Of a stretch of 64,000 nt of DNA, positions 1-64,000 are shown in pieces. Positions within the stretch are counted from its first letter, which is position 1. Each line of letters starts with the position of its first letter. The notes beneath the pieces were generated by a model. The model made no database searches. It saw only the letters and a program-made list of their open reading frames with translations, and was not told the origin of the DNA. The stretch is taken from contig NZ_CP041742.1 in assembly GCF_007556775.1 (NCBI RefSeq), forward strand, positions 1,812,001 through 1,876,000, written 5' to 3'. This DNA comes from Lysobacter lycopersici (GTDB taxonomy: Bacteria; Pseudomonadota; Gammaproteobacteria; Xanthomonadales; Xanthomonadaceae). A program made the position numbers and the translations under genes.

Positions 1-1
1 C

Positions 2-166
2 CTCGATGCCGATGCGTTGGAACGCATGCGCGCCGCCTATGCGCGCGATGTGGCGGTCCTGCCGCCGGATCGCGTGGCGGAATTGGTCAGGGATGTCGGG
101 TTCGACGCGCCGCTGCGCTTCCACCAGGCGGGGATGATTCATGGATGGTGCGCGCGGCGCGGGTGA
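2..166 (+). CDS. C-terminal fragment of a probable SAM-dependent methyltransferase (partial)
   Basis: An open frame enters from the left edge and ends at TGA 164-166, giving 54 residues. The tail contains RVAELVRDVGF and RFHQAGMIHGW, which resembles the C-terminus of class I methyltransferases in which a Gly-Phe turn is followed by a hydrophobic 'F.QAG.IH.W' strand. The catalytic part is outside the window, so the family is an inference from the tail only. Codon use is high-GC and like the genome. It is followed by the lower-GC intergenic stretch, so it probably marks the last core gene before an insertion. Confidence 0.5.
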   Translation, partial: LDADALERMRAAYARDVAVLPPDRVAELVRDVGFDAPLRFHQAGMIHGWCARRG

Positions 167-353
167 GATAACTGCGTCGGAAACGTCCCTAGAAGATCTT
201 GCGAATTGACTTCCTCTATCGAAACCGGGCGGGCGAAGGGGAAGGTGGTGATTAGCGTGCTCGATAACGCTGGCTGATCCGGGACCAGGTGTTTGTGGGC
301 TGAGTTGTGGAGTCAATCCAGCCTCGGGCATGCCGCCGTACACACCTAGCCAA

Positions 354-373
354 TTACGGAACGAGTTCCGTAA
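354..373. repeat. Perfect 20-bp palindrome
   Basis: TTACGGAAC, two bases (GA), then GTTCCGTAA: nine perfectly complementary bases per arm. The symmetry and the roughly 10-bp half-sites fit an operator for a dimeric regulator. It lies about 280 bp upstream of the DGQHR gene start, and no promoter is obvious next to it, so a role is unproven. Confidence 0.5.
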
Positions 374-498
374 ACAAGAGATCACCAGCCCGCTCAACTA
401 GAAGGCGAAGCGGGCAATCCGAAATCCGCCTACATGAGCGATGACGGTATCGGCCAGATCCTGCATGGCACGAATACGTTTGCAATCAAGAGTTTATC

Positions 499-583
499 CG
501 CCTGGGTAAAAATAAAAATGCCCCTGGTAAAAATTCCTTTGACAGAATAATTCACCAGGAGCATTATTTCCGTGCGCCAGGGG
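499..583 (+). promoter_or_regulatory. Promoter with a symmetric four-site CCTGG operator-like array
   Basis: A sigma70-type promoter reads TTGACA (539-544), 17 bp, CATTAT (562-567). Around it sit four CCTGG cores: two forward (501-505, 523-527) and two inverted (555-559, 577-581). Spacing is 22 bp within each pair, and the whole set is symmetric about position 541, inside the -35 box. The inner pair forms a near-perfect inverted repeat, ATGCCCCTGGT (518-528) with ACCAGGAGCAT (554-564). A strong Shine-Dalgarno (CAGGAG, 645-650) precedes the ATG at 657. The arrangement suggests repression by a protein that binds cooperatively; the regulator is unknown. Confidence 0.55.
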
Positions 584-656
584 TTGCTGACCTGAGAAAT
601 CGGACCCCTTTCAGCGCAGCAGCGGCAATCAAATCAACTACTTACAGGAGAACTAT

Positions 657-2132
657 ATGTACCCGAAAAACGGCGAAATGCCTACCCCCATCGTTAGCGG
701 TGGGGCGACCAGGGGCGGGCAGAGTCTGGACAGCCTGCTCGATTCTGGCGACGTGAACGAGACCGCGTTCAATGTGTTCATTGGCCACAACCTTGGGCAC
801 CGTGTCTTCACGATGTCCATTCCGTTCCGGAAGTTCAAAGAGATTTCCGCGGTAGCAAATGACCGCGAAGCTGGTCCCCTCGCGCAGCGTCCGCTCAACG
901 AAGAACATGCGAAGAAGTTGGCCGTTTACATGGTCAAAGGCCTCATCTCCGCCGCAAAAATGCGTCGTATCGCTGCGAACCATCCCGTTCCGGAGATTTT
1001 TGACGAACTCATCCAAGTCCTTGGAAAGCAGCCCTACTTCTCCTTGCAGCCGCTTGTCTGCAACATTCGCAATGTTCCTCCTGGGGGATCTGGTGAGGGT
1101 GGGATTCGCGGTGATCGCAATGAAGACAAGAAGACGGGAGAAACCGCTTCATTCAAGGTCTTCCTTTCTGAGCGCCACACTCTTTGGGTAGTGGATGGGC
1201 AGCACCGCCGCCATGCGGCGGATATGGCCATGACTTTCTTGGAGACTGTCCGCAAGGAAGGTAAGTATCCGGGCAAGGGAGCCGTGCTGTTTCCTGAGAA
1301 GGGTAAGCCTGTCTCCGAAGCCGAAATGTTGGTCTGGAATGAGGCGTACGAGGCGGCTCGGCAGTTCGCGACGCTGACAGTTGAAGTTCATCTTGGGCTG
1401 GATATTGAGCAGGAACGCCAGCTCTTCCACGACCTCAACCGCCTCGGCAAGAAGGTGGATGCCTCGCTCGCCTTCCAGTTTGATGGTTCAAACCCCATCA
1501 CGTTGTTCATCAAGGACAAGTTGTCGGGAGAACTCGGTATCGCGCTCACTGATCATGAGCCTAAAGACTGGTCGCAGGACACGGGGGCAATCTTGTTGAA
1601 GGACGCGGTTGCCATCAACGCCATCGCATTTTTGAACAAGGGTAATGTGAGTGGCGCTACTCCTGCGGTTATTGAGCCTCGCGAACAGGTCGTCATTGAT
1701 TTGTGGAGCAGGATCAACGAAATCCCTGATTTCGGAAGCCACCAGGCGAAAGAGAAGACCGTTGCGGCACAGCCTGTCGTCTTGAAGGCAATGGCAAAAA
1801 TCGCGTATGACTTGAACTTCAGCAACCGCAGGCCTGAGAACTCTGACGAGCTGTTCCAGCAGTTCTTGGAGCGCCTGCCATCTGTGGACTTCTCTCACGA
1901 GAATCCGATTTGGAACTACTACGGACTCACCCAGGGGAAGCGGCTGGGTGCCGGACTCGATGGCCTGGCCGACTATCTCCCCGAAGAAGTTCCCGGAGTG
2001 AATCGGGACATTGGCTCCATGCAGGGTGATTTCATGCGTTTCGGTGCCAAGCACAACGACATTTTCCCGATCCTTGGCGACATGCTTCGCTGGGCGACGG
2101 GTTTGCCGAGCCGTAGGGCGAGTGCTGATTGA
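657..2132 (+). CDS. dndB: DGQHR-domain protein, DndB family (orphan)
   Basis: A 491-residue protein with the family motif D180-G-Q-H-R184 inside LWVVDGQHRRHA, and further on QLFHDLNRLGKKVDASLAF, the second conserved block of DndB-type proteins. DndB is known as a nucleotide-binding regulator of dnd DNA-phosphorothioation clusters; related DGQHR proteins occur in other defence islands. No dndACDE, restriction or helicase gene lies nearby, so this copy is solitary. The ATG at 657 has a strong ribosome site. Base composition and codons (AAG/AAA, TTG, TTC/TTT mix) are visibly less GC-biased than the neighbours, which points to transfer. A role in modification is not supported by context; a ParB-like or stand-alone regulator is also possible. 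Confidence 0.75.
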   Translation: MYPKNGEMPTPIVSGGATRGGQSLDSLLDSGDVNETAFNVFIGHNLGHRVFTMSIPFRKFKEISAVANDREAGPLAQRPLNEEHAKKLAVYMVKGLISAAKMRRIAANHPVPEIFDELIQVLGKQPYFSLQPLVCNIRNVPPGGSGEGGIRGDRNEDKKTGETASFKVFLSERHTLWVVDGQHRRHAADMAMTFLETVRKEGKYPGKGAVLFPEKGKPVSEAEMLVWNEAYEAARQFATLTVEVHLGLDIEQERQLFHDLNRLGKKVDASLAFQFDGSNPITLFIKDKLSGELGIALTDHEPKDWSQDTGAILLKDAVAINAIAFLNKGNVSGATPAVIEPREQVVIDLWSRINEIPDFGSHQAKEKTVAAQPVVLKAMAKIAYDLNFSNRRPENSDELFQQFLERLPSVDFSHENPIWNYYGLTQGKRLGAGLDGLADYLPEEVPGVNRDIGSMQGDFMRFGAKHNDIFPILGDMLRWATGLPSRRASAD

Positions 2133-2190
2133 ACTGCCGCAGCATGATGTTGCGTTTGTTCTAATCGTCATTGAGTCATTTCGCAGGAAA

Positions 2191-2222
2191 CAACAGGGGC
2201 GGATTTCCGCCCCTGTTGTTGT
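2191..2222 (+). terminator. Rho-independent terminator after the DGQHR gene
   Basis: Perfect 12-bp stem CAACAGGGGCGG (2191-2202), loop ATTT, CCGCCCCTGTTG (2207-2218), followed by a short T/G tract. It lies 58 bp after the stop codon and about 70 bp before the end of the convergent recD. Confidence 0.75.
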
Positions 2223-2289
2223 TGCTAGAACCGGCGCTCTGTTGCCATTGAGCAATGGAAGAAAAAATGGTCAGGCTCAATTCCTGTCC

Positions 2290-4134
2290 TTACTCCAACC
2301 TCCACCCCAACCCCGACACCCTTCCCGCATGCCGCGCCAGCGCGGCCTCGATCGCGTCGGCGCTGCCTGCAATGTGCAACGCGCTGCGCGCGCGGGTCAG
2401 GCCGGTGTAGAGCAACTCGCGGCTGAGCACGCGGCTGTCCGCGCGCGGCAGCAATAGCCACACCGCATCGAACTCCGACCCCTGCGCCTTGTGCACCGTC
2501 GTCGCGAACGCGGTGTCGTGCTGCGGCAACTGCCCCGGCGACCAGGGGCGCAGGCGCCCGTCCTGTTCGAACCAGACCACGGGGCTGCCGTCGGCGTCCG
2601 GCCAGCACACGCCGGTGTCGCCGTTGAACAACCCGTGCCGATAACTGTTGGCGGCGACCATCACCAGCCGCCCACGGAACCACGGATCGCCGCCACCGAG
2701 GCGTTGCGCGAACCACGCGTTCCACGCGTGCGCGCCGCCGGGCCCGTGGCGCAACGCGGTGAGCACGCGCACGCCGGTGGCGAGGCGCAGCGCGGCCTGC
2801 GGATCTTCGGCCTGCGCGAGCGCGCGGTACTGCGGCAGCACCCCGGTTTCGAGCCGGCGTTCGAGCACATTCGCACCGAAACCGGATGCGCCGGTGTCGA
2901 GCCAGTGCACGCCATCGCCGCCGGCGCGCAATCGTTCCAGCACTTCGTCGGCATCGCCGTGTTGCACGCTGCGCGCGAGCGCGGCGATGCCGGCGGCATT
3001 GGCCTGCCGATAACCGCGCACGAGATGGACGCGATGGCCGGCGAGCGGCGCGGCATGGTCTTGCCCGGGTTCGAACCCTGTTTCCGGCACCGTGGCTTGC
3101 AATGCTTCGCTCGCGGCGCGCGCCAATGCGGGCGGCAGCGATTCGCCATCGCCGGCGGCGGCGCACAACGCGCCGAGCACGTCGCCGGCTTCGACCGCGG
3201 GCAACTGGTCCGGATCGCCGAGCAGCACCAGCCGCGCGGCGGGCGCGACGGCATCGACGAGCTTCGCCATCAGCGGCAGGTCGACCATCGAGGCTTCGTC
3301 GACCACGACGACGTCGAACGGCAAGGGCAGCGACGCGTCGTGGCGGAACGCCCCGCTGCGCTGCCAGCCGAGCAGGCGGTGCAGGGTCTGCGCCTGGCGC
3401 GGAACGCGCGCGGCGATGTCGGCACCGAGGCGGCCCTCGGCGACATCGCGCGCGAGCGCATCGGCGACCGCTTCGGCCAGGCGCGCGGCGGCGCGGCCGG
3501 TGGGCGCGGCCAGCGCGATGCGCAGGCCATCGCTGCGCGCGGCAAGCAGCGCGAGCATGCGCGCGACGGTGGTGGTCTTGCCGGTGCCGGGGCCGCCGGT
3601 GACCAGCGCGAGGCGCTGGCGCAGCACCAGCCACGCGGCCAGCGCCTGGCGATCGAGCGTGCCCGGCCGCAGTGCGAACAGGCGCGCGAGCGCGGCGTTC
3701 TCCGCGGGATCGCCGGTCGAAACAATTCCGGAACCGGCGTCGCCGCTGCGCGCGCGCAGGGCATCGGCGAGGCCTTTTTCGTAGCGCGCGTAGCGGCGCA
3801 GCGCGACCAGCCCGTGCTGGAACACCAGCGGCGCGGAGGCGTCGGGATCCGCGCCGACCAGCGGACTCGCGCGCAAGGCGTCGGCCCAGGCGCCGGCGTC
3901 CGGCAAGGCGACATCCGCATCGGCGCCGACACCGAGTTCGTCGAGCAAAGCGCGCGCGTCGTTCAATGCAAAACCGCTGTGGCCCAGCGCCACCGCGCGC
4001 ATCGCCAGCGCGCCGGCGAGCTGCACGTCCGCGCTGGCGCCCATGCGCCGCAACAACCGGGCGAATGCGCGGTCGACCTCGCGCAGCGCACCGGCGCGCG
4101 CGAGCGCGGCGATGGCGTCGGACAGCGCGTTCAT
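2290..4134 (-). CDS. recD: RecBCD exonuclease alpha subunit RecD
   Basis: 614 residues, close to the usual length of RecD (about 600). It is the 5'-3' helicase subunit of the RecBCD DNA-end-processing enzyme. The Walker A motif GGPGTGKTTT is at 180-189, followed by the superfamily 1 sequence VVVDEASMVD and a C-terminal TTVHKAQGSEF motif. The chosen ATG (4132-4134) overlaps the recB stop as ATGA, the same junction as between recC and recB, so the three subunits are translationally coupled. A longer open frame runs upstream in this frame but lies inside recB and is not coding. Confidence 0.95.
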   Translation of the reverse strand: MNALSDAIAALARAGALREVDRAFARLLRRMGASADVQLAGALAMRAVALGHSGFALNDARALLDELGVGADADVALPDAGAWADALRASPLVGADPDASAPLVFQHGLVALRRYARYEKGLADALRARSGDAGSGIVSTGDPAENAALARLFALRPGTLDRQALAAWLVLRQRLALVTGGPGTGKTTTVARMLALLAARSDGLRIALAAPTGRAAARLAEAVADALARDVAEGRLGADIAARVPRQAQTLHRLLGWQRSGAFRHDASLPLPFDVVVVDEASMVDLPLMAKLVDAVAPAARLVLLGDPDQLPAVEAGDVLGALCAAAGDGESLPPALARAASEALQATVPETGFEPGQDHAAPLAGHRVHLVRGYRQANAAGIAALARSVQHGDADEVLERLRAGGDGVHWLDTGASGFGANVLERRLETGVLPQYRALAQAEDPQAALRLATGVRVLTALRHGPGGAHAWNAWFAQRLGGGDPWFRGRLVMVAANSYRHGLFNGDTGVCWPDADGSPVVWFEQDGRLRPWSPGQLPQHDTAFATTVHKAQGSEFDAVWLLLPRADSRVLSRELLYTGLTRARSALHIAGSADAIEAALARHAGRVSGLGWRLE

Positions 4135-7100
4135 GCCGCGCCTCCGTCGAACAGCGCGTCGAGGCCGTCGACCAGCGCCTGCGGCGGACGGTCGCGGTGG
4201 ATGCCGTGGCCCTGCGCATCGCCGCCGCGCGGGGCGATCCCCCTCAGGAACAGGTAGACCGCGCCGCCGAGGTGCCTGGCCGGGTCGTAGGCAGCGCCGA
4301 GGCGCAGGCGCAGCCAGCGCTGCACCGCGACCAGGTAGATCAGGTATTGCAGGTCGTAATCGCTGTCGGCGACCGCGTGCGCGCAGGACGCCGGCGAATA
4401 GTCGGCGAGGCGGTTGGTCTTGTAGTCGAGCACCCAGTGCGCGCCGTCGTCGTCGCGGTAGAGCAGGTCGATGTAGCCGTGCATCAGGCCTTCGATGCCG
4501 CCGCGCGAAGGCGTGGTCGCATGCGCGTAGCCGTGCGCGGCGAGCAGTGCGTGCAAGGCCTGCAGGCGGGTGGCGCCGAGGCGGAAGTGGAATTCCATTT
4601 CCGCCACGCGTCGCGTCGCCGGCAGCCGCGCGAGCGTGGCGGCGCCCGGCAACGGCGCGTTGAGCGCGCGCGCGACCAGGTCGGCGACCTGCGCGGCGGC
4701 CTCGGGCGTGCGCGGCAGGTCGTGGCGGGCGAGCGCCTTGAGGATGGCCTCGCGCGCGGCCGCGTCGGGCGCTTCGGCGACGCCGTCCCACGCAGCGAAA
4801 TCGGCCGTTTCCAGCGTTTCGTGCACGACGTTGCCGAAATCGGCGCCGCCGAGCGGCTTCACCCCGTCGCCGGCCGCGGCCACGACTTCCAGCGTCGCCG
4901 GTGCCGCGGCTTCGTCGTCGGCGCCGCGCGCGGGCAGCGATTCGCGGCGATGGCTGCGCAAGCCGGAGAAGCTGTACTGGCCGCCGCCGCGCGGCAGGGT
5001 CGCGCTGGCGACGCGGGCTTCGGGCGTGCCCGCGTCCGCGGTGCGCAAGGCATCGCGCGACACCGCCGCCGCGGGCACCGGCGAGGGCATCGGCCGGACT
5101 TCGATCGCGCCGCTCGATGCGCGCGCCAGCGTTTCGATGCGTTCGCGCATGCCGTCCGGCTGCAGCGTGTCGTGCTTGCGGCCCGCCTTTTCGGCGCCGT
5201 GCAGCAACCAGTGCAGCGCGCTGTCGTTGGAATCGTATGTGTGGCCCCAGCTGAGGTGCAGGGCGTAGCGCGCGCGGGTCAGGCCGACGTAGAGCAGGCG
5301 CAGGTCCTCGGCGCTTTCATCGATTTCTTCCCGCGCGATCCATTCGTCGTGGTGCGCGGGGCTGCCGAACACCATGGCTTTCGCCTTGCCGGAACCACGA
5401 TGCAGGTGGAAATAGTTCGCCGGCGCGCCGTCGTCGTCGCGCACGCGGCTGCAGCGCAGGCCTTGCGGCGCGAATCCATCGGCAAAGGCGGTGAACGGCA
5501 GGAACACCACCGGGTATTCCAGCCCCTTGGCCTTGTGCAGGGTCAACACCTGCACCGCGTCGGCGTCGGCATCCAGGCGCAACGCCAGCTCGTCGCCCTG
5601 CGGCGGCGCGGCGCACTGGCGCGCGAACCAGCGCAGCAGGCCGTGCACGCCGTGGCTGTGTTCGCCCTGCGCCTGCAGCAGTTCGGCCAGGTGCAGCGCA
5701 TCGGTGAGCAGGCGCGTGCCGCCGGTTTCGGACAGGCGCGCGGCGGCGGCGGCTTCGCCGATGAACCGACCCTCGAGGAAGGGCAGCAAGGCCGGCAGCG
5801 GGCCGCGCTGCTGCCAGGCGAGGCCGGCGGCTTCGAAACGCGCGCGCCACGCCGGCAGCGCCGGGACGCCGTCCGCGTCGACGGCGTCTTCCAGCGCGGC
5901 GATCGCCGCGGCATCGAAGCCGAGCAGGCGCGTCGCCAGCGCCGAGCGCAGGCGCGCGTCGTCGCCCGGGTGCGCGCAGGCTTCGAGCAAGCGCAGTACT
6001 TCGCCCGCGGCGTCGGCGGCGAACACGCTGTCGTTGCCCTGCACCGCGGCGCCGATGCCGGCGGCGGCCAGCGCGTCGCGCATCCATTCGGCCTGCTTGT
6101 TCCTGCGCACCAGCACCGCGATGTCGGAGGCGCGCAGCGGGCGTTCGCCATCCTTTCCGCGCAGCGTGCCGCGTTCGAGCAGGCGCACGATTTCGCCGAC
6201 GGTGGTGGCGATGGCGTCGCGTTCGTCCTCGCCCTTGGACCGCTTCTTCTTCGACGCATCGCCCGGCGGCGGCAGCCAGTGGATCGTCAATCCGGGCGGC
6301 GATGCGCCATCGACGCGCAGCGCGTCCTCGTCGTCGGCGCGCGCGGCGACGACCGGGTGGAAGGCGATGTCGGAACGGAACGGCTGCGGCGATTGCGCGA
6401 ACAGCGCCTCGATCGCGGCGAGCACCGCCGGCCGCGAACGATAGTTGGTGTCGAGGCTGCTTATATTGGACATGCGCTCGCCGCCATGCGCGCGCACCTC
6501 ATCGCGCGCGGCGAGGTAGGTGTCGAGGTCGCCGCCGCGGAAGGCGTAGATCGCCTGCTTCGGATCGCCGACCAGGCCGAGCAGCGGCATCGCGCCCGCA
6601 TCGCGCTTGAAGCGCGCGAGGCCGGCCTGGTACAGGCCGCGGAAGATCGCCCACTGGCGGGTATCGGTGTCCTGGAATTCGTCGACCAGCGCCACCGGCC
6701 AGCGCGTCGCCACCGCCGCGGCGAAACGCGGCTCGCGCATCGCGACGTGCATGCGTTCGAGCAACTGGTCCTGGCTGCGCTGGCGGCGGCGCGCAAGCGT
6801 GGCCTCGAAGCGTTCCCGCGCCTGCGCGCGCAGCGCGTGCAGCCATGCGGCCGCGTCGGATTCGTTCGCCGCGGGCAGCAGCCGCCGCGCCGGATCGCAC
6901 AGGCCGGGCAGGTTGCCGGCGAGGTCGCCGGGCGTGTTCCACAACGCGCGCAATTGCCGCGCGTCTTCGGGCAAACCGAGGTTGGCGCCGCGCCACAGGT
7001 CGGCGGCGACCTCGTCCCAGGCCTCGCGCGGATCGTCGATCACGTCCTCGTCGCCGATGCTGCCGGCGATGAAGCCGTATTCGCGCAGCGCGCGCTGGCA

Positions 7101-7475
7101 GAAACCGTGGATGGTCGAGACCGCGGCTTCGTCGAGCTGCACCAGCGCGGCGGCGAGGCGCATGCGCACCGTCGCCTCGTCGCCGTTGCGGATCGCCTGC
7201 GCGAGGATCGCCGCGGTCTGCCGTTCCTCGTCGTCGCGCGCCGCTTCGCCGCCGAGCAGGCGCTCGGCACCGCGCAGGCGCCGGCGGATGCGTTCGCGCA
7301 ATTCGGCGGTGGCGGCACGGGTGAAGGTCACCGCCAGCAGTTCCGGCAAGGCGACGCCGCGCTCCAGCAGCAGGCGCAGTATCCACGCGGTCAGGGCGAA
7401 GGTCTTGCCGGTGCCGGCGCTGGCCTCGACCAGGTGCAGGCCCGACAGCGGCAGCCGCAATGCGAGCTCGCTCAT
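4131..7475 (-). CDS. recB: RecBCD exonuclease beta subunit RecB
   Basis: 1114 residues, somewhat shorter than the E. coli protein. Walker A (ASAGTGKT, 18-25) near the N-terminus is followed by UvrD-type motifs including AVTFTRAATAELRERI, LVDEFQDTD and LTLHKAKGLEYPVV. Near the C-terminus GYIDLLYRDDDG and VLDYKTN give the Asp and Asp-Tyr-Lys residues of the RecB nuclease active site, so the copy looks catalytically intact. Start ATG 7473-7475 overlaps the recC stop as ATGA. The last residues (FDGGAA) repeat those of RecC, see findings. Confidence 0.95.
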   Translation of the reverse strand: MSELALRLPLSGLHLVEASAGTGKTFALTAWILRLLLERGVALPELLAVTFTRAATAELRERIRRRLRGAERLLGGEAARDDEERQTAAILAQAIRNGDEATVRMRLAAALVQLDEAAVSTIHGFCQRALREYGFIAGSIGDEDVIDDPREAWDEVAADLWRGANLGLPEDARQLRALWNTPGDLAGNLPGLCDPARRLLPAANESDAAAWLHALRAQARERFEATLARRRQRSQDQLLERMHVAMREPRFAAAVATRWPVALVDEFQDTDTRQWAIFRGLYQAGLARFKRDAGAMPLLGLVGDPKQAIYAFRGGDLDTYLAARDEVRAHGGERMSNISSLDTNYRSRPAVLAAIEALFAQSPQPFRSDIAFHPVVAARADDEDALRVDGASPPGLTIHWLPPPGDASKKKRSKGEDERDAIATTVGEIVRLLERGTLRGKDGERPLRASDIAVLVRRNKQAEWMRDALAAAGIGAAVQGNDSVFAADAAGEVLRLLEACAHPGDDARLRSALATRLLGFDAAAIAALEDAVDADGVPALPAWRARFEAAGLAWQQRGPLPALLPFLEGRFIGEAAAAARLSETGGTRLLTDALHLAELLQAQGEHSHGVHGLLRWFARQCAAPPQGDELALRLDADADAVQVLTLHKAKGLEYPVVFLPFTAFADGFAPQGLRCSRVRDDDGAPANYFHLHRGSGKAKAMVFGSPAHHDEWIAREEIDESAEDLRLLYVGLTRARYALHLSWGHTYDSNDSALHWLLHGAEKAGRKHDTLQPDGMRERIETLARASSGAIEVRPMPSPVPAAAVSRDALRTADAGTPEARVASATLPRGGGQYSFSGLRSHRRESLPARGADDEAAAPATLEVVAAAGDGVKPLGGADFGNVVHETLETADFAAWDGVAEAPDAAAREAILKALARHDLPRTPEAAAQVADLVARALNAPLPGAATLARLPATRRVAEMEFHFRLGATRLQALHALLAAHGYAHATTPSRGGIEGLMHGYIDLLYRDDDGAHWVLDYKTNRLADYSPASCAHAVADSDYDLQYLIYLVAVQRWLRLRLGAAYDPARHLGGAVYLFLRGIAPRGGDAQGHGIHRDRPPQALVDGLDALFDGGAA

Positions 7476-10400
7476 GCCGCGCCTCCGTCGAAGACGCGCT
7501 GCGCGAGCGTCACGAATTCGTCGCCGAGCGCGTCGTCGCGCGCGGCCAGCATGTCGCCGCCGCGGAACGCGAGCCGGAACCACGGATCGTGGCCGTCGCC
7601 GTAGCCCTGGTAGCCGGAGAAGGCGGCGACCGCCGCTTTCCACGCATCCGCGTCGCCTTTCTCCTTCAATGCGCTGGAATACGCATATGCGGCGTCGGGC
7701 GCGAACGGCAGCGGCCGCGTCATGCCGTCGTCGAACATCGCGACCAGGCCGGCGATTCGATCGATCGCCGCTTCGCGCGCCGTCGCCGGCATGTCCTGCT
7801 GCTGCAGTTCGAGTTCGCCGTCGCGCGTTTCCTCGATCCAGAACACGCGCGTCCGCGCGCGTTCGCCGAGGACCGTGGCCAGCGCGAGGTGCTCGACCTG
7901 CGCGCGCAGCCAGTGCTTGCCCTTCATACTGCCGGCGAGCGCGACCGCGCGGCGGCCGTCGTGCACCTCCGGCAGGCGGATGTCGAACGCCACGCCGGGC
8001 AAGGCCAGCGAGGCCTCGATGCGTTCGCCCGGCGCATCGCCCCGCCATTGCGCGATCGCTTCGCGCAGCAGGGTGGCGCGCATGCGCGCGTGCGCGGCGG
8101 CGCCGGTGCCTTCGTGGCCCGGCGGCAGCAATCCGCGTGCGCGCAGTTCCGCATCGTCCAGCGTTTCGGCGACCAGCGCCGTGACCAGCGCATGCCGTTG
8201 CAGTGCGTCGTCGCCCTGCGGTTCGCGGTCGGCGTCGCGCGCGTCGTCGCGCCAGGGCAGCGCGAGTTCGAGCCGGCCGCGCAGGAACGCGCGCGGCGGA
8301 TTGCGCAGGAAGGCCTGCAGTTCCGCCAGCGACAGCGAACGGTCGCCTTCCACCGACGGCGGCGGCAGGGGCGCGGCGGCGAACACGGCCGGTGCGCGCA
8401 AGGCACGCTGCGTCGATGGCTGCCGCCACGCGGCGCGATACGAGAATCGCCGCGCATCGCCGGCACCGAAGGCCTGCGCCGAGAACGGCTGCAGCGAATG
8501 CGACAGCAGCAGCCGTTCGCGCGCATCGACGCCGGCGGGCAGGCAGCGCTGCGCCACGTCGAGCAGCTCGGACACCAGCGCCGAGGGCTCGCGCACGCTG
8601 CCGTCGCGCGCGTCGCGGCCGCCGTAACTCAGGTAGAACGCGTCGCCGGCCGCGGCCAGCAGCTGCAGGAACAGGAAGCGGTCGTCCTCGCGCACCGAAC
8701 GGTCGCCGAGCTTGCGCGTTGTTTCCGCGGCAAGGCGGTTGATGTCGCCCGGCGGTTCGCGCCGCGGGAACGCCTCGGCGTCCATGCCCAGCAGGCAGAC
8801 GACGCGGAACGGGATGGTGCGCAGCGGCACCATGCCGGCGAACGTCACGCCGCCGCCGAGGAAGGGCTGGTGCGGCGACGGTGCCTGCAGCGCATCGCCG
8901 AGCGCGGCGCGCACCACGTCCAATGCCAGCGGCCCGGCATCGGCGGCCTGGGTCGCGAAGCCGTCGAGCGCTTCGCGCACGATCCGCCGCGCCGCCTGTT
9001 CCGCATCGTCGGCCGGCGCCTTCGGCAACAGCGCGGCGAATTCGGCCGCGAGCCGGTCGCGCCATTCCGTGGCCGGATGTTCCTCGCGCATCCACGTCGA
9101 CAATCGGTGCAGCCGCGCGAGCAGGGCGAACAGCGCATCGAGCCGTTCCGCATCGGCGCCTTCCGCCACGGCGCAGGGCGCGATGAGGTTGCCCGCGGAA
9201 TCGGGGATGTCTTCGCTGTCGTCGCCGGTCGCGTAACCGAGCAGCAGGCGGTCGAGGCCGAACGCGAAGCTGTATTCGCGCCAGCGGCCGAGGCCGAGCG
9301 CTTCGCGCTGCGCTTCGTCCTCGCCCCAGGCGATGCCGGCGACGGCGAACCAGTCGCCGAGGCGATCGAGGTCGGATTCGGACAGGTCGAACGCGGCCAT
9401 CACCTCCGGCACCGCCAGCAGGTCGCGCACTTCCGACGCCGTGCGCCGCGCGTCGCGCAATTCCAGCAGCGACAGGAACAGCCCGACCAGCGGATGCGCC
9501 TGCGCCTGGGGCCGATCCGACAGCGTGTAGGGAATGTGCAACGGATCGTCGGCGGGGATGCCGCCGAACACCGCGCGCGCCAGCGGCAGGTAATCGCCGA
9601 TGTTCGGCGCCAGCACCGCGATCTCCTGCGGCCGCAACGGCGGATTGAAGCGCGCGCCTTCCGGCGTCGCCGGGTCGAGCATCGCGCGCAGGCGGTCGTG
9701 CAGCACCTCGACCTCGCGCAGCCGCGAATGGCAGGCGTGCACCTGCAAAGAAGAATCCGCTTCGTCGAAATTTTCGAGCGGCCGCGGCGCGGCGCGTTCG
9801 AACGCATCCGCCTGCAGCGCATGCAGCAGGGTGTCGCGCGCCGGCGCTGCGTACAGTTCGACCTCGCTCGCCGGTTGCACCAGATCGTAGGCGAACAGCT
9901 GCGCGTCGAAGTCGCGCCCCGCCGCGCCCCAGGCCTGCAGCAGCGGGTTGTCGTGCTGCGCGGCCGCGAGCGCCGCGGGCAGGGCGTCCACGCCGTCGCG
10001 CCGCAGCACGCCGCGCAACGCCTCGACGTCGCCCCAGTATTCGGCGCTCGGCGTCGGCCGGTGGAAATCGAGTTCGATCGACTGCGCGCAGACCGCGAGC
10101 AGCCGCAGCACGTCCGGCGACACATGCACGGTCGCGAACGCGGTCAGGCGCGCGGGCAATCCGGGCGGCGCGGTGCCGCTGCCGTCGTGGCGGCGCAGCC
10201 AGTCGCCGAGCAGGCGCGAGCGCGGCGGGCCGGCGCCATCGGCCAGCAGCCGCCGCCACAGTTCCGCCTGCCAGTCGTCGGGTGCCCCGCCCGCTTCCCA
10301 GTCTTCCAGCCACGACCGGCGATAGGCCTGGTAGCGGTCGAACGTCGACGCCAGCGATTCCGCCAGCCGCCAGCGCGCCAGTGCACGCGCACCCGTCGCG

Positions 10401-10753
10401 CGGTCGAGGTGTTCGCGCACGTCGGGCGGCGCGTCGTCGCCGAGCAGCGCGTACAGCCGCCAGCGCAGCCGCGCACCGTCCCAGGGCGAGGTTTCCGGCA
10501 GGCCGGCCACGTCGGCGCGCAGCAGTTCCCAGGTGAATTCCGATGGGGTCGGGAAGCGCAGGTTCGCGGCGATCCCCAGCTTGCGCGCCAGCCAGGCCTG
10601 CAGCCAGCGGCGCAGCGTCGGCTGTGGGATGAGGATGGTCTCCGGCGCCAGCGGCGCGTCCGCCGCGAGCGGGCGCGACAGGCGTTCGGCCAGGTGCGCG
10701 GCGAGCGCATCGAGCCGGTTGCTGGATACCAGATGGAATTCCCCCGCCTGCAT
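7472..10753 (-). CDS. recC: RecBCD exonuclease gamma subunit RecC
   Basis: 1093 residues. First gene of the recC-recB-recD operon. RecC is a helicase-like fold without ATPase function that splits the duplex and recognises Chi. The N-terminus (FHLVSSNRLDALAAHLAERL, then LIPQPTLRRWLQ) is typical of RecC, and EIAVLAPNIGDY in the middle is a conserved block. The ATG at 10751-10753 was chosen because that N-terminal block begins directly after it; the open frame continues upstream without similarity. mlaF starts divergently about 150 bp away. Confidence 0.93.
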   Translation of the reverse strand: MQAGEFHLVSSNRLDALAAHLAERLSRPLAADAPLAPETILIPQPTLRRWLQAWLARKLGIAANLRFPTPSEFTWELLRADVAGLPETSPWDGARLRWRLYALLGDDAPPDVREHLDRATGARALARWRLAESLASTFDRYQAYRRSWLEDWEAGGAPDDWQAELWRRLLADGAGPPRSRLLGDWLRRHDGSGTAPPGLPARLTAFATVHVSPDVLRLLAVCAQSIELDFHRPTPSAEYWGDVEALRGVLRRDGVDALPAALAAAQHDNPLLQAWGAAGRDFDAQLFAYDLVQPASEVELYAAPARDTLLHALQADAFERAAPRPLENFDEADSSLQVHACHSRLREVEVLHDRLRAMLDPATPEGARFNPPLRPQEIAVLAPNIGDYLPLARAVFGGIPADDPLHIPYTLSDRPQAQAHPLVGLFLSLLELRDARRTASEVRDLLAVPEVMAAFDLSESDLDRLGDWFAVAGIAWGEDEAQREALGLGRWREYSFAFGLDRLLLGYATGDDSEDIPDSAGNLIAPCAVAEGADAERLDALFALLARLHRLSTWMREEHPATEWRDRLAAEFAALLPKAPADDAEQAARRIVREALDGFATQAADAGPLALDVVRAALGDALQAPSPHQPFLGGGVTFAGMVPLRTIPFRVVCLLGMDAEAFPRREPPGDINRLAAETTRKLGDRSVREDDRFLFLQLLAAAGDAFYLSYGGRDARDGSVREPSALVSELLDVAQRCLPAGVDARERLLLSHSLQPFSAQAFGAGDARRFSYRAAWRQPSTQRALRAPAVFAAAPLPPPSVEGDRSLSLAELQAFLRNPPRAFLRGRLELALPWRDDARDADREPQGDDALQRHALVTALVAETLDDAELRARGLLPPGHEGTGAAAHARMRATLLREAIAQWRGDAPGERIEASLALPGVAFDIRLPEVHDGRRAVALAGSMKGKHWLRAQVEHLALATVLGERARTRVFWIEETRDGELELQQQDMPATAREAAIDRIAGLVAMFDDGMTRPLPFAPDAAYAYSSALKEKGDADAWKAAVAAFSGYQGYGDGHDPWFRLAFRGGDMLAARDDALGDEFVTLAQRVFDGGAA

Positions 10754-10904
10754 CCTCGAATGATGCCGCAGCGCCGTCGCATCCCGCGCGATGCGTCCGC
10801 GGTGCCGCGCGGATGCGACAATGCCCCGGCTCCGGCCGCATTCAGCCGGAACTCGCGACACTGCGCCGGTTGCGCCAGGGACCAGCGCGTTCCGACCCCA
10901 CACG

Positions 10905-11696
10905 ATGAGCGACGACACCCCCACCCCCGCCGTGCGTTTGCGCGATGTCCGCCTCGACCGCGGCGGCCGCACCGTGCTCGACGGCATCGATTTCGAGGCG
11001 CCGCGCGGCGGCATCGTCGCGGTGCTCGGCCCCTCGGGCAGCGGCAAGTCGACCCTGCTCGCCGCGCTCACCGGCGAACTGCCGCCGGCCGCGGGCACGG
11101 TCGAAGTGCTCGGGCAGGTCGTTCCGACCCGCCAGCGCGAATTGCTGGAACTGCGCAAGCACGTCGGCGTGCTGCTGCAGGGCAACGGCCTGCTCACCGA
11201 CCTCACCGCCGCCGAGAACGTGGCGCTGCCGCTGCGCACGCATGCGCGCCTGCCGAAACCGGTGCTCGACCGGCTGGTGGCGATGAAGCTCGGCGCGGTC
11301 GGCCTGCACGCCGCCGCGAACCTCTATCCGCGCGAACTCTCCGGCGGCATGGCGCGGCGCGTGGCGCTGGCGCGCGCGCTGGCCCTCGACCCGCCCTTGA
11401 TGATCTACGACGAACCGCTGACCGGGCTCGACCCCATCGCCGCGGGCGTGATCATGCGATTGATCGCGCGGCTCAACGCCAGCCTCGGCATGACCAGCAT
11501 CATCGTCAGCCACCACGTGCACGAAACCCTGCCGATCAGCGATCGCGCCATCGTGATCGCGAATGGCGGCATCGTGTTCTCGGGCACGCCGGCCGAACTC
11601 GAGCGCAGCGAGGATCCGCTGATCCGCCAGTTCCTCGCCGGCAGTCCCGATGGCCCGATTCGTTTCGACGGCGCCCTCGGCGCGGAGGCGGCGTGA
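10905..11696 (+). CDS. mlaF: Phospholipid transport ABC ATPase MlaF
   Basis: 263 residues. ATPase of the MlaFEDB inner-membrane complex, which moves phospholipids between the membranes to keep outer-membrane lipid asymmetry. Walker A GPSGSGKST is at 42-50, the signature LSGGMARR and Walker B LMIYDEP follow, then the switch histidine in IVSHH. The ATG at 10905 (MSDDTP) is favoured over upstream in-frame codons, which would add an unrelated Arg/Pro-rich tail. It heads mlaFEDCBA. Its stop TGA (11694-11696) is followed immediately by a 16-bp direct repeat and a REPIN-like insert that separate it from mlaE. Confidence 0.93.
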   Translation: MSDDTPTPAVRLRDVRLDRGGRTVLDGIDFEAPRGGIVAVLGPSGSGKSTLLAALTGELPPAAGTVEVLGQVVPTRQRELLELRKHVGVLLQGNGLLTDLTAAENVALPLRTHARLPKPVLDRLVAMKLGAVGLHAAANLYPRELSGGMARRVALARALALDPPLMIYDEPLTGLDPIAAGVIMRLIARLNASLGMTSIIVSHHVHETLPISDRAIVIANGGIVFSGTPAELERSEDPLIRQFLAGSPDGPIRFDGALGAEAA

Positions 11697-11699
11697 TGC

Positions 11700-11823
11700 A
11701 GCCCCAAACCATCCTTTTGCCGTCGTCCCAGCGAACGCTGGGACCCATTTTGACTTTCAGCCCCAAGTCCCTGGCGAAGAGCAAGATGGATGCCTGCTTG
11801 CGCTGGCATGACGGGCAAATTTT
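11700..11823. repeat. REPIN-like palindromic insert between mlaF and mlaE
   Basis: Two hairpins face each other: GTCCCAGCG-AA-CGCTGGGAC at 11725-11744 and an imperfect ATGCC...GGCAT hairpin at 11790-11809. The outer ends read CGTC...GACG in opposite orientation, and inner flanks (ATTTTGACTTT and, reversed, ATCTTGCTCTT) resemble each other. The insert is bounded by identical 16-bp copies of GGAGGCGGCGTGATGC (11684-11699 and 11824-11839). No coding frame is present. Confidence 0.75.
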
Positions 11824-11835
11824 GGAGGCGGCGTG

Positions 11836-12585
11836 ATGCCGTTCGTTGCCGCCACCCGCTCGCTCGGCCGTGCCGGACTGTTCTCGCTGTCGGTGCTGCG
11901 CGCGTCGAAACCGACCGCGGATTTCTTCGCCGAGCTGGTGCGCGAGATCTACAAGATCGGCGCGCGCAGCCTGCCGATCATCGCGGTCGGCGGCGCCTTC
12001 GTCGGCTTGTCGGTCACGCTGCTTGGTTATCGCGCGCTGGATACCTACGGCGCGTCGAACCAGATCAGCGCGCTGGTCGGGTTGGGCCTGTATCGCGAAC
12101 TCGCGCCGGTGCTGACCGCGTTGCTGTTCATCGGCCGCGCGGGTTCGTCGATTGCCGCCGAACTCGGGCTGATGCGCGCCACCGACCAGATCACCGCGCT
12201 CGGGCTGATGGCGATCGATCCGGTGGCGAAGGCGGTGGCGCCGCGCTTCTGGGCCGCGATCATTTGCGTACCGCTGCTCACCGCGTTCTTCTGCACCTTC
12301 GCGATCTGCGCCAGCTGGTTCGAGGCGGTGCGCGTGATCGGCCTCGACGGCGGCGCGTTCTGGCAGGTGATGAAGGACGCGGTCGACTTCGACAAGGATT
12401 TCGTCTTCGCCTTCGTCAAGGCGGCGGTGTTCGGCGGTACCGCGGCGCTGGTCGCGGCCTACGTCGGCTTCCACGCCGAGCCGACGATCGAAGGCACCTC
12501 GGTCGCGACCACGCGCGCGGTGGTGAACGCCTCGCTGTTGGTGCTGATGTTCAACTTCGTTTTGTCCGCGTTTTTGTTCCGATGA
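11836..12585 (+). CDS. mlaE: Phospholipid transport ABC permease MlaE
   Basis: 249 residues of the MlaE/YrbE permease family, the membrane subunit paired with MlaF. Conserved blocks are seen in IIAVGGAFVGLSVTLLGY and ELAPVLTALLFIGRAGSSI, with RATDQITALGLMAIDP further on. The ATG at 11836 has GGAGG 7 bp upstream; a GTG directly before it is in frame but has poorer spacing. The ribosome site lies in the second copy of the 16-bp duplication, so expression of mlaE survived the insertion. Its stop is followed by a second REPIN before mlaD. Confidence 0.93.
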   Translation: MPFVAATRSLGRAGLFSLSVLRASKPTADFFAELVREIYKIGARSLPIIAVGGAFVGLSVTLLGYRALDTYGASNQISALVGLGLYRELAPVLTALLFIGRAGSSIAAELGLMRATDQITALGLMAIDPVAKAVAPRFWAAIICVPLLTAFFCTFAICASWFEAVRVIGLDGGAFWQVMKDAVDFDKDFVFAFVKAAVFGGTAALVAAYVGFHAEPTIEGTSVATTRAVVNASLLVLMFNFVLSAFLFR

Positions 12586-12611
12586 ACGCGAATCCGCATT
12601 TCGCTTTTGCT

Positions 12612-12702
12612 CGTCATCCCGGCGCAGGCCGGGATCCAGTGTCTTTCGCTCGATCCGGCATCAGGGCAAAGACACTGGATTCCCGCTTTCGCGGGAATGA
12701 CG
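12612..12702. repeat. REPIN: two inverted 35-bp REP arms between mlaE and mlaD
   Basis: Left arm (12612-12646) begins CGTCATCCCGG and ends CCAGTGTCTTT. The right arm (12668-12702) is the same motif reversed, beginning AAAGACACTGG and ending GGGAATGACG. Each arm has its own GC-rich hairpin, and a 21-bp spacer lies between. This is the classical layout of a REP doublet. It fills most of the 142-bp mlaE-mlaD gap. Confidence 0.85.
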
Positions 12703-12727
12703 GCTTGGATCAATTGAGGAAATGACC

Positions 12728-13240
12728 ATGTCCCTCCGTGGCCCACGTCTCGAATTCGCGGTCGGCGCCTTCCTGCTGCTGGCGCTGGCCTCGCTGCTGG
12801 TGCTCGCGCTGGCCTCGACCAATGGCCGCTTCGACCTCGGCGGCGGCGGCAGCTATCCGCTGAAGGCGCGCTTCACCAACATCGGCCAGTTGCGGCTCGC
12901 CGCGCCGGTGAAGATCGGCGGCGTCACCATCGGCCGCGTGGCGAAGATCGACCTCGACCCGGTCAAGCTCGACTCGGTGCTGACGCTCGACATCGACGAC
13001 CGCTACAAGGACCTCCCGGCCGACACCTCGGCGGGCATCCTCACCGCAGGCCTGCTCGGCGAAAGCTTCGTCGGGCTGTCGCCGGGCGGCGACCCGGAAC
13101 CGCTCAAGCCGGGCGACGAGATCGCCTACACCACGCCTTCGGTCGACCTGATCCAGATGGTCGGCAAGTACATGTTCAGCGGCGGGGGCTCATCCTCCGC
13201 GCCCGCAAAGCCCGCTCCTGAAACGGAACCCCCGCAATGA
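12728..13240 (+). CDS. mlaD: Mla substrate-binding protein MlaD (MCE domain)
   Basis: 170 residues: one N-terminal membrane segment rich in Leu/Ala (about residues 8-28) and one MCE domain (LKARFTNIGQL to LSPGGDPEPL). MlaD forms the periplasmic lipid-carrying ring on MlaFE. GAGGA at 12716-12720 fits ATG 12728 (7-bp spacing) better than ATG 12722 (1 bp). The C-terminal tail is Ser/Ala/Pro rich. The stop overlaps mlaC as ATGA. Confidence 0.9.
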   Translation: MSLRGPRLEFAVGAFLLLALASLLVLALASTNGRFDLGGGGSYPLKARFTNIGQLRLAAPVKIGGVTIGRVAKIDLDPVKLDSVLTLDIDDRYKDLPADTSAGILTAGLLGESFVGLSPGGDPEPLKPGDEIAYTTPSVDLIQMVGKYMFSGGGSSSAPAKPAPETEPPQ

Positions 13241-13884
13241 AAGCCGTCCTGACCGCCCTCGCCCTTGCCTGCGCCACCCTGGCCGTCGCGGCCACCGCGC
13301 CGGTGCAGGCCGCCACGGCCGCCGCCGCGATGCCCGCGCCCTCGCGCATGGTGCTGGACAACAGCACCCGCGTGATCGCTTCGCTGGAAAAGCGCCGCGC
13401 CGAGTTCAATCGCAACCCGGCCGCGCTGCGCAGCTTCATTTCCAGCGAGTTCAGCCAGATGTTCGACAAGGACTACGCCGCGCGCCAGGTGTTGGGTCGC
13501 CACGCGCGCGGCGCCACTGACGCCGACGTGGCCAACTTCGCCGACGCGCTCACCAACAACCTGATGCAGCGCTACGGCTCCTCGCTGCTCGCGTTCAACA
13601 CCAAGCTCACCGCGCGGGTGAAGTCGCAGAGCGACCTGCCGCGCGGGCTGGGCGTGAAGGTGTCCAGCGAGCTGGTGCGCAGCGGCGGCGAACCGATCCC
13701 GGTCGACTACCTGCTGCGCCAGTCCGGCGGCACGTGGAAGGTGTTCGACGTGATGGTGGAAGGCGTGTCGTTCGTGCAGACCTTCCGCGCCCAGTTCGAC
13801 GCCGAGCTGCAGAACAAGACCATCGCCCAGGTCGCGCAGGAACTGCGCAACGGCAGCCTCCAGGCCGATGCGAACAGCCACTGA
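13237..13884 (+). CDS. mlaC: Periplasmic phospholipid shuttle MlaC
   Basis: 215 residues with a signal peptide (hydrophobic stretch to about residue 25, AQAA-type cleavage region). The MlaC/Ttg2D fold is recognised from FISSEFSQMFDKDYAARQVLG and the late block YLLRQSGGTWKVFDVMVEGVSF (split here: YLLRQSGGTWK, then VFDVMVEGVS). It carries phospholipids across the periplasm between MlaA and MlaFEDB. The start overlaps mlaD (ATGA), and its end overlaps mlaB by 17 bp. Confidence 0.92.
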   Translation: MKAVLTALALACATLAVAATAPVQAATAAAAMPAPSRMVLDNSTRVIASLEKRRAEFNRNPAALRSFISSEFSQMFDKDYAARQVLGRHARGATDADVANFADALTNNLMQRYGSSLLAFNTKLTARVKSQSDLPRGLGVKVSSELVRSGGEPIPVDYLLRQSGGTWKVFDVMVEGVSFVQTFRAQFDAELQNKTIAQVAQELRNGSLQADANSH

Positions 13885-14161
13885 CGCCGCGCGCGTCGTC
13901 CGCGAGGGCGACGCGTTGCGTTTCCACGGACCGGTGCTGCGCGACCGCGTCGCCACGCTGTGGCTGGCCGCGATCCCGCTGCTCGCGGGCGCGGCCACGC
14001 TCGACCTCGGCGGGGTGACCGAGCTCGACAGCGCCGGGCTGGCGCTGTTCGGCGAACTGATGCAGCGCAACGCCGCATTGCAACTGGCCGCGACGCCCGC
14101 GGATTTCGAGGCGCTGCGCCAGGCCTACCGATTGGACACCCGGCTGCAGCCGCTGGCCTGA
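13868..14161 (+). CDS. mlaB: Mla complex STAS-domain protein MlaB
   Basis: 97 residues. STAS fold with LDLGGVTELDSAGLALFGEL, the segment containing the conserved Asp-Ser of anti-sigma antagonist-like domains. MlaB binds MlaF and supports assembly and activity of the transporter. It overlaps the end of mlaC by 17 bp, which supports the ATG at 13868. Confidence 0.88.
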   Translation: MRTATDAARVVREGDALRFHGPVLRDRVATLWLAAIPLLAGAATLDLGGVTELDSAGLALFGELMQRNAALQLAATPADFEALRQAYRLDTRLQPLA

Positions 14162-14194
14162 CGGCCGCCGCGCGCCAGCGGTTAAACTGACGCC

Positions 14195-15283
14195 ATGCGC
14201 CCCCACGCATTCCTCCCCGCCCGCCTCGTCGCGGTTGCGTTTCTCGCCGCCATGCTCGGCGCCTGCGCGAGCGCCGGCAGCGCGCGCGCGAATGCCGATG
14301 GCGACGCCTCGGTGCCGGTGTCCACCGCCGCGCCGACGACGCCTGCGACCACGACCACGACCACGCCTGCGAACGCCGATGCCGTCGCTCCGATGGCGAA
14401 CGCCGACGACGGCGCGACGACCGCGATCGCCGACGAAACGCCTTCGACGGCTCCGGTCGATGCGACGAACGCGCCTGCCGCCACCGACGCGACCACGCAG
14501 GCCGAGGACGACTACGCCGCGATCTACGGCAGCGATGCCGACGCGACTTCGGCGAACGGGCGCAACCCGAGCGATCCGTGGGAACCGTTCAACCGCCACG
14601 TGCACCACTTCAACAACGGCGTCGACCGTTATATCGCCAAGCCGCTGGCGCGCGGCTACATGAAGATCGCGCCGCCGCCGGTGCGGCTGGGCATCGGCAA
14701 TTTCTTCAGCAACCTCGGCCAGCCGGTCAGCGCGATCAACGCGCTGCTGCAGGGCCGGCCGAAGCAGGCCGGGCAATCGCTGGGCCGCTTCGCGGTGAAC
14801 TTCACCATCGGCGTGCTCGGCTTCTTCGACCCGGCGACGCGCTTCGGCATCCCCAACCGCAGCGAGGATTTCGGGCAGACGCTGGCGCGCTGGGGCTGGA
14901 AACGTTCGCGTTACCTCGAATTGCCCTTCCTCGGCCCGCGCACCCTGCGCGATGCCTTCGGCGGCGCGGTCGAGGCGCCGCTGTCGCCGCTGGCGCAGAT
15001 CGAGGAAGACCGCGTGCGCGTGTTCCTGCAGGGCCTGCAGTTGGTCGACCTGCGCACCAACCTGTTCGCCGCCGACAGTTTCCGCGAAGACGCCTACGAC
15101 GATTACGCCCTGACCCGCGACGCGTGGCTGCAGCGCCGGAATTACCAGATCGACACCAACAATTCCGATGCCGACGCGGCGCTGCCATCGTACCTGCAGG
15201 ACGATTCCGCGCCCGCTTCGACGACACCGGATTCGAGCATCAATCCACCGCAGGACACGCCGGCGCCGCAACCGGCGCATTGA
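14195..15283 (+). CDS. mlaA: Outer-membrane lipoprotein MlaA (VacJ)
   Basis: 362 residues. Lipoprotein signal with lipobox LGAC (Cys24). A long Ala/Thr/Asp-rich linker (about residues 25-110) precedes the MlaA domain, which begins at DPWEPFNRHVHHFN and continues through RFAVNFTIGVLGFFDPA. MlaA removes misplaced phospholipids from the outer leaflet of the outer membrane. The linker and acidic C-terminal tail make it longer than the roughly 250-residue E. coli protein. Last gene of mlaFEDCBA; rmuC is convergent, 3 bp away. Confidence 0.93.
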   Translation: MRPHAFLPARLVAVAFLAAMLGACASAGSARANADGDASVPVSTAAPTTPATTTTTTPANADAVAPMANADDGATTAIADETPSTAPVDATNAPAATDATTQAEDDYAAIYGSDADATSANGRNPSDPWEPFNRHVHHFNNGVDRYIAKPLARGYMKIAPPPVRLGIGNFFSNLGQPVSAINALLQGRPKQAGQSLGRFAVNFTIGVLGFFDPATRFGIPNRSEDFGQTLARWGWKRSRYLELPFLGPRTLRDAFGGAVEAPLSPLAQIEEDRVRVFLQGLQLVDLRTNLFAADSFREDAYDDYALTRDAWLQRRNYQIDTNNSDADAALPSYLQDDSAPASTTPDSSINPPQDTPAPQPAH

Positions 15284-15286
15284 GCC

Positions 15287-16573
15287 TCAGTCGCGCGGCG
15301 CGTCTTCGTCGAGGCCGAGCGCGCCCTGCGCTTCGCTGCCGGGCAGCGCTTCCACCCCGCGCAACTGCCGTTCGATCGCGCGCGTGCGCACGCCGGCCTG
15401 CTTGAGGCTGTTCTGCACGGTATTCAGCTGCTTGTCGGCGCTTTCCAGCACGCCGGCGAACTTGCCGAATTCGGTCTTGACCGTGCCCAGCAATTGCCAG
15501 ACCTCGCTGGAACGCTTTTCGATGGCCAGCGTGCGGAAGCCCATCTGCAGCGCGTTCAACACCGCGAGCAGCGTGGTCGGCCCGACCAGGGTGATGCGAT
15601 GCTCGCGTTGCAGCGCGTCGAACAGCCCCGGCCGGCGGATCGCCTCGGCGTACAGGCCTTCGGTCGGCAGGAACAGCAGCGCGAAATCGGTGGTGTGCGG
15701 CGGACCGACGTATTTCTCGCGGATCTTCTTCGCCTCGTCGCGCAAACGCCGCTCCAGCGCCTGCCCCGCCTGCTGCGCCAGCGCCACATCGGCGCGTTCG
15801 TGCGCGTCGAGCAGGCGTTCGTAATCCTCGCGCGGGAACTTCGCGTCCACCGGCAGCCACACCGTGCCGTCCGCGCTTCCCGGCAATTTCAGCGCGAATT
15901 CCACGCGTTCATTCGAACCCGGCAAGGTCGCCACGTTCGCCGCGTACTGTTCGCGGGTGAGGATCTGTTCCAGCAGCGCGCCGAGCTGGGTTTCGCCGAA
16001 GGTGCCGCGGTCCTTGACGTTGGTCAGCACGCGCTTCAAATCTCCGACGCCGCTGGCCAGCGACTGCATTTCGCCGAGGCCGCGCTGCACCGCTTCCAGC
16101 CGCTCCGACACGAGACGGAAACTCTCGCCCAGCCGCGTTTCGAGCGTGGCCTGCAATTTCTCGTCCACCGTCGCGCGCATCTGCTCCAGCTTCTGTTCGT
16201 TGCCGGCCTGCAGCGACTTCAGTTGCGATTCCAGCGTGGCGCGCAGTTCGCCCAGGGTCTGCGTGTTGCGGTCGCCGAGTTCGCGCAATCGCGCAGCAAG
16301 GCTTTCCTCGAATTGCTGCTGGCGCGCGGCCAGGCCGTTGCGCGATTTGTGCGCGTCGTCGGTCAGTGCGGCGCGCAGTTCGTCCAGCCGCGCGTCGGTG
16401 CGCTGGATGGAATCGGCCAGCTGCCCGCGCAACTCGCCCCGCCCTTCCCGCTGCTCCTCGCGCAAGGCGTTTTCCAGCGCGCGTTCCGGGCGGCGGAGCA
16501 GGAGTACGATCAACAGCACCACGGCCAGCGCCGCCAGCACGGTTCCGATCAGCAGCAGGGTCTGGGTGTCCAT
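15287..16573 (-). CDS. rmuC: DNA recombination protein RmuC
   Basis: 428 residues. An N-terminal membrane segment (residues 5-27, Leu/Val rich) is followed by a long coiled coil, then the conserved RmuC core with KRVLTNVKDRGTFGE, WLPVDAKFP and LLFLPTEGLYAEA. RmuC-type proteins limit inversion rearrangements and have a nuclease-like fold; the biochemical role is not settled. The ATG at 16573 gives a normal N-terminus. Confidence 0.92.
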   Translation of the reverse strand: MDTQTLLLIGTVLAALAVVLLIVLLLRRPERALENALREEQREGRGELRGQLADSIQRTDARLDELRAALTDDAHKSRNGLAARQQQFEESLAARLRELGDRNTQTLGELRATLESQLKSLQAGNEQKLEQMRATVDEKLQATLETRLGESFRLVSERLEAVQRGLGEMQSLASGVGDLKRVLTNVKDRGTFGETQLGALLEQILTREQYAANVATLPGSNERVEFALKLPGSADGTVWLPVDAKFPREDYERLLDAHERADVALAQQAGQALERRLRDEAKKIREKYVGPPHTTDFALLFLPTEGLYAEAIRRPGLFDALQREHRITLVGPTTLLAVLNALQMGFRTLAIEKRSSEVWQLLGTVKTEFGKFAGVLESADKQLNTVQNSLKQAGVRTRAIERQLRGVEALPGSEAQGALGLDEDAPRD

Positions 16574-16674
16574 GCGGACAGTCTAGCGGGACGGGTCGCG
16601 CGGGGTGAGACGGGGATGTAGAGGCTTTATTGGCCAGAACCCACCTGGTTGTCACTATTTCAGAGCCGAGCCTA

Positions 16675-17508
16675 ATGTCGATTATCTACGGCCTCAAAGA
16701 TAGCGATCGATACATCTATCACTACACCAAGCCCGACAAGGCCATCGAATACATTCTGCGTAATAAAACTTTGCTACTAAATTCTTTTGCAAGAACAAAC
16801 GATCCGAAAGAATCGAAAGACTGGCGGCTCACGCCTTGGACCACCAATCCTTTGCCGTCTAACGATTTCCTTGACGAGTCTTTGCCAAAAGTAATTGCTA
16901 GCAAGCTAAAGCTGCCCATTCACCTCGCTTGCTTCTGCACAGATGCGCCAGACCTTTCTGGCAGCCACTTAGACGACATTCTACTGAGAGGGCTGGCCAG
17001 GCCACGAATGTGGGCGCAATACGCGCAAGACCACGAAGGCTTCTGTCTCGTCTTTGATAAAGAAAAGATCCTTTCACAGATGAGGCAGCAATTTTCCAAG
17101 AATTCGTTTTTATTCGGCCTTGTTTCTTACAAGGATCGCTCTTTTGTAACCAGCCTTGAACCTAATGCGTTTCGCCTTGAATTCGACAAACTGCAAGAGC
17201 TTGGGACTGAAGCATACGTGAGAGCACATATGCTCACTTATTTCAAGGAACTTTATTTCGAAAAGCTTGAGGACTGGCGCGATGAAAGAGAGTGGCGCGT
17301 TCTGATGTTAGATCACTATGGAGAGCCTCCTCTAATTGATATCCGAGAATCGCTGGTTAGCGTGATACACGGTGCAAGTACGAGCGTCGAAGATAGTGGC
17401 CGTGCTGTTTCTCTCACATCTGAGTTAGGAATCACACACACTCGCCTTTACTGGATCAATCACTCGCCTTGGTACGACCTTGGAAGCGTGCCTTGGTCCC
17501 ATGCCTGA
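16675..17508 (+). CDS. DUF2971-type protein, low-GC (possible transferred gene)
   Basis: 277 residues from ATG 16675 (MSIIYGLKDSD). The N-terminal IYHYTKPDKAIEYIL, followed by NDPKE, and the later MWAQYAQDHEGFCLVFD match the layout of DUF2971 proteins, which are common in mobile and defence-associated DNA and have no settled function. A TTG at 16630 would extend it by 15 residues without similarity. The gene is strikingly AT-richer than both neighbours (many AAA, TTT, GAA, CTA codons), so recent transfer is likely. It stands alone, without partner gene or mobile-element remnant. Confidence 0.7.
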   Translation: MSIIYGLKDSDRYIYHYTKPDKAIEYILRNKTLLLNSFARTNDPKESKDWRLTPWTTNPLPSNDFLDESLPKVIASKLKLPIHLACFCTDAPDLSGSHLDDILLRGLARPRMWAQYAQDHEGFCLVFDKEKILSQMRQQFSKNSFLFGLVSYKDRSFVTSLEPNAFRLEFDKLQELGTEAYVRAHMLTYFKELYFEKLEDWRDEREWRVLMLDHYGEPPLIDIRESLVSVIHGASTSVEDSGRAVSLTSELGITHTRLYWINHSPWYDLGSVPWSHA

Positions 17509-17571
17509 CCCAAAGCCACCTCGTTAAAACCACAACTTATCCTCGTTATTTTCCGTATCGCAGAAGAACAA

Positions 17572-18120
17572 ATGCCGGCAACCGCAATCACCATCGTCGC
17601 CGCGCTGTACCTGTTCGTCGCGTTGATCGCGCTCGCGCCGCGCAAACCGGGCTACAGCCACTTCCGGCATTCCATCAGTGAAATCGGCGAAACCGGCGCG
17701 CCGCACCAGCGCTTCGTGGCGCTTGGCCTGTTCCTTCCCGTCGGCCTGGCCCTGCTGCTCGTCGCCTTCCTGCTTCGTCCCGCGCTGCCCGCGGCGGCGA
17801 CGGCGCTCGCGCTGTGCCTCGCCATCGGCTACATCGGCGCGGCCGTGTTTCCCTGCGACCCCGGCTCGCCCATGTCCGGTACGTGGCGACAGGGCCTGCA
17901 CAACCTCGCCGGCGGCGTGGAATACATCGGCGGCGGCTTCGCGCTGATGGCGCTCTCCGAAAACCTCGGACAGCCCTTCAAACTCGCCGGGTTCATCGTG
18001 CTCGGCGCCGCGATCGCGATTTCCGTCGTTCCTTCCAGTCCTGTTCGCGGCCTCATCCAGCGCATCGCGGAAACCTGCCTGTTCGGCGGCCTCGCGTGGG
18101 CTTCGTGGCAGGCCGCGTAA
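17572..18120 (+). CDS. DUF998-type multi-spanning membrane protein
   Basis: 182 residues with about five or six hydrophobic segments. HSISEIGETGAPH near the first loop and FPCDPGSP in the middle are the characteristic patches of DUF998 proteins. Function unknown. The normal high-GC composition returns here after the DUF2971 gene. The next gene starts 61 bp downstream. Confidence 0.75.
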   Translation: MPATAITIVAALYLFVALIALAPRKPGYSHFRHSISEIGETGAPHQRFVALGLFLPVGLALLLVAFLLRPALPAAATALALCLAIGYIGAAVFPCDPGSPMSGTWRQGLHNLAGGVEYIGGGFALMALSENLGQPFKLAGFIVLGAAIAISVVPSSPVRGLIQRIAETCLFGGLAWASWQAA

Positions 18121-18181
18121 TCCCCAAGGCCTTCACCGCGTCCGGTCCAGGATGCTTCCATCGTCCCGCGAGGATCCCGCC

Positions 18182-18427
18182 ATGCACGACCACCTCGTCT
18201 TCCGCTTCCTGCTGTTCTCGACGCTCATCAACTACGCGGTGCTGATCGCCTGGTTCCTCGCCTTCGTCAACGCGCGCGAATGGATGCGCGGCTTGCACGG
18301 GCGCTGGTTCAGGCTGCCGGACGCGACCTTCGACGCGATCCACTACGGCGGCATGGCCGTGTACAAGATCGGCATCCTGTTGTTCAACCTGATGCCGCTG
18401 CTGGCGTTGTTGCTGCTGCGCCGCTGA
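18182..18427 (+). CDS. Small two-span membrane protein (DUF6868-like)
   Basis: 81 residues from ATG 18182 (MHDHLVF), preceded by GGATC-type purine-rich sequence. Two hydrophobic helices flank a conserved loop containing NAREWMRGLHGRWF and the segment AIHYGGMAVYKIG. This pattern matches a family of small proteobacterial membrane proteins of unknown function. An upstream in-frame ATG at 18152 would add ten non-hydrophobic residues and is less likely. Confidence 0.65.
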   Translation: MHDHLVFRFLLFSTLINYAVLIAWFLAFVNAREWMRGLHGRWFRLPDATFDAIHYGGMAVYKIGILLFNLMPLLALLLLRR

Positions 18428-18433
18428 ACGCGC

Positions 18434-18835
18434 ATGGCCGGGTATTCCGGAACGCCATTGCCGAAGAAACTCGGGCTCGCGCCGGGCATGCGCGTCTGCG
18501 CCATCGGTTGCGAGGGTTACGTCGAGCTGGTCGGCGCGGCGAACCTCGATCTCGCGATGCAGGCGAAACCCGGTTCGACCACCGACCTCGTACACCTGTT
18601 CGCCACACGACGCGGCGAACTCGAAAAGCGACTACCGGCATTGCGCAAGGCCTTGCAACCGGACGCCGTGGTCTGGGTGTCGTGGCCGAAGAAAGCCTCG
18701 AAAGTCCAAACCGACATCGTTGAAGACACGATCCGCGAGATCGCGCTGCCGCTGGGTTTCGTCGACGTCAAGGTCTGCGCGGTCGACGCGGTCTGGTCCG
18801 GGCTGAAGCTGGTGGTGCGGAAAGACCTTCGCTGA
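18434..18835 (+). CDS. DUF3052-type protein
   Basis: 133 residues. Starts MAGYSGTPLPKKLG and contains LVHLFATRRGEL, WVSWPKKASKV and the ending VDAVWSGLKLVVRKDLR, all typical of DUF3052 family proteins. The fold resembles a small Rossmann-like domain with no catalytic motif visible. Function unknown. It starts 6 bp after the preceding small membrane protein gene and is probably co-transcribed with it. Confidence 0.8.
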   Translation: MAGYSGTPLPKKLGLAPGMRVCAIGCEGYVELVGAANLDLAMQAKPGSTTDLVHLFATRRGELEKRLPALRKALQPDAVVWVSWPKKASKVQTDIVEDTIREIALPLGFVDVKVCAVDAVWSGLKLVVRKDLR

Positions 18836-18882
18836 AACCCGCGGACGCGCTAGGCTCCGCGTTCCTCCCGACGACGACTTCC

Positions 18883-19470
18883 ATGCCCCCCTTCTTCGAA
18901 CACGGATTGCGCGCCTGCTGGTTCGTCGTCATCGCTTACTGGATCTGGTCCGCGCGCCGGGTCAAGGCGCCCAAGCTGCGCGAATCGCTGGCGAAGCGCT
19001 TCCTCGTTCACTGGCTGCCTCTGATCGTCGCGGTGTACCTGCTCGGCCCGGGCGAATGGTTCGGGCATTCGCCGCTGCGCGAACAGTTCGTGCCGCATAC
19101 GACGCTCGTGTATTCGCTCGGACTGCTGCTGTGCGTGGCCGGCGCGGCGTTGGCGATCTGGTCGCGCGCGATCCTCGGCGCGAACTGGAGCGCGCAGGTG
19201 CAGATCAAGCAGGGGCATGAATTGATCCAACGCGGGCCGTACGCACTGGTCCGCCACCCGATCTACACCGGGCTGATCCTGCTGTTCGCCGGCAACGCAG
19301 TGATGGTCGGCGACTGGCGCGGGGTGCTCGCGGTGGCGATCGTCGTGGTGTCGTTCTGGCGCAAATACCTGCTGGAGGAAAAGCTGATGACGCAGGAATT
19401 CGGCCAGGCCTACCTCGACTACCGCAAGCGCACGTATCCGCTGTTCCCGCCGCTGCGCCTCTCGGCCTGA
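18883..19470 (+). CDS. Isoprenylcysteine carboxyl methyltransferase (ICMT)-family membrane protein
   Basis: 195 residues with four or five membrane helices. The cofactor-binding signature is seen in RGPYALVRHPIYTG and, near the C-terminus, EEKLMTQEFGQAYLDYRKR, as in ICMT/PEMT-type membrane methyltransferases. The bacterial substrate is unknown. ATG 18883 lies 47 bp after the previous gene. Confidence 0.8.
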   Translation: MPPFFEHGLRACWFVVIAYWIWSARRVKAPKLRESLAKRFLVHWLPLIVAVYLLGPGEWFGHSPLREQFVPHTTLVYSLGLLLCVAGAALAIWSRAILGANWSAQVQIKQGHELIQRGPYALVRHPIYTGLILLFAGNAVMVGDWRGVLAVAIVVVSFWRKYLLEEKLMTQEFGQAYLDYRKRTYPLFPPLRLSA

Positions 19471-19477
19471 GCCGCGC

Positions 19478-20548
19478 CTACTCCAACACCTGTTCCGCGT
19501 CGACGATGTCAACGCCCTGCATCTGCTCGAGCAGGCCGTCGAACCAGGGCTTGTGCGAGGAACCAACCACCGACAGCACGCGCGCACCGGGATGTTCGCG
19601 GAAAGTGGCGTGCACGTTCGCGGCCATGCGCAGGTTGCGGGTTTCCCAACCGCCGACGTACTGCCGGCCGTAGCGTTGCGGCGATGGTTCCGCCAGCGCC
19701 TGGCCGAAATCGCTGGCGATGGCGAGCCGCAGCACCTCCGGCGAATTGACCGCGCGATAGGTCGCGAGCATGTCGCCGGACTTGTGCAGCGCATCCACGT
19801 GTTCGCGCGACTTCAATGCTTCCGCGCTGGCGCCATGCCAGGCCTCGGTGATCGCCTTGCCGAAGGCGTCTTCGTCGTCGATGTCGAGGTTGTCGCCGGT
19901 GTGGTCGTCGACCGGGAACACGCGCTGCAGGCCGAGTCGCGCGGCGAGCCGCGCCGCGATCTGCACGTTCTCGTTGCGGCCGGATTCGCGCTTGCGCAGT
20001 CCTTGCGCCAGCGCGTCGTCGAGCCCGTCGCCGGCATGGCGCTCGGCATCGGGCAATTGCAGCCATTGCACCATCGCCGAGGACGGATCGCCGGCGGCGA
20101 GGAACAACGCGGCGAGGTGGCGGCGTTGCGAAGGCGCGGGTTGCGATGGCCAGGCCTTGAGCGTGGCGTCGACCTGGTCGAGCGCGGCCCAGGTATCGAT
20201 GCCGAGCGCGGCCTGTGCGGGCGCGACGTCGGGGCAGTAGTCCTCGATCGCCTGCTTGTAGGCGACGCGATGGCGCATGACTTCGCAGGTTTCGCCCGAG
20301 AGTCCTTCGATGGTGATGATGTCCGGCTTGTACGCGGCCAGCCGTTGCAGCACCGGCTGCAACGCGGCGGGATCGAATTTCTCCGGCCCACCCTGCGACA
20401 GGTGCACCGTACCGAGCACCAGCACCTGCGTGCGCGGGCCGGGCATGGCCGCGTCCAGCGTCGACAGGTCGACGCGCTCTTGTGCGAAACCCGCAGGCGA
20501 CAGCGACAGGCACAACGCGAACGCGGCGACACACTTCTTCATGGCCAT
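19478..20548 (-). CDS. Exported DUF5694-type protein (TraB/TIKI-like motifs)
   Basis: 356 residues with a signal peptide (AFALCLSLSPAGFAQ, cleavage after about residue 22). The motif VLGTVHLSQ near residue 45, IEGLSGE near 80 and RNLRMAANVHATF with VVGSSHKPW near the end resemble the GxxH, Glu and Arg-Asn blocks of the TraB/PrgY/TIKI fold, which includes metal-dependent proteases. Whether it is a protease is not established. An alternative start six bases downstream (MKK) is equally possible. Confidence 0.7.
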   Translation of the reverse strand: MAMKKCVAAFALCLSLSPAGFAQERVDLSTLDAAMPGPRTQVLVLGTVHLSQGGPEKFDPAALQPVLQRLAAYKPDIITIEGLSGETCEVMRHRVAYKQAIEDYCPDVAPAQAALGIDTWAALDQVDATLKAWPSQPAPSQRRHLAALFLAAGDPSSAMVQWLQLPDAERHAGDGLDDALAQGLRKRESGRNENVQIAARLAARLGLQRVFPVDDHTGDNLDIDDEDAFGKAITEAWHGASAEALKSREHVDALHKSGDMLATYRAVNSPEVLRLAIASDFGQALAEPSPQRYGRQYVGGWETRNLRMAANVHATFREHPGARVLSVVGSSHKPWFDGLLEQMQGVDIVDAEQVLE

Positions 20549-20620
20549 CTCGTTGTTCTTTGTTCTTTGCGGGGGCGAATCCGGAAGGATGCGCCGGCAT
20601 CTGGCCTGGTTTAAACGGAC

Positions 20621-21790
20621 TCAGTCCACGACCCGACAGAACACCGCCTTGAGGTAGCGCGATTCCGGAACCTGCGCCAGGAACGGATGATCGGGGCCGG
20701 CGCCTGCGACCTTCAGCACCTGCACCGTGCGCCCGGCGTAGAACGCGGCGCGGCGCAGCATGTCGAGGAACTGTTCCTCGCTGACGAGTCCCGTGCACGA
20801 GAACGTGGCGAACAAGCCACCCGGCTTGACCACGCCCAGCGCGAGCTTGTTCATGTCGAGGTATTTCTTCAGCGCGGCGATGACCTGCTCGCGGTCGCGG
20901 GTCATCTTGGCCGGATCGAGGATCACCACGTCGAAGCGCTCGCCGTTGTTCGCCGCATCGCGCAACCACGGGAAGATGTCGGCCTGCACGAAGCGCGGAC
21001 GCACCTTGTTGAGATGCGCGTTCTCCTTCGCGATGTCGATCACAGCCGCATCGATGTCGATGCCGACCACCTCGCTCGCGCCGCGCGCCGCGGCGTACAC
21101 CGCGAAACCGCCGGTGTTGCAGCACAGGTCGAGCACGCGCTTGCCCTCGCACTGGTGAGACAGCCATTCGCGGTTCTCACGCTGGTCGGCGAAGAAGCCG
21201 GTCTTGTGCGCGCCGGCCGGATCGGCGCGGAATTTGATGCCGTATTCGGTGACCACCGCCGGCTGCGTGCCGAGCGTGTCCTTGTAGTCGAAGCTTTCCT
21301 GCTTCTGCACGTGTTCGTCGGCGAAGCTGTGGAAGCGGCAACCGGGGTACAGCTCGCGCAGCGCGTTGAAGATCCATTCGCGGTGCCGCCACGCGCCGGC
21401 GCTGAAGAATTCGACCACGAGCAGGTCGTCGTAGCGGTCGATCACCAGGCCACTGATGCCGTCGCCCTCGCTATGGAACACGCGCCATGCGTTCGAAATT
21501 TCGTCGAGCTTGAGGATGTCGCGGCGGAGATTGACGGCTTCTCCGATCTTGCGCGCGAACCACGCGGCATCCACCGCGACATCCGGATCGGTCTCGAGCA
21601 TGCGCAGGGCGATGCGAGAATGGCCGTTGTAGAAACCGCGGCCGATCCAGGTCCCGTCCACGCCGGCCACCTCGACGATGCTGCCCGGCTTGGGCCGCTG
21701 CGCGGGCTTCTCGACCAGGCGCTGGAAGATCCACGGGTGGGTGGAATGCCAGGCGTTCTTGAGGCGGACGGTGGGCAGCGGCTCGTTCAT
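20621..21790 (-). CDS. rlmI: 23S rRNA (cytosine-C5) methyltransferase, RlmI family
   Basis: 389 residues. An N-terminal PUA-like domain (VRLKNAWHSTHPWIF, PGSIVEVAG) is followed by a RlmI-type Rossmann methyltransferase with SAM motif VLDLCCNTGGFAVYAA, LDPAKMTRDRE and the catalytic cysteine in FSCTGLVS. In E. coli the enzyme makes m5C1962 of 23S rRNA. The ATG at 21790 (MNEPLP) places the PUA domain at the N-terminus; longer frames upstream overlap the riboswitch region. Divergent from the terC-type gene. Confidence 0.88.
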   Translation of the reverse strand: MNEPLPTVRLKNAWHSTHPWIFQRLVEKPAQRPKPGSIVEVAGVDGTWIGRGFYNGHSRIALRMLETDPDVAVDAAWFARKIGEAVNLRRDILKLDEISNAWRVFHSEGDGISGLVIDRYDDLLVVEFFSAGAWRHREWIFNALRELYPGCRFHSFADEHVQKQESFDYKDTLGTQPAVVTEYGIKFRADPAGAHKTGFFADQRENREWLSHQCEGKRVLDLCCNTGGFAVYAAARGASEVVGIDIDAAVIDIAKENAHLNKVRPRFVQADIFPWLRDAANNGERFDVVILDPAKMTRDREQVIAALKKYLDMNKLALGVVKPGGLFATFSCTGLVSEEQFLDMLRRAAFYAGRTVQVLKVAGAGPDHPFLAQVPESRYLKAVFCRVVD

Positions 21791-21834
21791 GCAGGCTTTC
21801 ACGGCGGCTTGTGCCGGATGCGCTATTGTCGCCC

Positions 21835-21955
21835 AGGAAGGGGAGTAACTCCGCACGCGATCGTCGTCATGACGGGCCTGTCGCAAGACACCAGCCCCGG
21901 CGCCGCGGCAGGCCACCGGCCTGTGAGTGAGACCTTCGCCGCACGGCGAAGCGCG
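21835..21955 (+). promoter_or_regulatory. yybP-ykoY (manganese) riboswitch
   Basis: The 5' part has GAAGGGGAGTAACTCC (21837-21852), matching the conserved GGGGAGUA entry of this aptamer. The 3' part has GTGAGTGAGACCTTCGCC (21923-21940), matching the GAGUGAGACCUU block. GAAGG at 21837 pairs with CCTTC at 21933 to close helix P1. A competing hairpin CTTCGCC-GCAC-GGCGAAG (21934-21951) uses the same 3' strand, which gives a clear switching element. The downstream gene is TerC/Alx-family, a usual target of manganese-sensing yybP-ykoY RNAs. Confidence 0.87.
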
Positions 21956-22011
21956 CCCTTTCCATGCAGCCCGCATGGTCGCGACCGCCGGCCCACGTGG
22001 TGGAGGCTCGC

Positions 22012-22965
22012 ATGGACACGATCGGTTCCCCCATGCTCTGGCTGGTGTTCGGCGGCGTCGTGATCGCCGCGCTGCTGGTCGACCTGGTGCTGATGCGCCA
22101 CGGCGGCCCGCACAAGGTCACGTTCAAGGAAGCCGCGTGGTGGAGCCTGGGCTGGATCGCGCTGGCGATGGCCTTCAATGCCTGGCTGTGGCGCCACGGC
22201 GTGCAGCAGTTCGGCGTCGAGGCCGGCAACCGCATCGGCATGGAATTCCTGACCGGCTACCTAGTCGAGAAGGCGCTGGCGGTCGACAACATCTTCGTGT
22301 TCCTGATGATCTTCAGCTACTTCGCGGTGCCGGAGGTGCAGCGACAACGGGTGCTGGTGATCGGCATCATCGGCGCGATCATGCTTCGCGCGATCCTGAT
22401 CTTCGCCGGCGCGCTGCTGCTGGCGAAGTTCCACTGGATCCTCTACCTGTTCGGCGCGTTCCTGCTGCTGACCGGAATCAAGATGGCGCTGGCCGCGGGC
22501 AAGGAACCGAACCTCGAGGTCAACCCGGCGCTGCGCTGGATGCGCGGCCACCTCAAGCTCACCGACGGCTACCACGGCAACGCGTTCAGCGTGCTGCGCG
22601 ACGGTACTCGCTGGTACACGCCGCTGTTCGTCGTGGTCGCGCTGGTGGCGGTGACCGACGTGATCTTCGCGGTGGATTCGATCCCGGCGATCTTCGCGAT
22701 CACCGACGATCCGTTCATCGTGCTGACCTCCAACGTGTTCGCGGTGCTCGGCCTGCGCGCGATGTTCTTCCTGCTGCAGGGCATGGCCGATCGCTTCCAC
22801 CTGCTGCCCTACGGACTGGCGCTGGTGCTGGCCTTCATCGGCGTGAAGATGCTGCTGGTGGATGTCTACAAGATCCCGGTCCTGGCGTCGCTCGGCGTGG
22901 TCGCCGCGATCATCGGCGCGACCGTGGTCCTGAGCCTGCTGCGCCCGCGGCCGGATCCGCGCTGA
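22012..22965 (+). CDS. TerC/Alx-family membrane protein, riboswitch-controlled
   Basis: 317 residues with about nine membrane helices. The TerC core is seen in LVDLVLMRHGGPHK, EFLTGYLVEKALAVDN and ALVAVTDVIFAVDSIPAIFA, with acidic residues inside helices that are proposed metal ligands. Alx/TerC proteins are linked to manganese export or homeostasis, which fits the riboswitch upstream. GGAGG at 22002-22006 supports ATG 22012; an in-frame ATG at 21964 would add 16 residues and start right at the end of the riboswitch. Confidence 0.88.
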   Translation: MDTIGSPMLWLVFGGVVIAALLVDLVLMRHGGPHKVTFKEAAWWSLGWIALAMAFNAWLWRHGVQQFGVEAGNRIGMEFLTGYLVEKALAVDNIFVFLMIFSYFAVPEVQRQRVLVIGIIGAIMLRAILIFAGALLLAKFHWILYLFGAFLLLTGIKMALAAGKEPNLEVNPALRWMRGHLKLTDGYHGNAFSVLRDGTRWYTPLFVVVALVAVTDVIFAVDSIPAIFAITDDPFIVLTSNVFAVLGLRAMFFLLQGMADRFHLLPYGLALVLAFIGVKMLLVDVYKIPVLASLGVVAAIIGATVVLSLLRPRPDPR

Positions 22966-23005
22966 CGCGGCTTGCATTCGCCCGCGCCGCCCATACCCAA
23001 GGCCC

Positions 23006-23779
23006 ATGCACCTGCCGCAGGCCGAACTTCCGCCCGACACCCCCGCGCAACGCCGCGCCGACCACCGGCGCCTGCTCGGCGCGTTCAATGCCGCGCTCGC
23101 CAGCGTGCTGCTGCTGTGCGTCTCCTACGCCGCGCAGCAGGGCTTCGACTGGGCGCCTTGGGCGGTGATCCCCGGTTCGCTGTCGGGATTGCGCGGCATC
23201 CTGACCGCACCGCTGCTGCATGGTTCCGGCGCGCATTTGTTGATGAATGCCTTGTCGCTGCTGGCGCTGGGTTCGCTCTCCGGCATCGCCTATCCGAAGG
23301 CGACGCTGCGCGCGCTGCCGTTGTTGTGGATCGGTTCCGGCCTGGGCGCGTGGTTGCTGGGCGAACCCGGCAGCCATCATCTCGGTGCCAGCGGCGTGGC
23401 GCATGGCCTCGGCTTTCTGCTGTTCACCCTCGGCCTGCTGCGCCGCGACCGCGCCGCGATCGCCACCGGCATGCTCGCCTTCGCGTTCTTCGGCGGCATG
23501 CTGCTGACGATTTTCCCGCGCGAACTCGGCGTGTCCTGGCAATCGCACCTCGGCGGCGCGCTGGCCGGCGTGCTGTCCGCGTTCCTGTTCCGCCACGCGG
23601 ATCCGATCCTGCCGCGGCGCAAGTACAGTTGGGAGCTTGAGGAAGAACTCGCCGCGCAACAGGCCGCGCACGAACGCGATTCTCTGGAACCGCCATCGCC
23701 GACCGAGGTGCCGGTGCTGTGGCGCCGCGACGATGCGCCGCACGGCATCGTGCTGCGTTTCCCCGAGCGTCGCGACTGA
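23006..23779 (+). CDS. Rhomboid-family intramembrane serine protease
   Basis: 257 residues, six predicted helices. HLLMNALSLLALGS corresponds to the conserved HxxxN helix, LGASGVAHG holds the catalytic serine, and VSWQSHLGGALAG holds the catalytic histidine. Both active-site residues are present, so it should be active. The C-terminal cytoplasmic tail is acidic and Pro-rich. Followed 2 bp later by a small DNA-repair type gene. Confidence 0.9.
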   Translation: MHLPQAELPPDTPAQRRADHRRLLGAFNAALASVLLLCVSYAAQQGFDWAPWAVIPGSLSGLRGILTAPLLHGSGAHLLMNALSLLALGSLSGIAYPKATLRALPLLWIGSGLGAWLLGEPGSHHLGASGVAHGLGFLLFTLGLLRRDRAAIATGMLAFAFFGGMLLTIFPRELGVSWQSHLGGALAGVLSAFLFRHADPILPRRKYSWELEEELAAQQAAHERDSLEPPSPTEVPVLWRRDDAPHGIVLRFPERRD

Positions 23780-23781
23780 CA

Positions 23782-24213
23782 GTGCGCCTGTGGAGCCTGC
23801 ATCCGCGCTACCTCGACCCGCAGGGCCTGGTCGCGCTGTGGCGGGAAACCCTGCTCGCGCGCAAGGTGCTGCGCGGCGAAACCCGCGGCTATCGCCACCA
23901 TCCGCAGCTGCAGCGTTTCCGCGAAGCGCGCGATCCGCTCGCCGCGATCGACGCCTACCTCGCCGCGGTGCAGGCCGAGGCGACGGCGCGCGGCTATGCA
24001 TTCGATCCTTCCAAGTTCGATGCGAGTGCGCGGGCAGAACCGATCGCGGTGGCGCGCGGCCAGCTCAAGCACGAATGGTCGCACCTCATGTGCAAGCTCG
24101 AAGTTCGCAGTCCGGAACTGCACGCACGCTGGCGCGACCTGCAACGACCGCGCGCGCATCCGTCGTTCCGGGTGGTGCCGGGCGGAGTCGCGGACTGGGA
24201 ACGCGCCGGCTGA
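23782..24213 (+). CDS. Pyrimidine-dimer DNA glycosylase / endonuclease V-type protein
   Basis: 143 residues starting at GTG 23782, two bases after the rhomboid stop. The start VRLWSLHPRYLDPQGLVALW and later HEWSHLMCKL match the small family of bacterial proteins related to phage T4 endonuclease V (UV-damage glycosylase). The longer in-frame opening at 23719 lies inside the rhomboid gene. Activity was not shown for most members, so the enzymatic role is inferred from the family. Confidence 0.8.
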   Translation: MRLWSLHPRYLDPQGLVALWRETLLARKVLRGETRGYRHHPQLQRFREARDPLAAIDAYLAAVQAEATARGYAFDPSKFDASARAEPIAVARGQLKHEWSHLMCKLEVRSPELHARWRDLQRPRAHPSFRVVPGGVADWERAG

Positions 24214-24217
24214 GGCC

Positions 24218-24868
24218 TCACTTCCCCGCGAGCACTGCCGCGCCGAGCTGGCGATTGTGCAGCCGCGACAACAACAGCAACGACGCGATCGCGCCGCACA
24301 GGCACAGGAACATGTCCCATTGCGTGTCCCAGGGATCGCCCTGGGTAGCGAGGAAGGCATCGGCATCGGCGCCGAAGGCCAGCGCGCTCCACCATTCGAT
24401 CAATTCGAAGAAGGCCGAAAAGCTCAAGCATGCCGCGAGCACGAGGTAGACCAGCCAACCGCCACGGCGCAAGGGCGTGAGCCGCAACAGCAATTCGCGC
24501 GCGAGGATCGCCGGCACGAAGCCCTGCATCCAGTGGCCGACCCGATCCCAGGGATTGCGCGCGGTGTGCAACAGCTCCTGCAACCAGAAACCGGCCGGCG
24601 TTTGCGCGTAGGTGTAGGCGCCGCCGTGGATCAGCACCAGCGCGTGCGCGGCCAGCAGCCAGCACAGCAGGCGCGTCAGCGGGAAGGATTTCCATTTCCA
24701 CGCGATCAGCGGCAACGCCAGCATCACCCAGACCGTTTCCAGCAACCAGGTGAGCCGGTCGTGGGCGATGGCCAGCGACAGCAGCAATGCGCCGACGACC
24801 AGCGCCAGCAATATGCGGCGTTCGACCGCCGTGGGCGGCACGGCAATGGATGCGGGCATGGCGGCCAT
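24218..24868 (-). CDS. DUF2238-type membrane protein (YjdF-like)
   Basis: 216 residues with six or seven membrane helices. Conserved patches are IHGGAYTYAQTPAGFW, NPWDRVGHWMQGFVPA, SAFFELIEWW and QGDPWDTQWDMFLCLCGA, which match the DUF2238 family (YjdF of E. coli). Function unknown. Two ATGs (24868 and 24859) are possible; neither has a clear ribosome site, so the start is uncertain. It is convergent with the endonuclease V-type gene, 4 bp away. Confidence 0.75.
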   Translation of the reverse strand: MAAMPASIAVPPTAVERRILLALVVGALLLSLAIAHDRLTWLLETVWVMLALPLIAWKWKSFPLTRLLCWLLAAHALVLIHGGAYTYAQTPAGFWLQELLHTARNPWDRVGHWMQGFVPAILARELLLRLTPLRRGGWLVYLVLAACLSFSAFFELIEWWSALAFGADADAFLATQGDPWDTQWDMFLCLCGAIASLLLLSRLHNRQLGAAVLAGK

Positions 24869-24933
24869 CGCGCCGATGCTAGCGCCAATCGCGGCTACTG
24901 CCGTATGCGACCGCCGGGGGTACACTCCCCCGC

Positions 24934-25824
24934 ATGGACAACAAGCCCGCCCGCCTCGAGAACCTGCACACCGACAAGGGCAAGGTGCCGGTGTACGCGA
25001 CCGGGATCGTCACCCAGCCGTGGGACGACTACAGCGCCACCGACCACGACGTGTGGCGCCGCCTGTACGAACGCCAGCGCCGACTCCTCGTCGGCCGCGC
25101 TGCGGACGAATTCCTCGCCGCGCAGGACGCGATGGGCATGACGCCCGACCGCATCCCGAAGTTCGCCGACATGGACCAGGCGTTGCGCGACGCGACCGGC
25201 TGGACGCTGGTGGGTGTCGAAGGCCTGTTGCCGGAACTCGATTTCTTCGACCACCTCGCCAACCGCCGCTTCCCGGTGACGTGGTGGATCCGTCGCCCCG
25301 ACCAGGTCGACTACATCGAGGAACCGGATCTTTTCCACGACCTGTTCGGGCACGTGCCGCTGCTGATGAACCCGGTGTTCGCCGACTACATGGCCGCCTA
25401 CGGCCGCGGCGGGGTGAAGGCGCACGGCATCGGCCCCGAGGCGTTGCAGATGCTGACGCGCCTGTACTGGTACACGGTGGAGTTCGGCCTGATCCGGCAG
25501 AAGGATGGCCTGCGCATCTACGGCAGCGGCATCGTGTCGTCGAAGGGCGAATCGATCCATTGCCTCGACAGCGATGCGCCGAACCGCATCGGCTTCGACC
25601 TCGAGCGGATCATGCGCACGCGCTACCGCATCGACACCTACCAGAAGACCTACTTCGTCATCGACAGCTTCGAACAGCTGATGGACGCGACGCGCCCGGA
25701 CTTCACCCCGATCTACGCACGCCTCGCCTCGCGGGATTCGATTCCCGCGGGCGACGTGCTCGAAGGCGACCTCGTGTTCAACAAGGGAACCGGCGAGGGC
25801 TGGGCGACCGACGCGGACGTCTAA
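24934..25824 (+). CDS. phhA: Phenylalanine 4-monooxygenase
   Basis: 296 residues, usual for the bacterial enzyme. It converts phenylalanine to tyrosine with tetrahydropterin and non-haem iron. The iron ligands are visible as His135 and His140 in EPDLFHDLFGHVPLL and Glu183 in YWYTVEFGL. Start ATG 24934. The 3' end overlaps the end of the convergent WYL regulator by 4 bp, so that regulator may respond to related metabolism, but there is no direct evidence. Confidence 0.96.
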   Translation: MDNKPARLENLHTDKGKVPVYATGIVTQPWDDYSATDHDVWRRLYERQRRLLVGRAADEFLAAQDAMGMTPDRIPKFADMDQALRDATGWTLVGVEGLLPELDFFDHLANRRFPVTWWIRRPDQVDYIEEPDLFHDLFGHVPLLMNPVFADYMAAYGRGGVKAHGIGPEALQMLTRLYWYTVEFGLIRQKDGLRIYGSGIVSSKGESIHCLDSDAPNRIGFDLERIMRTRYRIDTYQKTYFVIDSFEQLMDATRPDFTPIYARLASRDSIPAGDVLEGDLVFNKGTGEGWATDADV

Positions 25825-26519
25825 TCGATCGCGCCGGGATCCGCGCCGACCTTGCGCAAATAGGCGTCGAGACCGCGCTTCGCGTCGTCTTCGAACATTT
25901 CGCCGGTCGCTTCGAACGCGGCGATGCGATCCGGGCGGAAGCTGCGGAAATCGCGGCGCAGGCGGCACCAGGCGCCCAGCGTCCAGGTCCCGCCCCAGAA
26001 CGACAGGCACAACGGTTCCACTTCGCGCGTGGTCGTTGCGTCGTCCTTGTCGCGATACTCTAGCCGCAGCACGGCACGCGCCTCGATCGCCGCGTGCAGG
26101 CGGTCGATCACGCCGCTGGCTTCGATGCGGTCGTCGAGTTCGGGCGCGAAGATGCGCGTGCGCCGCCCGCGTTCGCGCAGTTCCGGCGGCAGCACCGCGT
26201 TGATCTTCAGCAGTGCGGCGCTGGCGGCGCGGCCGAGGCGTTCACCGCCGAATGCGCGCACAAAGCGCGTGCCGACCACCAGCGCTTCGAGTTCATCCGC
26301 GGTGAACATCAGCGGCGGGATGTCCGCGCCCTTGCGCAGCATGTAACCGACCCCGGCCTCGCCTTCGATCGGCACACCGGAGCGTTGCAGGTCGGCGACG
26401 TCGCGGTAGATCGTGCGTAGCGACACGCCCAGCGTTTCGGCCAAGCCGCGCGCCGGCAGCGCAGTGCGGCGGCCGCGCAGGGCGTGGATGATCAGGAACA
26501 GGCGGTCGGCGCGGCGCAT
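25821..26519 (-). CDS. YafY-type HTH/WYL-domain transcriptional regulator
   Basis: 232 residues. An N-terminal winged helix (ADRLFLIIHALRGRR, then LAETLGVSLRTIYRDVADL) is followed by a WYL domain (EYRDKDDATTTREVEPLCL, GTWTLGAWCRLRRDFRSFR). Such regulators often sense small ligands or nucleic acid through the WYL domain. The ATG at 26519 is right before the helix; longer frames upstream are not supported. Convergent to phhA. Confidence 0.9.
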   Translation of the reverse strand: MRRADRLFLIIHALRGRRTALPARGLAETLGVSLRTIYRDVADLQRSGVPIEGEAGVGYMLRKGADIPPLMFTADELEALVVGTRFVRAFGGERLGRAASAALLKINAVLPPELRERGRRTRIFAPELDDRIEASGVIDRLHAAIEARAVLRLEYRDKDDATTTREVEPLCLSFWGGTWTLGAWCRLRRDFRSFRPDRIAAFEATGEMFEDDAKRGLDAYLRKVGADPGAID

Positions 26520-26550
26520 GCGACATGATCGCGCGCTCCGGCTCCCGCGC

Positions 26551-27378
26551 TCAATCCTGCAGCAGCGAACGCGCGGCCGGGCGCAACCGATGCACGTCGG
26601 CGGGCCAGATGAGGCGTTGCTGCAACGTCGGCGCGATGTCGCGGGCCCAGCGCGGATCGCTGGCAGCACGTTCGCGATAACGCGCGTACGCCGCGTCGTC
26701 GGCGAAGGCCGCGACCCACACCAGCACGTGCTCGGGGCGCACCGGCAGCGGCGGGAAATTGTTCGGGCTTTCCTCGCTGACGAAGGTCGCGCGCAGTTGC
26801 GCGCCATCGGCCTGCGCGCGCGGTGCCAGCGTGTCGCGGAAGAACGCGATGAAGGCGTCGTCGACCGGATTCACCAGCGCGTAGGTCGTGACCACGACCA
26901 CCGCCTTCGACCGCGGCGTCGCACCGATTGGCGGGCGTGGCGCGACAGGCGCGGCGAAGCCCGATCCCGGCCACGCTTCGCGCAACAGCAGCACGTTGTC
27001 CGAATCGATCATCGTGGCGTTGGCGTCGTTGCGGTATTGCTGCCAGACCGGATCCTGGCGGTAGAACGCGGGCAGCGCGCGGCCGCGCGATTCCATGTCG
27101 TCGAAACGCCGGAACCATGCGAAGCGATCGTCGTTGTCGAGGTCGCGGAAATGCGCGGGCACCTGCATGCCGTCGCGTTCCAGCGGTTCGATGAAATGGT
27201 CTTCGAACAGGCCGATCAGCGTGTCGCGCTTGCGGGGATGCAAGGTGTACTGGCGCAGTTCGTAAACGGGGTGGGCGTGGTGCTCCATCACGGTCGGCTC
27301 CGGGGTTTCGACGGCGTTCGCCGATGGCGGCGCCAGCAGCGTGATCAAAAGCGGCAGCACGCCACGCAGCATGTTCAT
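26551..27378 (-). CDS. Exported NIPSNAP-domain protein
   Basis: 275 residues with a signal peptide (MLRGVLPLLITLLAPPSANA). Two NIPSNAP/dimeric alpha-beta-barrel halves follow: the first begins YELRQYTLHPRKRDTL, the second around VVVTTYALVNPVDDAF. Function is unknown. GAGGAGGCGATGCC upstream supports ATG 27378, which overlaps the stop of the preceding gene as ATGA. Last gene of a three-gene operon. Confidence 0.8.
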   Translation of the reverse strand: MNMLRGVLPLLITLLAPPSANAVETPEPTVMEHHAHPVYELRQYTLHPRKRDTLIGLFEDHFIEPLERDGMQVPAHFRDLDNDDRFAWFRRFDDMESRGRALPAFYRQDPVWQQYRNDANATMIDSDNVLLLREAWPGSGFAAPVAPRPPIGATPRSKAVVVVTTYALVNPVDDAFIAFFRDTLAPRAQADGAQLRATFVSEESPNNFPPLPVRPEHVLVWVAAFADDAAYARYRERAASDPRWARDIAPTLQQRLIWPADVHRLRPAARSLLQD

Positions 27379-27854
27379 GGCATCGCCTCCTCGCGGGTGA
27401 AATGCATGAACCAGTTGGTTTCCCAATGCGCGCCGTTGTCGGCCGAGAACGCCTGTTCCCAGCGCGCGTGGTCGCCGTCGATGCGCGTCCACAGGAAACG
27501 CACGCGCACCAGGCGCCCGGCGTGGCGGTCTTCGCCGAGGAATCTGCCGACATCGCGGTCGAAACCACCCCGCACCGGCGGTTCCAGTTCGCCGCTGCGG
27601 TCGCTGGCCCAGTGGATGCTCCAGCGCCGTGTCGCCGGCGCATACAGGCGCAGCGCGACCCCGCGGTAACCGCCGTTCCAGTCGGCCTCGTGGGTTTCGA
27701 GGTTGCCGAGGCCGCCGGGCAGCGGCTGGCAGTTCACGCATGCGTCGAAGGTTTCCCAATCGGTGCAACCGGCGAGGCGTTCGCGCAGGCGTTCGTTGCG
27801 CACCTGCCAGCGACCGTGCAGGAAATCGAAATCGCGGTGCCCATCGCGCTTCAT
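27375..27854 (-). CDS. DUF1579-like small protein (lipocalin-type, uncertain)
   Basis: 159 residues, no signal peptide. HRDFDFLHGRWQVRNERL at the start and the Trp-rich, alternating pattern (GGYRGVALRLY, RWSIHWASDR, HWETNWFMHFTR) resemble beta-barrel proteins of the DUF1579 type that begin with an FDFLxGxW motif. Function unknown. It overlaps both neighbours with ATGA junctions. Confidence 0.65.
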   Translation of the reverse strand: MKRDGHRDFDFLHGRWQVRNERLRERLAGCTDWETFDACVNCQPLPGGLGNLETHEADWNGGYRGVALRLYAPATRRWSIHWASDRSGELEPPVRGGFDRDVGRFLGEDRHAGRLVRVRFLWTRIDGDHARWEQAFSADNGAHWETNWFMHFTREEAMP

Positions 27855-28261
27855 GCGGCGAACTCCACGTCGCGCTTGAGCGCGGCGAGCACGTCGCCGA
27901 AATCGTCGGTCACTGCATTGCCGACGCCGGCCGCGTCCGGGCCCTCGACTTCGGCCTGGTAGGCGACGCGGCAGCGCGCGACGTCGAGCGGATCGATCCG
28001 GTGCCAGACCCGTACGCGGTGTTCGCCGACCTGCGTTTCGTCGGCGAAGCTGCGGCCTTCGACCACGTCGAACAACCGGCTGCGGAATTCACTGCCGTCG
28101 GGCAGGCGCATGTCGAACTCGCCACCATCGGCGAACGCACCGTGCAGCGAGCATTCGGCGACGCCGGCATTCCAGCGCTTCCAGCCGGCCACGTCCGCAA
28201 ACCGCGCCCACACCGCGGCTGCCGGCGCATCGACCTCGATCCTGCTTTCGTGCAACCACAT
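27851..28261 (-). CDS. SRPBCC-family (START-like) protein
   Basis: 136 residues. [25 protein letters not shown] is the usual N-terminal strand-helix of SRPBCC/polyketide-cyclase-like ligand-binding proteins, read here as [12 protein letters not shown] and [18 protein letters not shown] 10 bp upstream supports ATG 28261; longer frames upstream are excluded by the position of that ribosome site. First gene of the operon with the DUF1579-like and NIPSNAP genes. Confidence 0.8.
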
Positions 28262-28379
28262 GCGGGCGTCTCCTCGTGCGGAGACGCCAGCCTGCGCCGG
28301 CCCCGCTGACAGCGTGGCGTCAGCAGGGGCATGCCTGCATCGGCGACAATGCGCATCCCGCCGCCCACCCTCGCCCGCC

Positions 28380-29402
28380 ATGTCGCCAGACCGGATTTCC
28401 CTGACCCGTTACCTGATCGAGGAACAGCGCGCCGGCCGCATAGGCCCGGACCTGCGCCTGCTGATCGAGGTCGTCGCGCGCGCCTGCAAGTCGATTTCGG
28501 TGGCGGTGGGCAAGGGCGCGCTCGGCGGCGTGCTCGGCGATGCCGGCACCGATGGCGGATCGATCAACGTCCAGGGCGAGGCGCAGAAGAAGCTCGACGT
28601 GCTCAGCAACGAGATCCTGCTGGAGGCGAACGCATGGGGCGGGCACCTCGCCGGGCTCGCGTCCGAGGAAATGGAGCATTCGCAGCCGATCCCCGACGTG
28701 TACCCGCGCGGTAATTATTTGCTGCTGTTCGATCCGCTCGATGGCTCGTCGAACATCGACGTCAACGTGTCGGTCGGAACGATCTTCTCGGTGCTGCGCT
28801 GCCCTGAGGGCGTGACCTCGCCGGCGGACGAACATTTCCTGCAGCCGGGCACGGCGCAGGTCGCGGCCGGTTACTGCGTATACGGGCCGAGCACGGTGCT
28901 GGTGCTGACGGTCGGGCACGGCACGCATTTCTTCACGCTGGATCGCGAGCTCGGCAGCTTCGTGCTGACCCAGCGCGAGGTGCGCATCCCCGAGGACACG
29001 CAGGAATTCGCGATCAACGCCTCCAATCAGCGCCATTGGGAAGCGCCGGTGCAGCGCTACGTCGCCGACCTGCTCGCCGGCAAGACCGGCCCGCGCGGCA
29101 AGGATTTCAACATGCGCTGGGTTGCGTCGATGGTCGCGGACGTGCACCGCATCCTGACGCGCGGTGGCGTGTTCATGTATCCGCTCGATGCGAAATGCGT
29201 GGCGAAGGGCGGACGCCTGCGCCTGATGTACGAAGCCAACCCGATGGCGCTATTGGTGGAGCAGGCCGGCGGCGCGGCCAGCACCGGGCGCGGGCGCATC
29301 CTCGAAGTCGCGCCGACGCAACTGCACCAGCGCGTGCCGGTGTTCCTCGGTTCGAAGCACGAGGTCGAGGCCGCAGGGCGTTACCACGCCGAAGCGAGTT
29401 GA
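28380..29402 (+). CDS. fbp: Fructose-1,6-bisphosphatase class 1
   Basis: 340 residues, the usual length. Key metal-binding segment [11 protein letters not shown] spans Asp118 to Asp127; EEMEHS before it and [11 protein letters not shown] with [14 protein letters not shown] after it are the other class 1 signatures. It hydrolyses fructose-1,6-bisphosphate in gluconeogenesis. ATG 28380 gives [16 protein letters not shown], the typical N-terminus. Confidence 0.96.
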
Positions 29403-29433
29403 TTCGCGGTCAGGTCGACGAGGCTGACACCCG

Positions 29434-29745
29434 ATGAATTGCGTGCATTGCGGAAACCCGCTTCATCCGAGTCTCTGGGAACGCTTCCCGGACGGCTGGG
29501 CGCTGGTTTCATTCACGTGCAAGAAATGCTTGCGCGTCAACCGTGTCCAGTGGTCCATCTCGATAGGCCTGATGCTCGTCTCCGCGCTTGTCGGTTTCTT
29601 GTGCATGGCCATCGCAATGGAATTCTGGAATCTTCCCGAATTCATCGTCATAACTGGCGCGGTCAGCATCCTTTACGGATTGTTTTTGGCATTGCTGACC
29701 TATTTTCTCAAGCATTCACCGAAGCCTTTCAGCCAAAGGCGCTGA
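29434..29745 (+). CDS. Small membrane protein with a zinc-ribbon-like N-terminus
   Basis: 103 residues. CVHCGNP near residue 3 and CKKCLR near residue 29 give a CxxC-CxxC pair suggesting a zinc ribbon. Two membrane helices follow (SIGLMLVSALVGFLCMAIA and IVITGAVSILYGLFLALL). No specific family recognised. Composition is less GC-rich than fbp. Its end is 37 bp from the end of the convergent response regulator gene. Confidence 0.65.
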   Translation: MNCVHCGNPLHPSLWERFPDGWALVSFTCKKCLRVNRVQWSISIGLMLVSALVGFLCMAIAMEFWNLPEFIVITGAVSILYGLFLALLTYFLKHSPKPFSQRR

Positions 29746-29782
29746 AAGCATTCACACCGACACCCATTCGCAAGTTGATGCT

Positions 29783-30223
29783 TCATGCATTCGCGTCGGG
29801 CGTTTCGTTGAGCACCAGCCAGTACAGCCCGACCTGCTTCACCGCCCACACGAACTGTTCGAAGTCGACCGGCTTGCGGATGTAGCTGTTGACCCCGAGC
29901 GCGTAGGTGGAATCGACGTCGAACGGCTCGGCGCTGGTGGTCAGCACCACCACCGGCAGCGTATGCGTGGCCTGGTTCGCGCGGATCGCCTGCAGCACCT
30001 CGCGTCCGTCCACCTTCGGTAGGTTGAGGTCGAGCAGCACCAGCGACGGCAGGTTCGCCGGGTCGCGGTCGGCGTGCTTGCCGCGCGCGAACAGGTAGTC
30101 GAGCGCCTCGGCGCCGTCGTTGACCACCTGCAGCAGGTTCGCGACCTTGGCTTCCTCGAACGCGATGCGGGTCAGTTCGACGTCGTCGGGGTTGTCCTCG
30201 ACCAGCAGGATTTCCTTTTGCAT
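29783..30223 (-). CDS. Single-domain response regulator
   Basis: 146 residues, one receiver domain without output domain. Acidic pocket LLVEDNPDD (residues 6-14), phosphoacceptor Asp65 in LVLLDLNLPK, Thr/Ser in VLTTSAE and Lys in YIRKPVDF are all present. This is the Rcp1-type receiver that often pairs with phytochrome-like or PAS kinases. It overlaps the kinase stop by one base (TGATG), so the pair is co-expressed. Confidence 0.92.
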   Translation of the reverse strand: MQKEILLVEDNPDDVELTRIAFEEAKVANLLQVVNDGAEALDYLFARGKHADRDPANLPSLVLLDLNLPKVDGREVLQAIRANQATHTLPVVVLTTSAEPFDVDSTYALGVNSYIRKPVDFEQFVWAVKQVGLYWLVLNETPDANA

Positions 30224-31338
30224 CAGTCCAGGTCTCCGGCCGGGAGTTCGATGGCGATGGTCGCGCCCGCGCCGGGTTCGGAGCGGGCGGAAATGCGGCC
30301 GCCGTGGCGCTCGACGATGCGTTGCGCGATCGCGAGGCCGAGGCCGTTGCCCGCGCCTTCGGCCGCGCCATGCAGGCGCTGGAACGGCTGGAACAGCTTG
30401 TCGGCGTAGCGCGGGTCGTAGCCGATGCCATGGTCGCGGACTTCGATGCGCAACACGTCGCCGTCGCGCGTGCCACCGACCTCGATCCGCACGCGTTCGC
30501 GTTCGCGCGAGAACTTCCACGCATTGTGCAGCAGCGCGGTGAACAACTGCTTCAGCGCGCGCTCGTCGCCACGCGCGACCAGGCCCTGCTGCACCTCGAT
30601 GGTCGCGGCGCGGTGCGGTTCGGCATCCTGCAATTCGGCGCCGGCCCAGTCGGCGAGCAGGCTGATGTCGACCGGTTCGGAACGGAATTCGCCGCGCATC
30701 ACTTGCGACAGTTCCTGCAGGCTGCCGATCAGTCCCTCCATCTGCGCCGCCGCCTCGCGGATGCGGCGCAGGTGGTCGCGGCCTTGTTCGTCGAGCCCGT
30801 CGCCGGCGTGGTCGTCAAGCAGTTTCGCGAAGCCGGCGATGCTGCGCAGCGGCGCGCGCAGGTCGTGCGACACGCCGTAGGCGAAGCGCCGGAGGTCTTC
30901 ACACACGATCTCCAGGTCGCGCGTGCGCGCGGCGACGTGCGCCTCGAGGTTCGCGTTCATCGCCTGCAGTTCGCGTTCGGCGTGGCGCTGCTCGCTGACG
31001 TCGGTCACCTGCGACAGGAAATACAGCGGCTGCCCGCCGGCATCGCGCAACAGCGTGGTGTCGAGGCGGATGTCGACCACGCGCCCGTCGGGAAGGAGAT
31101 AACGCTTCTCCGCGCCCAGGCTGGAGCAACGGCCCTCGAGCAGGTCGGCAAACAGGCGCTCGGTCAGGTCCAGGTCGTCGGGATGGGTGAACTCGCGCAC
31201 GCCGCGGCCCGCGAGTTCCTCGGGCGTGGTGCCGAGCATCGCCGCCAGCGCGGGGTTGGCCTGCGCGATGCGGCCATCCAGGTCCACGATCGCCATGCCG
31301 ACGCCGGACGATTCCATCACCCGCTGGAACCGGTCCAT
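30223..31338 (-). CDS. PAS-domain sensor histidine kinase
   Basis: 371 residues from ATG 31338. A PAS domain (residues 1-115, GVGMAIVDLDGRIAQANPA and ending SQVTDVSEQ) is followed by a coiled coil, an H-box with His158 in YGVSHDLRAPLRSI, and the HATPase domain with N-box LLHNAWKF, DHGIGYD and GNGLGLAI. No membrane segment, so it senses an internal signal. A longer frame extends upstream but lacks similarity and a ribosome site; the start is the least certain part. Confidence 0.88.
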   Translation of the reverse strand: MDRFQRVMESSGVGMAIVDLDGRIAQANPALAAMLGTTPEELAGRGVREFTHPDDLDLTERLFADLLEGRCSSLGAEKRYLLPDGRVVDIRLDTTLLRDAGGQPLYFLSQVTDVSEQRHAERELQAMNANLEAHVAARTRDLEIVCEDLRRFAYGVSHDLRAPLRSIAGFAKLLDDHAGDGLDEQGRDHLRRIREAAAQMEGLIGSLQELSQVMRGEFRSEPVDISLLADWAGAELQDAEPHRAATIEVQQGLVARGDERALKQLFTALLHNAWKFSRERERVRIEVGGTRDGDVLRIEVRDHGIGYDPRYADKLFQPFQRLHGAAEGAGNGLGLAIAQRIVERHGGRISARSEPGAGATIAIELPAGDLD

Positions 31339-31772
31339 GTCGGACGATGTGCTGGCTGGGGCGTTGTGCAAGGTCACGGCGTCGGACGCGGCTCGTCGAG
31401 CGTCGCAGTCTAGGCCGGCATGCGATGTCTTGTGTCGACGTGGCGTGAACGCCGATACCATGCAATCCTGCCATCGCGCTGCAAGCGCACCGCCGCACGA
31501 CTCCGCTCCGGTAGCCCCGGGCAGGCGCTTGCTGCCGTTCCGGGGCAGGCCTGGTTCGTGGTCCCGCCCGGGAGCCGAAGCCTTGCCCTGTCCGCTTCTC
31601 TCCCGCGGCAGGCGCTTGCCCTCTAGCGACGCGCCCGGCAGGGAAATACCGCGCGCGTTTCCGCCGTGGCGGAGCGGGGCATTCCGCCAGCCCGGGGGAA
31701 GCATCCGTTCCTTGGTAAACGGCGCAGAATGGATTCCATGCAAACAACGAACGCCAAGGGAGGGTTGGACGC
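31339..31772. other. 434-bp non-coding region with structured repeats
   Basis: No supported gene. It separates the divergent kinase and the first gene of the seven-paralog array, so it must carry promoters for both. Two copies of GGCAGGCGCTTGC lie at 31520-31532 and 31607-31619. The first sits inside a larger hairpin, CCCCGG at 31516-31521 with CCGGGG at 31540-31545 and inner GGCAG/CTGCC. No recognised riboswitch consensus was found. A GGGAGG ribosome site (31758-31763) belongs to the first array gene. Confidence 0.5.
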
Positions 31773-32297
31773 ATGCGTACTTTGACCTTTTTCGCCGCCC
31801 TCGCAATCGGCGCATGGCCCGCGTTCGTTGCGCATGCCGCAACCATCGCCAAGACGCACACGCAGGATCCGGCCACTGCCTGCACCCTCAGCATTCCAAC
31901 GACCGACACCCGGGTTCGGCCCAAGGCCCTGGGCTTTCGCAACGAAGGCACGACGAATGCCTTCGTCATCTGCGGCATCGATAATTTTTCCAACGTGGAC
32001 GGGTTCAACTGGATCATGCTCACCTTCAAGTCCTTCGACGGAAAGGGGCATTCCTTCGATTGCACCGCGGTGAGCAACACCGCTTCCGTTTCTTCGCCCC
32101 AATTCCTTTCCGAGACTGTCGTCATTGGCAACCCCGGCATCCCCGGGTTCTTCGATGTCAGCGTGGAAGACAACGATTACGATCCGGAGGTCTACGACCT
32201 CAAGCACCAGGCCCAATCCTTTACCTGTCTCCTGCCCCCGGGCATGGCGATCATCGGCGTCGCAGCGGGGCAGAACGACGTGGATGGAGACCCTTGA
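31773..32297 (+). CDS. Array paralog 1 (type A): exported four-cysteine protein, unknown family
   Basis: 174 residues with a signal peptide ending near VAHA (residue 22). The mature part begins KTHTQDPATACTLSIP. Cysteines at 37, 67, 97 and 152 are shared with all array members. The core reads CTLSIPTTDTRVRPKALGF, RNEGTTNAFVIC, then FDCT and FTCLLPP. GGGAGG is 9 bp upstream of ATG 31773. I do not recognise the family; the even cysteine spacing and short beta-like segments suggest a disulphide-stabilised beta domain in the periplasm or outside the cell. First of seven tandem paralogs. Confidence 0.8.
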   Translation: MRTLTFFAALAIGAWPAFVAHAATIAKTHTQDPATACTLSIPTTDTRVRPKALGFRNEGTTNAFVICGIDNFSNVDGFNWIMLTFKSFDGKGHSFDCTAVSNTASVSSPQFLSETVVIGNPGIPGFFDVSVEDNDYDPEVYDLKHQAQSFTCLLPPGMAIIGVAAGQNDVDGDP

Positions 32298-32423
32298 GCG
32301 CGGCGTTCCGAACGTGGTGATGGTCGACTTGTTCCCGGGCGATTGGCCGCTCCCGGGCAAGGCGGGCGTTGTCCCGGGTGTTTCCGTTCCACCCCATGTC
32401 CAATTTCCAACAGAGGTATCCGC

Positions 32424-32942
32424 ATGCGTACGTCTTTCGCTTTCCTCGCCGCAACCGCCGCCTTCGCGAGCCTGTTCGCGATGCCGGCGCACGCAGGCTT
32501 CGTCAACAAGACCCATACCCAGAACGCCGCCACTTCCTGCACGCTCAGCATTCCCAGCATCGATACCAAGGCGCGGCCCAAGGCGACCGGCTTTCGCAAC
32601 GAGGGCACCACGAACGTCTTCGTGATCTGCGGCTTCGACCTCGATTCCACGGATCCCGGCTACAACAACATCGAATTGCGACTCGCCTCGTTCGATGGCG
32701 CTGCGCATACCTTCAACTGCACCGCGATGAGCCGGTATGCGGACGAACAGGCGGGCCAGTACCTGACGAAATCGGTTACCACCGCCGCGAACGGCGTCGC
32801 GGCCCCCTTCACCGTCGACGATACCGACCCGGAGACCTACGACCTGTACCCCTGGGGCCAGTCGATCACCTGCACCTTGCCTCCGGGCGTCGCCATCCTG
32901 ACTTTGTGGAGCAACCACGACGACGAAGATTCGGTGCCCTGA
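32424..32942 (+). CDS. Array paralog 2 (type A): exported four-cysteine protein
   Basis: 172 residues, signal peptide ending AMPAHA (residue 24). Cysteines at 39, 69, 99 and 150. Closest to paralog 1: KTHTQNAATSCTLSIP, RPKATGFRNEG, FVICGFD. The C-terminus is acidic (HDDEDSVP). ATG 32424 is preceded by CAGAGGTATCCGC (AGAGG site). A GC-rich hairpin with four Ts follows the stop, so paralogs 1 and 2 probably form one transcript. Confidence 0.8.
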   Translation: MRTSFAFLAATAAFASLFAMPAHAGFVNKTHTQNAATSCTLSIPSIDTKARPKATGFRNEGTTNVFVICGFDLDSTDPGYNNIELRLASFDGAAHTFNCTAMSRYADEQAGQYLTKSVTTAANGVAAPFTVDDTDPETYDLYPWGQSITCTLPPGVAILTLWSNHDDEDSVP

Positions 32943-32965
32943 CGGATCCGCCCCGCGCGGCCCGG

Positions 32966-32990
32966 CCCCGGCCGATGCCGGGGTTTTCGT
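32966..32990 (+). terminator. Terminator after array paralog 2
   Basis: Stem CCCCGGC (32966-32972), loop CGAT, GCCGGGG (32977-32983), then TTTTCGTT. It starts 23 bp after the stop of paralog 2. Confidence 0.65.
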
Positions 32991-33070
32991 TTGCGCGCAG
33001 TGAACAATCCCCACGGCGCTTTCCGCTATCCTCGCGCCTCCGCCATGCACAGCACCATCGGAGGAATTCC

Positions 33071-33598
33071 GTGCATTTCGTGAAAAGCGGCCTCGCCGCC
33101 TTCTCGCTTGCCGCCGGATTGGCCGCGGCGCCCGCGGCGACCGCCGTCACCCAGGACAAGGTCTATGAGTTCTCCGCCGCCGACGCCTGCCAGCTGAGCG
33201 TCCCCACCACGGACACCAAGGTACGGCCGCGCGCCAACGGCTACCGCAACGAAGGCACCAGCAACCAGTTCGTGATCTGCGGCATGGGCGGTTACGAAAA
33301 AGGCACGGTGTTGTACATGGCGCTGCTGTACACCTCGATGGACGGGGCGCAACACGACATGTCGTGCACCGGCGTCACCGGCCTGACCGGTTCCGAAAGC
33401 GGCCCGCTTTACTCGACCAAGACCGTTTCCGTCGCGGCGTCCGGATATTCCTTCGCAACCTGGGGCGCCGAGGATTTCGGTGCCGACGAAGGCGCGCCGA
33501 TCGACTCCGGCATGAACCTGTCGGTGACCTGCACCTTGCCGCCGAACGTGGCGCTGCAGGGATTCGAATCCGAACAGCTGATCGACGTCGGCAACTGA
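33071..33598 (+). CDS. Array paralog 3 (type B): exported four-cysteine protein
   Basis: 175 residues starting at GTG 33071, which has GGAGG (33060-33064) 6 bp upstream; no in-frame ATG exists before the signal peptide. Signal peptide ends around PAATA (residue 25). Cysteines at 40, 70, 99 and 154. Type B hallmarks: YEFSAADACQLSVP, ANGYRNEGTSNQFVIC, and the ending PPNVALQGFES. The central coding segment is almost identical in DNA to paralog 4 (86 bp without a difference), showing recent duplication or conversion. Confidence 0.8.
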   Translation: MHFVKSGLAAFSLAAGLAAAPAATAVTQDKVYEFSAADACQLSVPTTDTKVRPRANGYRNEGTSNQFVICGMGGYEKGTVLYMALLYTSMDGAQHDMSCTGVTGLTGSESGPLYSTKTVSVAASGYSFATWGAEDFGADEGAPIDSGMNLSVTCTLPPNVALQGFESEQLIDVGN

Positions 33599-33610
33599 GG
33601 AAGCGTGCAT

Positions 33611-34135
33611 ATGCCTTCGAACGTTTGTGTTTCCATGCTTGCCTGCGCGCTCGTTGCGGGCTCCCTGGCCCTGCCTGCGCGCGCAGCGACCCAGGCCAAG
33701 ACCTATGAATTCCCCGCCGCCGATGCCTGCCAGCTGAGCGTCCCCACCACGGATACCAAGGTACGGCCGCGCGCCAACGGCTACCGCAACGAAGGCACCA
33801 GCAACCAGTTCGTGATCTGCGGCATGGGCGGTTACGAAAACGACACCGTGATGTCGACGACCCTGCTCGCGACATCGGTGGACGGCCAGGCACACAGCAT
33901 GACCTGCACCGGCGTCACCGGCCTGGCGGGTTTCGATGGCCCGTACTACTCCGCGAAGACCGTGACCGTGCCGTCGTCGGGCGTCGGCACGCAGTCGTGG
34001 GCGGCCGCGGATTTCGGCGGCACCGAAGGCGAGGTGATCGCGGGCGGGCTGAACCTCTCCGTGACTTGCACGCTGCCGCCGAACGTGGCGCTGCAGGGAT
34101 TCGAATCGCAGGGAATCATCGACGTCGGCAATTGA
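33611..34135 (+). CDS. Array paralog 4 (type B): exported four-cysteine protein
   Basis: 174 residues from ATG 33611 (GAGGA at 33597-33601, 9 bp spacing; a GTG at 33605 is too close). Signal peptide ends LPARA (residue 25). Cysteines at 40, 70, 99 and 153. It starts 12 bp after paralog 3 and is probably co-transcribed with it. Same core as paralog 3, but the stretch from residue 76 to 148 differs at many positions, so the pair has diverged outside the conserved core. Confidence 0.8.
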   Translation: MPSNVCVSMLACALVAGSLALPARAATQAKTYEFPAADACQLSVPTTDTKVRPRANGYRNEGTSNQFVICGMGGYENDTVMSTTLLATSVDGQAHSMTCTGVTGLAGFDGPYYSAKTVTVPSSGVGTQSWAAADFGGTEGEVIAGGLNLSVTCTLPPNVALQGFESQGIIDVGN

Positions 34136-34161
34136 TCGTTTCGCGACGCTGGTTCCTCGAG

Positions 34162-34192
34162 CCCCGGCCCCGGCCGGGGTTTCGCTTTTTTG
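34162..34192 (+). terminator. Terminator after array paralog 4
   Basis: CCCCGG (34162-34167) pairs with CCGGGG (34174-34179), followed by TTTCGCTTTTTTG. The same unit, with a similar leader after it, recurs after paralog 5. Confidence 0.7.
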
Positions 34193-34270
34193 CCCGGGCA
34201 TGTCCGCTTGCGGGGCGGTTTTACGCATGGGAGATGACGGCCGATCCGCGTCGCTTCCACGGGAATCCTC

Positions 34271-34786
34271 ATGCGCACCCTCCTGCTCGCCGCCGCCCCC
34301 GTCTTCCTGCTGGGCGGAATGTTGGCCACGACGCCTTCCCATGCCGCCACCATCTCCAAGGTCGCCAACCGCAATCCCGCGGGTGCCTGCATGCTGAGCA
34401 TCCCGACCACCGATACCGGCGTCCGGCCCAAGGCCTCCGGCTTTCGAAACGAAGGCACGGTCAACAATTTCGTGATCTGCAACTTCGACGTCGATACCGA
34501 CATCGCAGGGTTCACCAAGCTCGTCGTGAATTTCGTTTCCTTCGATGGTGCCGCGCATGCGTTCGATTGCACTGGCATGGATCGCTATGCCGGCACGGCT
34601 ACTGGCGACTATGCGACGAAGTCCGTTTCCATCACCGCCGGCGGCACAGCTTACATTTCCTTCTTGCCAAGCGACTTCCCGTCCACGGGCCTGGTCGGAT
34701 GGAACGCATCCGTCACCTGCACGCTCCCGCCAGGCGTCTCCATCATTACCGTGGCCGGATACCACGACGACAATGTCGGCGCTTGA
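34271..34786 (+). CDS. Array paralog 5 (type A): exported four-cysteine protein
   Basis: 171 residues, signal peptide ending TPSHA (residue 25). Cysteines at 40, 70, 100 and 150. Core: CMLSIPTTDTGVRPKASGF, RNEGTVNNFVIC, ASVTCTLPPGVSI. Acidic end YHDDNVGA as in paralog 2. The 75-bp leader before ATG 34271 is clearly similar to that of paralog 6, so both gene and promoter region were copied. Own terminator follows. Confidence 0.8.
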   Translation: MRTLLLAAAPVFLLGGMLATTPSHAATISKVANRNPAGACMLSIPTTDTGVRPKASGFRNEGTVNNFVICNFDVDTDIAGFTKLVVNFVSFDGAAHAFDCTGMDRYAGTATGDYATKSVSITAGGTAYISFLPSDFPSTGLVGWNASVTCTLPPGVSIITVAGYHDDNVGA

Positions 34787-34805
34787 ATGCGTCGTGTTCC
34801 TGCGC

Positions 34806-34838
34806 GAACCCCGGCCCGGCTGGGGTTCCGCTTTTTTT
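34806..34838 (+). terminator. Terminator after array paralog 5
   Basis: GAACCCC (34806-34812) pairs with GGGGTTC (34822-34828), then CGCTTTTTTT. Starts 19 bp after the stop of paralog 5. Confidence 0.75.
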
Positions 34839-34916
34839 GCGCGGCGATGTCCGCTTCAGGGGTGGTTTTTCGCATAAGGGTTGACGACCGATCCGCGTCG
34901 TTTCAGGGGATTCCGC

Positions 34917-35573
34917 ATGCGCGCCATTCCGATCGCCATCGCCTCCACCTTGCTGGGGGCCACCCTCGCGCCAATCCCCGCCATCGCCGGCTCCGTGCTC
35001 AAGACCCTGACCCAGGACGCGGGCAATGCCTGCTCGCTCAGCATCCCGACCACCGACACAGGCGTGCGGCCCAAGGCCACCGGCTTCCGCAACGAAGGCA
35101 CCGCCAACGCCTTCGTCATCTGCAGCGCGGACGTCGCGAACGCCGATGGTTTCGGTGGCGATACGACCTACATCGGGCTGAGCCTCGCCTCGTTCGATGG
35201 CAATGCGCATACCACCAACTGCACGGCCGTGGCCCGCTATCCGGACACCTTGTCCAACATCCAGTACGTCACCCTTCCCGCGCTGAACACCGCCGCAACC
35301 GGCGTTGCCACGAGTCTGACCACGAACGGCGCCCCACCCAGTTATTACGACCACCAACGCGGCGTGCTGTCGGTGACCTGCGTCCTGCCGCCAGGGGTTT
35401 CGATCCTGGCCGTACAGCGTGGCTACAAAGACATCGACAGCAACGACGGCAGCATGCCGCATTCGCTCCCGCAGTGCGGGGATGGCCTCGACGACGACAA
35501 CGACGGGCTCTCCGATTACCCGGCGGATCCGGAATGCCAGTCGGATTACGACAACGACGAATCCATTCTCTGA
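34917..35573 (+). CDS. Array paralog 6 (type A) with acidic two-cysteine C-terminal extension
   Basis: 218 residues from ATG 34917 (AGGGGA 7 bp upstream). Signal peptide ends PAIAG. Core cysteines at 39, 69, 102 and 155. After the core, where other paralogs end, it continues with a 40-residue extension containing CGDGLDDDNDGLSDYP and DPEC (Cys187, Cys207). That extension matches the calcium-binding-like Asp-rich motif seen at the end of many secreted bacterial proteins. Only this copy has it, so a module was gained here or lost from the others. Confidence 0.8.
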   Translation: MRAIPIAIASTLLGATLAPIPAIAGSVLKTLTQDAGNACSLSIPTTDTGVRPKATGFRNEGTANAFVICSADVANADGFGGDTTYIGLSLASFDGNAHTTNCTAVARYPDTLSNIQYVTLPALNTAATGVATSLTTNGAPPSYYDHQRGVLSVTCVLPPGVSILAVQRGYKDIDSNDGSMPHSLPQCGDGLDDDNDGLSDYPADPECQSDYDNDESIL

Positions 35574-35715
35574 TGCGGGTAGGCCCCGCTTCTTCGCTTA
35601 AACCCCGCTTCGGTCGGGGACCTCGTTCGCAACGCCGGTCATGGCCGTTCTCGCCCGCCGCCACCGTTATGAAAGGAAGGCGCCTGTTGGCGACCATTAC
35701 TCCGGAGAACCCGAC

Positions 35716-36261
35716 ATGCCCTCGATCCATCGCATCGCCCTGGCCACGACCCTGATCCTCGGTTGCGTCTACGCCTCCCCGGCGCCCGCCGCATACAACC
35801 GGTATCTGGAATTCAACGGCGCCTCCTCGTGCCAGCTGAGCATTCCGACCACCGATACCATGGTCCGCCCGCGCGCGAACGGTTATCGCAACGAGGGCTC
35901 CGGCAACCAGTTCGTGATCTGCGGCCTGAGCGGATACGAGGCCACCGACGGCAAGACCGGATCCGCGACCGTGCTTTATGCCGCCATGTTTGCCACGTCC
36001 ACGGACGGCCAGACGCATCAAATGACCTGTACCGGCGTCGGCGGACTGACCGGATACAGCAGCGTACTGTACTCATCCAAGACGCAGACCGTGCCCGCGG
36101 CGGGCTATGCCCTGTTCAAATGGGAAGCGTCCGACTTCGGGGGCACCGCCGGGGCGCCGATCCCGTACAGCACCGCATTGAATCTGTCGGTGACGTGCAC
36201 GCTGCCTTCGCACGTCGCCGTGCAGTCGATCGAAGCGAAGCTTCAGTTCACCGATTCCTGA
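35716..36261 (+). CDS. Array paralog 7 (type B): exported four-cysteine protein
   Basis: 181 residues from ATG 35716 (CGGAGA, 7-8 bp upstream). Signal peptide ends SPAPA (residue 25). Cysteines at 39, 69, 105 and 161. Type B features YLEFNGASSCQLSIP and ANGYRNEGSGNQFVIC, with a short insertion (ATDGKTGSAT) between the second and third cysteine. The open frame reaches back to 35641 but the sequence there is not a signal peptide. It is convergent with the radical SAM gene, 5 bp away, and closes the array. Confidence 0.8.
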   Translation: MPSIHRIALATTLILGCVYASPAPAAYNRYLEFNGASSCQLSIPTTDTMVRPRANGYRNEGSGNQFVICGLSGYEATDGKTGSATVLYAAMFATSTDGQTHQMTCTGVGGLTGYSSVLYSSKTQTVPAAGYALFKWEASDFGGTAGAPIPYSTALNLSVTCTLPSHVAVQSIEAKLQFTDS

Positions 36262-36266
36262 TCCCG

Positions 36267-37373
36267 TCAGAACAGATCCCCCTGCGGCGAATCGAGCTTC
36301 GGCGCACGGAACGCGTCTCTGCGCAGCGGCGGCAAGTCGGGGAATCCGAGGCGCTTCCTCGCCTTGGCGAAACGCATCGCGATGAGGTCGGCGAACGGGC
36401 CTTCGCCGCGCATGCGCGTACCGAAGCGGCTGTCGTAATCCTTGCCGCCCCGCATCTGCTGCACCAGCGACATCACGTGCCCGGCGCGTTCGGGCACGTG
36501 CAGTTCCAGCCATTCGCGCCACACCTGCTTGAGTTCGTGCGGCAGGCGCAGCAGCACGTAGCCCGCCGCACGCGCACCTGCTGCGTGCGCGGCCTCGAGG
36601 ATGTGTTCCAGGTGCCTGTCGGTGACCATCGGGATGATCGGCGCGACCAGTACCCCGACGGGGACGCCGGCCTCGTGCAATGCGGCAATCGTCTTGATCC
36701 GCGTGTGCGGTGCGGCCGCGCGCGGCTCCAGTTGCGAAGACAACTTGTTGTCGAGCGTGGTCACCGACAGCATCACGGAGACGAGGCCCTGCCGCGCCAT
36801 CGGCGCGAGCAGGTCGAGGTCGCGCGCGATCAGCGCGGACTTGGTGATCAGGCTGACCGGATGCCGCGCCTCGGCCAGCGCTTCCAGGCATTCCCGCGTG
36901 ATCCGTCGTTCGCGTTCGATCGGCTGGTAGCCGTCGGTGTTGATGCCGAGCGCGATCGGATGCGGCACGTAGCCGGGTTTCGCCAGTTCCTTGCGGAGGA
37001 GTTCGGCCGCGTTCGTTTTCGCGAACAGCCGGGTTTCGAAATCGAGGCCGGGCGACAGGTCGAGGTAAGCGTGCGACGGCCGCGCGAAGCAGTACACGCA
37101 GCCGTGCTCGCAGCCGCGATACGGATTCACCGATTGCGAAAACCCGATGTCCGGCGACTGGTTGCGGCTGATGATGCTGCGCGCGCGCTCCTCGGTGACG
37201 CGGGTTTCCGGGCGCGGATCGGGCGTGAAGTCGTCTTCGGCGTAGAGCGTATCCCAACCGTCGTCCTCGCCTTCGACTTGCCGTTTTTCGTAGCGGCCCG
37301 GCACCCACGATGCGGCACCACGACCCTTGATCGCGTTCGCCTGCGGCCGTGCGGTCTTGCGTTCGAGCGGCAT
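36267..37373 (-). CDS. PA0069-type radical SAM protein
   Basis: 368 residues. The iron-sulphur cluster motif is Cys88, Cys92 and Cys95 in RGCEHGCVYC. SVNPYRG before it, LITKSALIARD and PIIPMVTDRHLE later match the PA0069/SplB-like subgroup of radical SAM proteins, whose substrate is unknown. The N-terminal 60 residues form the typical charged extension of the family. Start ATG 37373; cls begins divergently 53 bp away. Confidence 0.88.
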   Translation of the reverse strand: MPLERKTARPQANAIKGRGAASWVPGRYEKRQVEGEDDGWDTLYAEDDFTPDPRPETRVTEERARSIISRNQSPDIGFSQSVNPYRGCEHGCVYCFARPSHAYLDLSPGLDFETRLFAKTNAAELLRKELAKPGYVPHPIALGINTDGYQPIERERRITRECLEALAEARHPVSLITKSALIARDLDLLAPMARQGLVSVMLSVTTLDNKLSSQLEPRAAAPHTRIKTIAALHEAGVPVGVLVAPIIPMVTDRHLEHILEAAHAAGARAAGYVLLRLPHELKQVWREWLELHVPERAGHVMSLVQQMRGGKDYDSRFGTRMRGEGPFADLIAMRFAKARKRLGFPDLPPLRRDAFRAPKLDSPQGDLF

Positions 37374-37426
37374 GCGGCTAGCCTACGAGGCAGGCGTCGC
37401 AGACCGCGCGACGACGGAACCCGCCG

Positions 37427-38872
37427 ATGCTCGCCGCGTTGCACGAAACCTGGCATGCGTTCTGGGCCGTGCCGCACATCCGCGCCTGGCTCGCCGCCGG
37501 CTGGGCGATCTACCTGTTCGGACTCGGCCTGTGGATCGTGTTGCAGAAGCGCGAACCGGTGGCGACGATCAGCTGGCTGTTCAGCCTCGCCGCCCTGCCC
37601 TACCTCGGCTTCCTCGTGTACCTGGTCTTCGGTCCGCAGAAACTGAAGCGGCACCGACTGCGTCGTTCGCGCAACCGCGTCGATTTGCCGCACGCGCAGG
37701 AACACGCAATGGATGAAGCCAGCGTGGAACTCGCCCGGCTCGGCCACGCGACCTCGCACCTGCCACCCTCGACCGCGACCACCGTGCGCCTGTTGCAGGA
37801 CGGCAGCGCCACGTATCCCGCCTTGCTGGAAGACATCCGCAACGCCCGCGACCACATCCACCTCGAGTACTACATCTATTCGCCCGACCGCACCGGCACG
37901 ATGGTGCGCGACGCGCTCGCGGAACGCGCCCGCGCCGGGGTGAAGGTGCGGTTGCTGCTGGATGCGCTCGGCTCGTCGAAGGCGAAGCGCCGCTTCTTCC
38001 AGCCGCTGCTCGATGCCGGCGGCGAACTCGCGTGGTTCCATCCGGCGCGCTTCGGCCGCATCTGGACGCGCACCTGGATCAACATGCGCACGCACCGCAA
38101 GATCGTGGTGATCGACGGCGCCATCGGCTACACCGGCGGCATCAACGTCACCGACGAGGAAAACGACGCGTTGCGCGCGGACGCCTACCGCGACCTGCAC
38201 ATGCGCATCACCGGCGACGTCGTGCGGGCGCTGCAGCTGACCTTCGTCGAGGACTGGGCCTACGCGACGCACAGCCGCGACTTCATTTCATCGGTGGCGC
38301 GCGCAATGCCGCCGGCGTCGCCGGGCGCGATCGACGCGCAGGTCCTGGTCTCCGGGCCGGATTCCTCGTGGGAAGCGATCCATCGCATGTACGTGTCCGC
38401 GATCCATGCCGCCAACCGGCGGGTGTGGCTGACCACGCCGTACTTCGTGCCGGGCGAGGCGGCGATGATGGCGCTGACCTCGGCTGCGCTGGGCGGACTC
38501 GACGTGCGGGTGATGGTGCCGAAGATGAGCGACAGCCGTTCGGTGACCTACGCCGCGCGTTCCTACTTCGACGAACTGCTAGCGGCAAACGTGAAGGTGT
38601 ACGAATACGGGCCGCGCATGCTGCACAGCAAGGCGCTGCTGGTCGACGACGATTTCGCCATGATCGGCAGCGCCAACTTCGACCATCGCAGCTTCAGCCT
38701 GAACTTCGAGGTGCAGACGCTGTTCCGCGACCGCGGCGTCGCCGCCGAGCTGGAGCGCCTGGTCGAGGCCGAATTCGCACATGCCCCGCGCGTGCGCGCC
38801 GACCGCGCGCGGCCCCTGCTTGCTGCGCGCCTTCCCGAGGCGCTGGCACGGCTCGCTTCGCCCCTGTTGTAG
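37427..38872 (+). CDS. cls: Cardiolipin synthase
   Basis: 481 residues, the usual length. Two N-terminal membrane helices (residues 13-60) are followed by two phospholipase D half-sites: [12 protein letters not shown] with HxKxxxxD, and [20 protein letters not shown] with the second HxKxxxxD. It joins two phosphatidylglycerol molecules to make cardiolipin at the inner membrane. ATG 37427 begins the first helix. Confidence 0.95.
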
Positions 38873-38921
38873 CCCACGGCAAGCTAGACTGGCTGCCTGT
38901 CGCAAGCTCTGGAGGATGGCC

Positions 38922-39200
38922 ATGCCGTGGGTGTATCTGCTGCTCGCGCTCGCCGCGCTGGCACTGGCGCTGGTAAGCAAATCCACCGTCCTGACGGTGC
39001 TGGCCCTGCTGGCGGCGCTCGCGCTGTTGCTGTTCTGGGTGCTGGGTCTGCTCGCCCGACGGGTCGAGGCCGGTAGCCGAGATGCCTCGATGATCGTCGA
39101 CCCGATGGAACTCCGGCGCCTGCGCGAACAGGCCGAAGCGCGCCGCCTGGCCCAGGCGGCCGGCCGCGACGCATCGTCGTCCACGTCCTCCGCGGAATAA
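38922..39200 (+). CDS. Small membrane protein, unknown function
   Basis: 92 residues from ATG 38922, chosen because GGAGG at 38911-38915 lies 6 bp upstream; ATG 38916 is too close. Two hydrophobic helices ([16 protein letters not shown] and [18 protein letters not shown]) and a charged, Arg/Glu/Ala-rich C-terminal helix ending in Ser/Thr residues. It sits between cls and pdxJ, 19 bp before pdxJ. Confidence 0.65.
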
Positions 39201-39219
39201 GCGCGGGCGGAACCGCCCG

Positions 39220-39969
39220 ATGACCCTCCTCAGCGTCAACGTCAACAAGATCGCGGTGCTGCGCAATTCGCGCGGAGGCGATGCCCCCGACGTGGTGCGC
39301 GCGGCACGCGCCTGCCTCGATGCCGGCGCGCACGGCATCACCGTGCATCCGCGCCCGGACGCACGCCATGTCCGACACGAAGACGTACTGGCGCTGTCCG
39401 CGTTGTGTCGCGAACGTGGCGTCGAATTCAACCTCGAAGGCAATCCGTTCGCGCCGCCGCGACCGGGCTATCCCGGATTCCTCGCGCTGTGCGGGCAGGC
39501 GCGCCCCGCCCAGGCGACGCTGGTACCCGATGGCGATGCGCAGCTCACCTCGGACCACGGCTTCGATTTCGAACGCGATGGCGAGGCCCTTCGCCCGCTG
39601 GTCGCATCACTGCACGATCTCGGTTGCCGGGTCAGCCTGTTCGCCGACGCCGGTTGCGATGTCGCCGCTGGCGCAGGAACCGGAACTGATCGCATCGAGC
39701 TCTATACCGGGCCGTTCGCCCAAGCCTTCGCCGCGGAAAGTGCACAGGCAGCACTTGCGGCCTGCGCCGAGACCTCGCGGCTCGCGCAGGCTGCAGGGCT
39801 GGGCGTGAACGCCGGCCACGACCTCAGCCAAGCCAACCTTGGCGCCTTCCTCGCGGCGGTACCGGGCGTGGCCGAAGTGTCGATCGGCCATGCCTTGATC
39901 GATGAAGCGCTGTACGCCGGGCTGGACGCAACCGTGCGCGCCTACCTGCGGATCCTCTCGGGCGCCTAG
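39220..39969 (+). CDS. pdxJ: Pyridoxine 5'-phosphate synthase
   Basis: 249 residues. Last step of de novo vitamin B6 synthesis, joining 1-deoxyxylulose-5-phosphate with 3-amino-2-oxopropyl phosphate. Signatures: [29 protein letters not shown] with the catalytic histidine, FNLEGNP and [10 protein letters not shown] with the second catalytic histidine. In Xanthomonas pdxJ also sits next to the exb genes, which matches this window. Confidence 0.95.
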
Positions 39970-39971
39970 GC

Positions 39972-40364
39972 TCAGCGCGGCGTGGCGATGCCCTGGATGC
40001 CGGCTTCGCGCGCGGCGGACAGCGCGGACACGAAGCCTTGGTAGTCGCCGTCGTCGTCGCTGCGCAGCACCAATTGCAGGCCGGGATCGCGTTCTGTGGC
40101 GGCGCGTAAGGCGGCGACCAGCGCGCTTCGTTCGATTGCTGCGTTGTCCAGCCAGTAGCCGCCCGCCGCGTCGACGCGCAGCTGCAGTTGCAACGCGGGT
40201 TTTGGCGCCTTGTCGACGGATTGCGGCAATCGGACATCGATACTGCGCGCCAGCACCGGGGCGGTGACCATGAAGATCACGAGCAACACCAGCAGCACGT
40301 CGACCAGCGGGGTGATGTTGATCGCGGCCACCGGCAGGGCCGCGTCGCGGTTCGCAAAGGCCAT
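39972..40364 (-). CDS. ExbD/TolR-family protein, third copy
   Basis: 130 residues: one N-terminal membrane helix (DVLLVLLVIFMVTAPVLA) with the functional Asp in INITPLVDVLL, then a periplasmic domain. It is more diverged than the two ExbD proteins upstream (for example ARSIDVRLPQSVDK). It lies after the terminator-like hairpin that follows the second exbD, so it may be expressed from its own promoter. Convergent with pdxJ, 2 bp apart. Confidence 0.88.
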   Translation of the reverse strand: MAFANRDAALPVAAINITPLVDVLLVLLVIFMVTAPVLARSIDVRLPQSVDKAPKPALQLQLRVDAAGGYWLDNAAIERSALVAALRAATERDPGLQLVLRSDDDGDYQGFVSALSAAREAGIQGIATPR

Positions 40365-40440
40365 GGCGTTCCCCTTGTTGGCGGAGACTTCCGCGCTTCC
40401 GGTCTAGGCCTGCCGGCGTGGCGGCGGCGTGAAGCAAGCT

Positions 40441-40470
40441 AAAAAAGAAGCCGCCCTCGTGGGGCGGCTC
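40441..40470 (-). terminator. Terminator between second and third exbD
   Basis: On the minus strand GCCGCCC, loop CACGA, GGGCGGC, then TTCTTTTTT. It ends the tonB-exbB-exbD1-exbD2 transcript about 50 bp after the exbD2 stop. Confidence 0.8.
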
Positions 40471-40520
40471 GAAAGCGTAAAAGGCAAGCGTCGCGGCGCG
40501 CTGCAGTGCGCCGCCGACGG

Positions 40521-40934
40521 TTATTCCTTGACGAAGCCGATCTTCTGCATCTGCGCGTTGCGCGCAGTCGCCAGCACCTTGGCCAGGATGCCGTAATCGG
40601 AATCGTCGTTTGCGTTGATCTGCAACACCGGCTGGTTGGTCGGATCGCGCTCGACCTCGGCGTCCATCATGTTGCGCAATGCCGACAATGGCACCGGGCT
40701 GTCGTTCCAGAAGATCTGGTTGGCGGCATCGATGCGGAGCTTGATCGGATCCGGCGGGTTCTTCTGGATCTCCGGCGGGGTGACGGATTTCTGCGGAAGG
40801 TCGATGTCGATCGGGTAGGACATGATCGGGGCCGTCACCATGAAGATGATCAGCAGCACCAGCATCACGTCCACGAGGGGCGTGACGTTGATGTCGGCCA
40901 TCGGCCCGCCGGAGCCACCGGTACTGAATGCCAT
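40521..40934 (-). CDS. exbD: Biopolymer transport protein ExbD (second)
   Basis: 137 residues. [23 protein letters not shown] contains the membrane helix with the protonatable Asp (split as DINVTPLVD and [14 protein letters not shown]). The periplasmic part includes [16 protein letters not shown]. ExbD works with ExbB to drive TonB with the proton gradient. In Xanthomonas the tonB cluster also has two exbD genes. Only 12 bp separate it from the first exbD. Confidence 0.93.
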
Positions 40935-40946
40935 TCGTGTTCTCCG

Positions 40947-41372
40947 TCAGTTCGGGCGTTCGCGGGTGGCGACGTAGCCCACCTTGCGGATGCCCTGCGC
41001 CTGGGCCATGTCGACCACTTCGCGGATGCTGCGGTACTTGGTGACCTTGTCGCCGCGCAGGTTGACCTCGGGCTGCGGGGTCTTCTGCGCTTCCACGGAC
41101 AACTGGCTTTCCAGCAGGTCCTTGGTGATCGGCGCATCGTTCCAGTACAGCGAGCCGTCGTCCTTGACGGTGACGGTCACCGGCGGCGTGGGTGGCACCG
41201 CCTCGTTCTTCTTGTCCAGGTTGGCCTGCGGCAGCTCGACCTTGATCTTGTGCGACATCAGGGGTGCCGTGATCATGAAGATGATCAGCAACACCAACAT
41301 CACGTCCACGAGGGGCGTGACATTGATCTCGGACATCGGTCCGCCGCTGTCGTTACCTGTACTGAAGGCCAT
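40947..41372 (-). CDS. exbD: Biopolymer transport protein ExbD (first)
   Basis: 141 residues. Nearly the same N-terminus as the second copy (MAFSTGNDSGGPMSEINVTP), the same Asp-bearing helix, and a periplasmic part with SLYWNDAPITKDLLE. The two copies are clearly paralogous but differ throughout the periplasmic domain, so they likely have distinct roles or form a mixed complex. It lies 21 bp after exbB. Confidence 0.93.
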   Translation of the reverse strand: MAFSTGNDSGGPMSEINVTPLVDVMLVLLIIFMITAPLMSHKIKVELPQANLDKKNEAVPPTPPVTVTVKDDGSLYWNDAPITKDLLESQLSVEAQKTPQPEVNLRGDKVTKYRSIREVVDMAQAQGIRKVGYVATRERPN

Positions 41373-41393
41373 GGTCCTGGCTCCGTTCGGGGC

Positions 41394-42167
41394 TTAGCGC
41401 TTGACCGGGACTTCGCCGACGCGGGCGCCGGTGGCGAAGAAGTCGTGCAGGTCGTGCGCGAAGGTGTCGAACTTGTTGTTCGTCACGCGGTTCAGGCGGG
41501 TGAAGAAGTTGTACGCCAGCACCGCCGGGATCGCCGTGAACAGGCCGAGCGCGGTCATGATCAGCGCCTCGCCCACCGGGCCGGCAACCGCGTCGATCGA
41601 GGCCTGGCCGGTGGCGCCGATGCGGATCAGCGCACCGTAGATGCCCCACACCGTGCCGAGCAGGCCGACGAACGGCGCGGTCGAACCGACGGTGGCGAGC
41701 ACCGTCAGGCCGGACTCGAGGTTCATCGATTCGCGGGTCACGGCCTGGCGCAGCGCGCGGTCGACGAACTCGGACCGGTTCAGCGACTCGACCAGGCGCG
41801 AGCCCTCGTGGCGCTGGTGGTGCGCGGCGGCCTGCGCGGCATCGAGCGCGATCTTGGAGAACGGCTCGGACTTCTTCTGCTCCTCCATGAAGCGGATCGC
41901 GTCCTGCGCGTTCGGGGTTTCCCAGAACGAGCTGACCACGCGGTCGGCGCTGCGGCGCAGGCTGACGTTCTTGAAGAAGTTGATGACGATCCAGTAGATC
42001 GACATCGCGGACATGATGGTCAGCGTGATGAGCACCGCCCAGGAAACCGCATAGGCACCGGGGTTGGAGGTCATCTCGCCGAGCAGATGGTCGACGCCCA
42101 TCTGCGTCAATGCGGCGGCGGCATTGCCCCCGGTCGCAGCAGCGGCTTGAGTGGATTCCTGCAGCAT
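41394..42167 (-). CDS. exbB: Biopolymer transport protein ExbB (MotA/TolQ/ExbB family)
   Basis: 257 residues. Three membrane helices (SWAVLITLTIMSAMSIYWIV, then LTVLATVGSTAPFVGLLGTV and ALIMTALGLFTAIPAVLAYN). The block VGLLGTVWGIYGALIRIG is the family signature. It forms the pentameric channel around ExbD that energises TonB. The N-terminal extension with Ala/Gly-rich residues before the first helix is normal for xanthomonads. Confidence 0.94.
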   Translation of the reverse strand: MLQESTQAAAATGGNAAAALTQMGVDHLLGEMTSNPGAYAVSWAVLITLTIMSAMSIYWIVINFFKNVSLRRSADRVVSSFWETPNAQDAIRFMEEQKKSEPFSKIALDAAQAAAHHQRHEGSRLVESLNRSEFVDRALRQAVTRESMNLESGLTVLATVGSTAPFVGLLGTVWGIYGALIRIGATGQASIDAVAGPVGEALIMTALGLFTAIPAVLAYNFFTRLNRVTNNKFDTFAHDLHDFFATGARVGEVPVKR

Positions 42168-42257
42168 GACGCTTACCTTTTGTAGTGGATGTTTATGGCC
42201 AACTTCGATACTTGGAACGCTATTACCGCTTAACGCTTGGTTCTCGTACTTTTCCCG

Positions 42258-42926
42258 CTAATTCGTGGAGAAGGAGAAAGGCAGGATGCCTTCGCCCGCC
42301 ATGCCCGGGCACATCTTGATGCCCCGGGCCCAGCTTTGGGCCGCGCGATCGAGATCGCGATTACGACTGCTCTTGGCGATGCTCACGGTGGTCACCGAAC
42401 CATCGGCGGTGAAGGCCAGCCGCAAGGACATGTCCGCAGTGGTTGCGCCCGATTGCATCAGCGCACGCACCAGCGAGCCCATGCCCGGCTTGGAACAAAC
42501 GCTGGCACGCAGATCGTTCGCGTTGTACGAGGGTCCCGGCGGCGGCTTGGGCGCCGGCGGTGCCGGCGGCGGCGCCTGCGTATCCATCGGCGAGGGTTCG
42601 TCGAACACCACCGGCGGTTCCGGCGGCGGCGGCAACGGCGGCTGCGGCGTCGGCGGCGTCGGCGTCATCTTGATCTGCTTCGGCGGCTGGTCCGGGGGTG
42701 GCGGCGGCGGCGGCGGTGGTGGTGGTGGCGGTTCGATGAACACCACGCGCGTGACATCTTCTTCCTGCTTCTCCGATCCCGGCGGCGTGACCGGCGCCAA
42801 CAGCAGCAGCAGCGCCGCGGCATGGACCGCGATGACGAAGGAGATGCCGGCGATGCGGGCCCAGTTCAGGCCCGGCGCACCATCACGGTCTTCATGTTTG
42901 TCCGGCGGCGGCAGTGGTTGCGTCAT
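42258..42926 (-). CDS. tonB: Energy transducer TonB
   Basis: 222 residues from ATG 42926 (MTQPLPP). One membrane helix (ISFVIAVHAAALLLLLAP), a run of 13 prolines (FIEPPPPPPP onwards) followed by Pro-rich linker, and a C-terminal domain with DMSLRLAFTADGSVTTVSI. TonB spans the periplasm and passes energy to outer-membrane receptors. The polyproline tract is encoded by a GGN triplet run on the plus strand. A longer start at 42989 would add basic residues before the helix; both are possible. Confidence 0.88.
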   Translation of the reverse strand: MTQPLPPPDKHEDRDGAPGLNWARIAGISFVIAVHAAALLLLLAPVTPPGSEKQEEDVTRVVFIEPPPPPPPPPPPPPDQPPKQIKMTPTPPTPQPPLPPPPEPPVVFDEPSPMDTQAPPPAPPAPKPPPGPSYNANDLRASVCSKPGMGSLVRALMQSGATTADMSLRLAFTADGSVTTVSIAKSSRNRDLDRAAQSWARGIKMCPGMAGEGILPFSFSTN

Positions 42927-43049
42927 GCGGAAGGAACTCGGAAGTGTTCGGGCATACCGGCGCCGCGCCGCGGGCCGGTCCGCCGACATAACGGCGGCGG
43001 GAATCTACAAGCTTATACCAAGGCGAGGTGGCGACACCAATCCCGCCGA

Positions 43050-44234
43050 TCATTTCCCGGTGGCGAGGATTTTCTTGGCATCGCCCGGATTGTGCACCCC
43101 CTTGTCAAGGGCTTGCTGGGCCGCCTGCCTAGCTGCGGCCATCTGGCCTTCGTTCAACAGGGCTCGCGCCAAGTTGAGGTAGGTCTCGCCATCGGGGGCC
43201 AATGGTGCGGCCTTGCGATAGGCGGCTATGGCCTGGTCGGACTGGCCAGAGAACCAATAGGCTTGCGCCAGGGAATTCATGGTCTCGAAGTCCTCTTTGA
43301 GCACGCCCTTTTGCAGCCCTTCCTGGATGACGGCAATACCTTCCTTGTTCTTGTCGTGGTTGAGGTACATCGCGTAGAGGTTGCGATAGTCCTCCGGCTG
43401 GGTCAGCCCGCCGCTCGTCCGCAGCTTTTCCAGCAAGGCCGCCGCCTTGTCATCCTGTCCGGCCTGCATGTAGCTGGCTGCAAGGTTCAGCTGCAGGGCC
43501 TTGTCGTCCGGATGTTTTGCGATCAGCTCTTCGGCGATCTTGGTCGCTTCCTGAGGCTGGCCGGCGTCGAAGTAGGCCGCCATCAACAGGTTCAGCCATT
43601 CGGGCTTGGGCTCCGGGCTTGCGTCGATCGCCGTTTTCAGCGCGGCGATTGCCTCCGGATACCGCTTGAGCCGATACAGATCATTGCCTTTGATGACGAA
43701 TGAATCCGGATCCTGCGCCTTGGTTTCGGCCAGGAAGCGATCGATCAACGCCAGGCTCTTGTCGTACTGCTTGTCGATCAGGTCCATTTGCGACAGGAGG
43801 TTCATCGACTCGTAGTGCTCGTTGTTGCTCAGCCCGTCGAAAGCGACCGCCTGTTCCAAGTACGCCTTCGCCTTGTCGTTGTCGTTGTTGAGCAAGGTGA
43901 CGCCGGCGATCCGCGCGGCCAGGGCATGTTCGTACGCGCCCGCCTTCTGGTTGGAAATCACCTCGTCGGCCAATTGCACGACCGTAGCCGCGTCCTTGTT
44001 CTGGTAGGCCTTGAAAAGCTTTTCGATCTTCGCTTGCAGGTCGGAATCGACTTTCTGCTCCGGCGGCTTGCGCGTCGCCTGCGGGTATTTTTGCTCGGTG
44101 GACTGTTCGGACCCATTGTCCTTCCTGTCCCTGGCCTGCGTTGCTGCGGGAACGACCGCCAGCAGGATGAACGCCATCAGCAGGGCTTTCGCGAAATTCT
44201 TGTTCGCGGTCATGGTGCGGGGCATCGGGCTCAT
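43050..44234 (-). CDS. Exported TPR-repeat protein
   Basis: 394 residues. N-terminal signal-like segment (KALLMAFILLAVVPAATQARD) and at least six tetratricopeptide-like repeats, for example AYEHALAARIAGVTLLNN, YRLKRYPEAIAALKTAID and AYWFSGQSDQAIAAYRKA. Such proteins act as scaffolds. It sits directly upstream of tonB on the same strand, so an envelope role with the TonB system is plausible. GAGGA 7 bp upstream supports ATG 44234. Codons are slightly less GC-biased than in the neighbours. Confidence 0.82.
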   Translation of the reverse strand: MSPMPRTMTANKNFAKALLMAFILLAVVPAATQARDRKDNGSEQSTEQKYPQATRKPPEQKVDSDLQAKIEKLFKAYQNKDAATVVQLADEVISNQKAGAYEHALAARIAGVTLLNNDNDKAKAYLEQAVAFDGLSNNEHYESMNLLSQMDLIDKQYDKSLALIDRFLAETKAQDPDSFVIKGNDLYRLKRYPEAIAALKTAIDASPEPKPEWLNLLMAAYFDAGQPQEATKIAEELIAKHPDDKALQLNLAASYMQAGQDDKAAALLEKLRTSGGLTQPEDYRNLYAMYLNHDKNKEGIAVIQEGLQKGVLKEDFETMNSLAQAYWFSGQSDQAIAAYRKAAPLAPDGETYLNLARALLNEGQMAAARQAAQQALDKGVHNPGDAKKILATGK

Positions 44235-44299
44235 GGAAGGGTCCTCGTGAGGGTCGGAACGCTATGGCAGTTTGAGGGAGAAAGCGGATTCGCGCGGGC

Positions 44300-45115
44300 T
44301 CATCCGCATTTGGGTGCATGCCCGGAAGCGCGCGCCTGCTGGTAGACCGGCATCAGGCCCGTGGCTCGGTTGTTCATTTCCTTGAGCCGGCTATTCGGAT
44401 CCGGGTGGGTGGACAGCCACTGCGGCGGGCCGCTGCCGTTCGCCGCGATCATGTTCTGCCACAGGTTCACCGCCGCGCGCGGGTCGAACCCGGCCTGTGC
44501 CATCAGCTGCTGGCCGACTACGTCGGCTTCGCTTTCCTGGGTGCGCGAATTGGGCAACACGAACAGGCCCTGCGCAGCCATGCCGCCAAGCTGGTTGGTG
44601 GTCTGGGCCACGCCTTCGCCGTAACGCGCGCCGAGCAATGCACTGATGAGCCCCAATCCCGTCTCGGTCCGCATCTGGTTCGTGATGCGTTCCTCGTGGT
44701 GGCGCGAGATGACGTGGCCGATCTCGTGCGCGATTACTGCCGCCAACTGATCCTGGTTCTTCGCGACCGTGAAGATTCCGGTGTACACCCCGACCTTGCC
44801 GCCTGGAAGCGCGAACGCGTTGGGCTCCTTGTCGACGAACACAGCATATTCCCAGCCCGTCGTGCGCCATTGCGCCGGCAGCTGGGCAACGAGGGTATTG
44901 ACCACGCAACCAACGTAGGTGCGCTGGCGCGCGTCTGTGGTCTGGGCCTTTTTCGCCTTGACCTCGGCGAAGGCCCGCGCCCCGAGCTGGTTGAGCTGTT
45001 CCTGCGACACCGCACCGATGTATTGCGTGCGACCAGTCGGGGACTTGGTCGTCGCACAGGCCGCCACCGCCGTAGCGATGGCGGCGCACAGCAACAGGGT
45101 TTTCATTGCGCGCAT
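44300..45115 (-). CDS. M48-family zinc metalloprotease, lipoprotein
   Basis: 271 residues. Lipoprotein signal with lipobox VAAC (Cys20). The zinc-binding HEIGH motif is at residues 130-134 (His130, Glu131, His134), and the third ligand is probably the Glu in TQESEADVVG near residue 193. This is the layout of the periplasmic LoiP/YcaL-type proteases, which are involved in envelope quality control. A second ATG (MKTLL, 9 bases on) may be the true start. 63 bp after gyrB. Confidence 0.88.
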   Translation of the reverse strand: MRAMKTLLLCAAIATAVAACATTKSPTGRTQYIGAVSQEQLNQLGARAFAEVKAKKAQTTDARQRTYVGCVVNTLVAQLPAQWRTTGWEYAVFVDKEPNAFALPGGKVGVYTGIFTVAKNQDQLAAVIAHEIGHVISRHHEERITNQMRTETGLGLISALLGARYGEGVAQTTNQLGGMAAQGLFVLPNSRTQESEADVVGQQLMAQAGFDPRAAVNLWQNMIAANGSGPPQWLSTHPDPNSRLKEMNNRATGLMPVYQQARASGHAPKCG

Positions 45116-45178
45116 GGTCCCCTCCGGTCTAGTCGTCCCTTGTAGGCGGCCGGACCTGAAAATGGCGTCAAGCCCGGC

Positions 45179-47668
<2,490 letters not shown>

Positions 47669-47705
47669 TTATCTATTGGGATTGGGGCGCCGAGTATAAC
47701 ATTCC

Positions 47706-48776
47706 TCAAGCTGTACGGACATGCCCTCGTTCCACGTGGAATCCGGCGAAATCCGCGTCTTCAAGCCCTTGTGGCGACTCGGTTCCGGTCATGAAGACTT
47801 GCCAGACCTCGCCCCGCAGGACCTCCAGAAGCCGCTGTTGGTGGCGCCGATCGAGTTCGGCCGCGAAATCGTCCAACAGGAAGATCGGGGCTTCACCCCG
47901 GGTTTTCCGGAAATGTTCCCCCTGGGCCAACAGGCAAGCCAACGCGCACAGCTTGGCCTGGCCGCGCGATGGCGCCTCGCCGGCCGGCCATAACGACGAA
48001 TGCAGCCGCCAGTTCGCGCGATGCGGGCCGACGGTCGTGAAACCGGCGGCGAAATCGCGATCCCGGGCCAGCAACAAGGCGTCGGCCAGCGCCAGATCCT
48101 GCTCCTTCCAGCCACTGGCAAACTCCAGCGCGAGCGGGCCCAAATCCGGCGACAGTGCTGACGCCATGGCGGACAAACCCAAGCTCAGTTCTCCAACATA
48201 CCGGCGGCGCGCCTCGGTGATCCGCTCGCCTGCCTCGGCCATTTCCATTTCCCAGGCCGGCAGCTGATTAGCCGCCCCTTGTTTCAGCAGCGCATTGCGT
48301 TGTTTCAACCCCCGGGCATAGCGCCGCCAGTGCGAAAGGAAGCTCGGTTCCACGTGGAACAAGCCCCAATCCAGATAGCGGCGCCGGACCTCGCTCGACC
48401 CGTCGATCAGGGCGTGGCTGCCGGGCTCAAAGGTGAGAACGGCGACCGCCGCGCTCAGCGTACCGAGCAGATCGACGGGTTCGCCGTCCAGTCGCGCTTC
48501 CCAGCGGGCCCCCGTGTGGCGAAGGCCGGCTCGTCGGAGCCGGTTCCGTTCGGCCCATTCGACAAAGACCTCGACGGCGGAGGAGCCGCTACCTATCAGG
48601 CCGTCTCGGACACGGCCACGGAAACTCCTGCCATAGGCGATCAGATGAATGGCCTCGAGCAAGCTGCTCTTGCCGGCGCCGTTCAGGCCAGTGATTACGT
48701 TCAGCCGGGCATGTGGCTCGATTTCCGCGTCGATCACGCAACGCAGGTCGCGGACACGCAGACGGGTCAGGTGCAT
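47706..48776 (-). CDS. recF: DNA replication and repair protein RecF
   Basis: 356 residues. Walker A in GLNGAGKSSLLEAIHL (about residue 30-45), SMC-like signature and Walker B in FLLDDFAAELDRRHQQRLL. RecF loads RecA at gapped DNA with RecOR. Two parS-like sites lie inside its coding sequence (47728-47743 and 48346-48361). ATG 48776 begins MHLTRLRVRDLR, typical of the family. Confidence 0.96.
   Translation of the reverse strand: MHLTRLRVRDLRCVIDAEIEPHARLNVITGLNGAGKSSLLEAIHLIAYGRSFRGRVRDGLIGSGSSAVEVFVEWAERNRLRRAGLRHTGARWEARLDGEPVDLLGTLSAAVAVLTFEPGSHALIDGSSEVRRRYLDWGLFHVEPSFLSHWRRYARGLKQRNALLKQGAANQLPAWEMEMAEAGERITEARRRYVGELSLGLSAMASALSPDLGPLALEFASGWKEQDLALADALLLARDRDFAAGFTTVGPHRANWRLHSSLWPAGEAPSRGQAKLCALACLLAQGEHFRKTRGEAPIFLLDDFAAELDRRHQQRLLEVLRGEVWQVFMTGTESPQGLEDADFAGFHVERGHVRTA
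47728..47743. promoter_or_regulatory. parS-like ParB-binding site 1 (weaker)
   Basis: CGTTCCACGTGGAATC, matching the parS consensus TGTTCCACGTGGAACA at 13 of 16 positions; the central GTTCCACGTGGAA is intact. Inside the 3' end of recF. Confidence 0.6.
48346..48361. promoter_or_regulatory. parS-like ParB-binding site 2
   Basis: GGTTCCACGTGGAACA, 15 of 16 positions of the pseudomonad-type parS consensus, and a perfect palindrome over GTTCCACGTGGAAC. Inside recF. Confidence 0.82.
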
Positions 48777-48797
48777 GAAAGGTCGAGCGCCTCGGCT

Positions 48798-48813
48798 GGT
48801 TCCACGTGGAACA
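48798..48813. promoter_or_regulatory. parS-like ParB-binding site 3
   Basis: GGTTCCACGTGGAACA, identical to site 2. It lies in the short recF-dnaN gap, about 1.3 kb from the proposed oriC. Confidence 0.85.
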
Positions 48814-48834
48814 CAGCGCCCGGCTTGGCCTGCG

Positions 48835-49935
48835 TCACAGGCGCAGCGGCATCACCACGTGACGGCAACGTTCGCTGCCGGCCTCCCGCACCAACGCCGA
48901 GGAATTGGCGTCGCGCAACTGCAACACAACCTGCTCGTCGCGAAGGGCGGTCAAGGCTTCCAGCAAGTAGTTGACGTTGAAGCCGACCGCCAAGCCTTCG
49001 ACCTTGGTATCGGCCTCGACTTCTTCCTGTGCCTCTTCCTGCTCCGGGTTATGGGCGCTGATGCGCAGCAGGTTGGGGGAGGCCTCGATACGGACGCCGC
49101 GATACTTCTCGTTCGACAGGATCGCCGCGCGCTGCAAGGCAGCGCGCAGGGCTTCGCGGTCGATCCGCACCTCACGGTCGGCACCGATCGGAATCACCGC
49201 CTCGTAATCAGGGAAACGCCCGTCGATCAGCTTGCTGGTGAAAGTAACGTCGTCGCGTTTGACCCGGATGTGGCCGCGACCCAACTCCAGCTCCACATCG
49301 CGGTCGCCGCCTTCGAGCAGGCGTTGCAGTTCAGTCACGCCTTTGCGAGGGACGATGATCTGGCGCTTGGTCCCTCCGCCCGAACCCAGGGGCGCTTCGC
49401 ACAGGGCCAGGCGATGGCCGTCGGTGGCGACGCAACGCAGACTGGCTTCGCGCAGGTCGAATAGCAGTCCGTTGAGGTAATAACGCACATCCTGCTGCGC
49501 CATTGCGAACGCGGTACGTTCGATCAGTTCCTTCAAGGCAGCTTCCGGCACGGTGACGTGCTCGGTCGCCTCGACCTCGTCCACCGAGGGGAAATCGTTG
49601 GCCGGCAGGCTGGTCAGGTTACAGCGGCTGCGTCCGGCCTGGACCTGGATCTTGTCGCCCGACTGCGACACCGCGACCTTGCTACCGTCGGGCAGGGCAC
49701 GTACGTAGTCGAACAACTTGCGCGCAGGAATCGTGATTTCACCGTCCTTGGCATCGTCGACTGCGATGCGCGCGACCATTTCCACCTCCAGATCGCTGCC
49801 GGTCAACGAGAGCTGTCCGTCCTTGACCTGCACCAGCAGGTTAGCAAGCACCGGCAAAGTCTGTCGGCGTTCGACCACGTTGACGACCTGGGCCAATGGC
49901 TTCAGGAAAGCTTCACGCTGCAGGCTGAAACGCAT
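48835..49935 (-). CDS. dnaN: DNA polymerase III sliding clamp (beta subunit)
   Basis: 366 residues, the normal length. Starts MRFSLQREAFLKPLAQVVNV and shows the three repeated clamp domains, with RYYLNGLLFDLREASLRCVATDGHRL at domain 2 (read RYYLNGLLFD and RCVATDGHRLAL) and the closing PMRL ending as VMPLRL. Encircles DNA and tethers the replicase. Follows dnaA after the 231-bp intergenic stretch. Confidence 0.97.
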   Translation of the reverse strand: MRFSLQREAFLKPLAQVVNVVERRQTLPVLANLLVQVKDGQLSLTGSDLEVEMVARIAVDDAKDGEITIPARKLFDYVRALPDGSKVAVSQSGDKIQVQAGRSRCNLTSLPANDFPSVDEVEATEHVTVPEAALKELIERTAFAMAQQDVRYYLNGLLFDLREASLRCVATDGHRLALCEAPLGSGGGTKRQIIVPRKGVTELQRLLEGGDRDVELELGRGHIRVKRDDVTFTSKLIDGRFPDYEAVIPIGADREVRIDREALRAALQRAAILSNEKYRGVRIEASPNLLRISAHNPEQEEAQEEVEADTKVEGLAVGFNVNYLLEALTALRDEQVVLQLRDANSSALVREAGSERCRHVVMPLRL

Positions 49936-50176
49936 CTGTTGGCTACCCGGTTGTTGTTTGAAGGACAGATTTCAAATCAAGAGCGGTGGAGCTAGTGCTT
50001 CCGTTTGCGCGGGAAAAACAAGTTAACATGTTGATTTAACAAGAAATTCACAGCAATAAAAACGTCCGAAAACCCGTCGGCAGGCCGGGGACAAGCTGTG
50101 GATCACTGTCATTCCCCGTCCCTCGCGAATCACAACCCACGTAAAACCGGTCGGCTATCCACCGACTTATTCACTG
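49936..50176. other. oriC: Candidate oriC: dnaN-dnaA intergenic region
   Basis: An unusually AT-rich block for this genome (50013-50065, with AAAAACAAGTTAACATG and ATTTAACAAGAAATTC) could be the unwinding element. Near it are DnaA-box-like nonamers: TGTGGATCA (50097-50105, one mismatch on the complement), CTATCCACC (50155-50163, two mismatches) and TTATTCACT (50167-50175, one mismatch, running into the end of dnaA). The location between dnaA and dnaN is where xanthomonad origins have been reported. The alternative is the dnaA-rpmH gap, which has one perfect box. Confidence 0.6.
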
Positions 50177-51489
50177 AGCTTGCGAATGAGCTTATCCCAG
50201 TCTTCGCGCAGCTTGCCATCGATCTGAATCAGGTTGCGGATCTGGCGGCAGGCGTGCAGCACCGTGGTGTGGTCGCGGCCGGCGAAGGCGTCACCGATCT
50301 CGGGCAAGCTGTGCTCGGTCAGTTCCTTGGCCAGCGCCATCGCGACCTGGCGAGGGCGTGCGAGGGATCGCGTGCGGCGCTTGGAGAGCAAGTCCTTGAT
50401 CTGCAGGCCGTAGTAATCGGCGACGACCTTCTGGATGTTGGGAATACCGATCGCCTGTTGCTGCGCGCGCAGCAGATCGCGCAGCGTTTCCTGGGCGAAT
50501 TCCAGCGTGATCGCACGACCGGTGAAGCGAGCATCGGCGGTAAGCTTGTTGATCGCGCCCTCGAGTTCGCGCACGTTCGAGCGCATTTTCTTGGCGATCA
50601 GGAAGGCGACGTCGTCGGGAATCGTCGCGCCGCGCTCGCGCGCCTTGGCCAGCACGATCTGCGCGCGGGTTTCGAAATCGGGCGGGTCGATCGCCACCGA
50701 CAAACCCCAGCCGAGCCGTGATTTCAGCCGCGGTTCCAGGCCTTCGACTTCGCGCGGGTAGCGGTCGCAGGTCAGGATGATCTGCTGGCGGCCGTCGAAC
50801 AGCGCGTTGAAGGTGTGGAAGAACTCCTCCTGGGTACGGTCCTTGCCGGCGAAGAACTGGATGTCGTCGATCAGCAGCGCGTCGATGCCCTGGAACTGGC
50901 GCTTGAACGCTTCCATGCCGCCGCTGGACTTGTCGTACAGCGCCTTGGTGAAGGCGTTCATGAACTGCTCGCTGCGCAGGTACATCACCCGCACCGCCGG
51001 GTTCTGCCGGCGCATCTCGTTGCCGGCGGCGAACATCAGGTGGGTCTTGCCGAGGCCAGTGCCGCCGTAAAGCAGGAGTGGGTTGTGGGCGCGGTCGCCG
51101 GGCTTCTGCGCCGCCTGCCACGCCGCGGCGCGACCGAACTGATTGCTGCGGCCTTCGACGAAGGTGTCGAAGGTGAAATGCGGGTCGAGGTTGCCGTGGA
51201 ACGGCTCGCCAACGGTAGACGGGGTGGCGGCCGCTAGCGCCGCGACCACGGGTTTGCGGCTGGTGCCGATCTCGAGGCTGACCGTCCCGGTCCCGGCGTA
51301 GTAGGCGAGCAGTTCGCGGATACGCTCGAGATAGCGGCCGCGGACTTCCTCCATCACGAACGCGTTGGGCGCATACAGCACAAGCCCGTCGTCGCGCTGG
51401 TCGGCCTGCAAGGGTTTGAGCCAGGTATGCACATCCTCGGCCGGAAATTCGGCTTGCAGGCGTTCCAGGCAGCGGGGCCAGGCATCCAT
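50167..51489 (-). CDS. dnaA: Chromosomal replication initiator DnaA
   Basis: 440 residues. N-terminal domain [18 protein letters not shown]+ core with Walker [16 protein letters not shown] and Walker [21 protein letters not shown] (short: LLIDDIQFF), and the C-terminal DNA-binding helix [15 protein letters not shown]. Binds DnaA boxes and opens the origin. ATG 51489 is used; the frame continues upstream over the promoter and DnaA box but is not conserved. Confidence 0.97.
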
Positions 51490-51534
51490 CCGTGAATCTC
51501 GTCGACAGGACAGCGGCGCGGGCAGGCCGTGCGC

Positions 51535-51543
51535 TGTGGATAA
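51535..51543 (-). promoter_or_regulatory. Perfect DnaA box upstream of dnaA
   Basis: TGTGGATAA on the plus strand, that is TTATCCACA on the minus strand, 46 bp before the dnaA ATG. It is a perfect consensus box, suited to autoregulation of dnaA or as part of the origin. Confidence 0.8.
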
Positions 51544-51636
51544 GTAGGGAGTGGACGGCAGCCTACCATCGCCTCCGGAACGCGCCAACGGGCTCGTCGC
51601 GGGAATCAGGGCATTTGCGGTAACCACGCAATGGCA

Positions 51637-51665
51637 TTGACCAGGACGAGCATCCTGCGTACCAT
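51637..51665 (+). promoter_or_regulatory. Promoter of rpmH
   Basis: TTGACC (51637-51642), 17-bp spacer, TACCAT (51660-51665). It lies 34 bp before the rpmH ATG, giving a short leader. Confidence 0.65.
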
Positions 51666-51698
51666 TCCGCCTCTTTTCCGCCGCATTTTCTTGCCGCC

Positions 51699-51839
51699 AT
51701 GGCCACCAAGCGCACCTACCAGCCCAGCAACCTCAAGCGCAAGCGCGATCACGGCTTCCGTGCGCGGATGAAGACCGCCGACGGCCGCAAGGTGTTGGCG
51801 CGTCGCCGCGCCAAGGGCCGCAAGCGCCTTACGGCGTAA
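51699..51839 (+). CDS. rpmH: 50S ribosomal protein L34
   Basis: 46 residues: [20 protein letters not shown], then [20 protein letters not shown] and RKRLTA. All family residues are present. First gene of the rightward rpmH-rnpA-yidC-mnmE series. Start ATG 51699, stop TAA 51837-51839. Confidence 0.97.
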
Positions 51840-51871
51840 TCGTCGCCGGCCCTCCGGGGCCGCGGTTGCCC

Positions 51872-52318
51872 GTGACTTCGGCCGCGCCAAGGGCCCGGCC
51901 CTCCTCCTTTCCGAAGACCGCGCGCTTGCGGCAGCGTGCCGATTTCGCGCGCGTATTCGAGACCGGGCGCCGAGTCGCCGCACCTGCGCTGGCCTTGCAC
52001 TGGCTCGCCTCCGAGCAGCCACGGCTGGGCATCGCGGTGTCGCGCAAGGTCGATCCGAACGCGGTCGGCCGCAACCGGATCAAGCGCGCGCTGCGCGAAG
52101 CTTTCCGCAACCTGCGCCCGCAACTGGCACCCGCGGACTTCGTGCTTGTCGCACGTACGCCTGCAACGACGCTCGACAACGCTGCGTTGCGAAGCGTCTT
52201 TTCGCAACTACTGCTGCGTGCCGGCGCTTTGCCCGCGGCAGTCCCCACCGGCACAATGCGCGCGGCTTGCGAGCCAGCGCCTCCAACCCCATCCAAGTCG
52301 GATACGCATTCCGGCTGA
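51872..52318 (+). CDS. rnpA: Ribonuclease P protein component
   Basis: About 148 residues from GTG 51872; a TTG at 51866 is also in frame, so the start is uncertain. Signature LGIAVSRKVDPNAVGRNRIKR is split here as LGIAVSRKVD and AVGRNRIKRALREAFR. It assists the RNase P RNA in maturing tRNA 5' ends. It has a C-terminal tail of about 25 residues, rich in Ala, Pro and Ser, beyond the usual domain end. yidC follows after 13 bp with no yidD in between. Confidence 0.9.
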   Translation: MTSAAPRARPSSFPKTARLRQRADFARVFETGRRVAAPALALHWLASEQPRLGIAVSRKVDPNAVGRNRIKRALREAFRNLRPQLAPADFVLVARTPATTLDNAALRSVFSQLLLRAGALPAAVPTGTMRAACEPAPPTPSKSDTHSG

Positions 52319-52331
52319 GTACGCCTGCCCG

Positions 52332-54017
52332 ATGAACCAGACCCGCAACCTCCTGTTCTTCGCCTGGCTCGCCGTGGCCACCCTGCTGTGGATGCAGTGG
52401 AGCGCGGATCACGCGCCCAAGGCGCCGGCTACCGCGAACGCAACGACCGCGCAAAGCGCGCCGGCGGCGACCGCTGGCGTTCCATCTCCGAATGGGACGA
52501 TCCCGACGGCTCCCGGTGCCGCGCTTGTCCAACCCGTGCAGCCGGCCGTCGTGCAGGCGATGCCGACGGTCGAGGTCCGCACCGACGTGCTGCGCCTGCA
52601 ACTCGCCGGCGACGGCGTGCAGGTCGCCGACCTGCTGCAATACCCGCGCAGCGAAGCCGCAAACAGCGAACCGGTGCGGCTGCTCGACACCGCTCCCACG
52701 CAGTTCTACGCCGCCAACAGCGCATGGATGTCGGGCGCAGGCGCTTCGGCGAAGCCGCTGGCGTTCGCGCCGGTCGATGCCGCGCGCAGCGTGTCGCTCG
52801 CGCCCGCGCAACAGCAGCTGGTGGTGCCATTCGAAGCGCGCACTGCCGAAGGCGTCGTCGTTCGTCGCGAATACGTGCTCACCCGCGGCAGTTACGTGAT
52901 CGCGGTGCGCGACCGTGTGCGCAACGATGGAACGGCTGCGTGGCAGGGCTACGTTTCGCGCCAGCTGGTGCGGGTGCCGCAGCAGCTCAAGAGCAGCATG
53001 GTGAACCCCGAGTCGTACAGCTTCCACGGCGCGACTTGGTTCAGTCCATCCGATGGATACGAACGCCGCCGTTTCGACGACAAGTACCTCAAGGACGGCC
53101 ACCTCGACAAAACCATCAGCGGTGGCTGGCTGGCGATCCTGCAGCACCACTTCTTCGTCGCGTGGATCCCGCAAAAGGACCAGGGCGCACTGTACGCGCT
53201 CGCGCAAAATGGCATGCAGGACAGCATCTCCGCGAGCGGCCCGCAGTTCACGCTTGCGCCGGGCCAGAGCGGGTCGAGCGATGCGCGGCTGTGGATCGGC
53301 CCCAAGCTGGTGTCGCAGCTCAAGGCGCAGGACGTGCCCGGCCTCGATCGCGCGGTGGACTACAGCCGCTTCGCGTTGTTCGCGATGCTGGGGCAGGGCC
53401 TGTTCTGGATCCTTTCGCACCTGCATGCGCTGATCGGCAACTGGGGCTGGGCGATCATCGGTCTCGTGGTGTTGCTCAAGATCGCGCTGTTCCCGCTGTC
53501 GAATGCGCAGTACAAGTCGGCGGCGCAGATGCGCCGCTTCCAGCCGCGCCTGCAACAGTTGAAGGAACGCTACGGCGACGACAAGCAGAAGTACCAGCAG
53601 GCGATGCTGGAGCTGTACAAGAAGGAAAAGATCAATCCGATGGGTGGCTGCCTGCCGGTGATCCCGCAAATGCTGATCTTCATGACCCTGTACTGGGTGT
53701 TGTCCGAAGCGGTGGAACTGCGGCAGGCGCCGTGGATCGGCTGGATCCACGACCTCACCGCGCGCGACCCGTACTTCATCCTGCCGGTGCTGAACGCGGG
53801 AATCATGTTCGCGACCCAGCACATGATGCCGGCGGCGCCGGGCATGGACCCGACCCAGCAGAAGATGATGAAGTTCATGCCGCTGATCTTCGGCGTTGTG
53901 TTGATGTTCCTGCCTGCGGGCCTGGTGCTCTACCAGGTCGCGAACGGCGGACTCGGCCTGGCGCAGCAGTGGTACATGCTGCGCAAGTACGGCGAACCGA
54001 AGGCGAAGACCGCGTAA
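52332..54017 (+). CDS. yidC: Membrane protein insertase YidC
   Basis: 561 residues. N-terminal helix (TRNLLFFAWLAVATLLWMQW), a large periplasmic domain (to about residue 350), then the conserved helices beginning with NWGWAIIGLVVLLKIALFPL and QMLIFMTLYWVLSEAVEL. Inserts and folds inner-membrane proteins alone or with SecYEG. The upstream frame from 51936 is open but overlaps rnpA and is not used. Confidence 0.96.
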   Translation: MNQTRNLLFFAWLAVATLLWMQWSADHAPKAPATANATTAQSAPAATAGVPSPNGTIPTAPGAALVQPVQPAVVQAMPTVEVRTDVLRLQLAGDGVQVADLLQYPRSEAANSEPVRLLDTAPTQFYAANSAWMSGAGASAKPLAFAPVDAARSVSLAPAQQQLVVPFEARTAEGVVVRREYVLTRGSYVIAVRDRVRNDGTAAWQGYVSRQLVRVPQQLKSSMVNPESYSFHGATWFSPSDGYERRRFDDKYLKDGHLDKTISGGWLAILQHHFFVAWIPQKDQGALYALAQNGMQDSISASGPQFTLAPGQSGSSDARLWIGPKLVSQLKAQDVPGLDRAVDYSRFALFAMLGQGLFWILSHLHALIGNWGWAIIGLVVLLKIALFPLSNAQYKSAAQMRRFQPRLQQLKERYGDDKQKYQQAMLELYKKEKINPMGGCLPVIPQMLIFMTLYWVLSEAVELRQAPWIGWIHDLTARDPYFILPVLNAGIMFATQHMMPAAPGMDPTQQKMMKFMPLIFGVVLMFLPAGLVLYQVANGGLGLAQQWYMLRKYGEPKAKTA

Positions 54018-54050
54018 CGCGATCTTCGCCGCGCGCGGCATCATCGGCGC

Positions 54051-55376
54051 ATGCACGAACGCGACACCATCGCCGCGATTGCCAGCGCCGCCGGTCGCGG
54101 CGGCATCGGCATCGTGCGCCTGTCCGGGCCTCGGGCGCGGCACATCGCCGAACGCATCTGCAAACGCGGGCTGCGTCCCCGCCAGGCGCACCACGTGCGA
54201 TTCCATGATCGCGAAGGCGCGGTCGTCGACGACGGCATCGCGTTGCTGTTCGTCGCGCCCGCCAGCTACACCGGCGAGGATGTGGTCGAACTGCAGGCGC
54301 ATGGCAGCCCGGTCGTGCTGCACGAAATGCTCGAAGCCTGCTGCGCGCTCGGTGCCCGGCGCGCCCGTGCCGGCGAATTCAGCGAACGCGCCTGGGAAAA
54401 CGGCCGCCTCGACCTCGCGCAAGCCGAAGCCGTCGCCGACCTGATCGCCGCCGCCGACCTGCGCGCGGCGCGCGCGGCGCGGCGTTCGCTGGAAGGCGAA
54501 TTCTCGCAACGCGTCGATGCGCTCGCGCACACGCTGATTGCGCTGCGCGTGCAACTGGAAGCTTCGATCGATTTCAGCGACGAAGAACTCGATGCCGACG
54601 GTGAAGCGGCATTGCGCCGACGCCTCGATGCCGCGCGCGGACAACTCGCTGCATTGCTTGCCGCTGCGGAGCAGGGCAGGCGCCTGCGCGACGGTCTGCA
54701 CGCGGTGATCGTCGGCCCTCCGAACGCGGGCAAGAGCTCGCTGTTGAACGCGCTTGCCGGCAGTGATCGCGCGATCGTCACCGACATGCCCGGCACTACC
54801 CGCGACCTGCTGCAGGAAACCATCCGCGTCGACGGGATCGAACTGACCCTGGTCGATACCGCCGGCCTGCGCGAGCAGGGCGATGCGATCGAACGCGAGG
54901 GCATGCGTCGTGCCCGCAACGAACTCGCGCGCGCCGATGCCGCGCTGGTCGTGCTCGACGCGCGCGATCCGGAGGCGGGGCGCGCTGCCGTCGAAAGCGC
55001 GCTCGCAGGCGTCCCCGAGGTCGTCTGGCTGCTCAACAAGCGCGATCTGTTGCCGTCCGCACCGGCGGCGGGGTCGGAGGGGCTCCTCGTCTCCGCGCGA
55101 ACCGGCGAAGGCCTCGAAGCCTTGCATGCGCGGCTGCGGAGCCTGGCGGGCGGCGGCGGGGAAGGGGCATTCAGCGCGCGCGCGCGCCACGTCGAAGCGC
55201 TGCGCCACGCGCACGGCCTGCTCGGCGAAGCCGCCGCCGGGTTCGCCTCGGCGCGGCCCGAACTCGCCGCGGACAGCCTGCGCCGCGCCCACGATGCGCT
55301 TGGCGAGATCACCGGCCGCGTGCTCCCGGATGCGCTACTCGGTCACATTTTCGCGACCTTCTGCATCGGGAAATGA
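54051..55376 (+). CDS. mnmE: tRNA-modification GTPase MnmE
   Basis: 441 residues. N-terminal tetrahydrofolate-binding domain ([22 protein letters not shown], read as [15 protein letters not shown]), a G domain inserted in the helical domain with [14 protein letters not shown] and DTAGLREQ, and the catalytic C-terminus FCIGK. With MnmG it makes 5-carboxymethylaminomethyl uridine at the tRNA wobble position. Common last gene of the rpmH series. Confidence 0.96.
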
Positions 55377-55479
55377 GCGAAAACTGCCTGATCCGGGGCC
55401 GAGCAGTTGACAAATCCCGCCCGCTGACGCGTCCTAATGGGTGGAGGCGTCCGTAGGACGCAACGGGGGAGTGGTGCAG

Positions 55480-56502
55480 ATGTCGAAGTCGAAACAGGTT
55501 CCGCGGCGGCCGGACATGCGGCTCGTCGCCGGGGTGATGCTGGTGTGCGCGCTGGCCGCGTGCAAGAAGGACAACACGGCCGAACAGGCCGGGCCGGCGG
55601 CCACGCAAGAGGCTGCACAGGCCGTCGCGCCGCCGCCGGTGGCGGTTTCCGCCGAGGTCGCGGCGATGGGCGCGGAACAGCTGCGCGAAGCGGCCAGCGC
55701 CGCATTGCGCGAGCAACGCCTGTACGCGCCGGCCGGCAACAACGCGATGGAGTACTACCTCGCGTTGCGCGACAAGTCGCCGAACGATCCGGCGGTGGCG
55801 AGTGCGCTCACCGACCTGATGCCGTACACGCTGATCGCGACCGAACAGAGCATCAACCGCGACGATTTCTCGGAGGCGCAACGCCTGTACGCGCTGATGG
55901 AGAAGACCAATCCGCAAGCGCCGGCGCTGCCGCGCCTGAAGCAGAGCATCGCCGACGCGCAGGCCAGCCTCGCCCAGCGCACCGCCGATGCCGCGGCCAA
56001 GACCGAGGAGGACGCCAAGAAACAGGCCGACCTCGAGAAGCAGCGCCTGGCCGACCAGCAGAAACTGCAACAGCAGGCCGCGCAGCAGTTGGCCGCGCAG
56101 CAGGCCGCCGATGCCAAGGCCGCGGCGGACAAAGCCGCCGCCGACAAGGCCGCGGCGGACAAGGCTGCCGCCGACAAGGCCGCGGCGGATCGCGCCGCCG
56201 CGCAACGCACCGCGCAACAGCAAAGCGCGCCGGCGCAGGCGTCGTCGAACGACCTGCGTCCGATCAGCACGCCTTCGCCACGCTATCCGCCGGAGGCATA
56301 TCGCGACGGCACCGCCGGCGAGGTCCAGGTCGAATTCACCGTCGGCACCGATGGCTCGGTGACTTCGGCGCGCGTGGTGCGCGCCGATCCTCCGCGCGTG
56401 TTCGACCGCGAGGCCTTGAACGCGGTCAAGCGCTGGAAATTCCAGCCGGTGAGTTCCCCGGTGACCAGCCGCCGCACCATCGGCTTCAACCCCGGCGGTT
56501 GA
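55480..56502 (+). CDS. Lipoprotein with a TonB C-terminal domain and AAADK repeats
   Basis: 340 residues from ATG 55480 (GGGGGA upstream). Lipobox LAAC with Cys28 after a hydrophobic stretch (LVAGVMLVCALAAC). A helical region follows, then a Gln/Ala/Lys-rich coiled-coil tract with four AAADK-type repeats (about residues 215-240). The C-terminal TonB domain reads YPPEAYRDGTAGEVQVEF, TVGTDGSVTSARVV and ALNAVKRWKFQPV. A TonB domain on a lipoprotein rather than on a membrane-spanning protein is unusual. It stands alone after mnmE. Confidence 0.8.
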   Translation: MSKSKQVPRRPDMRLVAGVMLVCALAACKKDNTAEQAGPAATQEAAQAVAPPPVAVSAEVAAMGAEQLREAASAALREQRLYAPAGNNAMEYYLALRDKSPNDPAVASALTDLMPYTLIATEQSINRDDFSEAQRLYALMEKTNPQAPALPRLKQSIADAQASLAQRTADAAAKTEEDAKKQADLEKQRLADQQKLQQQAAQQLAAQQAADAKAAADKAAADKAAADKAAADKAAADRAAAQRTAQQQSAPAQASSNDLRPISTPSPRYPPEAYRDGTAGEVQVEFTVGTDGSVTSARVVRADPPRVFDREALNAVKRWKFQPVSSPVTSRRTIGFNPGG

Positions 56503-56520
56503 TCCCGGGAAGCGGTCACG

Positions 56521-56547
56521 AAAAAGCCCGGCATTGCCGGGCTTTTT
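56521..56547. terminator. Bidirectional terminator
   Basis: AAAAAGCCCGGC (56521-56532), loop ATT, GCCGGGCTTTTT (56536-56547): a perfect 12-bp stem with T runs on both strands. It serves the lipoprotein gene on the plus strand and the natB-type gene on the minus strand. Confidence 0.9.
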
Positions 56548-56569
56548 CTTTGCTCGGGTAGCGCAGGCC

Positions 56570-57732
56570 TCAGGCCGAGATCGCGAGCTTCTCCTGTCGG
56601 TAGCGGCGCACGGCCGCGTACCACAACAGCGCGGCCACGCCGAAGCCCGCGCCCAGGTACACCAGCCATTCCATCGGTGCGATCGCCTCGCCGCGCACCA
56701 CCTTCACGATCGCCTGGTTCTGCGACAGGAACGGCACCGCGAACATCCACAACTGGTTCTTGACCGGGTGGATCAACAGCAGGATCGACGGGAGCATCGG
56801 CACCAGCATCAGCACCGAGAGGAAGCTCTGCGCTTCCTTCACCGATTTCGCGCCCGAGGCGATGAAGGTGAGCAGCGCGTTGCCGAGCGCCACCATCGGC
56901 GAAATGATCAGCAGCAGCTCGAGGATGGCGAACGCGCTCAGGCTCAATTGCCGGCCCATGCCTTCGGACAGCTGCCCGCCGACCTTGAATGCGAGCAGGC
57001 TGAGGAACAGCGAGGCCATGCCGAGCAGGCAGGCGGCGAGGATCTTGCCGCTGACGATGGCGCTGCGCGGCGCCGGCGTCGCCAGCAAGGGTTCCAGCGA
57101 CTGGCGTTCGCGTTCGCCCGCGGTCGCGTCGATCACCAGCGCGGCGCCGCCGAGGAAACCGCTGATCAGCAACAGGTAGGGAATGAAGAACGTCGCCAGC
57201 GACTTGCGCGCTTCCGGCAACGACAAGTCCTTGTCCGCCACCGCCAGTGGCGAGGCGACGCCGGGATTGATGCCGCGCGCGAGCAGGCGCAGCGCGCCGA
57301 CCTGCTGGCCGTAGAGCTTCAGCGCGGACTGCACGCGCGCCACCGGGATCGCCGCGTCCTGGCGCGTGCTGTCGCTGACGACCTCGACCAGCGCCGGCTC
57401 GCCCTTCGCCCAGTGCTCGTCGAACTTGTCGTCGATGCGGATGTACACGTCCTCGTTCTGCGCGCGGATGGCGGCGTCGGGATCGGCGACTTGCTTGCGC
57501 GCGATACCCTGTCCGGCCAGCCACGCGACCAGGTTGGGCGCGCGTTCGGCGCCGACGATGGCGACCGCGAGCGGCTTCTCCATCTCCGACTTGGCCTTGC
57601 TTTCGCCCATCTGCTGCATGCCGATCATCAGGATCGGGCCGAGCAGCGGCGAGAACAGCAAGGCCAGCATCAGCGTGCGGCGGTCGCGCGAAAGCTCGCG
57701 CAATTCCTTGAACAACACGGTCAGCATGTTCT

Positions 57733-57736
<4 letters not shown>
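56570..57736 (-). CDS. ABC-2 type permease, NatB-like
   Basis: 388 residues. Starts MKNMLTVLFKELRELSRDRRTL, a typical N-terminus for sodium-export or drug-export permeases of the NatB type. One N-terminal helix, a large outside domain (residues 50-180), then five or six helices with AGERERQSLEPLLATPAPR as the conserved intracellular loop. Paired with the ATPase upstream by an ATGA overlap. Substrate unknown. Confidence 0.85.
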
Positions 57737-58484
<748 letters not shown>

Positions 58485-58488
<4 letters not shown>

Positions 58489-60032
58489 GGCTGCCATCCG
58501 TTGAAGGAAGTGAAGGGTTGCGCGTAGGCGAGGGTGTCGAGGCACTTCGCATCGAGCGTCTTCGCGTTCGCGTCCTGCAGGAATTGCGCGAACAGCTTGG
58601 GCATGCAGCCGGCGCCGATCACGTTGTGGCCCTGGCCGCGCAGCACCAGCAGCCGGCCGTTCGGGAGCGTGCGCACGACTTCCTCGCCGTAGCGCGGCGG
58701 GGTGACCGGGTCGAACTCGCCTTCCAGCACCAGCGCGGGCACCCTGGTCGCGAGCGGCTTGTGGAAATCCGCGGGCATGTCGCCCCTGGGCCAGACCTTG
58801 CAGATCGCCGCCATCGCCTCGGTCATGCCGTTGCCGAGCAGCGTGTCCGCGTCCTCCTTGCGCGCGACCATGCTGTCGGCGTCCTCGCTGCAGACCACCG
58901 ACATCTGCATGCCCATCGCCATTGCGTCCTTCATCTCGCCCTGCATCATGCGGCTGAGCGCTGCGAGGTTTTCGTAATGGCCTTCGTTGGCGTCGTGGAT
59001 CAGCACCGGCAGGATGGTCGCGACCAGCGGCATGTAGGCATACATTCGCACCATGCCTGCGATGCGGTCGGGCGACAGCGTGTCCTCGCGCCATTCGCCG
59101 GTTCCGGCGTCGCGGTAGCGCACCGTCGGCGGGCTCGTGCGCAATGTCGCCATCAGCTTCGACAGTTCGGCTCGCGGCTCGCCGACGCGCGCCTTGCACG
59201 CCGGCGCTTCCGTGCATTGCGCGAACTGCAGCGCAAGCGCGTCGTCGAGGTTGCGGGCGAAGATGTTGCCGAGGCCGAGCGTGTTGGGCACGGTCGAATC
59301 GAGCACGATGCTGCGGGTCGAGGCCGGATGGCGCATCGCGTATTGCTGCGCGACGCGGGTGCCGTAGCTGATGCCGATGAGGTTGAGCTGCGCGACGCCC
59401 AGCGCCGTGCGCACGTCCTCGAGGTCGGCGATCGCGTCGGTGGTGGTGTAGAAGCGCAGGTCGGCGTTCTTCGACAATTCGGCGATGCAGCGTTGCGCCA
59501 TCGCCACCGCGGCGGCGGTCGAGGCATCGGTTTCGTCCGCGTCGCCGCTGTCGCAGGAAAGCAGGTTCGAACCGCCGGTGCCGCGCTGGTCGACCAGCAC
59601 CACGTTGCGGTGCTTGAGCACGTCGCCGAACGCCCCCGCGACCTGCGGGTAACTGTCGCGCGCGGACTGGCCGGGGCCGCCGGCGAGCATGAACACCGGG
59701 TCGTCCGCGACCTCGCCGTTGTCGCTCGCGGGAACCCAGGCGATGGCGAGCGCGAGCTTGCGGCCATTCGGTTGCGCGCGATCTTCCGGCACCGACAGCG
59801 TGCCGCACTGCGCTTCCACGCTGAGCGCGCCGTATTGCGGCGCCAGCGTGCAGGGATGGAAGGCGATGCGGCCGTACATGCGCGGTTTCGCCGGCGGCGC
59901 GGCGGTGGCGGCTTTCGTGGTCGTCGGCTTGCCGGGCGCATCGACCGCGTGGTGCGTGCGGTACCAGCTCCATCCCAACCAGCCCAGCGCGGCCACGGCC
60001 ACGCCGATGCGGAAAATGTTGCGCGGTGACAT
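58485..60032 (-). CDS. Exported alpha/beta hydrolase (TAP-type peptidase family)
   Basis: 515 residues. N-terminal hydrophobic segment (IGVAVAALGWLGWSWY) as signal or anchor. AGGPGQSARDSY, VLVDQRGTGGSNLL and the nucleophile in LIGISYGTRVAQQY are typical of the tripeptidyl-aminopeptidase group, and the C-terminal LVLEGEFDPVTPP carries the acid and the histidine is in GQGHNVIGAG. Exported peptidase or esterase; its link to the ABC pair is by overlap only. Confidence 0.85.
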
Positions 60033-60057
60033 CCGGGAGACTCCTGTTGCGAAAGGG

Positions 60058-60279
60058 TTAGCGCTGACCGTCGCCGTGCGGGCGGCGGCGCGCGCGGACG
60101 AGGAACACGATGCCCAGCGCGATGAATGTGGGCGCGAGCATGGTGAAAACGATCATCTTCGTCGCCACGCCCACGCCGAGGAACGCGACGCCGCTACCGA
60201 GGAAGGCGATGCCGGACCCTTGCAGTTGGCGCTCGCGGTTCTCGTCGTGGCCGGAAGCCGGTCGTTCGTTCGTGGACAA
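60058..60279 (-). CDS. Small membrane protein, unknown
   Basis: 73 residues with two hydrophobic segments (GIAFLGSGVAFLGVGVA and MIVFTMLAPTFIALGIVFLV) and charged ends. No family recognised. Third gene of the operon with the HTH regulator, 8 bp after it. Confidence 0.6.
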   Translation of the reverse strand: MSTNERPASGHDENRERQLQGSGIAFLGSGVAFLGVGVATKMIVFTMLAPTFIALGIVFLVRARRRPHGDGQR

Positions 60280-60287
60280 GGCAGGCC

Positions 60288-60485
60288 TCAGGCGTGGTCG
60301 GGGAGGAAGATGCGTTCGATCGACTGTCCGAACAGCTTCGCGATGCGGAACGCCAGCGGCAGGCTCGGGTCGTACTTGCCGGTCTCGATCGCGTTGATGG
60401 TCTGGCGCGAGACGTCGAGCCGCTCGGCCAGCTCGCCCTGCGACCAGCCGCGGCGTTCCCGCAGTTCGCGCACCCGGCTTTCCAT
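60288..60485 (-). CDS. Small HTH (XRE-type) regulator
   Basis: 65 residues, only one helix-turn-helix: SRVRELRERRGWSQGELAERL and DVSRQTINAIETGKYDPSL, close to the YgzD-type regulators. It is typically encoded next to a small membrane protein gene, as here. It overlaps the upstream membrane gene by one base (TGATG). The two TGTCAA/TTGACA palindromes at the operon promoter are the likely binding sites. Confidence 0.9.
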   Translation of the reverse strand: MESRVRELRERRGWSQGELAERLDVSRQTINAIETGKYDPSLPLAFRIAKLFGQSIERIFLPDHA

Positions 60486-61057
60486 CAGCCGTAGCGCCGC
60501 GAGACCACGGCCTTGACCACGCCGTAGGCGAGGCAGGTCAGCGGGAACACCCACAGCATCGCGTCGGCGGCGCGCACGTCGATCACGCGCGCGGCCTGCA
60601 GGAAGCCGCCGGTGAGGTAGGCGAAGGACACGAACGCGCTGGAGAAGGCCACCGCCTCGAGTTCGATCCGGCGTTGCAGTTCGTCGGCATCGCGGATGAA
60701 ACGCATGATCGCGCGCAACGCGAACGCGATCGGCGGCAGCGGCAGCAGCGCGACCAGGGCGCGGAGCGCCGGCGCGTCGACCCGCTTCAGCAGCCACAGC
60801 GAAAGGAACACGAGCACGACGTAGGCCGACATCGGCGGCAGGAATTCGCGGAAATAGCGGCGGCGAAGCGTCGGCGTGGAGGCGTCGCAGGCGTCCGGCG
60901 CGAACCATCGGAAGGCGGCGCCGAACAGGCAGCCCGCGCCCATGCCGTACAACATGCCGTCGAGCGTGTCCGATATCGGCAGTACGCGCGGCAGGCCCGC
61001 GGCGCAGGCGAACAGCACGACGGCGGCGATCAGGAAATTGCGCGAAGCCCGGGGCAC
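60485..61057 (-). CDS. Four-span membrane protein, partner of the HTH regulator
   Basis: 190 residues with about five hydrophobic segments (NFLIAAVVLFACAAGLPRVL, SAYVVLVFLSLWLLKRV, AFVSFAYLTGGFLQAA). No enzymatic motif. First gene of the operon; the following HTH gene starts in its stop codon. Family unnamed to me, but the membrane protein plus YgzD-type HTH pair is widespread. Confidence 0.75.
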   Translation of the reverse strand: MPRASRNFLIAAVVLFACAAGLPRVLPISDTLDGMLYGMGAGCLFGAAFRWFAPDACDASTPTLRRRYFREFLPPMSAYVVLVFLSLWLLKRVDAPALRALVALLPLPPIAFALRAIMRFIRDADELQRRIELEAVAFSSAFVSFAYLTGGFLQAARVIDVRAADAMLWVFPLTCLAYGVVKAVVSRRYG

Positions 61058-61066
61058 GGCGGTGGT

Positions 61067-61129
61067 CTGTCAAGGAAAGTTGACAGGCACGATAGGCGCG
61101 GGATTCCGGGTTGTCAAGCGTGCTTGACA
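61067..61129 (-). promoter_or_regulatory. Promoter with two palindromic operators
   Basis: On the minus strand TTGACA (-35, plus-strand positions 61112-61117), 17 bp, TATCGT (-10, 61089-61094). A perfect palindrome TGTCAAGC-GT-GCTTGACA (61112-61129) overlaps the -35 box, and a second, CTGTCAA-GGAAAG-TTGACAG (61067-61086), lies over the expected start of transcription. The arrangement is typical of autorepression by the HTH protein of the operon. Confidence 0.75.
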
Positions 61130-61145
61130 GAGGAAGCTGAAAAGC

Positions 61146-61188
61146 TGGATCCCGTGTCAACGGCCATCCATGGCCTGCACGGGATGAC
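61146..61188. repeat. REP-type hairpin after fpr
   Basis: ATCCCGTG (61149-61156) pairs with CACGGGAT (61178-61185), with an inner GGCCAT-CC-ATGGCC palindrome. The outer bases (CTGG at the left, GACGG at the right) resemble one arm of the REPIN at 12612-12702. It may end fpr transcription. Confidence 0.7.
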
Positions 61189-61200
61189 GGCATCCTGCCG

Positions 61201-61965
61201 TCACTTGTTGCTGACGTACTTCTCGCGGCGGATGTGCGGCACCGGCAGGTTCGCGGCCTTCAGCGCCTCGAAGCAGGCATCGACCATGTTCGGGTTGCCG
61301 CACAGGTAGGCGATGTCGCCTTCCGCGTCCGGCGCGAATTCGGCCAGTGCGTTCTGCACGTAGCCGTGGCGCACGTCGTCGTGCGCGAGCGCGGAACCGG
61401 CTTCGGGCAATTCGCGCGACAGGCAGGGGACGTAGCGGAAATTCGGTTGCGCATCGGCGAACGCGCGGAACTCGTCGCCGTACAGCAATTCGCCGGGATT
61501 GCGCGCGCCCTGCAGCAGCACGACTTCGACACCGCGTTCGCGCATCAGCGTTTCGAGCTGGGGCAGCATCGCCCGGTACGGGGTGATGCCGGTGCCGGTG
61601 CCGATAAGCAGGTAGCGGCGGTTCGCATCGCCCGGAAGCAGGCAGAAACGGCCGTAGGGACCGCTGGCGTCGATCGTGCCGCCTTCGGCCAGGCCTTCGA
61701 ACAGCGCGGTCGCGGCGCCGCCGGGCACATAGCTCACCGCGATTTCGACGGTTTCGCCCGCGCCCAGCACATGGTCGTGGATGGTCGCGAGCGAATAGCT
61801 GCGCCGCGCCGGGCTGCCGTCGGCGTACTGGAAATGCACCTGGATGAACTGGCCGGGGATGTAGTCCAGCGGCTGGCCGTCGTCGCGTCGGAACGATAGG
61901 TGGGCCACGCTCGGCGCGATCATCCGGCGCGCGGTCAGTTTCAGCGGGAAGTGAACGATGGCCAC
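61201..61965 (-). CDS. fpr: Ferredoxin/flavodoxin-NADP reductase
   Basis: 254 residues from GTG 61965 (VAIVHFPLKL). FAD-binding motif RRSYSLAT, NAD(P)-binding LIGTGTGITPYRAM and the late CGNPNMVDACFEAL are typical of the FNR family; the C-terminal tail REKYVSNK is like that of xanthomonad Fpr. It passes electrons between NADPH and ferredoxin or flavodoxin, often in oxidative-stress defence. An ATG at 62013 would add 16 residues but crosses an Arg-rich stretch. Confidence 0.88.
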   Translation of the reverse strand: MAIVHFPLKLTARRMIAPSVAHLSFRRDDGQPLDYIPGQFIQVHFQYADGSPARRSYSLATIHDHVLGAGETVEIAVSYVPGGAATALFEGLAEGGTIDASGPYGRFCLLPGDANRRYLLIGTGTGITPYRAMLPQLETLMRERGVEVVLLQGARNPGELLYGDEFRAFADAQPNFRYVPCLSRELPEAGSALAHDDVRHGYVQNALAEFAPDAEGDIAYLCGNPNMVDACFEALKAANLPVPHIRREKYVSNK

Positions 61966-62070
61966 GCGGTTTCGCCCGGAAATTGCAACGCAGCGTGGCG
62001 GGAGCGCCCGCATGCGGGCGCCTATACTAACCGCTCCGTTCCCCTGTCCGCGCCGCCGCGGAGCCCCCCG

Positions 62071-63027
62071 ATGAACGATTCCAACGCGCCCGCACTGCGC
62101 GTGCGCGACCTGCGCAAGACCTACGACAACGGCGTGGAGGCGTTGAAGGGCGTCTCGCTCGACGTGCAGCCCGGCGATTTCTACGCCCTGCTGGGGCCCA
62201 ATGGCGCCGGCAAGTCGACCCTGATCGGCATCGTCAGCTCGCTGGTCAATAAGACCTCGGGCGAGGTCTCGGTGTTCGGCACCGACATCGACGCCGACCG
62301 CGACGCCGCGATGCGCCTGATCGGCCTGGTGCCGCAGGAAATCAACTTCAACATGTTCGAGAAGCCGCTGGACATCTGCGTGAACTACGCGGGTTTCTAC
62401 GGCGTGCCGCGCGCGCAGGCGCTGGTCCGCGCCGAGGAGGTGCTGCGTGGCGCGCAGCTGTGGGACAAGGCCGACAAGATGAGCCGCACGCTCTCGGGCG
62501 GCATGAAGCGGCGGCTGATGATCGCCCGGGCGATGATGACCCAGCCGCGCCTGCTGATCCTCGACGAGCCCACCGCCGGCGTCGACATCGAGATCCGCCG
62601 CGGCATGTGGAAGACCCTGCGCGAGATCAATGCCGCCGGCACCACGATCATCCTCACCACGCATTACCTGGAGGAAGCGGAGAGCCTGTGCCGCAACCTC
62701 GCGATCATCGACCACGGCCGCATCGTCGAGCGCGGGCCGATGAAGTCGCTGCTGGCGATGCTCGACGTCGAAGGCTTCCTGTTCGACATCGAAGGCGCGG
62801 TTCCCGCCGCGTTGCCGACCATCGAAGGTGCGACGCTCATCGCTGCCGACGGCCATACCCTCGACCTCGACATGCCGCGCGCGATGGACCTGAACCGCGT
62901 GTTCGCCGCGTTCGAAGCCGCCGGCATCCGCGTGCGTTCGATGCGCACCAAGACCAACCGCCTGGAGGAATTGTTCGTGCGCCTCACCAGCAAGCAGGAT
63001 CACGCCGATCAGGAGCGGGCGGCATGA
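62071..63027 (+). CDS. ABC transporter ATPase, YadG-like
   Basis: 318 residues. LLGPNGAGKSTLIGIV (Walker A), TLSGGMKRRLMIARAM (signature) and LLILDEPTAGVDIEIRRGMW (Walker B region), followed by a C-terminal regulatory domain with TKTNRLEELFVRLT. Matches the YadG group of ABC-2 exporters with unknown substrate. ATG 62071; stop overlaps the permease start as ATGA. Confidence 0.92.
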   Translation: MNDSNAPALRVRDLRKTYDNGVEALKGVSLDVQPGDFYALLGPNGAGKSTLIGIVSSLVNKTSGEVSVFGTDIDADRDAAMRLIGLVPQEINFNMFEKPLDICVNYAGFYGVPRAQALVRAEEVLRGAQLWDKADKMSRTLSGGMKRRLMIARAMMTQPRLLILDEPTAGVDIEIRRGMWKTLREINAAGTTIILTTHYLEEAESLCRNLAIIDHGRIVERGPMKSLLAMLDVEGFLFDIEGAVPAALPTIEGATLIAADGHTLDLDMPRAMDLNRVFAAFEAAGIRVRSMRTKTNRLEELFVRLTSKQDHADQERAA

Positions 63028-63824
63028 GCGCGCAATCGCTGGAAACGACGCCGGTCGCCGACCGCAACCTGGTCGCGCTCGGCACCATCGTGCGCCGCGA
63101 GGTGATGCGCATCCTGCGCATCTGGGGCCAGACCCTGATGCCGCCCGCGATCACCATGACCCTGTACTTCCTGATCTTCGGCGGCCTGATCGGCTCGCGC
63201 GTCGGCACCATGGACGGCATCCGCTACATGGATTTCATCGTCCCCGGACTTGTGATGATGAGCGTGATCCAGAACAGCTACGGCAACATCTCCAGCTCGT
63301 TCTTCGGCGCCAAGTTCGGCCGCCACGTCGAGGAACTGCTGGTCAGCCCGATGCCGAACTGGGTGATCCTCACCGGCTACGTCGCCGGCGCGGTGCTGCG
63401 CGGGATCATGGTCGGCGCGATCGTGCTGTGCATCGCGATGCTGTTCACCAAGGTGCGCGTGCCGCATCCGCTGGTGATGGTGTCGTCGGTGCTGCTGGGC
63501 GCGACCATCTTTTCGCTCGCCGGCTTCGTGAATGCCGTGTACGCGAAGAAGTTCGACGACATCGCCATCGTCCCGACCTTCATCCTTACGCCGCTCACGT
63601 ACCTGGGCGGCGTGTTCTATTCGGTGAAGTTGCTGCCCGGCCCGGCCGAAGCCGCGACCCATCTCAACCCGATCTTCTACATGGTCAACGCGTTCCGCTA
63701 CGGCCTGCTCGGCGTCAGCGACGTGCCGTTGTGGATCGCCTACTCGCTGATGCTCGCCTTCGTCGTCGCGTTGGCGTCGCTGGGCTTGTGGCTGTTGAAG
63801 CGCGGGGTCGGCTTGCGTTCGTAG
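63024..63824 (+). CDS. ABC-2 type permease, YadH-like
   Basis: 266 residues, six membrane helices. ALGTIVRREVMRILRIWGQT at the start, FIVPGLVMMSVIQNSYGNISS in the middle and LTPLTYLGGVFYSVKLLP near the end match YadH. Translationally coupled to the ATPase (ATGA). Its TAG stop (63822-63824) lies inside the palindrome at 63821-63848. Confidence 0.92.
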   Translation: MSAQSLETTPVADRNLVALGTIVRREVMRILRIWGQTLMPPAITMTLYFLIFGGLIGSRVGTMDGIRYMDFIVPGLVMMSVIQNSYGNISSSFFGAKFGRHVEELLVSPMPNWVILTGYVAGAVLRGIMVGAIVLCIAMLFTKVRVPHPLVMVSSVLLGATIFSLAGFVNAVYAKKFDDIAIVPTFILTPLTYLGGVFYSVKLLPGPAEAATHLNPIFYMVNAFRYGLLGVSDVPLWIAYSLMLAFVVALASLGLWLLKRGVGLRS

Positions 63825-63848
63825 GGGCGACCGGCTGGTCGCCCCTAC
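63821..63848. repeat. Perfect palindrome over the end of the yadH-like gene
   Basis: GTAGGGGCGACC (63821-63832), loop GGCT, GGTCGCCCCTAC (63837-63848). 12-bp perfect stem, no T run after it. It is a REP-like unit different from the CGTCAT family, and it supplies the stop codon of the gene. Confidence 0.8.
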
Positions 63849-63927
63849 TTGCTTGCGCGAAACGGTTCAGGCCGGCAACACTTGCGGTCGCGGCGTGGGG
63901 ACGCCGATCCATGGAAAGGGGAACACG

Positions 63928-64000
63928 ATGCGTGGAATGACGATGCGCGGCCTGTGCGCCGCGCTAGCGATTGCGTTGCTCGCGCCGGGCATGGCCTGGG
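63928..64000 (+). CDS. Start of an exported protein (cut by window end)
   Basis: ATG 63928 with AAGGGG 8-10 bp upstream. The first 24 residues (MRGMTMRGLCAALAIALLAP, then GMAW) form a clear signal peptide. The rest is outside the window, so the function cannot be given. Confidence 0.6.
   Translation, partial: MRGMTMRGLCAALAIALLAPGMAW

Follow-up and report, generated by a model that had tools for sequence, protein, structure and literature searches.

Seven genes lying in a row in the window, the whole 64,000-nucleotide stretch of DNA analysed here, belong to a family of four-cysteine proteins predicted to be exported, of which the same genome holds 39 copies, 36 of them stemming from one lineage-specific radiation. 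Together with a membrane-anchored partner encoded beside it in relatives, the family protein forms an undescribed two-gene cell-envelope unit of Xanthomonadales, found across Xanthomonadaceae (Lysobacteraceae) and including Luteimonas arsenica, L. padinae and L. colneyensis; neither of the two protein families had been named. By analogy to known secretion systems, and with a probability of roughly 45%, we favor the reading that the family proteins are exported binding proteins which serve as clients of a LipB/CpaB-like membrane-anchored chaperone for type II secretion and have expanded into a co-regulated repertoire. The analysis reveals a large expansion of exported proteins in a small genome.

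Seven window genes and their relatives

The first-pass annotation had described seven tandem paralogs encoding proteins of 171–218 residues, all of which we could confirm as intact and related open reading frames on the forward strand between positions 31773 and 36261 (Table 1). Their products can be aligned over the entire mature length, with 33–50% identity to the gene 1 product, and all seven share the four cysteines (C1–C4), an invariant asparagine and the core C-x-LS-[IV]-P...DT..RP.A.G.RNEG...FVIC. The spacing of 30 residues between C1 and C2 noted before holds in each of the seven proteins, and the four cysteines align throughout. Likewise, the alternation of two subtypes in the order A A B B A A B is recovered by the tree as two separate clades, one comprising genes 1, 2, 5 and 6 (A; 100/98) and the other genes 3, 4 and 7 (B; 100/100). 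Genes 3 and 4, separated by a gap of 12 bp, are probably co-transcribed.

Table 1 Family genes and promoter-like elements, in positions of the window
Feature	Position	Strand	Basis
Family gene 1, subtype A, 174 aa	31773-32297	+	ORF, signal peptide, 4 Cys; clade A 100/98
Family gene 2, subtype A, 172 aa	32424-32942	+	ORF, alignment, tree
Family gene 3, subtype B, 175 aa, GTG start	33071-33598	+	ORF, alignment, tree
Family gene 4, subtype B, 174 aa	33611-34135	+	ORF, alignment, tree
Promoter-like element of gene 5: TGTCCGCTT-N14-CGCATG	34201-34229	+	
Family gene 5, subtype A, 171 aa; copy used for structure prediction	34271-34786	+	
Promoter-like element of gene 6: TGTCCGCTT-N14-CGCATA	34848-34876	+	
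Family gene 6, subtype A, 218 aa, acidic two-cysteine C-terminal tail	34917-35573	+	ORF, alignment
Family gene 7, subtype B, 181 aa	35716-36261	+	ORF, alignment, tree

Describing these genes as seven tandem paralogs captured their relationship but understated the extent of the family. In the genome, a single contig of 2.596 Mb, a narrow profile detected 37 copies and a broad profile 39, which are distributed over 16 sites as singletons or as clusters of two to seven. We placed the copies in a tree of 70 sequences, with rows s0–s69 assigned by input order and the near-identical Luteimonas orthologs s45 and s49 placed as expected. In this tree 36 of the 39 copies, the seven window genes among them, form one clade (99/99) without any sequence from other genomes inside, showing at the sequence level that they represent one radiation of single origin. 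Three copies lie outside this clade, at 193, 605 and 2301 kb; for the latter two the tree instead supports a grouping with genes from other genera (100/100 and 99/91, respectively). A prophage or plasmid origin was rejected, as searches of viral contigs, phages and plasmids gave no relative.

None of the 37 copies extracted first is truncated or lacks any of the four cysteines, and all 37 pass a signal-peptide test based on a simple hydropathy and small-x-small rule, supporting the export that had been read from the amino termini of the window genes; the family proteins are predicted to cross the inner membrane by means of this signal peptide. Within the same set, C1 and C2 are 30 residues apart in 22 copies and 31 in 15, followed by 28–39 residues between C2 and C3 and 49–63 between C3 and C4. 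Extending the comparison to relatives left the four cysteines invariant in 70 of 70 sequences, where they presumably form two disulfides.

Comparing copy number and neighbors in relatives, a check proposed together with the annotation, yielded at most nine copies elsewhere (the largest counts being 9 and 7) and the partner gene in an adjoining position. The narrow profile matched in 15 of 345 genomes of the same taxonomic family and the broad profile in 14 of 397 genomes order-wide and 2 of 398 phylum-wide, the own genome being included each time; all of these are lower bounds, since the profiles overlooked divergent members that came to light later via the partner. The distribution among genomes is patchy, and in many of them the family member is single-copy.

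The view that the core belongs to no named family was borne out by the database searches. Neither the family members nor ten divergent relatives gave an above-chance match in Pfam, NCBIfam, PHROGs or PADLOC, the family profile found no PDB sequence, and a literature search yielded no description of the family. The expanded subfamily had no match in the named genomes searched, where the own and near genomes may be hidden. For the C-terminal tail of gene 6 (CGDGLDDDNDGLSDYPADPEC) we obtained a weak, sub-cut-off likeness to NCBIfam acid_disulf_rpt (NF033662; E 0.0022, 17.7 bits against a cut-off of 41), which is confined to the tail, and a single copy only carries such a tail.

Predicted fold and variation among the copies

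The AlphaFold2 model of the gene 5 product, calculated with an alignment of 38 members, is confident and all-β, with a pLDDT of 88.6 and a pTM of 0.80, and the family proteins are predicted to fold as a jelly-roll β-sandwich. The jelly-roll is a common fold, found in many other proteins. The best matches among solved folds (Foldseek, VIA-align) were carbohydrate-binding modules (CBMs), namely the BT0996-C CBM with a Z of 10.4 (rmsd 2.9, 119 residues) and CBM61 with a Z of 9.6; because phage tail and Eph-receptor sandwiches score close behind, with many unrelated sandwiches at Z 8–10, this likeness is a statement on the fold and not on function. Jelly-roll CBMs, including CBM35, CBM61, CBM22, CBM15 and others, resemble the predicted fold over residues 28–166 (Z 8.4–10.4), whereas the family proteins are 7–14% identical to them, stand alone with no enzyme attached and contain the four invariant cysteines. 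No sugar-binding site was identified, and no Pfam CBM family matched any of the 38 members or the ten divergent relatives.

The copies of this genome differ unevenly along their length. The C1–C2 segment is strongly held, with a mean pairwise identity of 0.64 versus 0.23–0.27 in the C2–C4 part, and the same tilt is present in the paralog sets of two other genomes, the shared segment differing from genome to genome. Such a segment shared within a genome is the outcome that would be expected of a common partner within each genome, with shared descent contributing. The earlier suggestion of diversification under selection is retained in part: the C2–C4 part has diverged while C1–C2 was held, but the sole two pairs whose synonymous sites are not saturated gave a dN/dS of 0.5–0.6 for C2–C4, which is fast but not above 1. 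As synonymous sites are saturated in nearly all pairs, positive selection is not demonstrable by dN/dS. Genes 3 and 4 have near-identical DNA over the C1–C2 segment (pS of 0.08 versus 0.44 elsewhere), corresponding to a conversion-like tract with 2 versus about 23 synonymous differences. Among 666 pairs no other clear tract was seen, and widespread gene conversion was rejected; the tract is the one sign of recombination between copies that bears on a comparison with antigenic-variation or phase-variable surface families, where such exchange is frequent.

The partner gene and the shared upstream element

Mutually homologous partner ORFs adjoin a family gene at three sites of the genome (605, 2301 and 2549 kb), and most other genomes likewise have a partner adjacent to the family gene. 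In the 31 pairs that we collected both genes are always on the same strand (31/31), the family gene coming first in 21 and the partner in 10, with a median gap of 116 bp. Distances among the family proteins correlate with those among the partners (Mantel r 0.757, 0 of 5000 permutations), a value which includes shared species descent and by itself does not prove contact. In the reverse direction, a family gene adjoins the partner at seven of seven partner loci that were not used in building the partner profile, six of these family genes having been overlooked by the earlier searches. The two genes are arranged alike at two more Luteimonas loci, one in L. padinae and the other in a metagenome assembly of Luteimonas. 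Together, these sequence comparisons show adjacency and co-inheritance of the family gene and its partner in relatives.

Within the genome, the partner-adjacent copies are those at 605 and 2301 kb and both copies at 2549 kb. The other 35, including all seven window genes, stand without a partner, and a search of the genome with the partner profile returned only three partner genes, none of them in the window. With most copies here and six of the seven in Luteimonas arsenica lacking an adjoining partner, this gene is evidently dispensable in cis.

Each partner ORF encodes a predicted single-pass membrane protein, with its membrane helix at the N terminus and a two-cysteine domain (C-x4-C), predicted to be periplasmic, at the C terminus. 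In the predicted model, the hydrophobic helix (residues 14–43; topology predicted) leads via a disordered linker into a long helix, which is followed by a globular ferredoxin-like domain. Fold matches included EpsL (Z 7.9), PulL (6.8) and XcpY (6.5), scores in the range which the tool labels common arrangements, with PilO also among the matches at Z 6–8. The partner resembles GspL/GspM/PilO-type inner-membrane proteins in its layout of transmembrane helix, long helix and ferredoxin-like domain, but without a sequence match to them. Searches of Pfam and NCBIfam gave no match to a chaperone family, nor did those of Pfam reveal a sequence relationship to Lif or CpaB.

Many of the family genes moreover share, as their upstream sequences show, a promoter-like element. 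The pattern TGTCCG[CG]TT-N14-CGCATA is located upstream of 17 dispersed copies, 69–75 nt before the start codon, and 17 of its 18 genome-wide matches (one mismatch allowed) precede family genes, compared with 0 genome-wide matches for the reversed control pattern. Exact matches amount to 14 in this genome versus 2 in 59 other genomes. Within the window the element precedes genes 5 and 6, and weaker look-alikes lie at equal distance upstream of several other copies. The lone non-family match, at 591.7 kb upstream of a DUF2272 exported protein, contains one mismatch and is farther from the start codon, and was set aside. Written as TGTCCG-N17-CGCATA, the spacing fits a −35/−10 pair for an alternative sigma factor, or else a weak sigma-70 promoter with an activator site lying over it. 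With regard to a possible ECF-sigma regulon, the genome encodes 13 sigma-70-type genes, and the element is absent from those flanks that were read; for the same reason the sigma factor near the 2541-kb copies was rejected as the regulator.

Candidate roles of the expanded family

Ranking the possible roles, we place a client–chaperone unit with expanded clients first and structural subunits of the surface second, with a machine part, a toxin-immunity pair and neutral amplification ranked lower. The genes of type II secretion system (T2SS) chaperones adjoin those of their effectors, and the chaperones have an N-terminal transmembrane helix and a periplasmic C-terminus (PMC4713064). The membrane-bound ones of Acinetobacter are defined by an adjacent gene, an N-terminal membrane anchor, a periplasmic domain, a client that is exported and has conserved cysteines, a T2SS in the genome and the dependence of secretion on the partner (PMC4713064); all of these but the last have a counterpart here. 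The pairs LipA–LipB (Lif) and CpaA–CpaB parallel the unit described here in that adjacent genes encode a signal-peptide protein and a protein consisting of an N-terminal transmembrane helix, a linker and a periplasmic domain, in either gene order, and in that one chaperone may serve distant clients, LipB also acting on LipC encoded 2 Mb away (PMC4713064). Unlike in these pairs, the partner domain is predicted to be ferredoxin-like with a C-x4-C motif, no sequence family is held in common, and the clients are small predicted jelly-roll proteins instead of known enzymes, at a ratio of 39 clients to 3 partners in this genome. As T2SS chaperones of this kind are defined by layout and not by homology, the partner may work like one of them, and the genome does contain the T2SS secretin GspD (507.9 bits, cut-off 351).

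On this analogy, the partner would be a periplasmic helper, anchored in the membrane, which takes up the family protein as it folds and passes it on to type II secretion, the part played by LipB/Lif for LipA and by CpaB for CpaA. The conserved C1–C2 segment (LSIPTTDTxVRPKATGFRNE) would form the face bound by the common partner, and the variable C2–C4 part would set the binding specificity of each copy, plausibly for carbohydrates. Three partners would then serve 39 clients in trans, and through the shared promoter-like element one regulator or sigma factor could turn on much of the set. The result would be a repertoire of binding proteins, secreted or at the surface, under common regulation. 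A more far-reaching and distinctly less probable version of this reading is a bacterial secreted recognition repertoire: a family gene would have been freed from its partner and have multiplied to 36 diverged binders with a fixed partner-binding face, free specificity loops and one dedicated promoter type, with which a small genome would display dozens of distinct binders at once. The link to the partner and the family-specific element turn a 'hypothetical protein' into a testable pathway in terms of its regulator, secretion route and ligands.

It is unlikely, although worth weighing, that the copies are instead structural subunits of a surface layer, matrix or fibre, where the conserved segment would act as assembly interface, the partner as anchor and the paralogs as parts of a mosaic surface. 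A segment common to all copies next to a variable remainder, the common promoter-like element and the acidic tail of gene 6, which resembles surface proteins, would suit such subunits; yet no usher, sortase or pilus assembly gene was recognised among the neighbors read beside the sites, many genomes hold a single member, and the predicted fold is nearest to CBM jelly-rolls and not to an Ig-like pilin.

We consider it improbable that the unit belongs to an envelope machine, with a PilO/GspM/GspL-like partner and family proteins as periplasmic modulators or substrates of a type IV pilus or type II machine. The layout of the partner and its matches to EpsL, PulL, XcpY and PilO point in this direction, as do two PilT/PilU-like ORFs (recognised by eye only) adjoining the copies at 1257–1258 kb, but the matches reach only Z 6–8, the neighbors at other sites are unrelated and 39 copies are ill-suited to a machine part.

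A largely neutral amplification, in which tandem and dispersed duplications were kept by chance and the variable part is weakly constrained, would agree with the dN/dS of the two unsaturated pairs and with the conversion-like tract in genes 3 and 4. It is rendered very improbable by the 37 intact copies, which kept their length and cysteines despite saturated synonymous sites, and by the promoter-like element held at one position; nor were any dead copies seen, although a small genome should contain some. Least probable is a secreted antibacterial protein paired with a membrane-anchored periplasmic immunity protein: the co-inherited same-strand unit and its patchy distribution are in line with a toxin-immunity pair, but no toxin family matched and most copies here are intact without an adjacent immunity gene, while a toxin without immunity should be lost.

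Features of genes 3, 4 and 6

The DNA encoding the segment between the first two cysteines is nearly identical in genes 3 and 4, whereas downstream of this segment the two genes diverge sharply, a pattern like that left by gene conversion. Exclusively in gene 6, the C-terminal 40 residues form an acidic two-cysteine tail, CGDGLDDDNDGLSDYPADPEC, with weak likeness to NCBIfam acid_disulf_rpt, and this tail may represent a calcium-binding surface motif joined to one family copy.

Coordinates of the discussed features
Feature	Locus	Position	Genome position
C1–C2 segment, gene 3	window	33180-33299	
C1–C2 segment, gene 4	window	33720-33839	
Gene 6	window	34917-35573	
DUF2272 protein	L152	5593-6621 (- strand)	591.7 kb
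ECF-type sigma factor	L071	4840-5418	
tRNA-Glu	L062	6396-6471	
Three family genes	L178	6043-7448	

Promoter-like element and neighbouring genes

Outside the family, the shared promoter-like element has just one match, situated upstream of the gene for an exported DUF2272 protein. About 2 kb separates the 2541-kb family copies from a gene encoding an ECF-type sigma factor; a connection of this gene to the element was sought and none was found. The family copy at 311 kb starts 73 bp past the end of a tRNA-Glu gene.

Family genes with no partner detected

In a genome from another family of the same class, three divergent family genes form a tandem array, beside which the membrane-protein partner was undetectable, indicating that the four-cysteine family extends beyond the two-gene unit.
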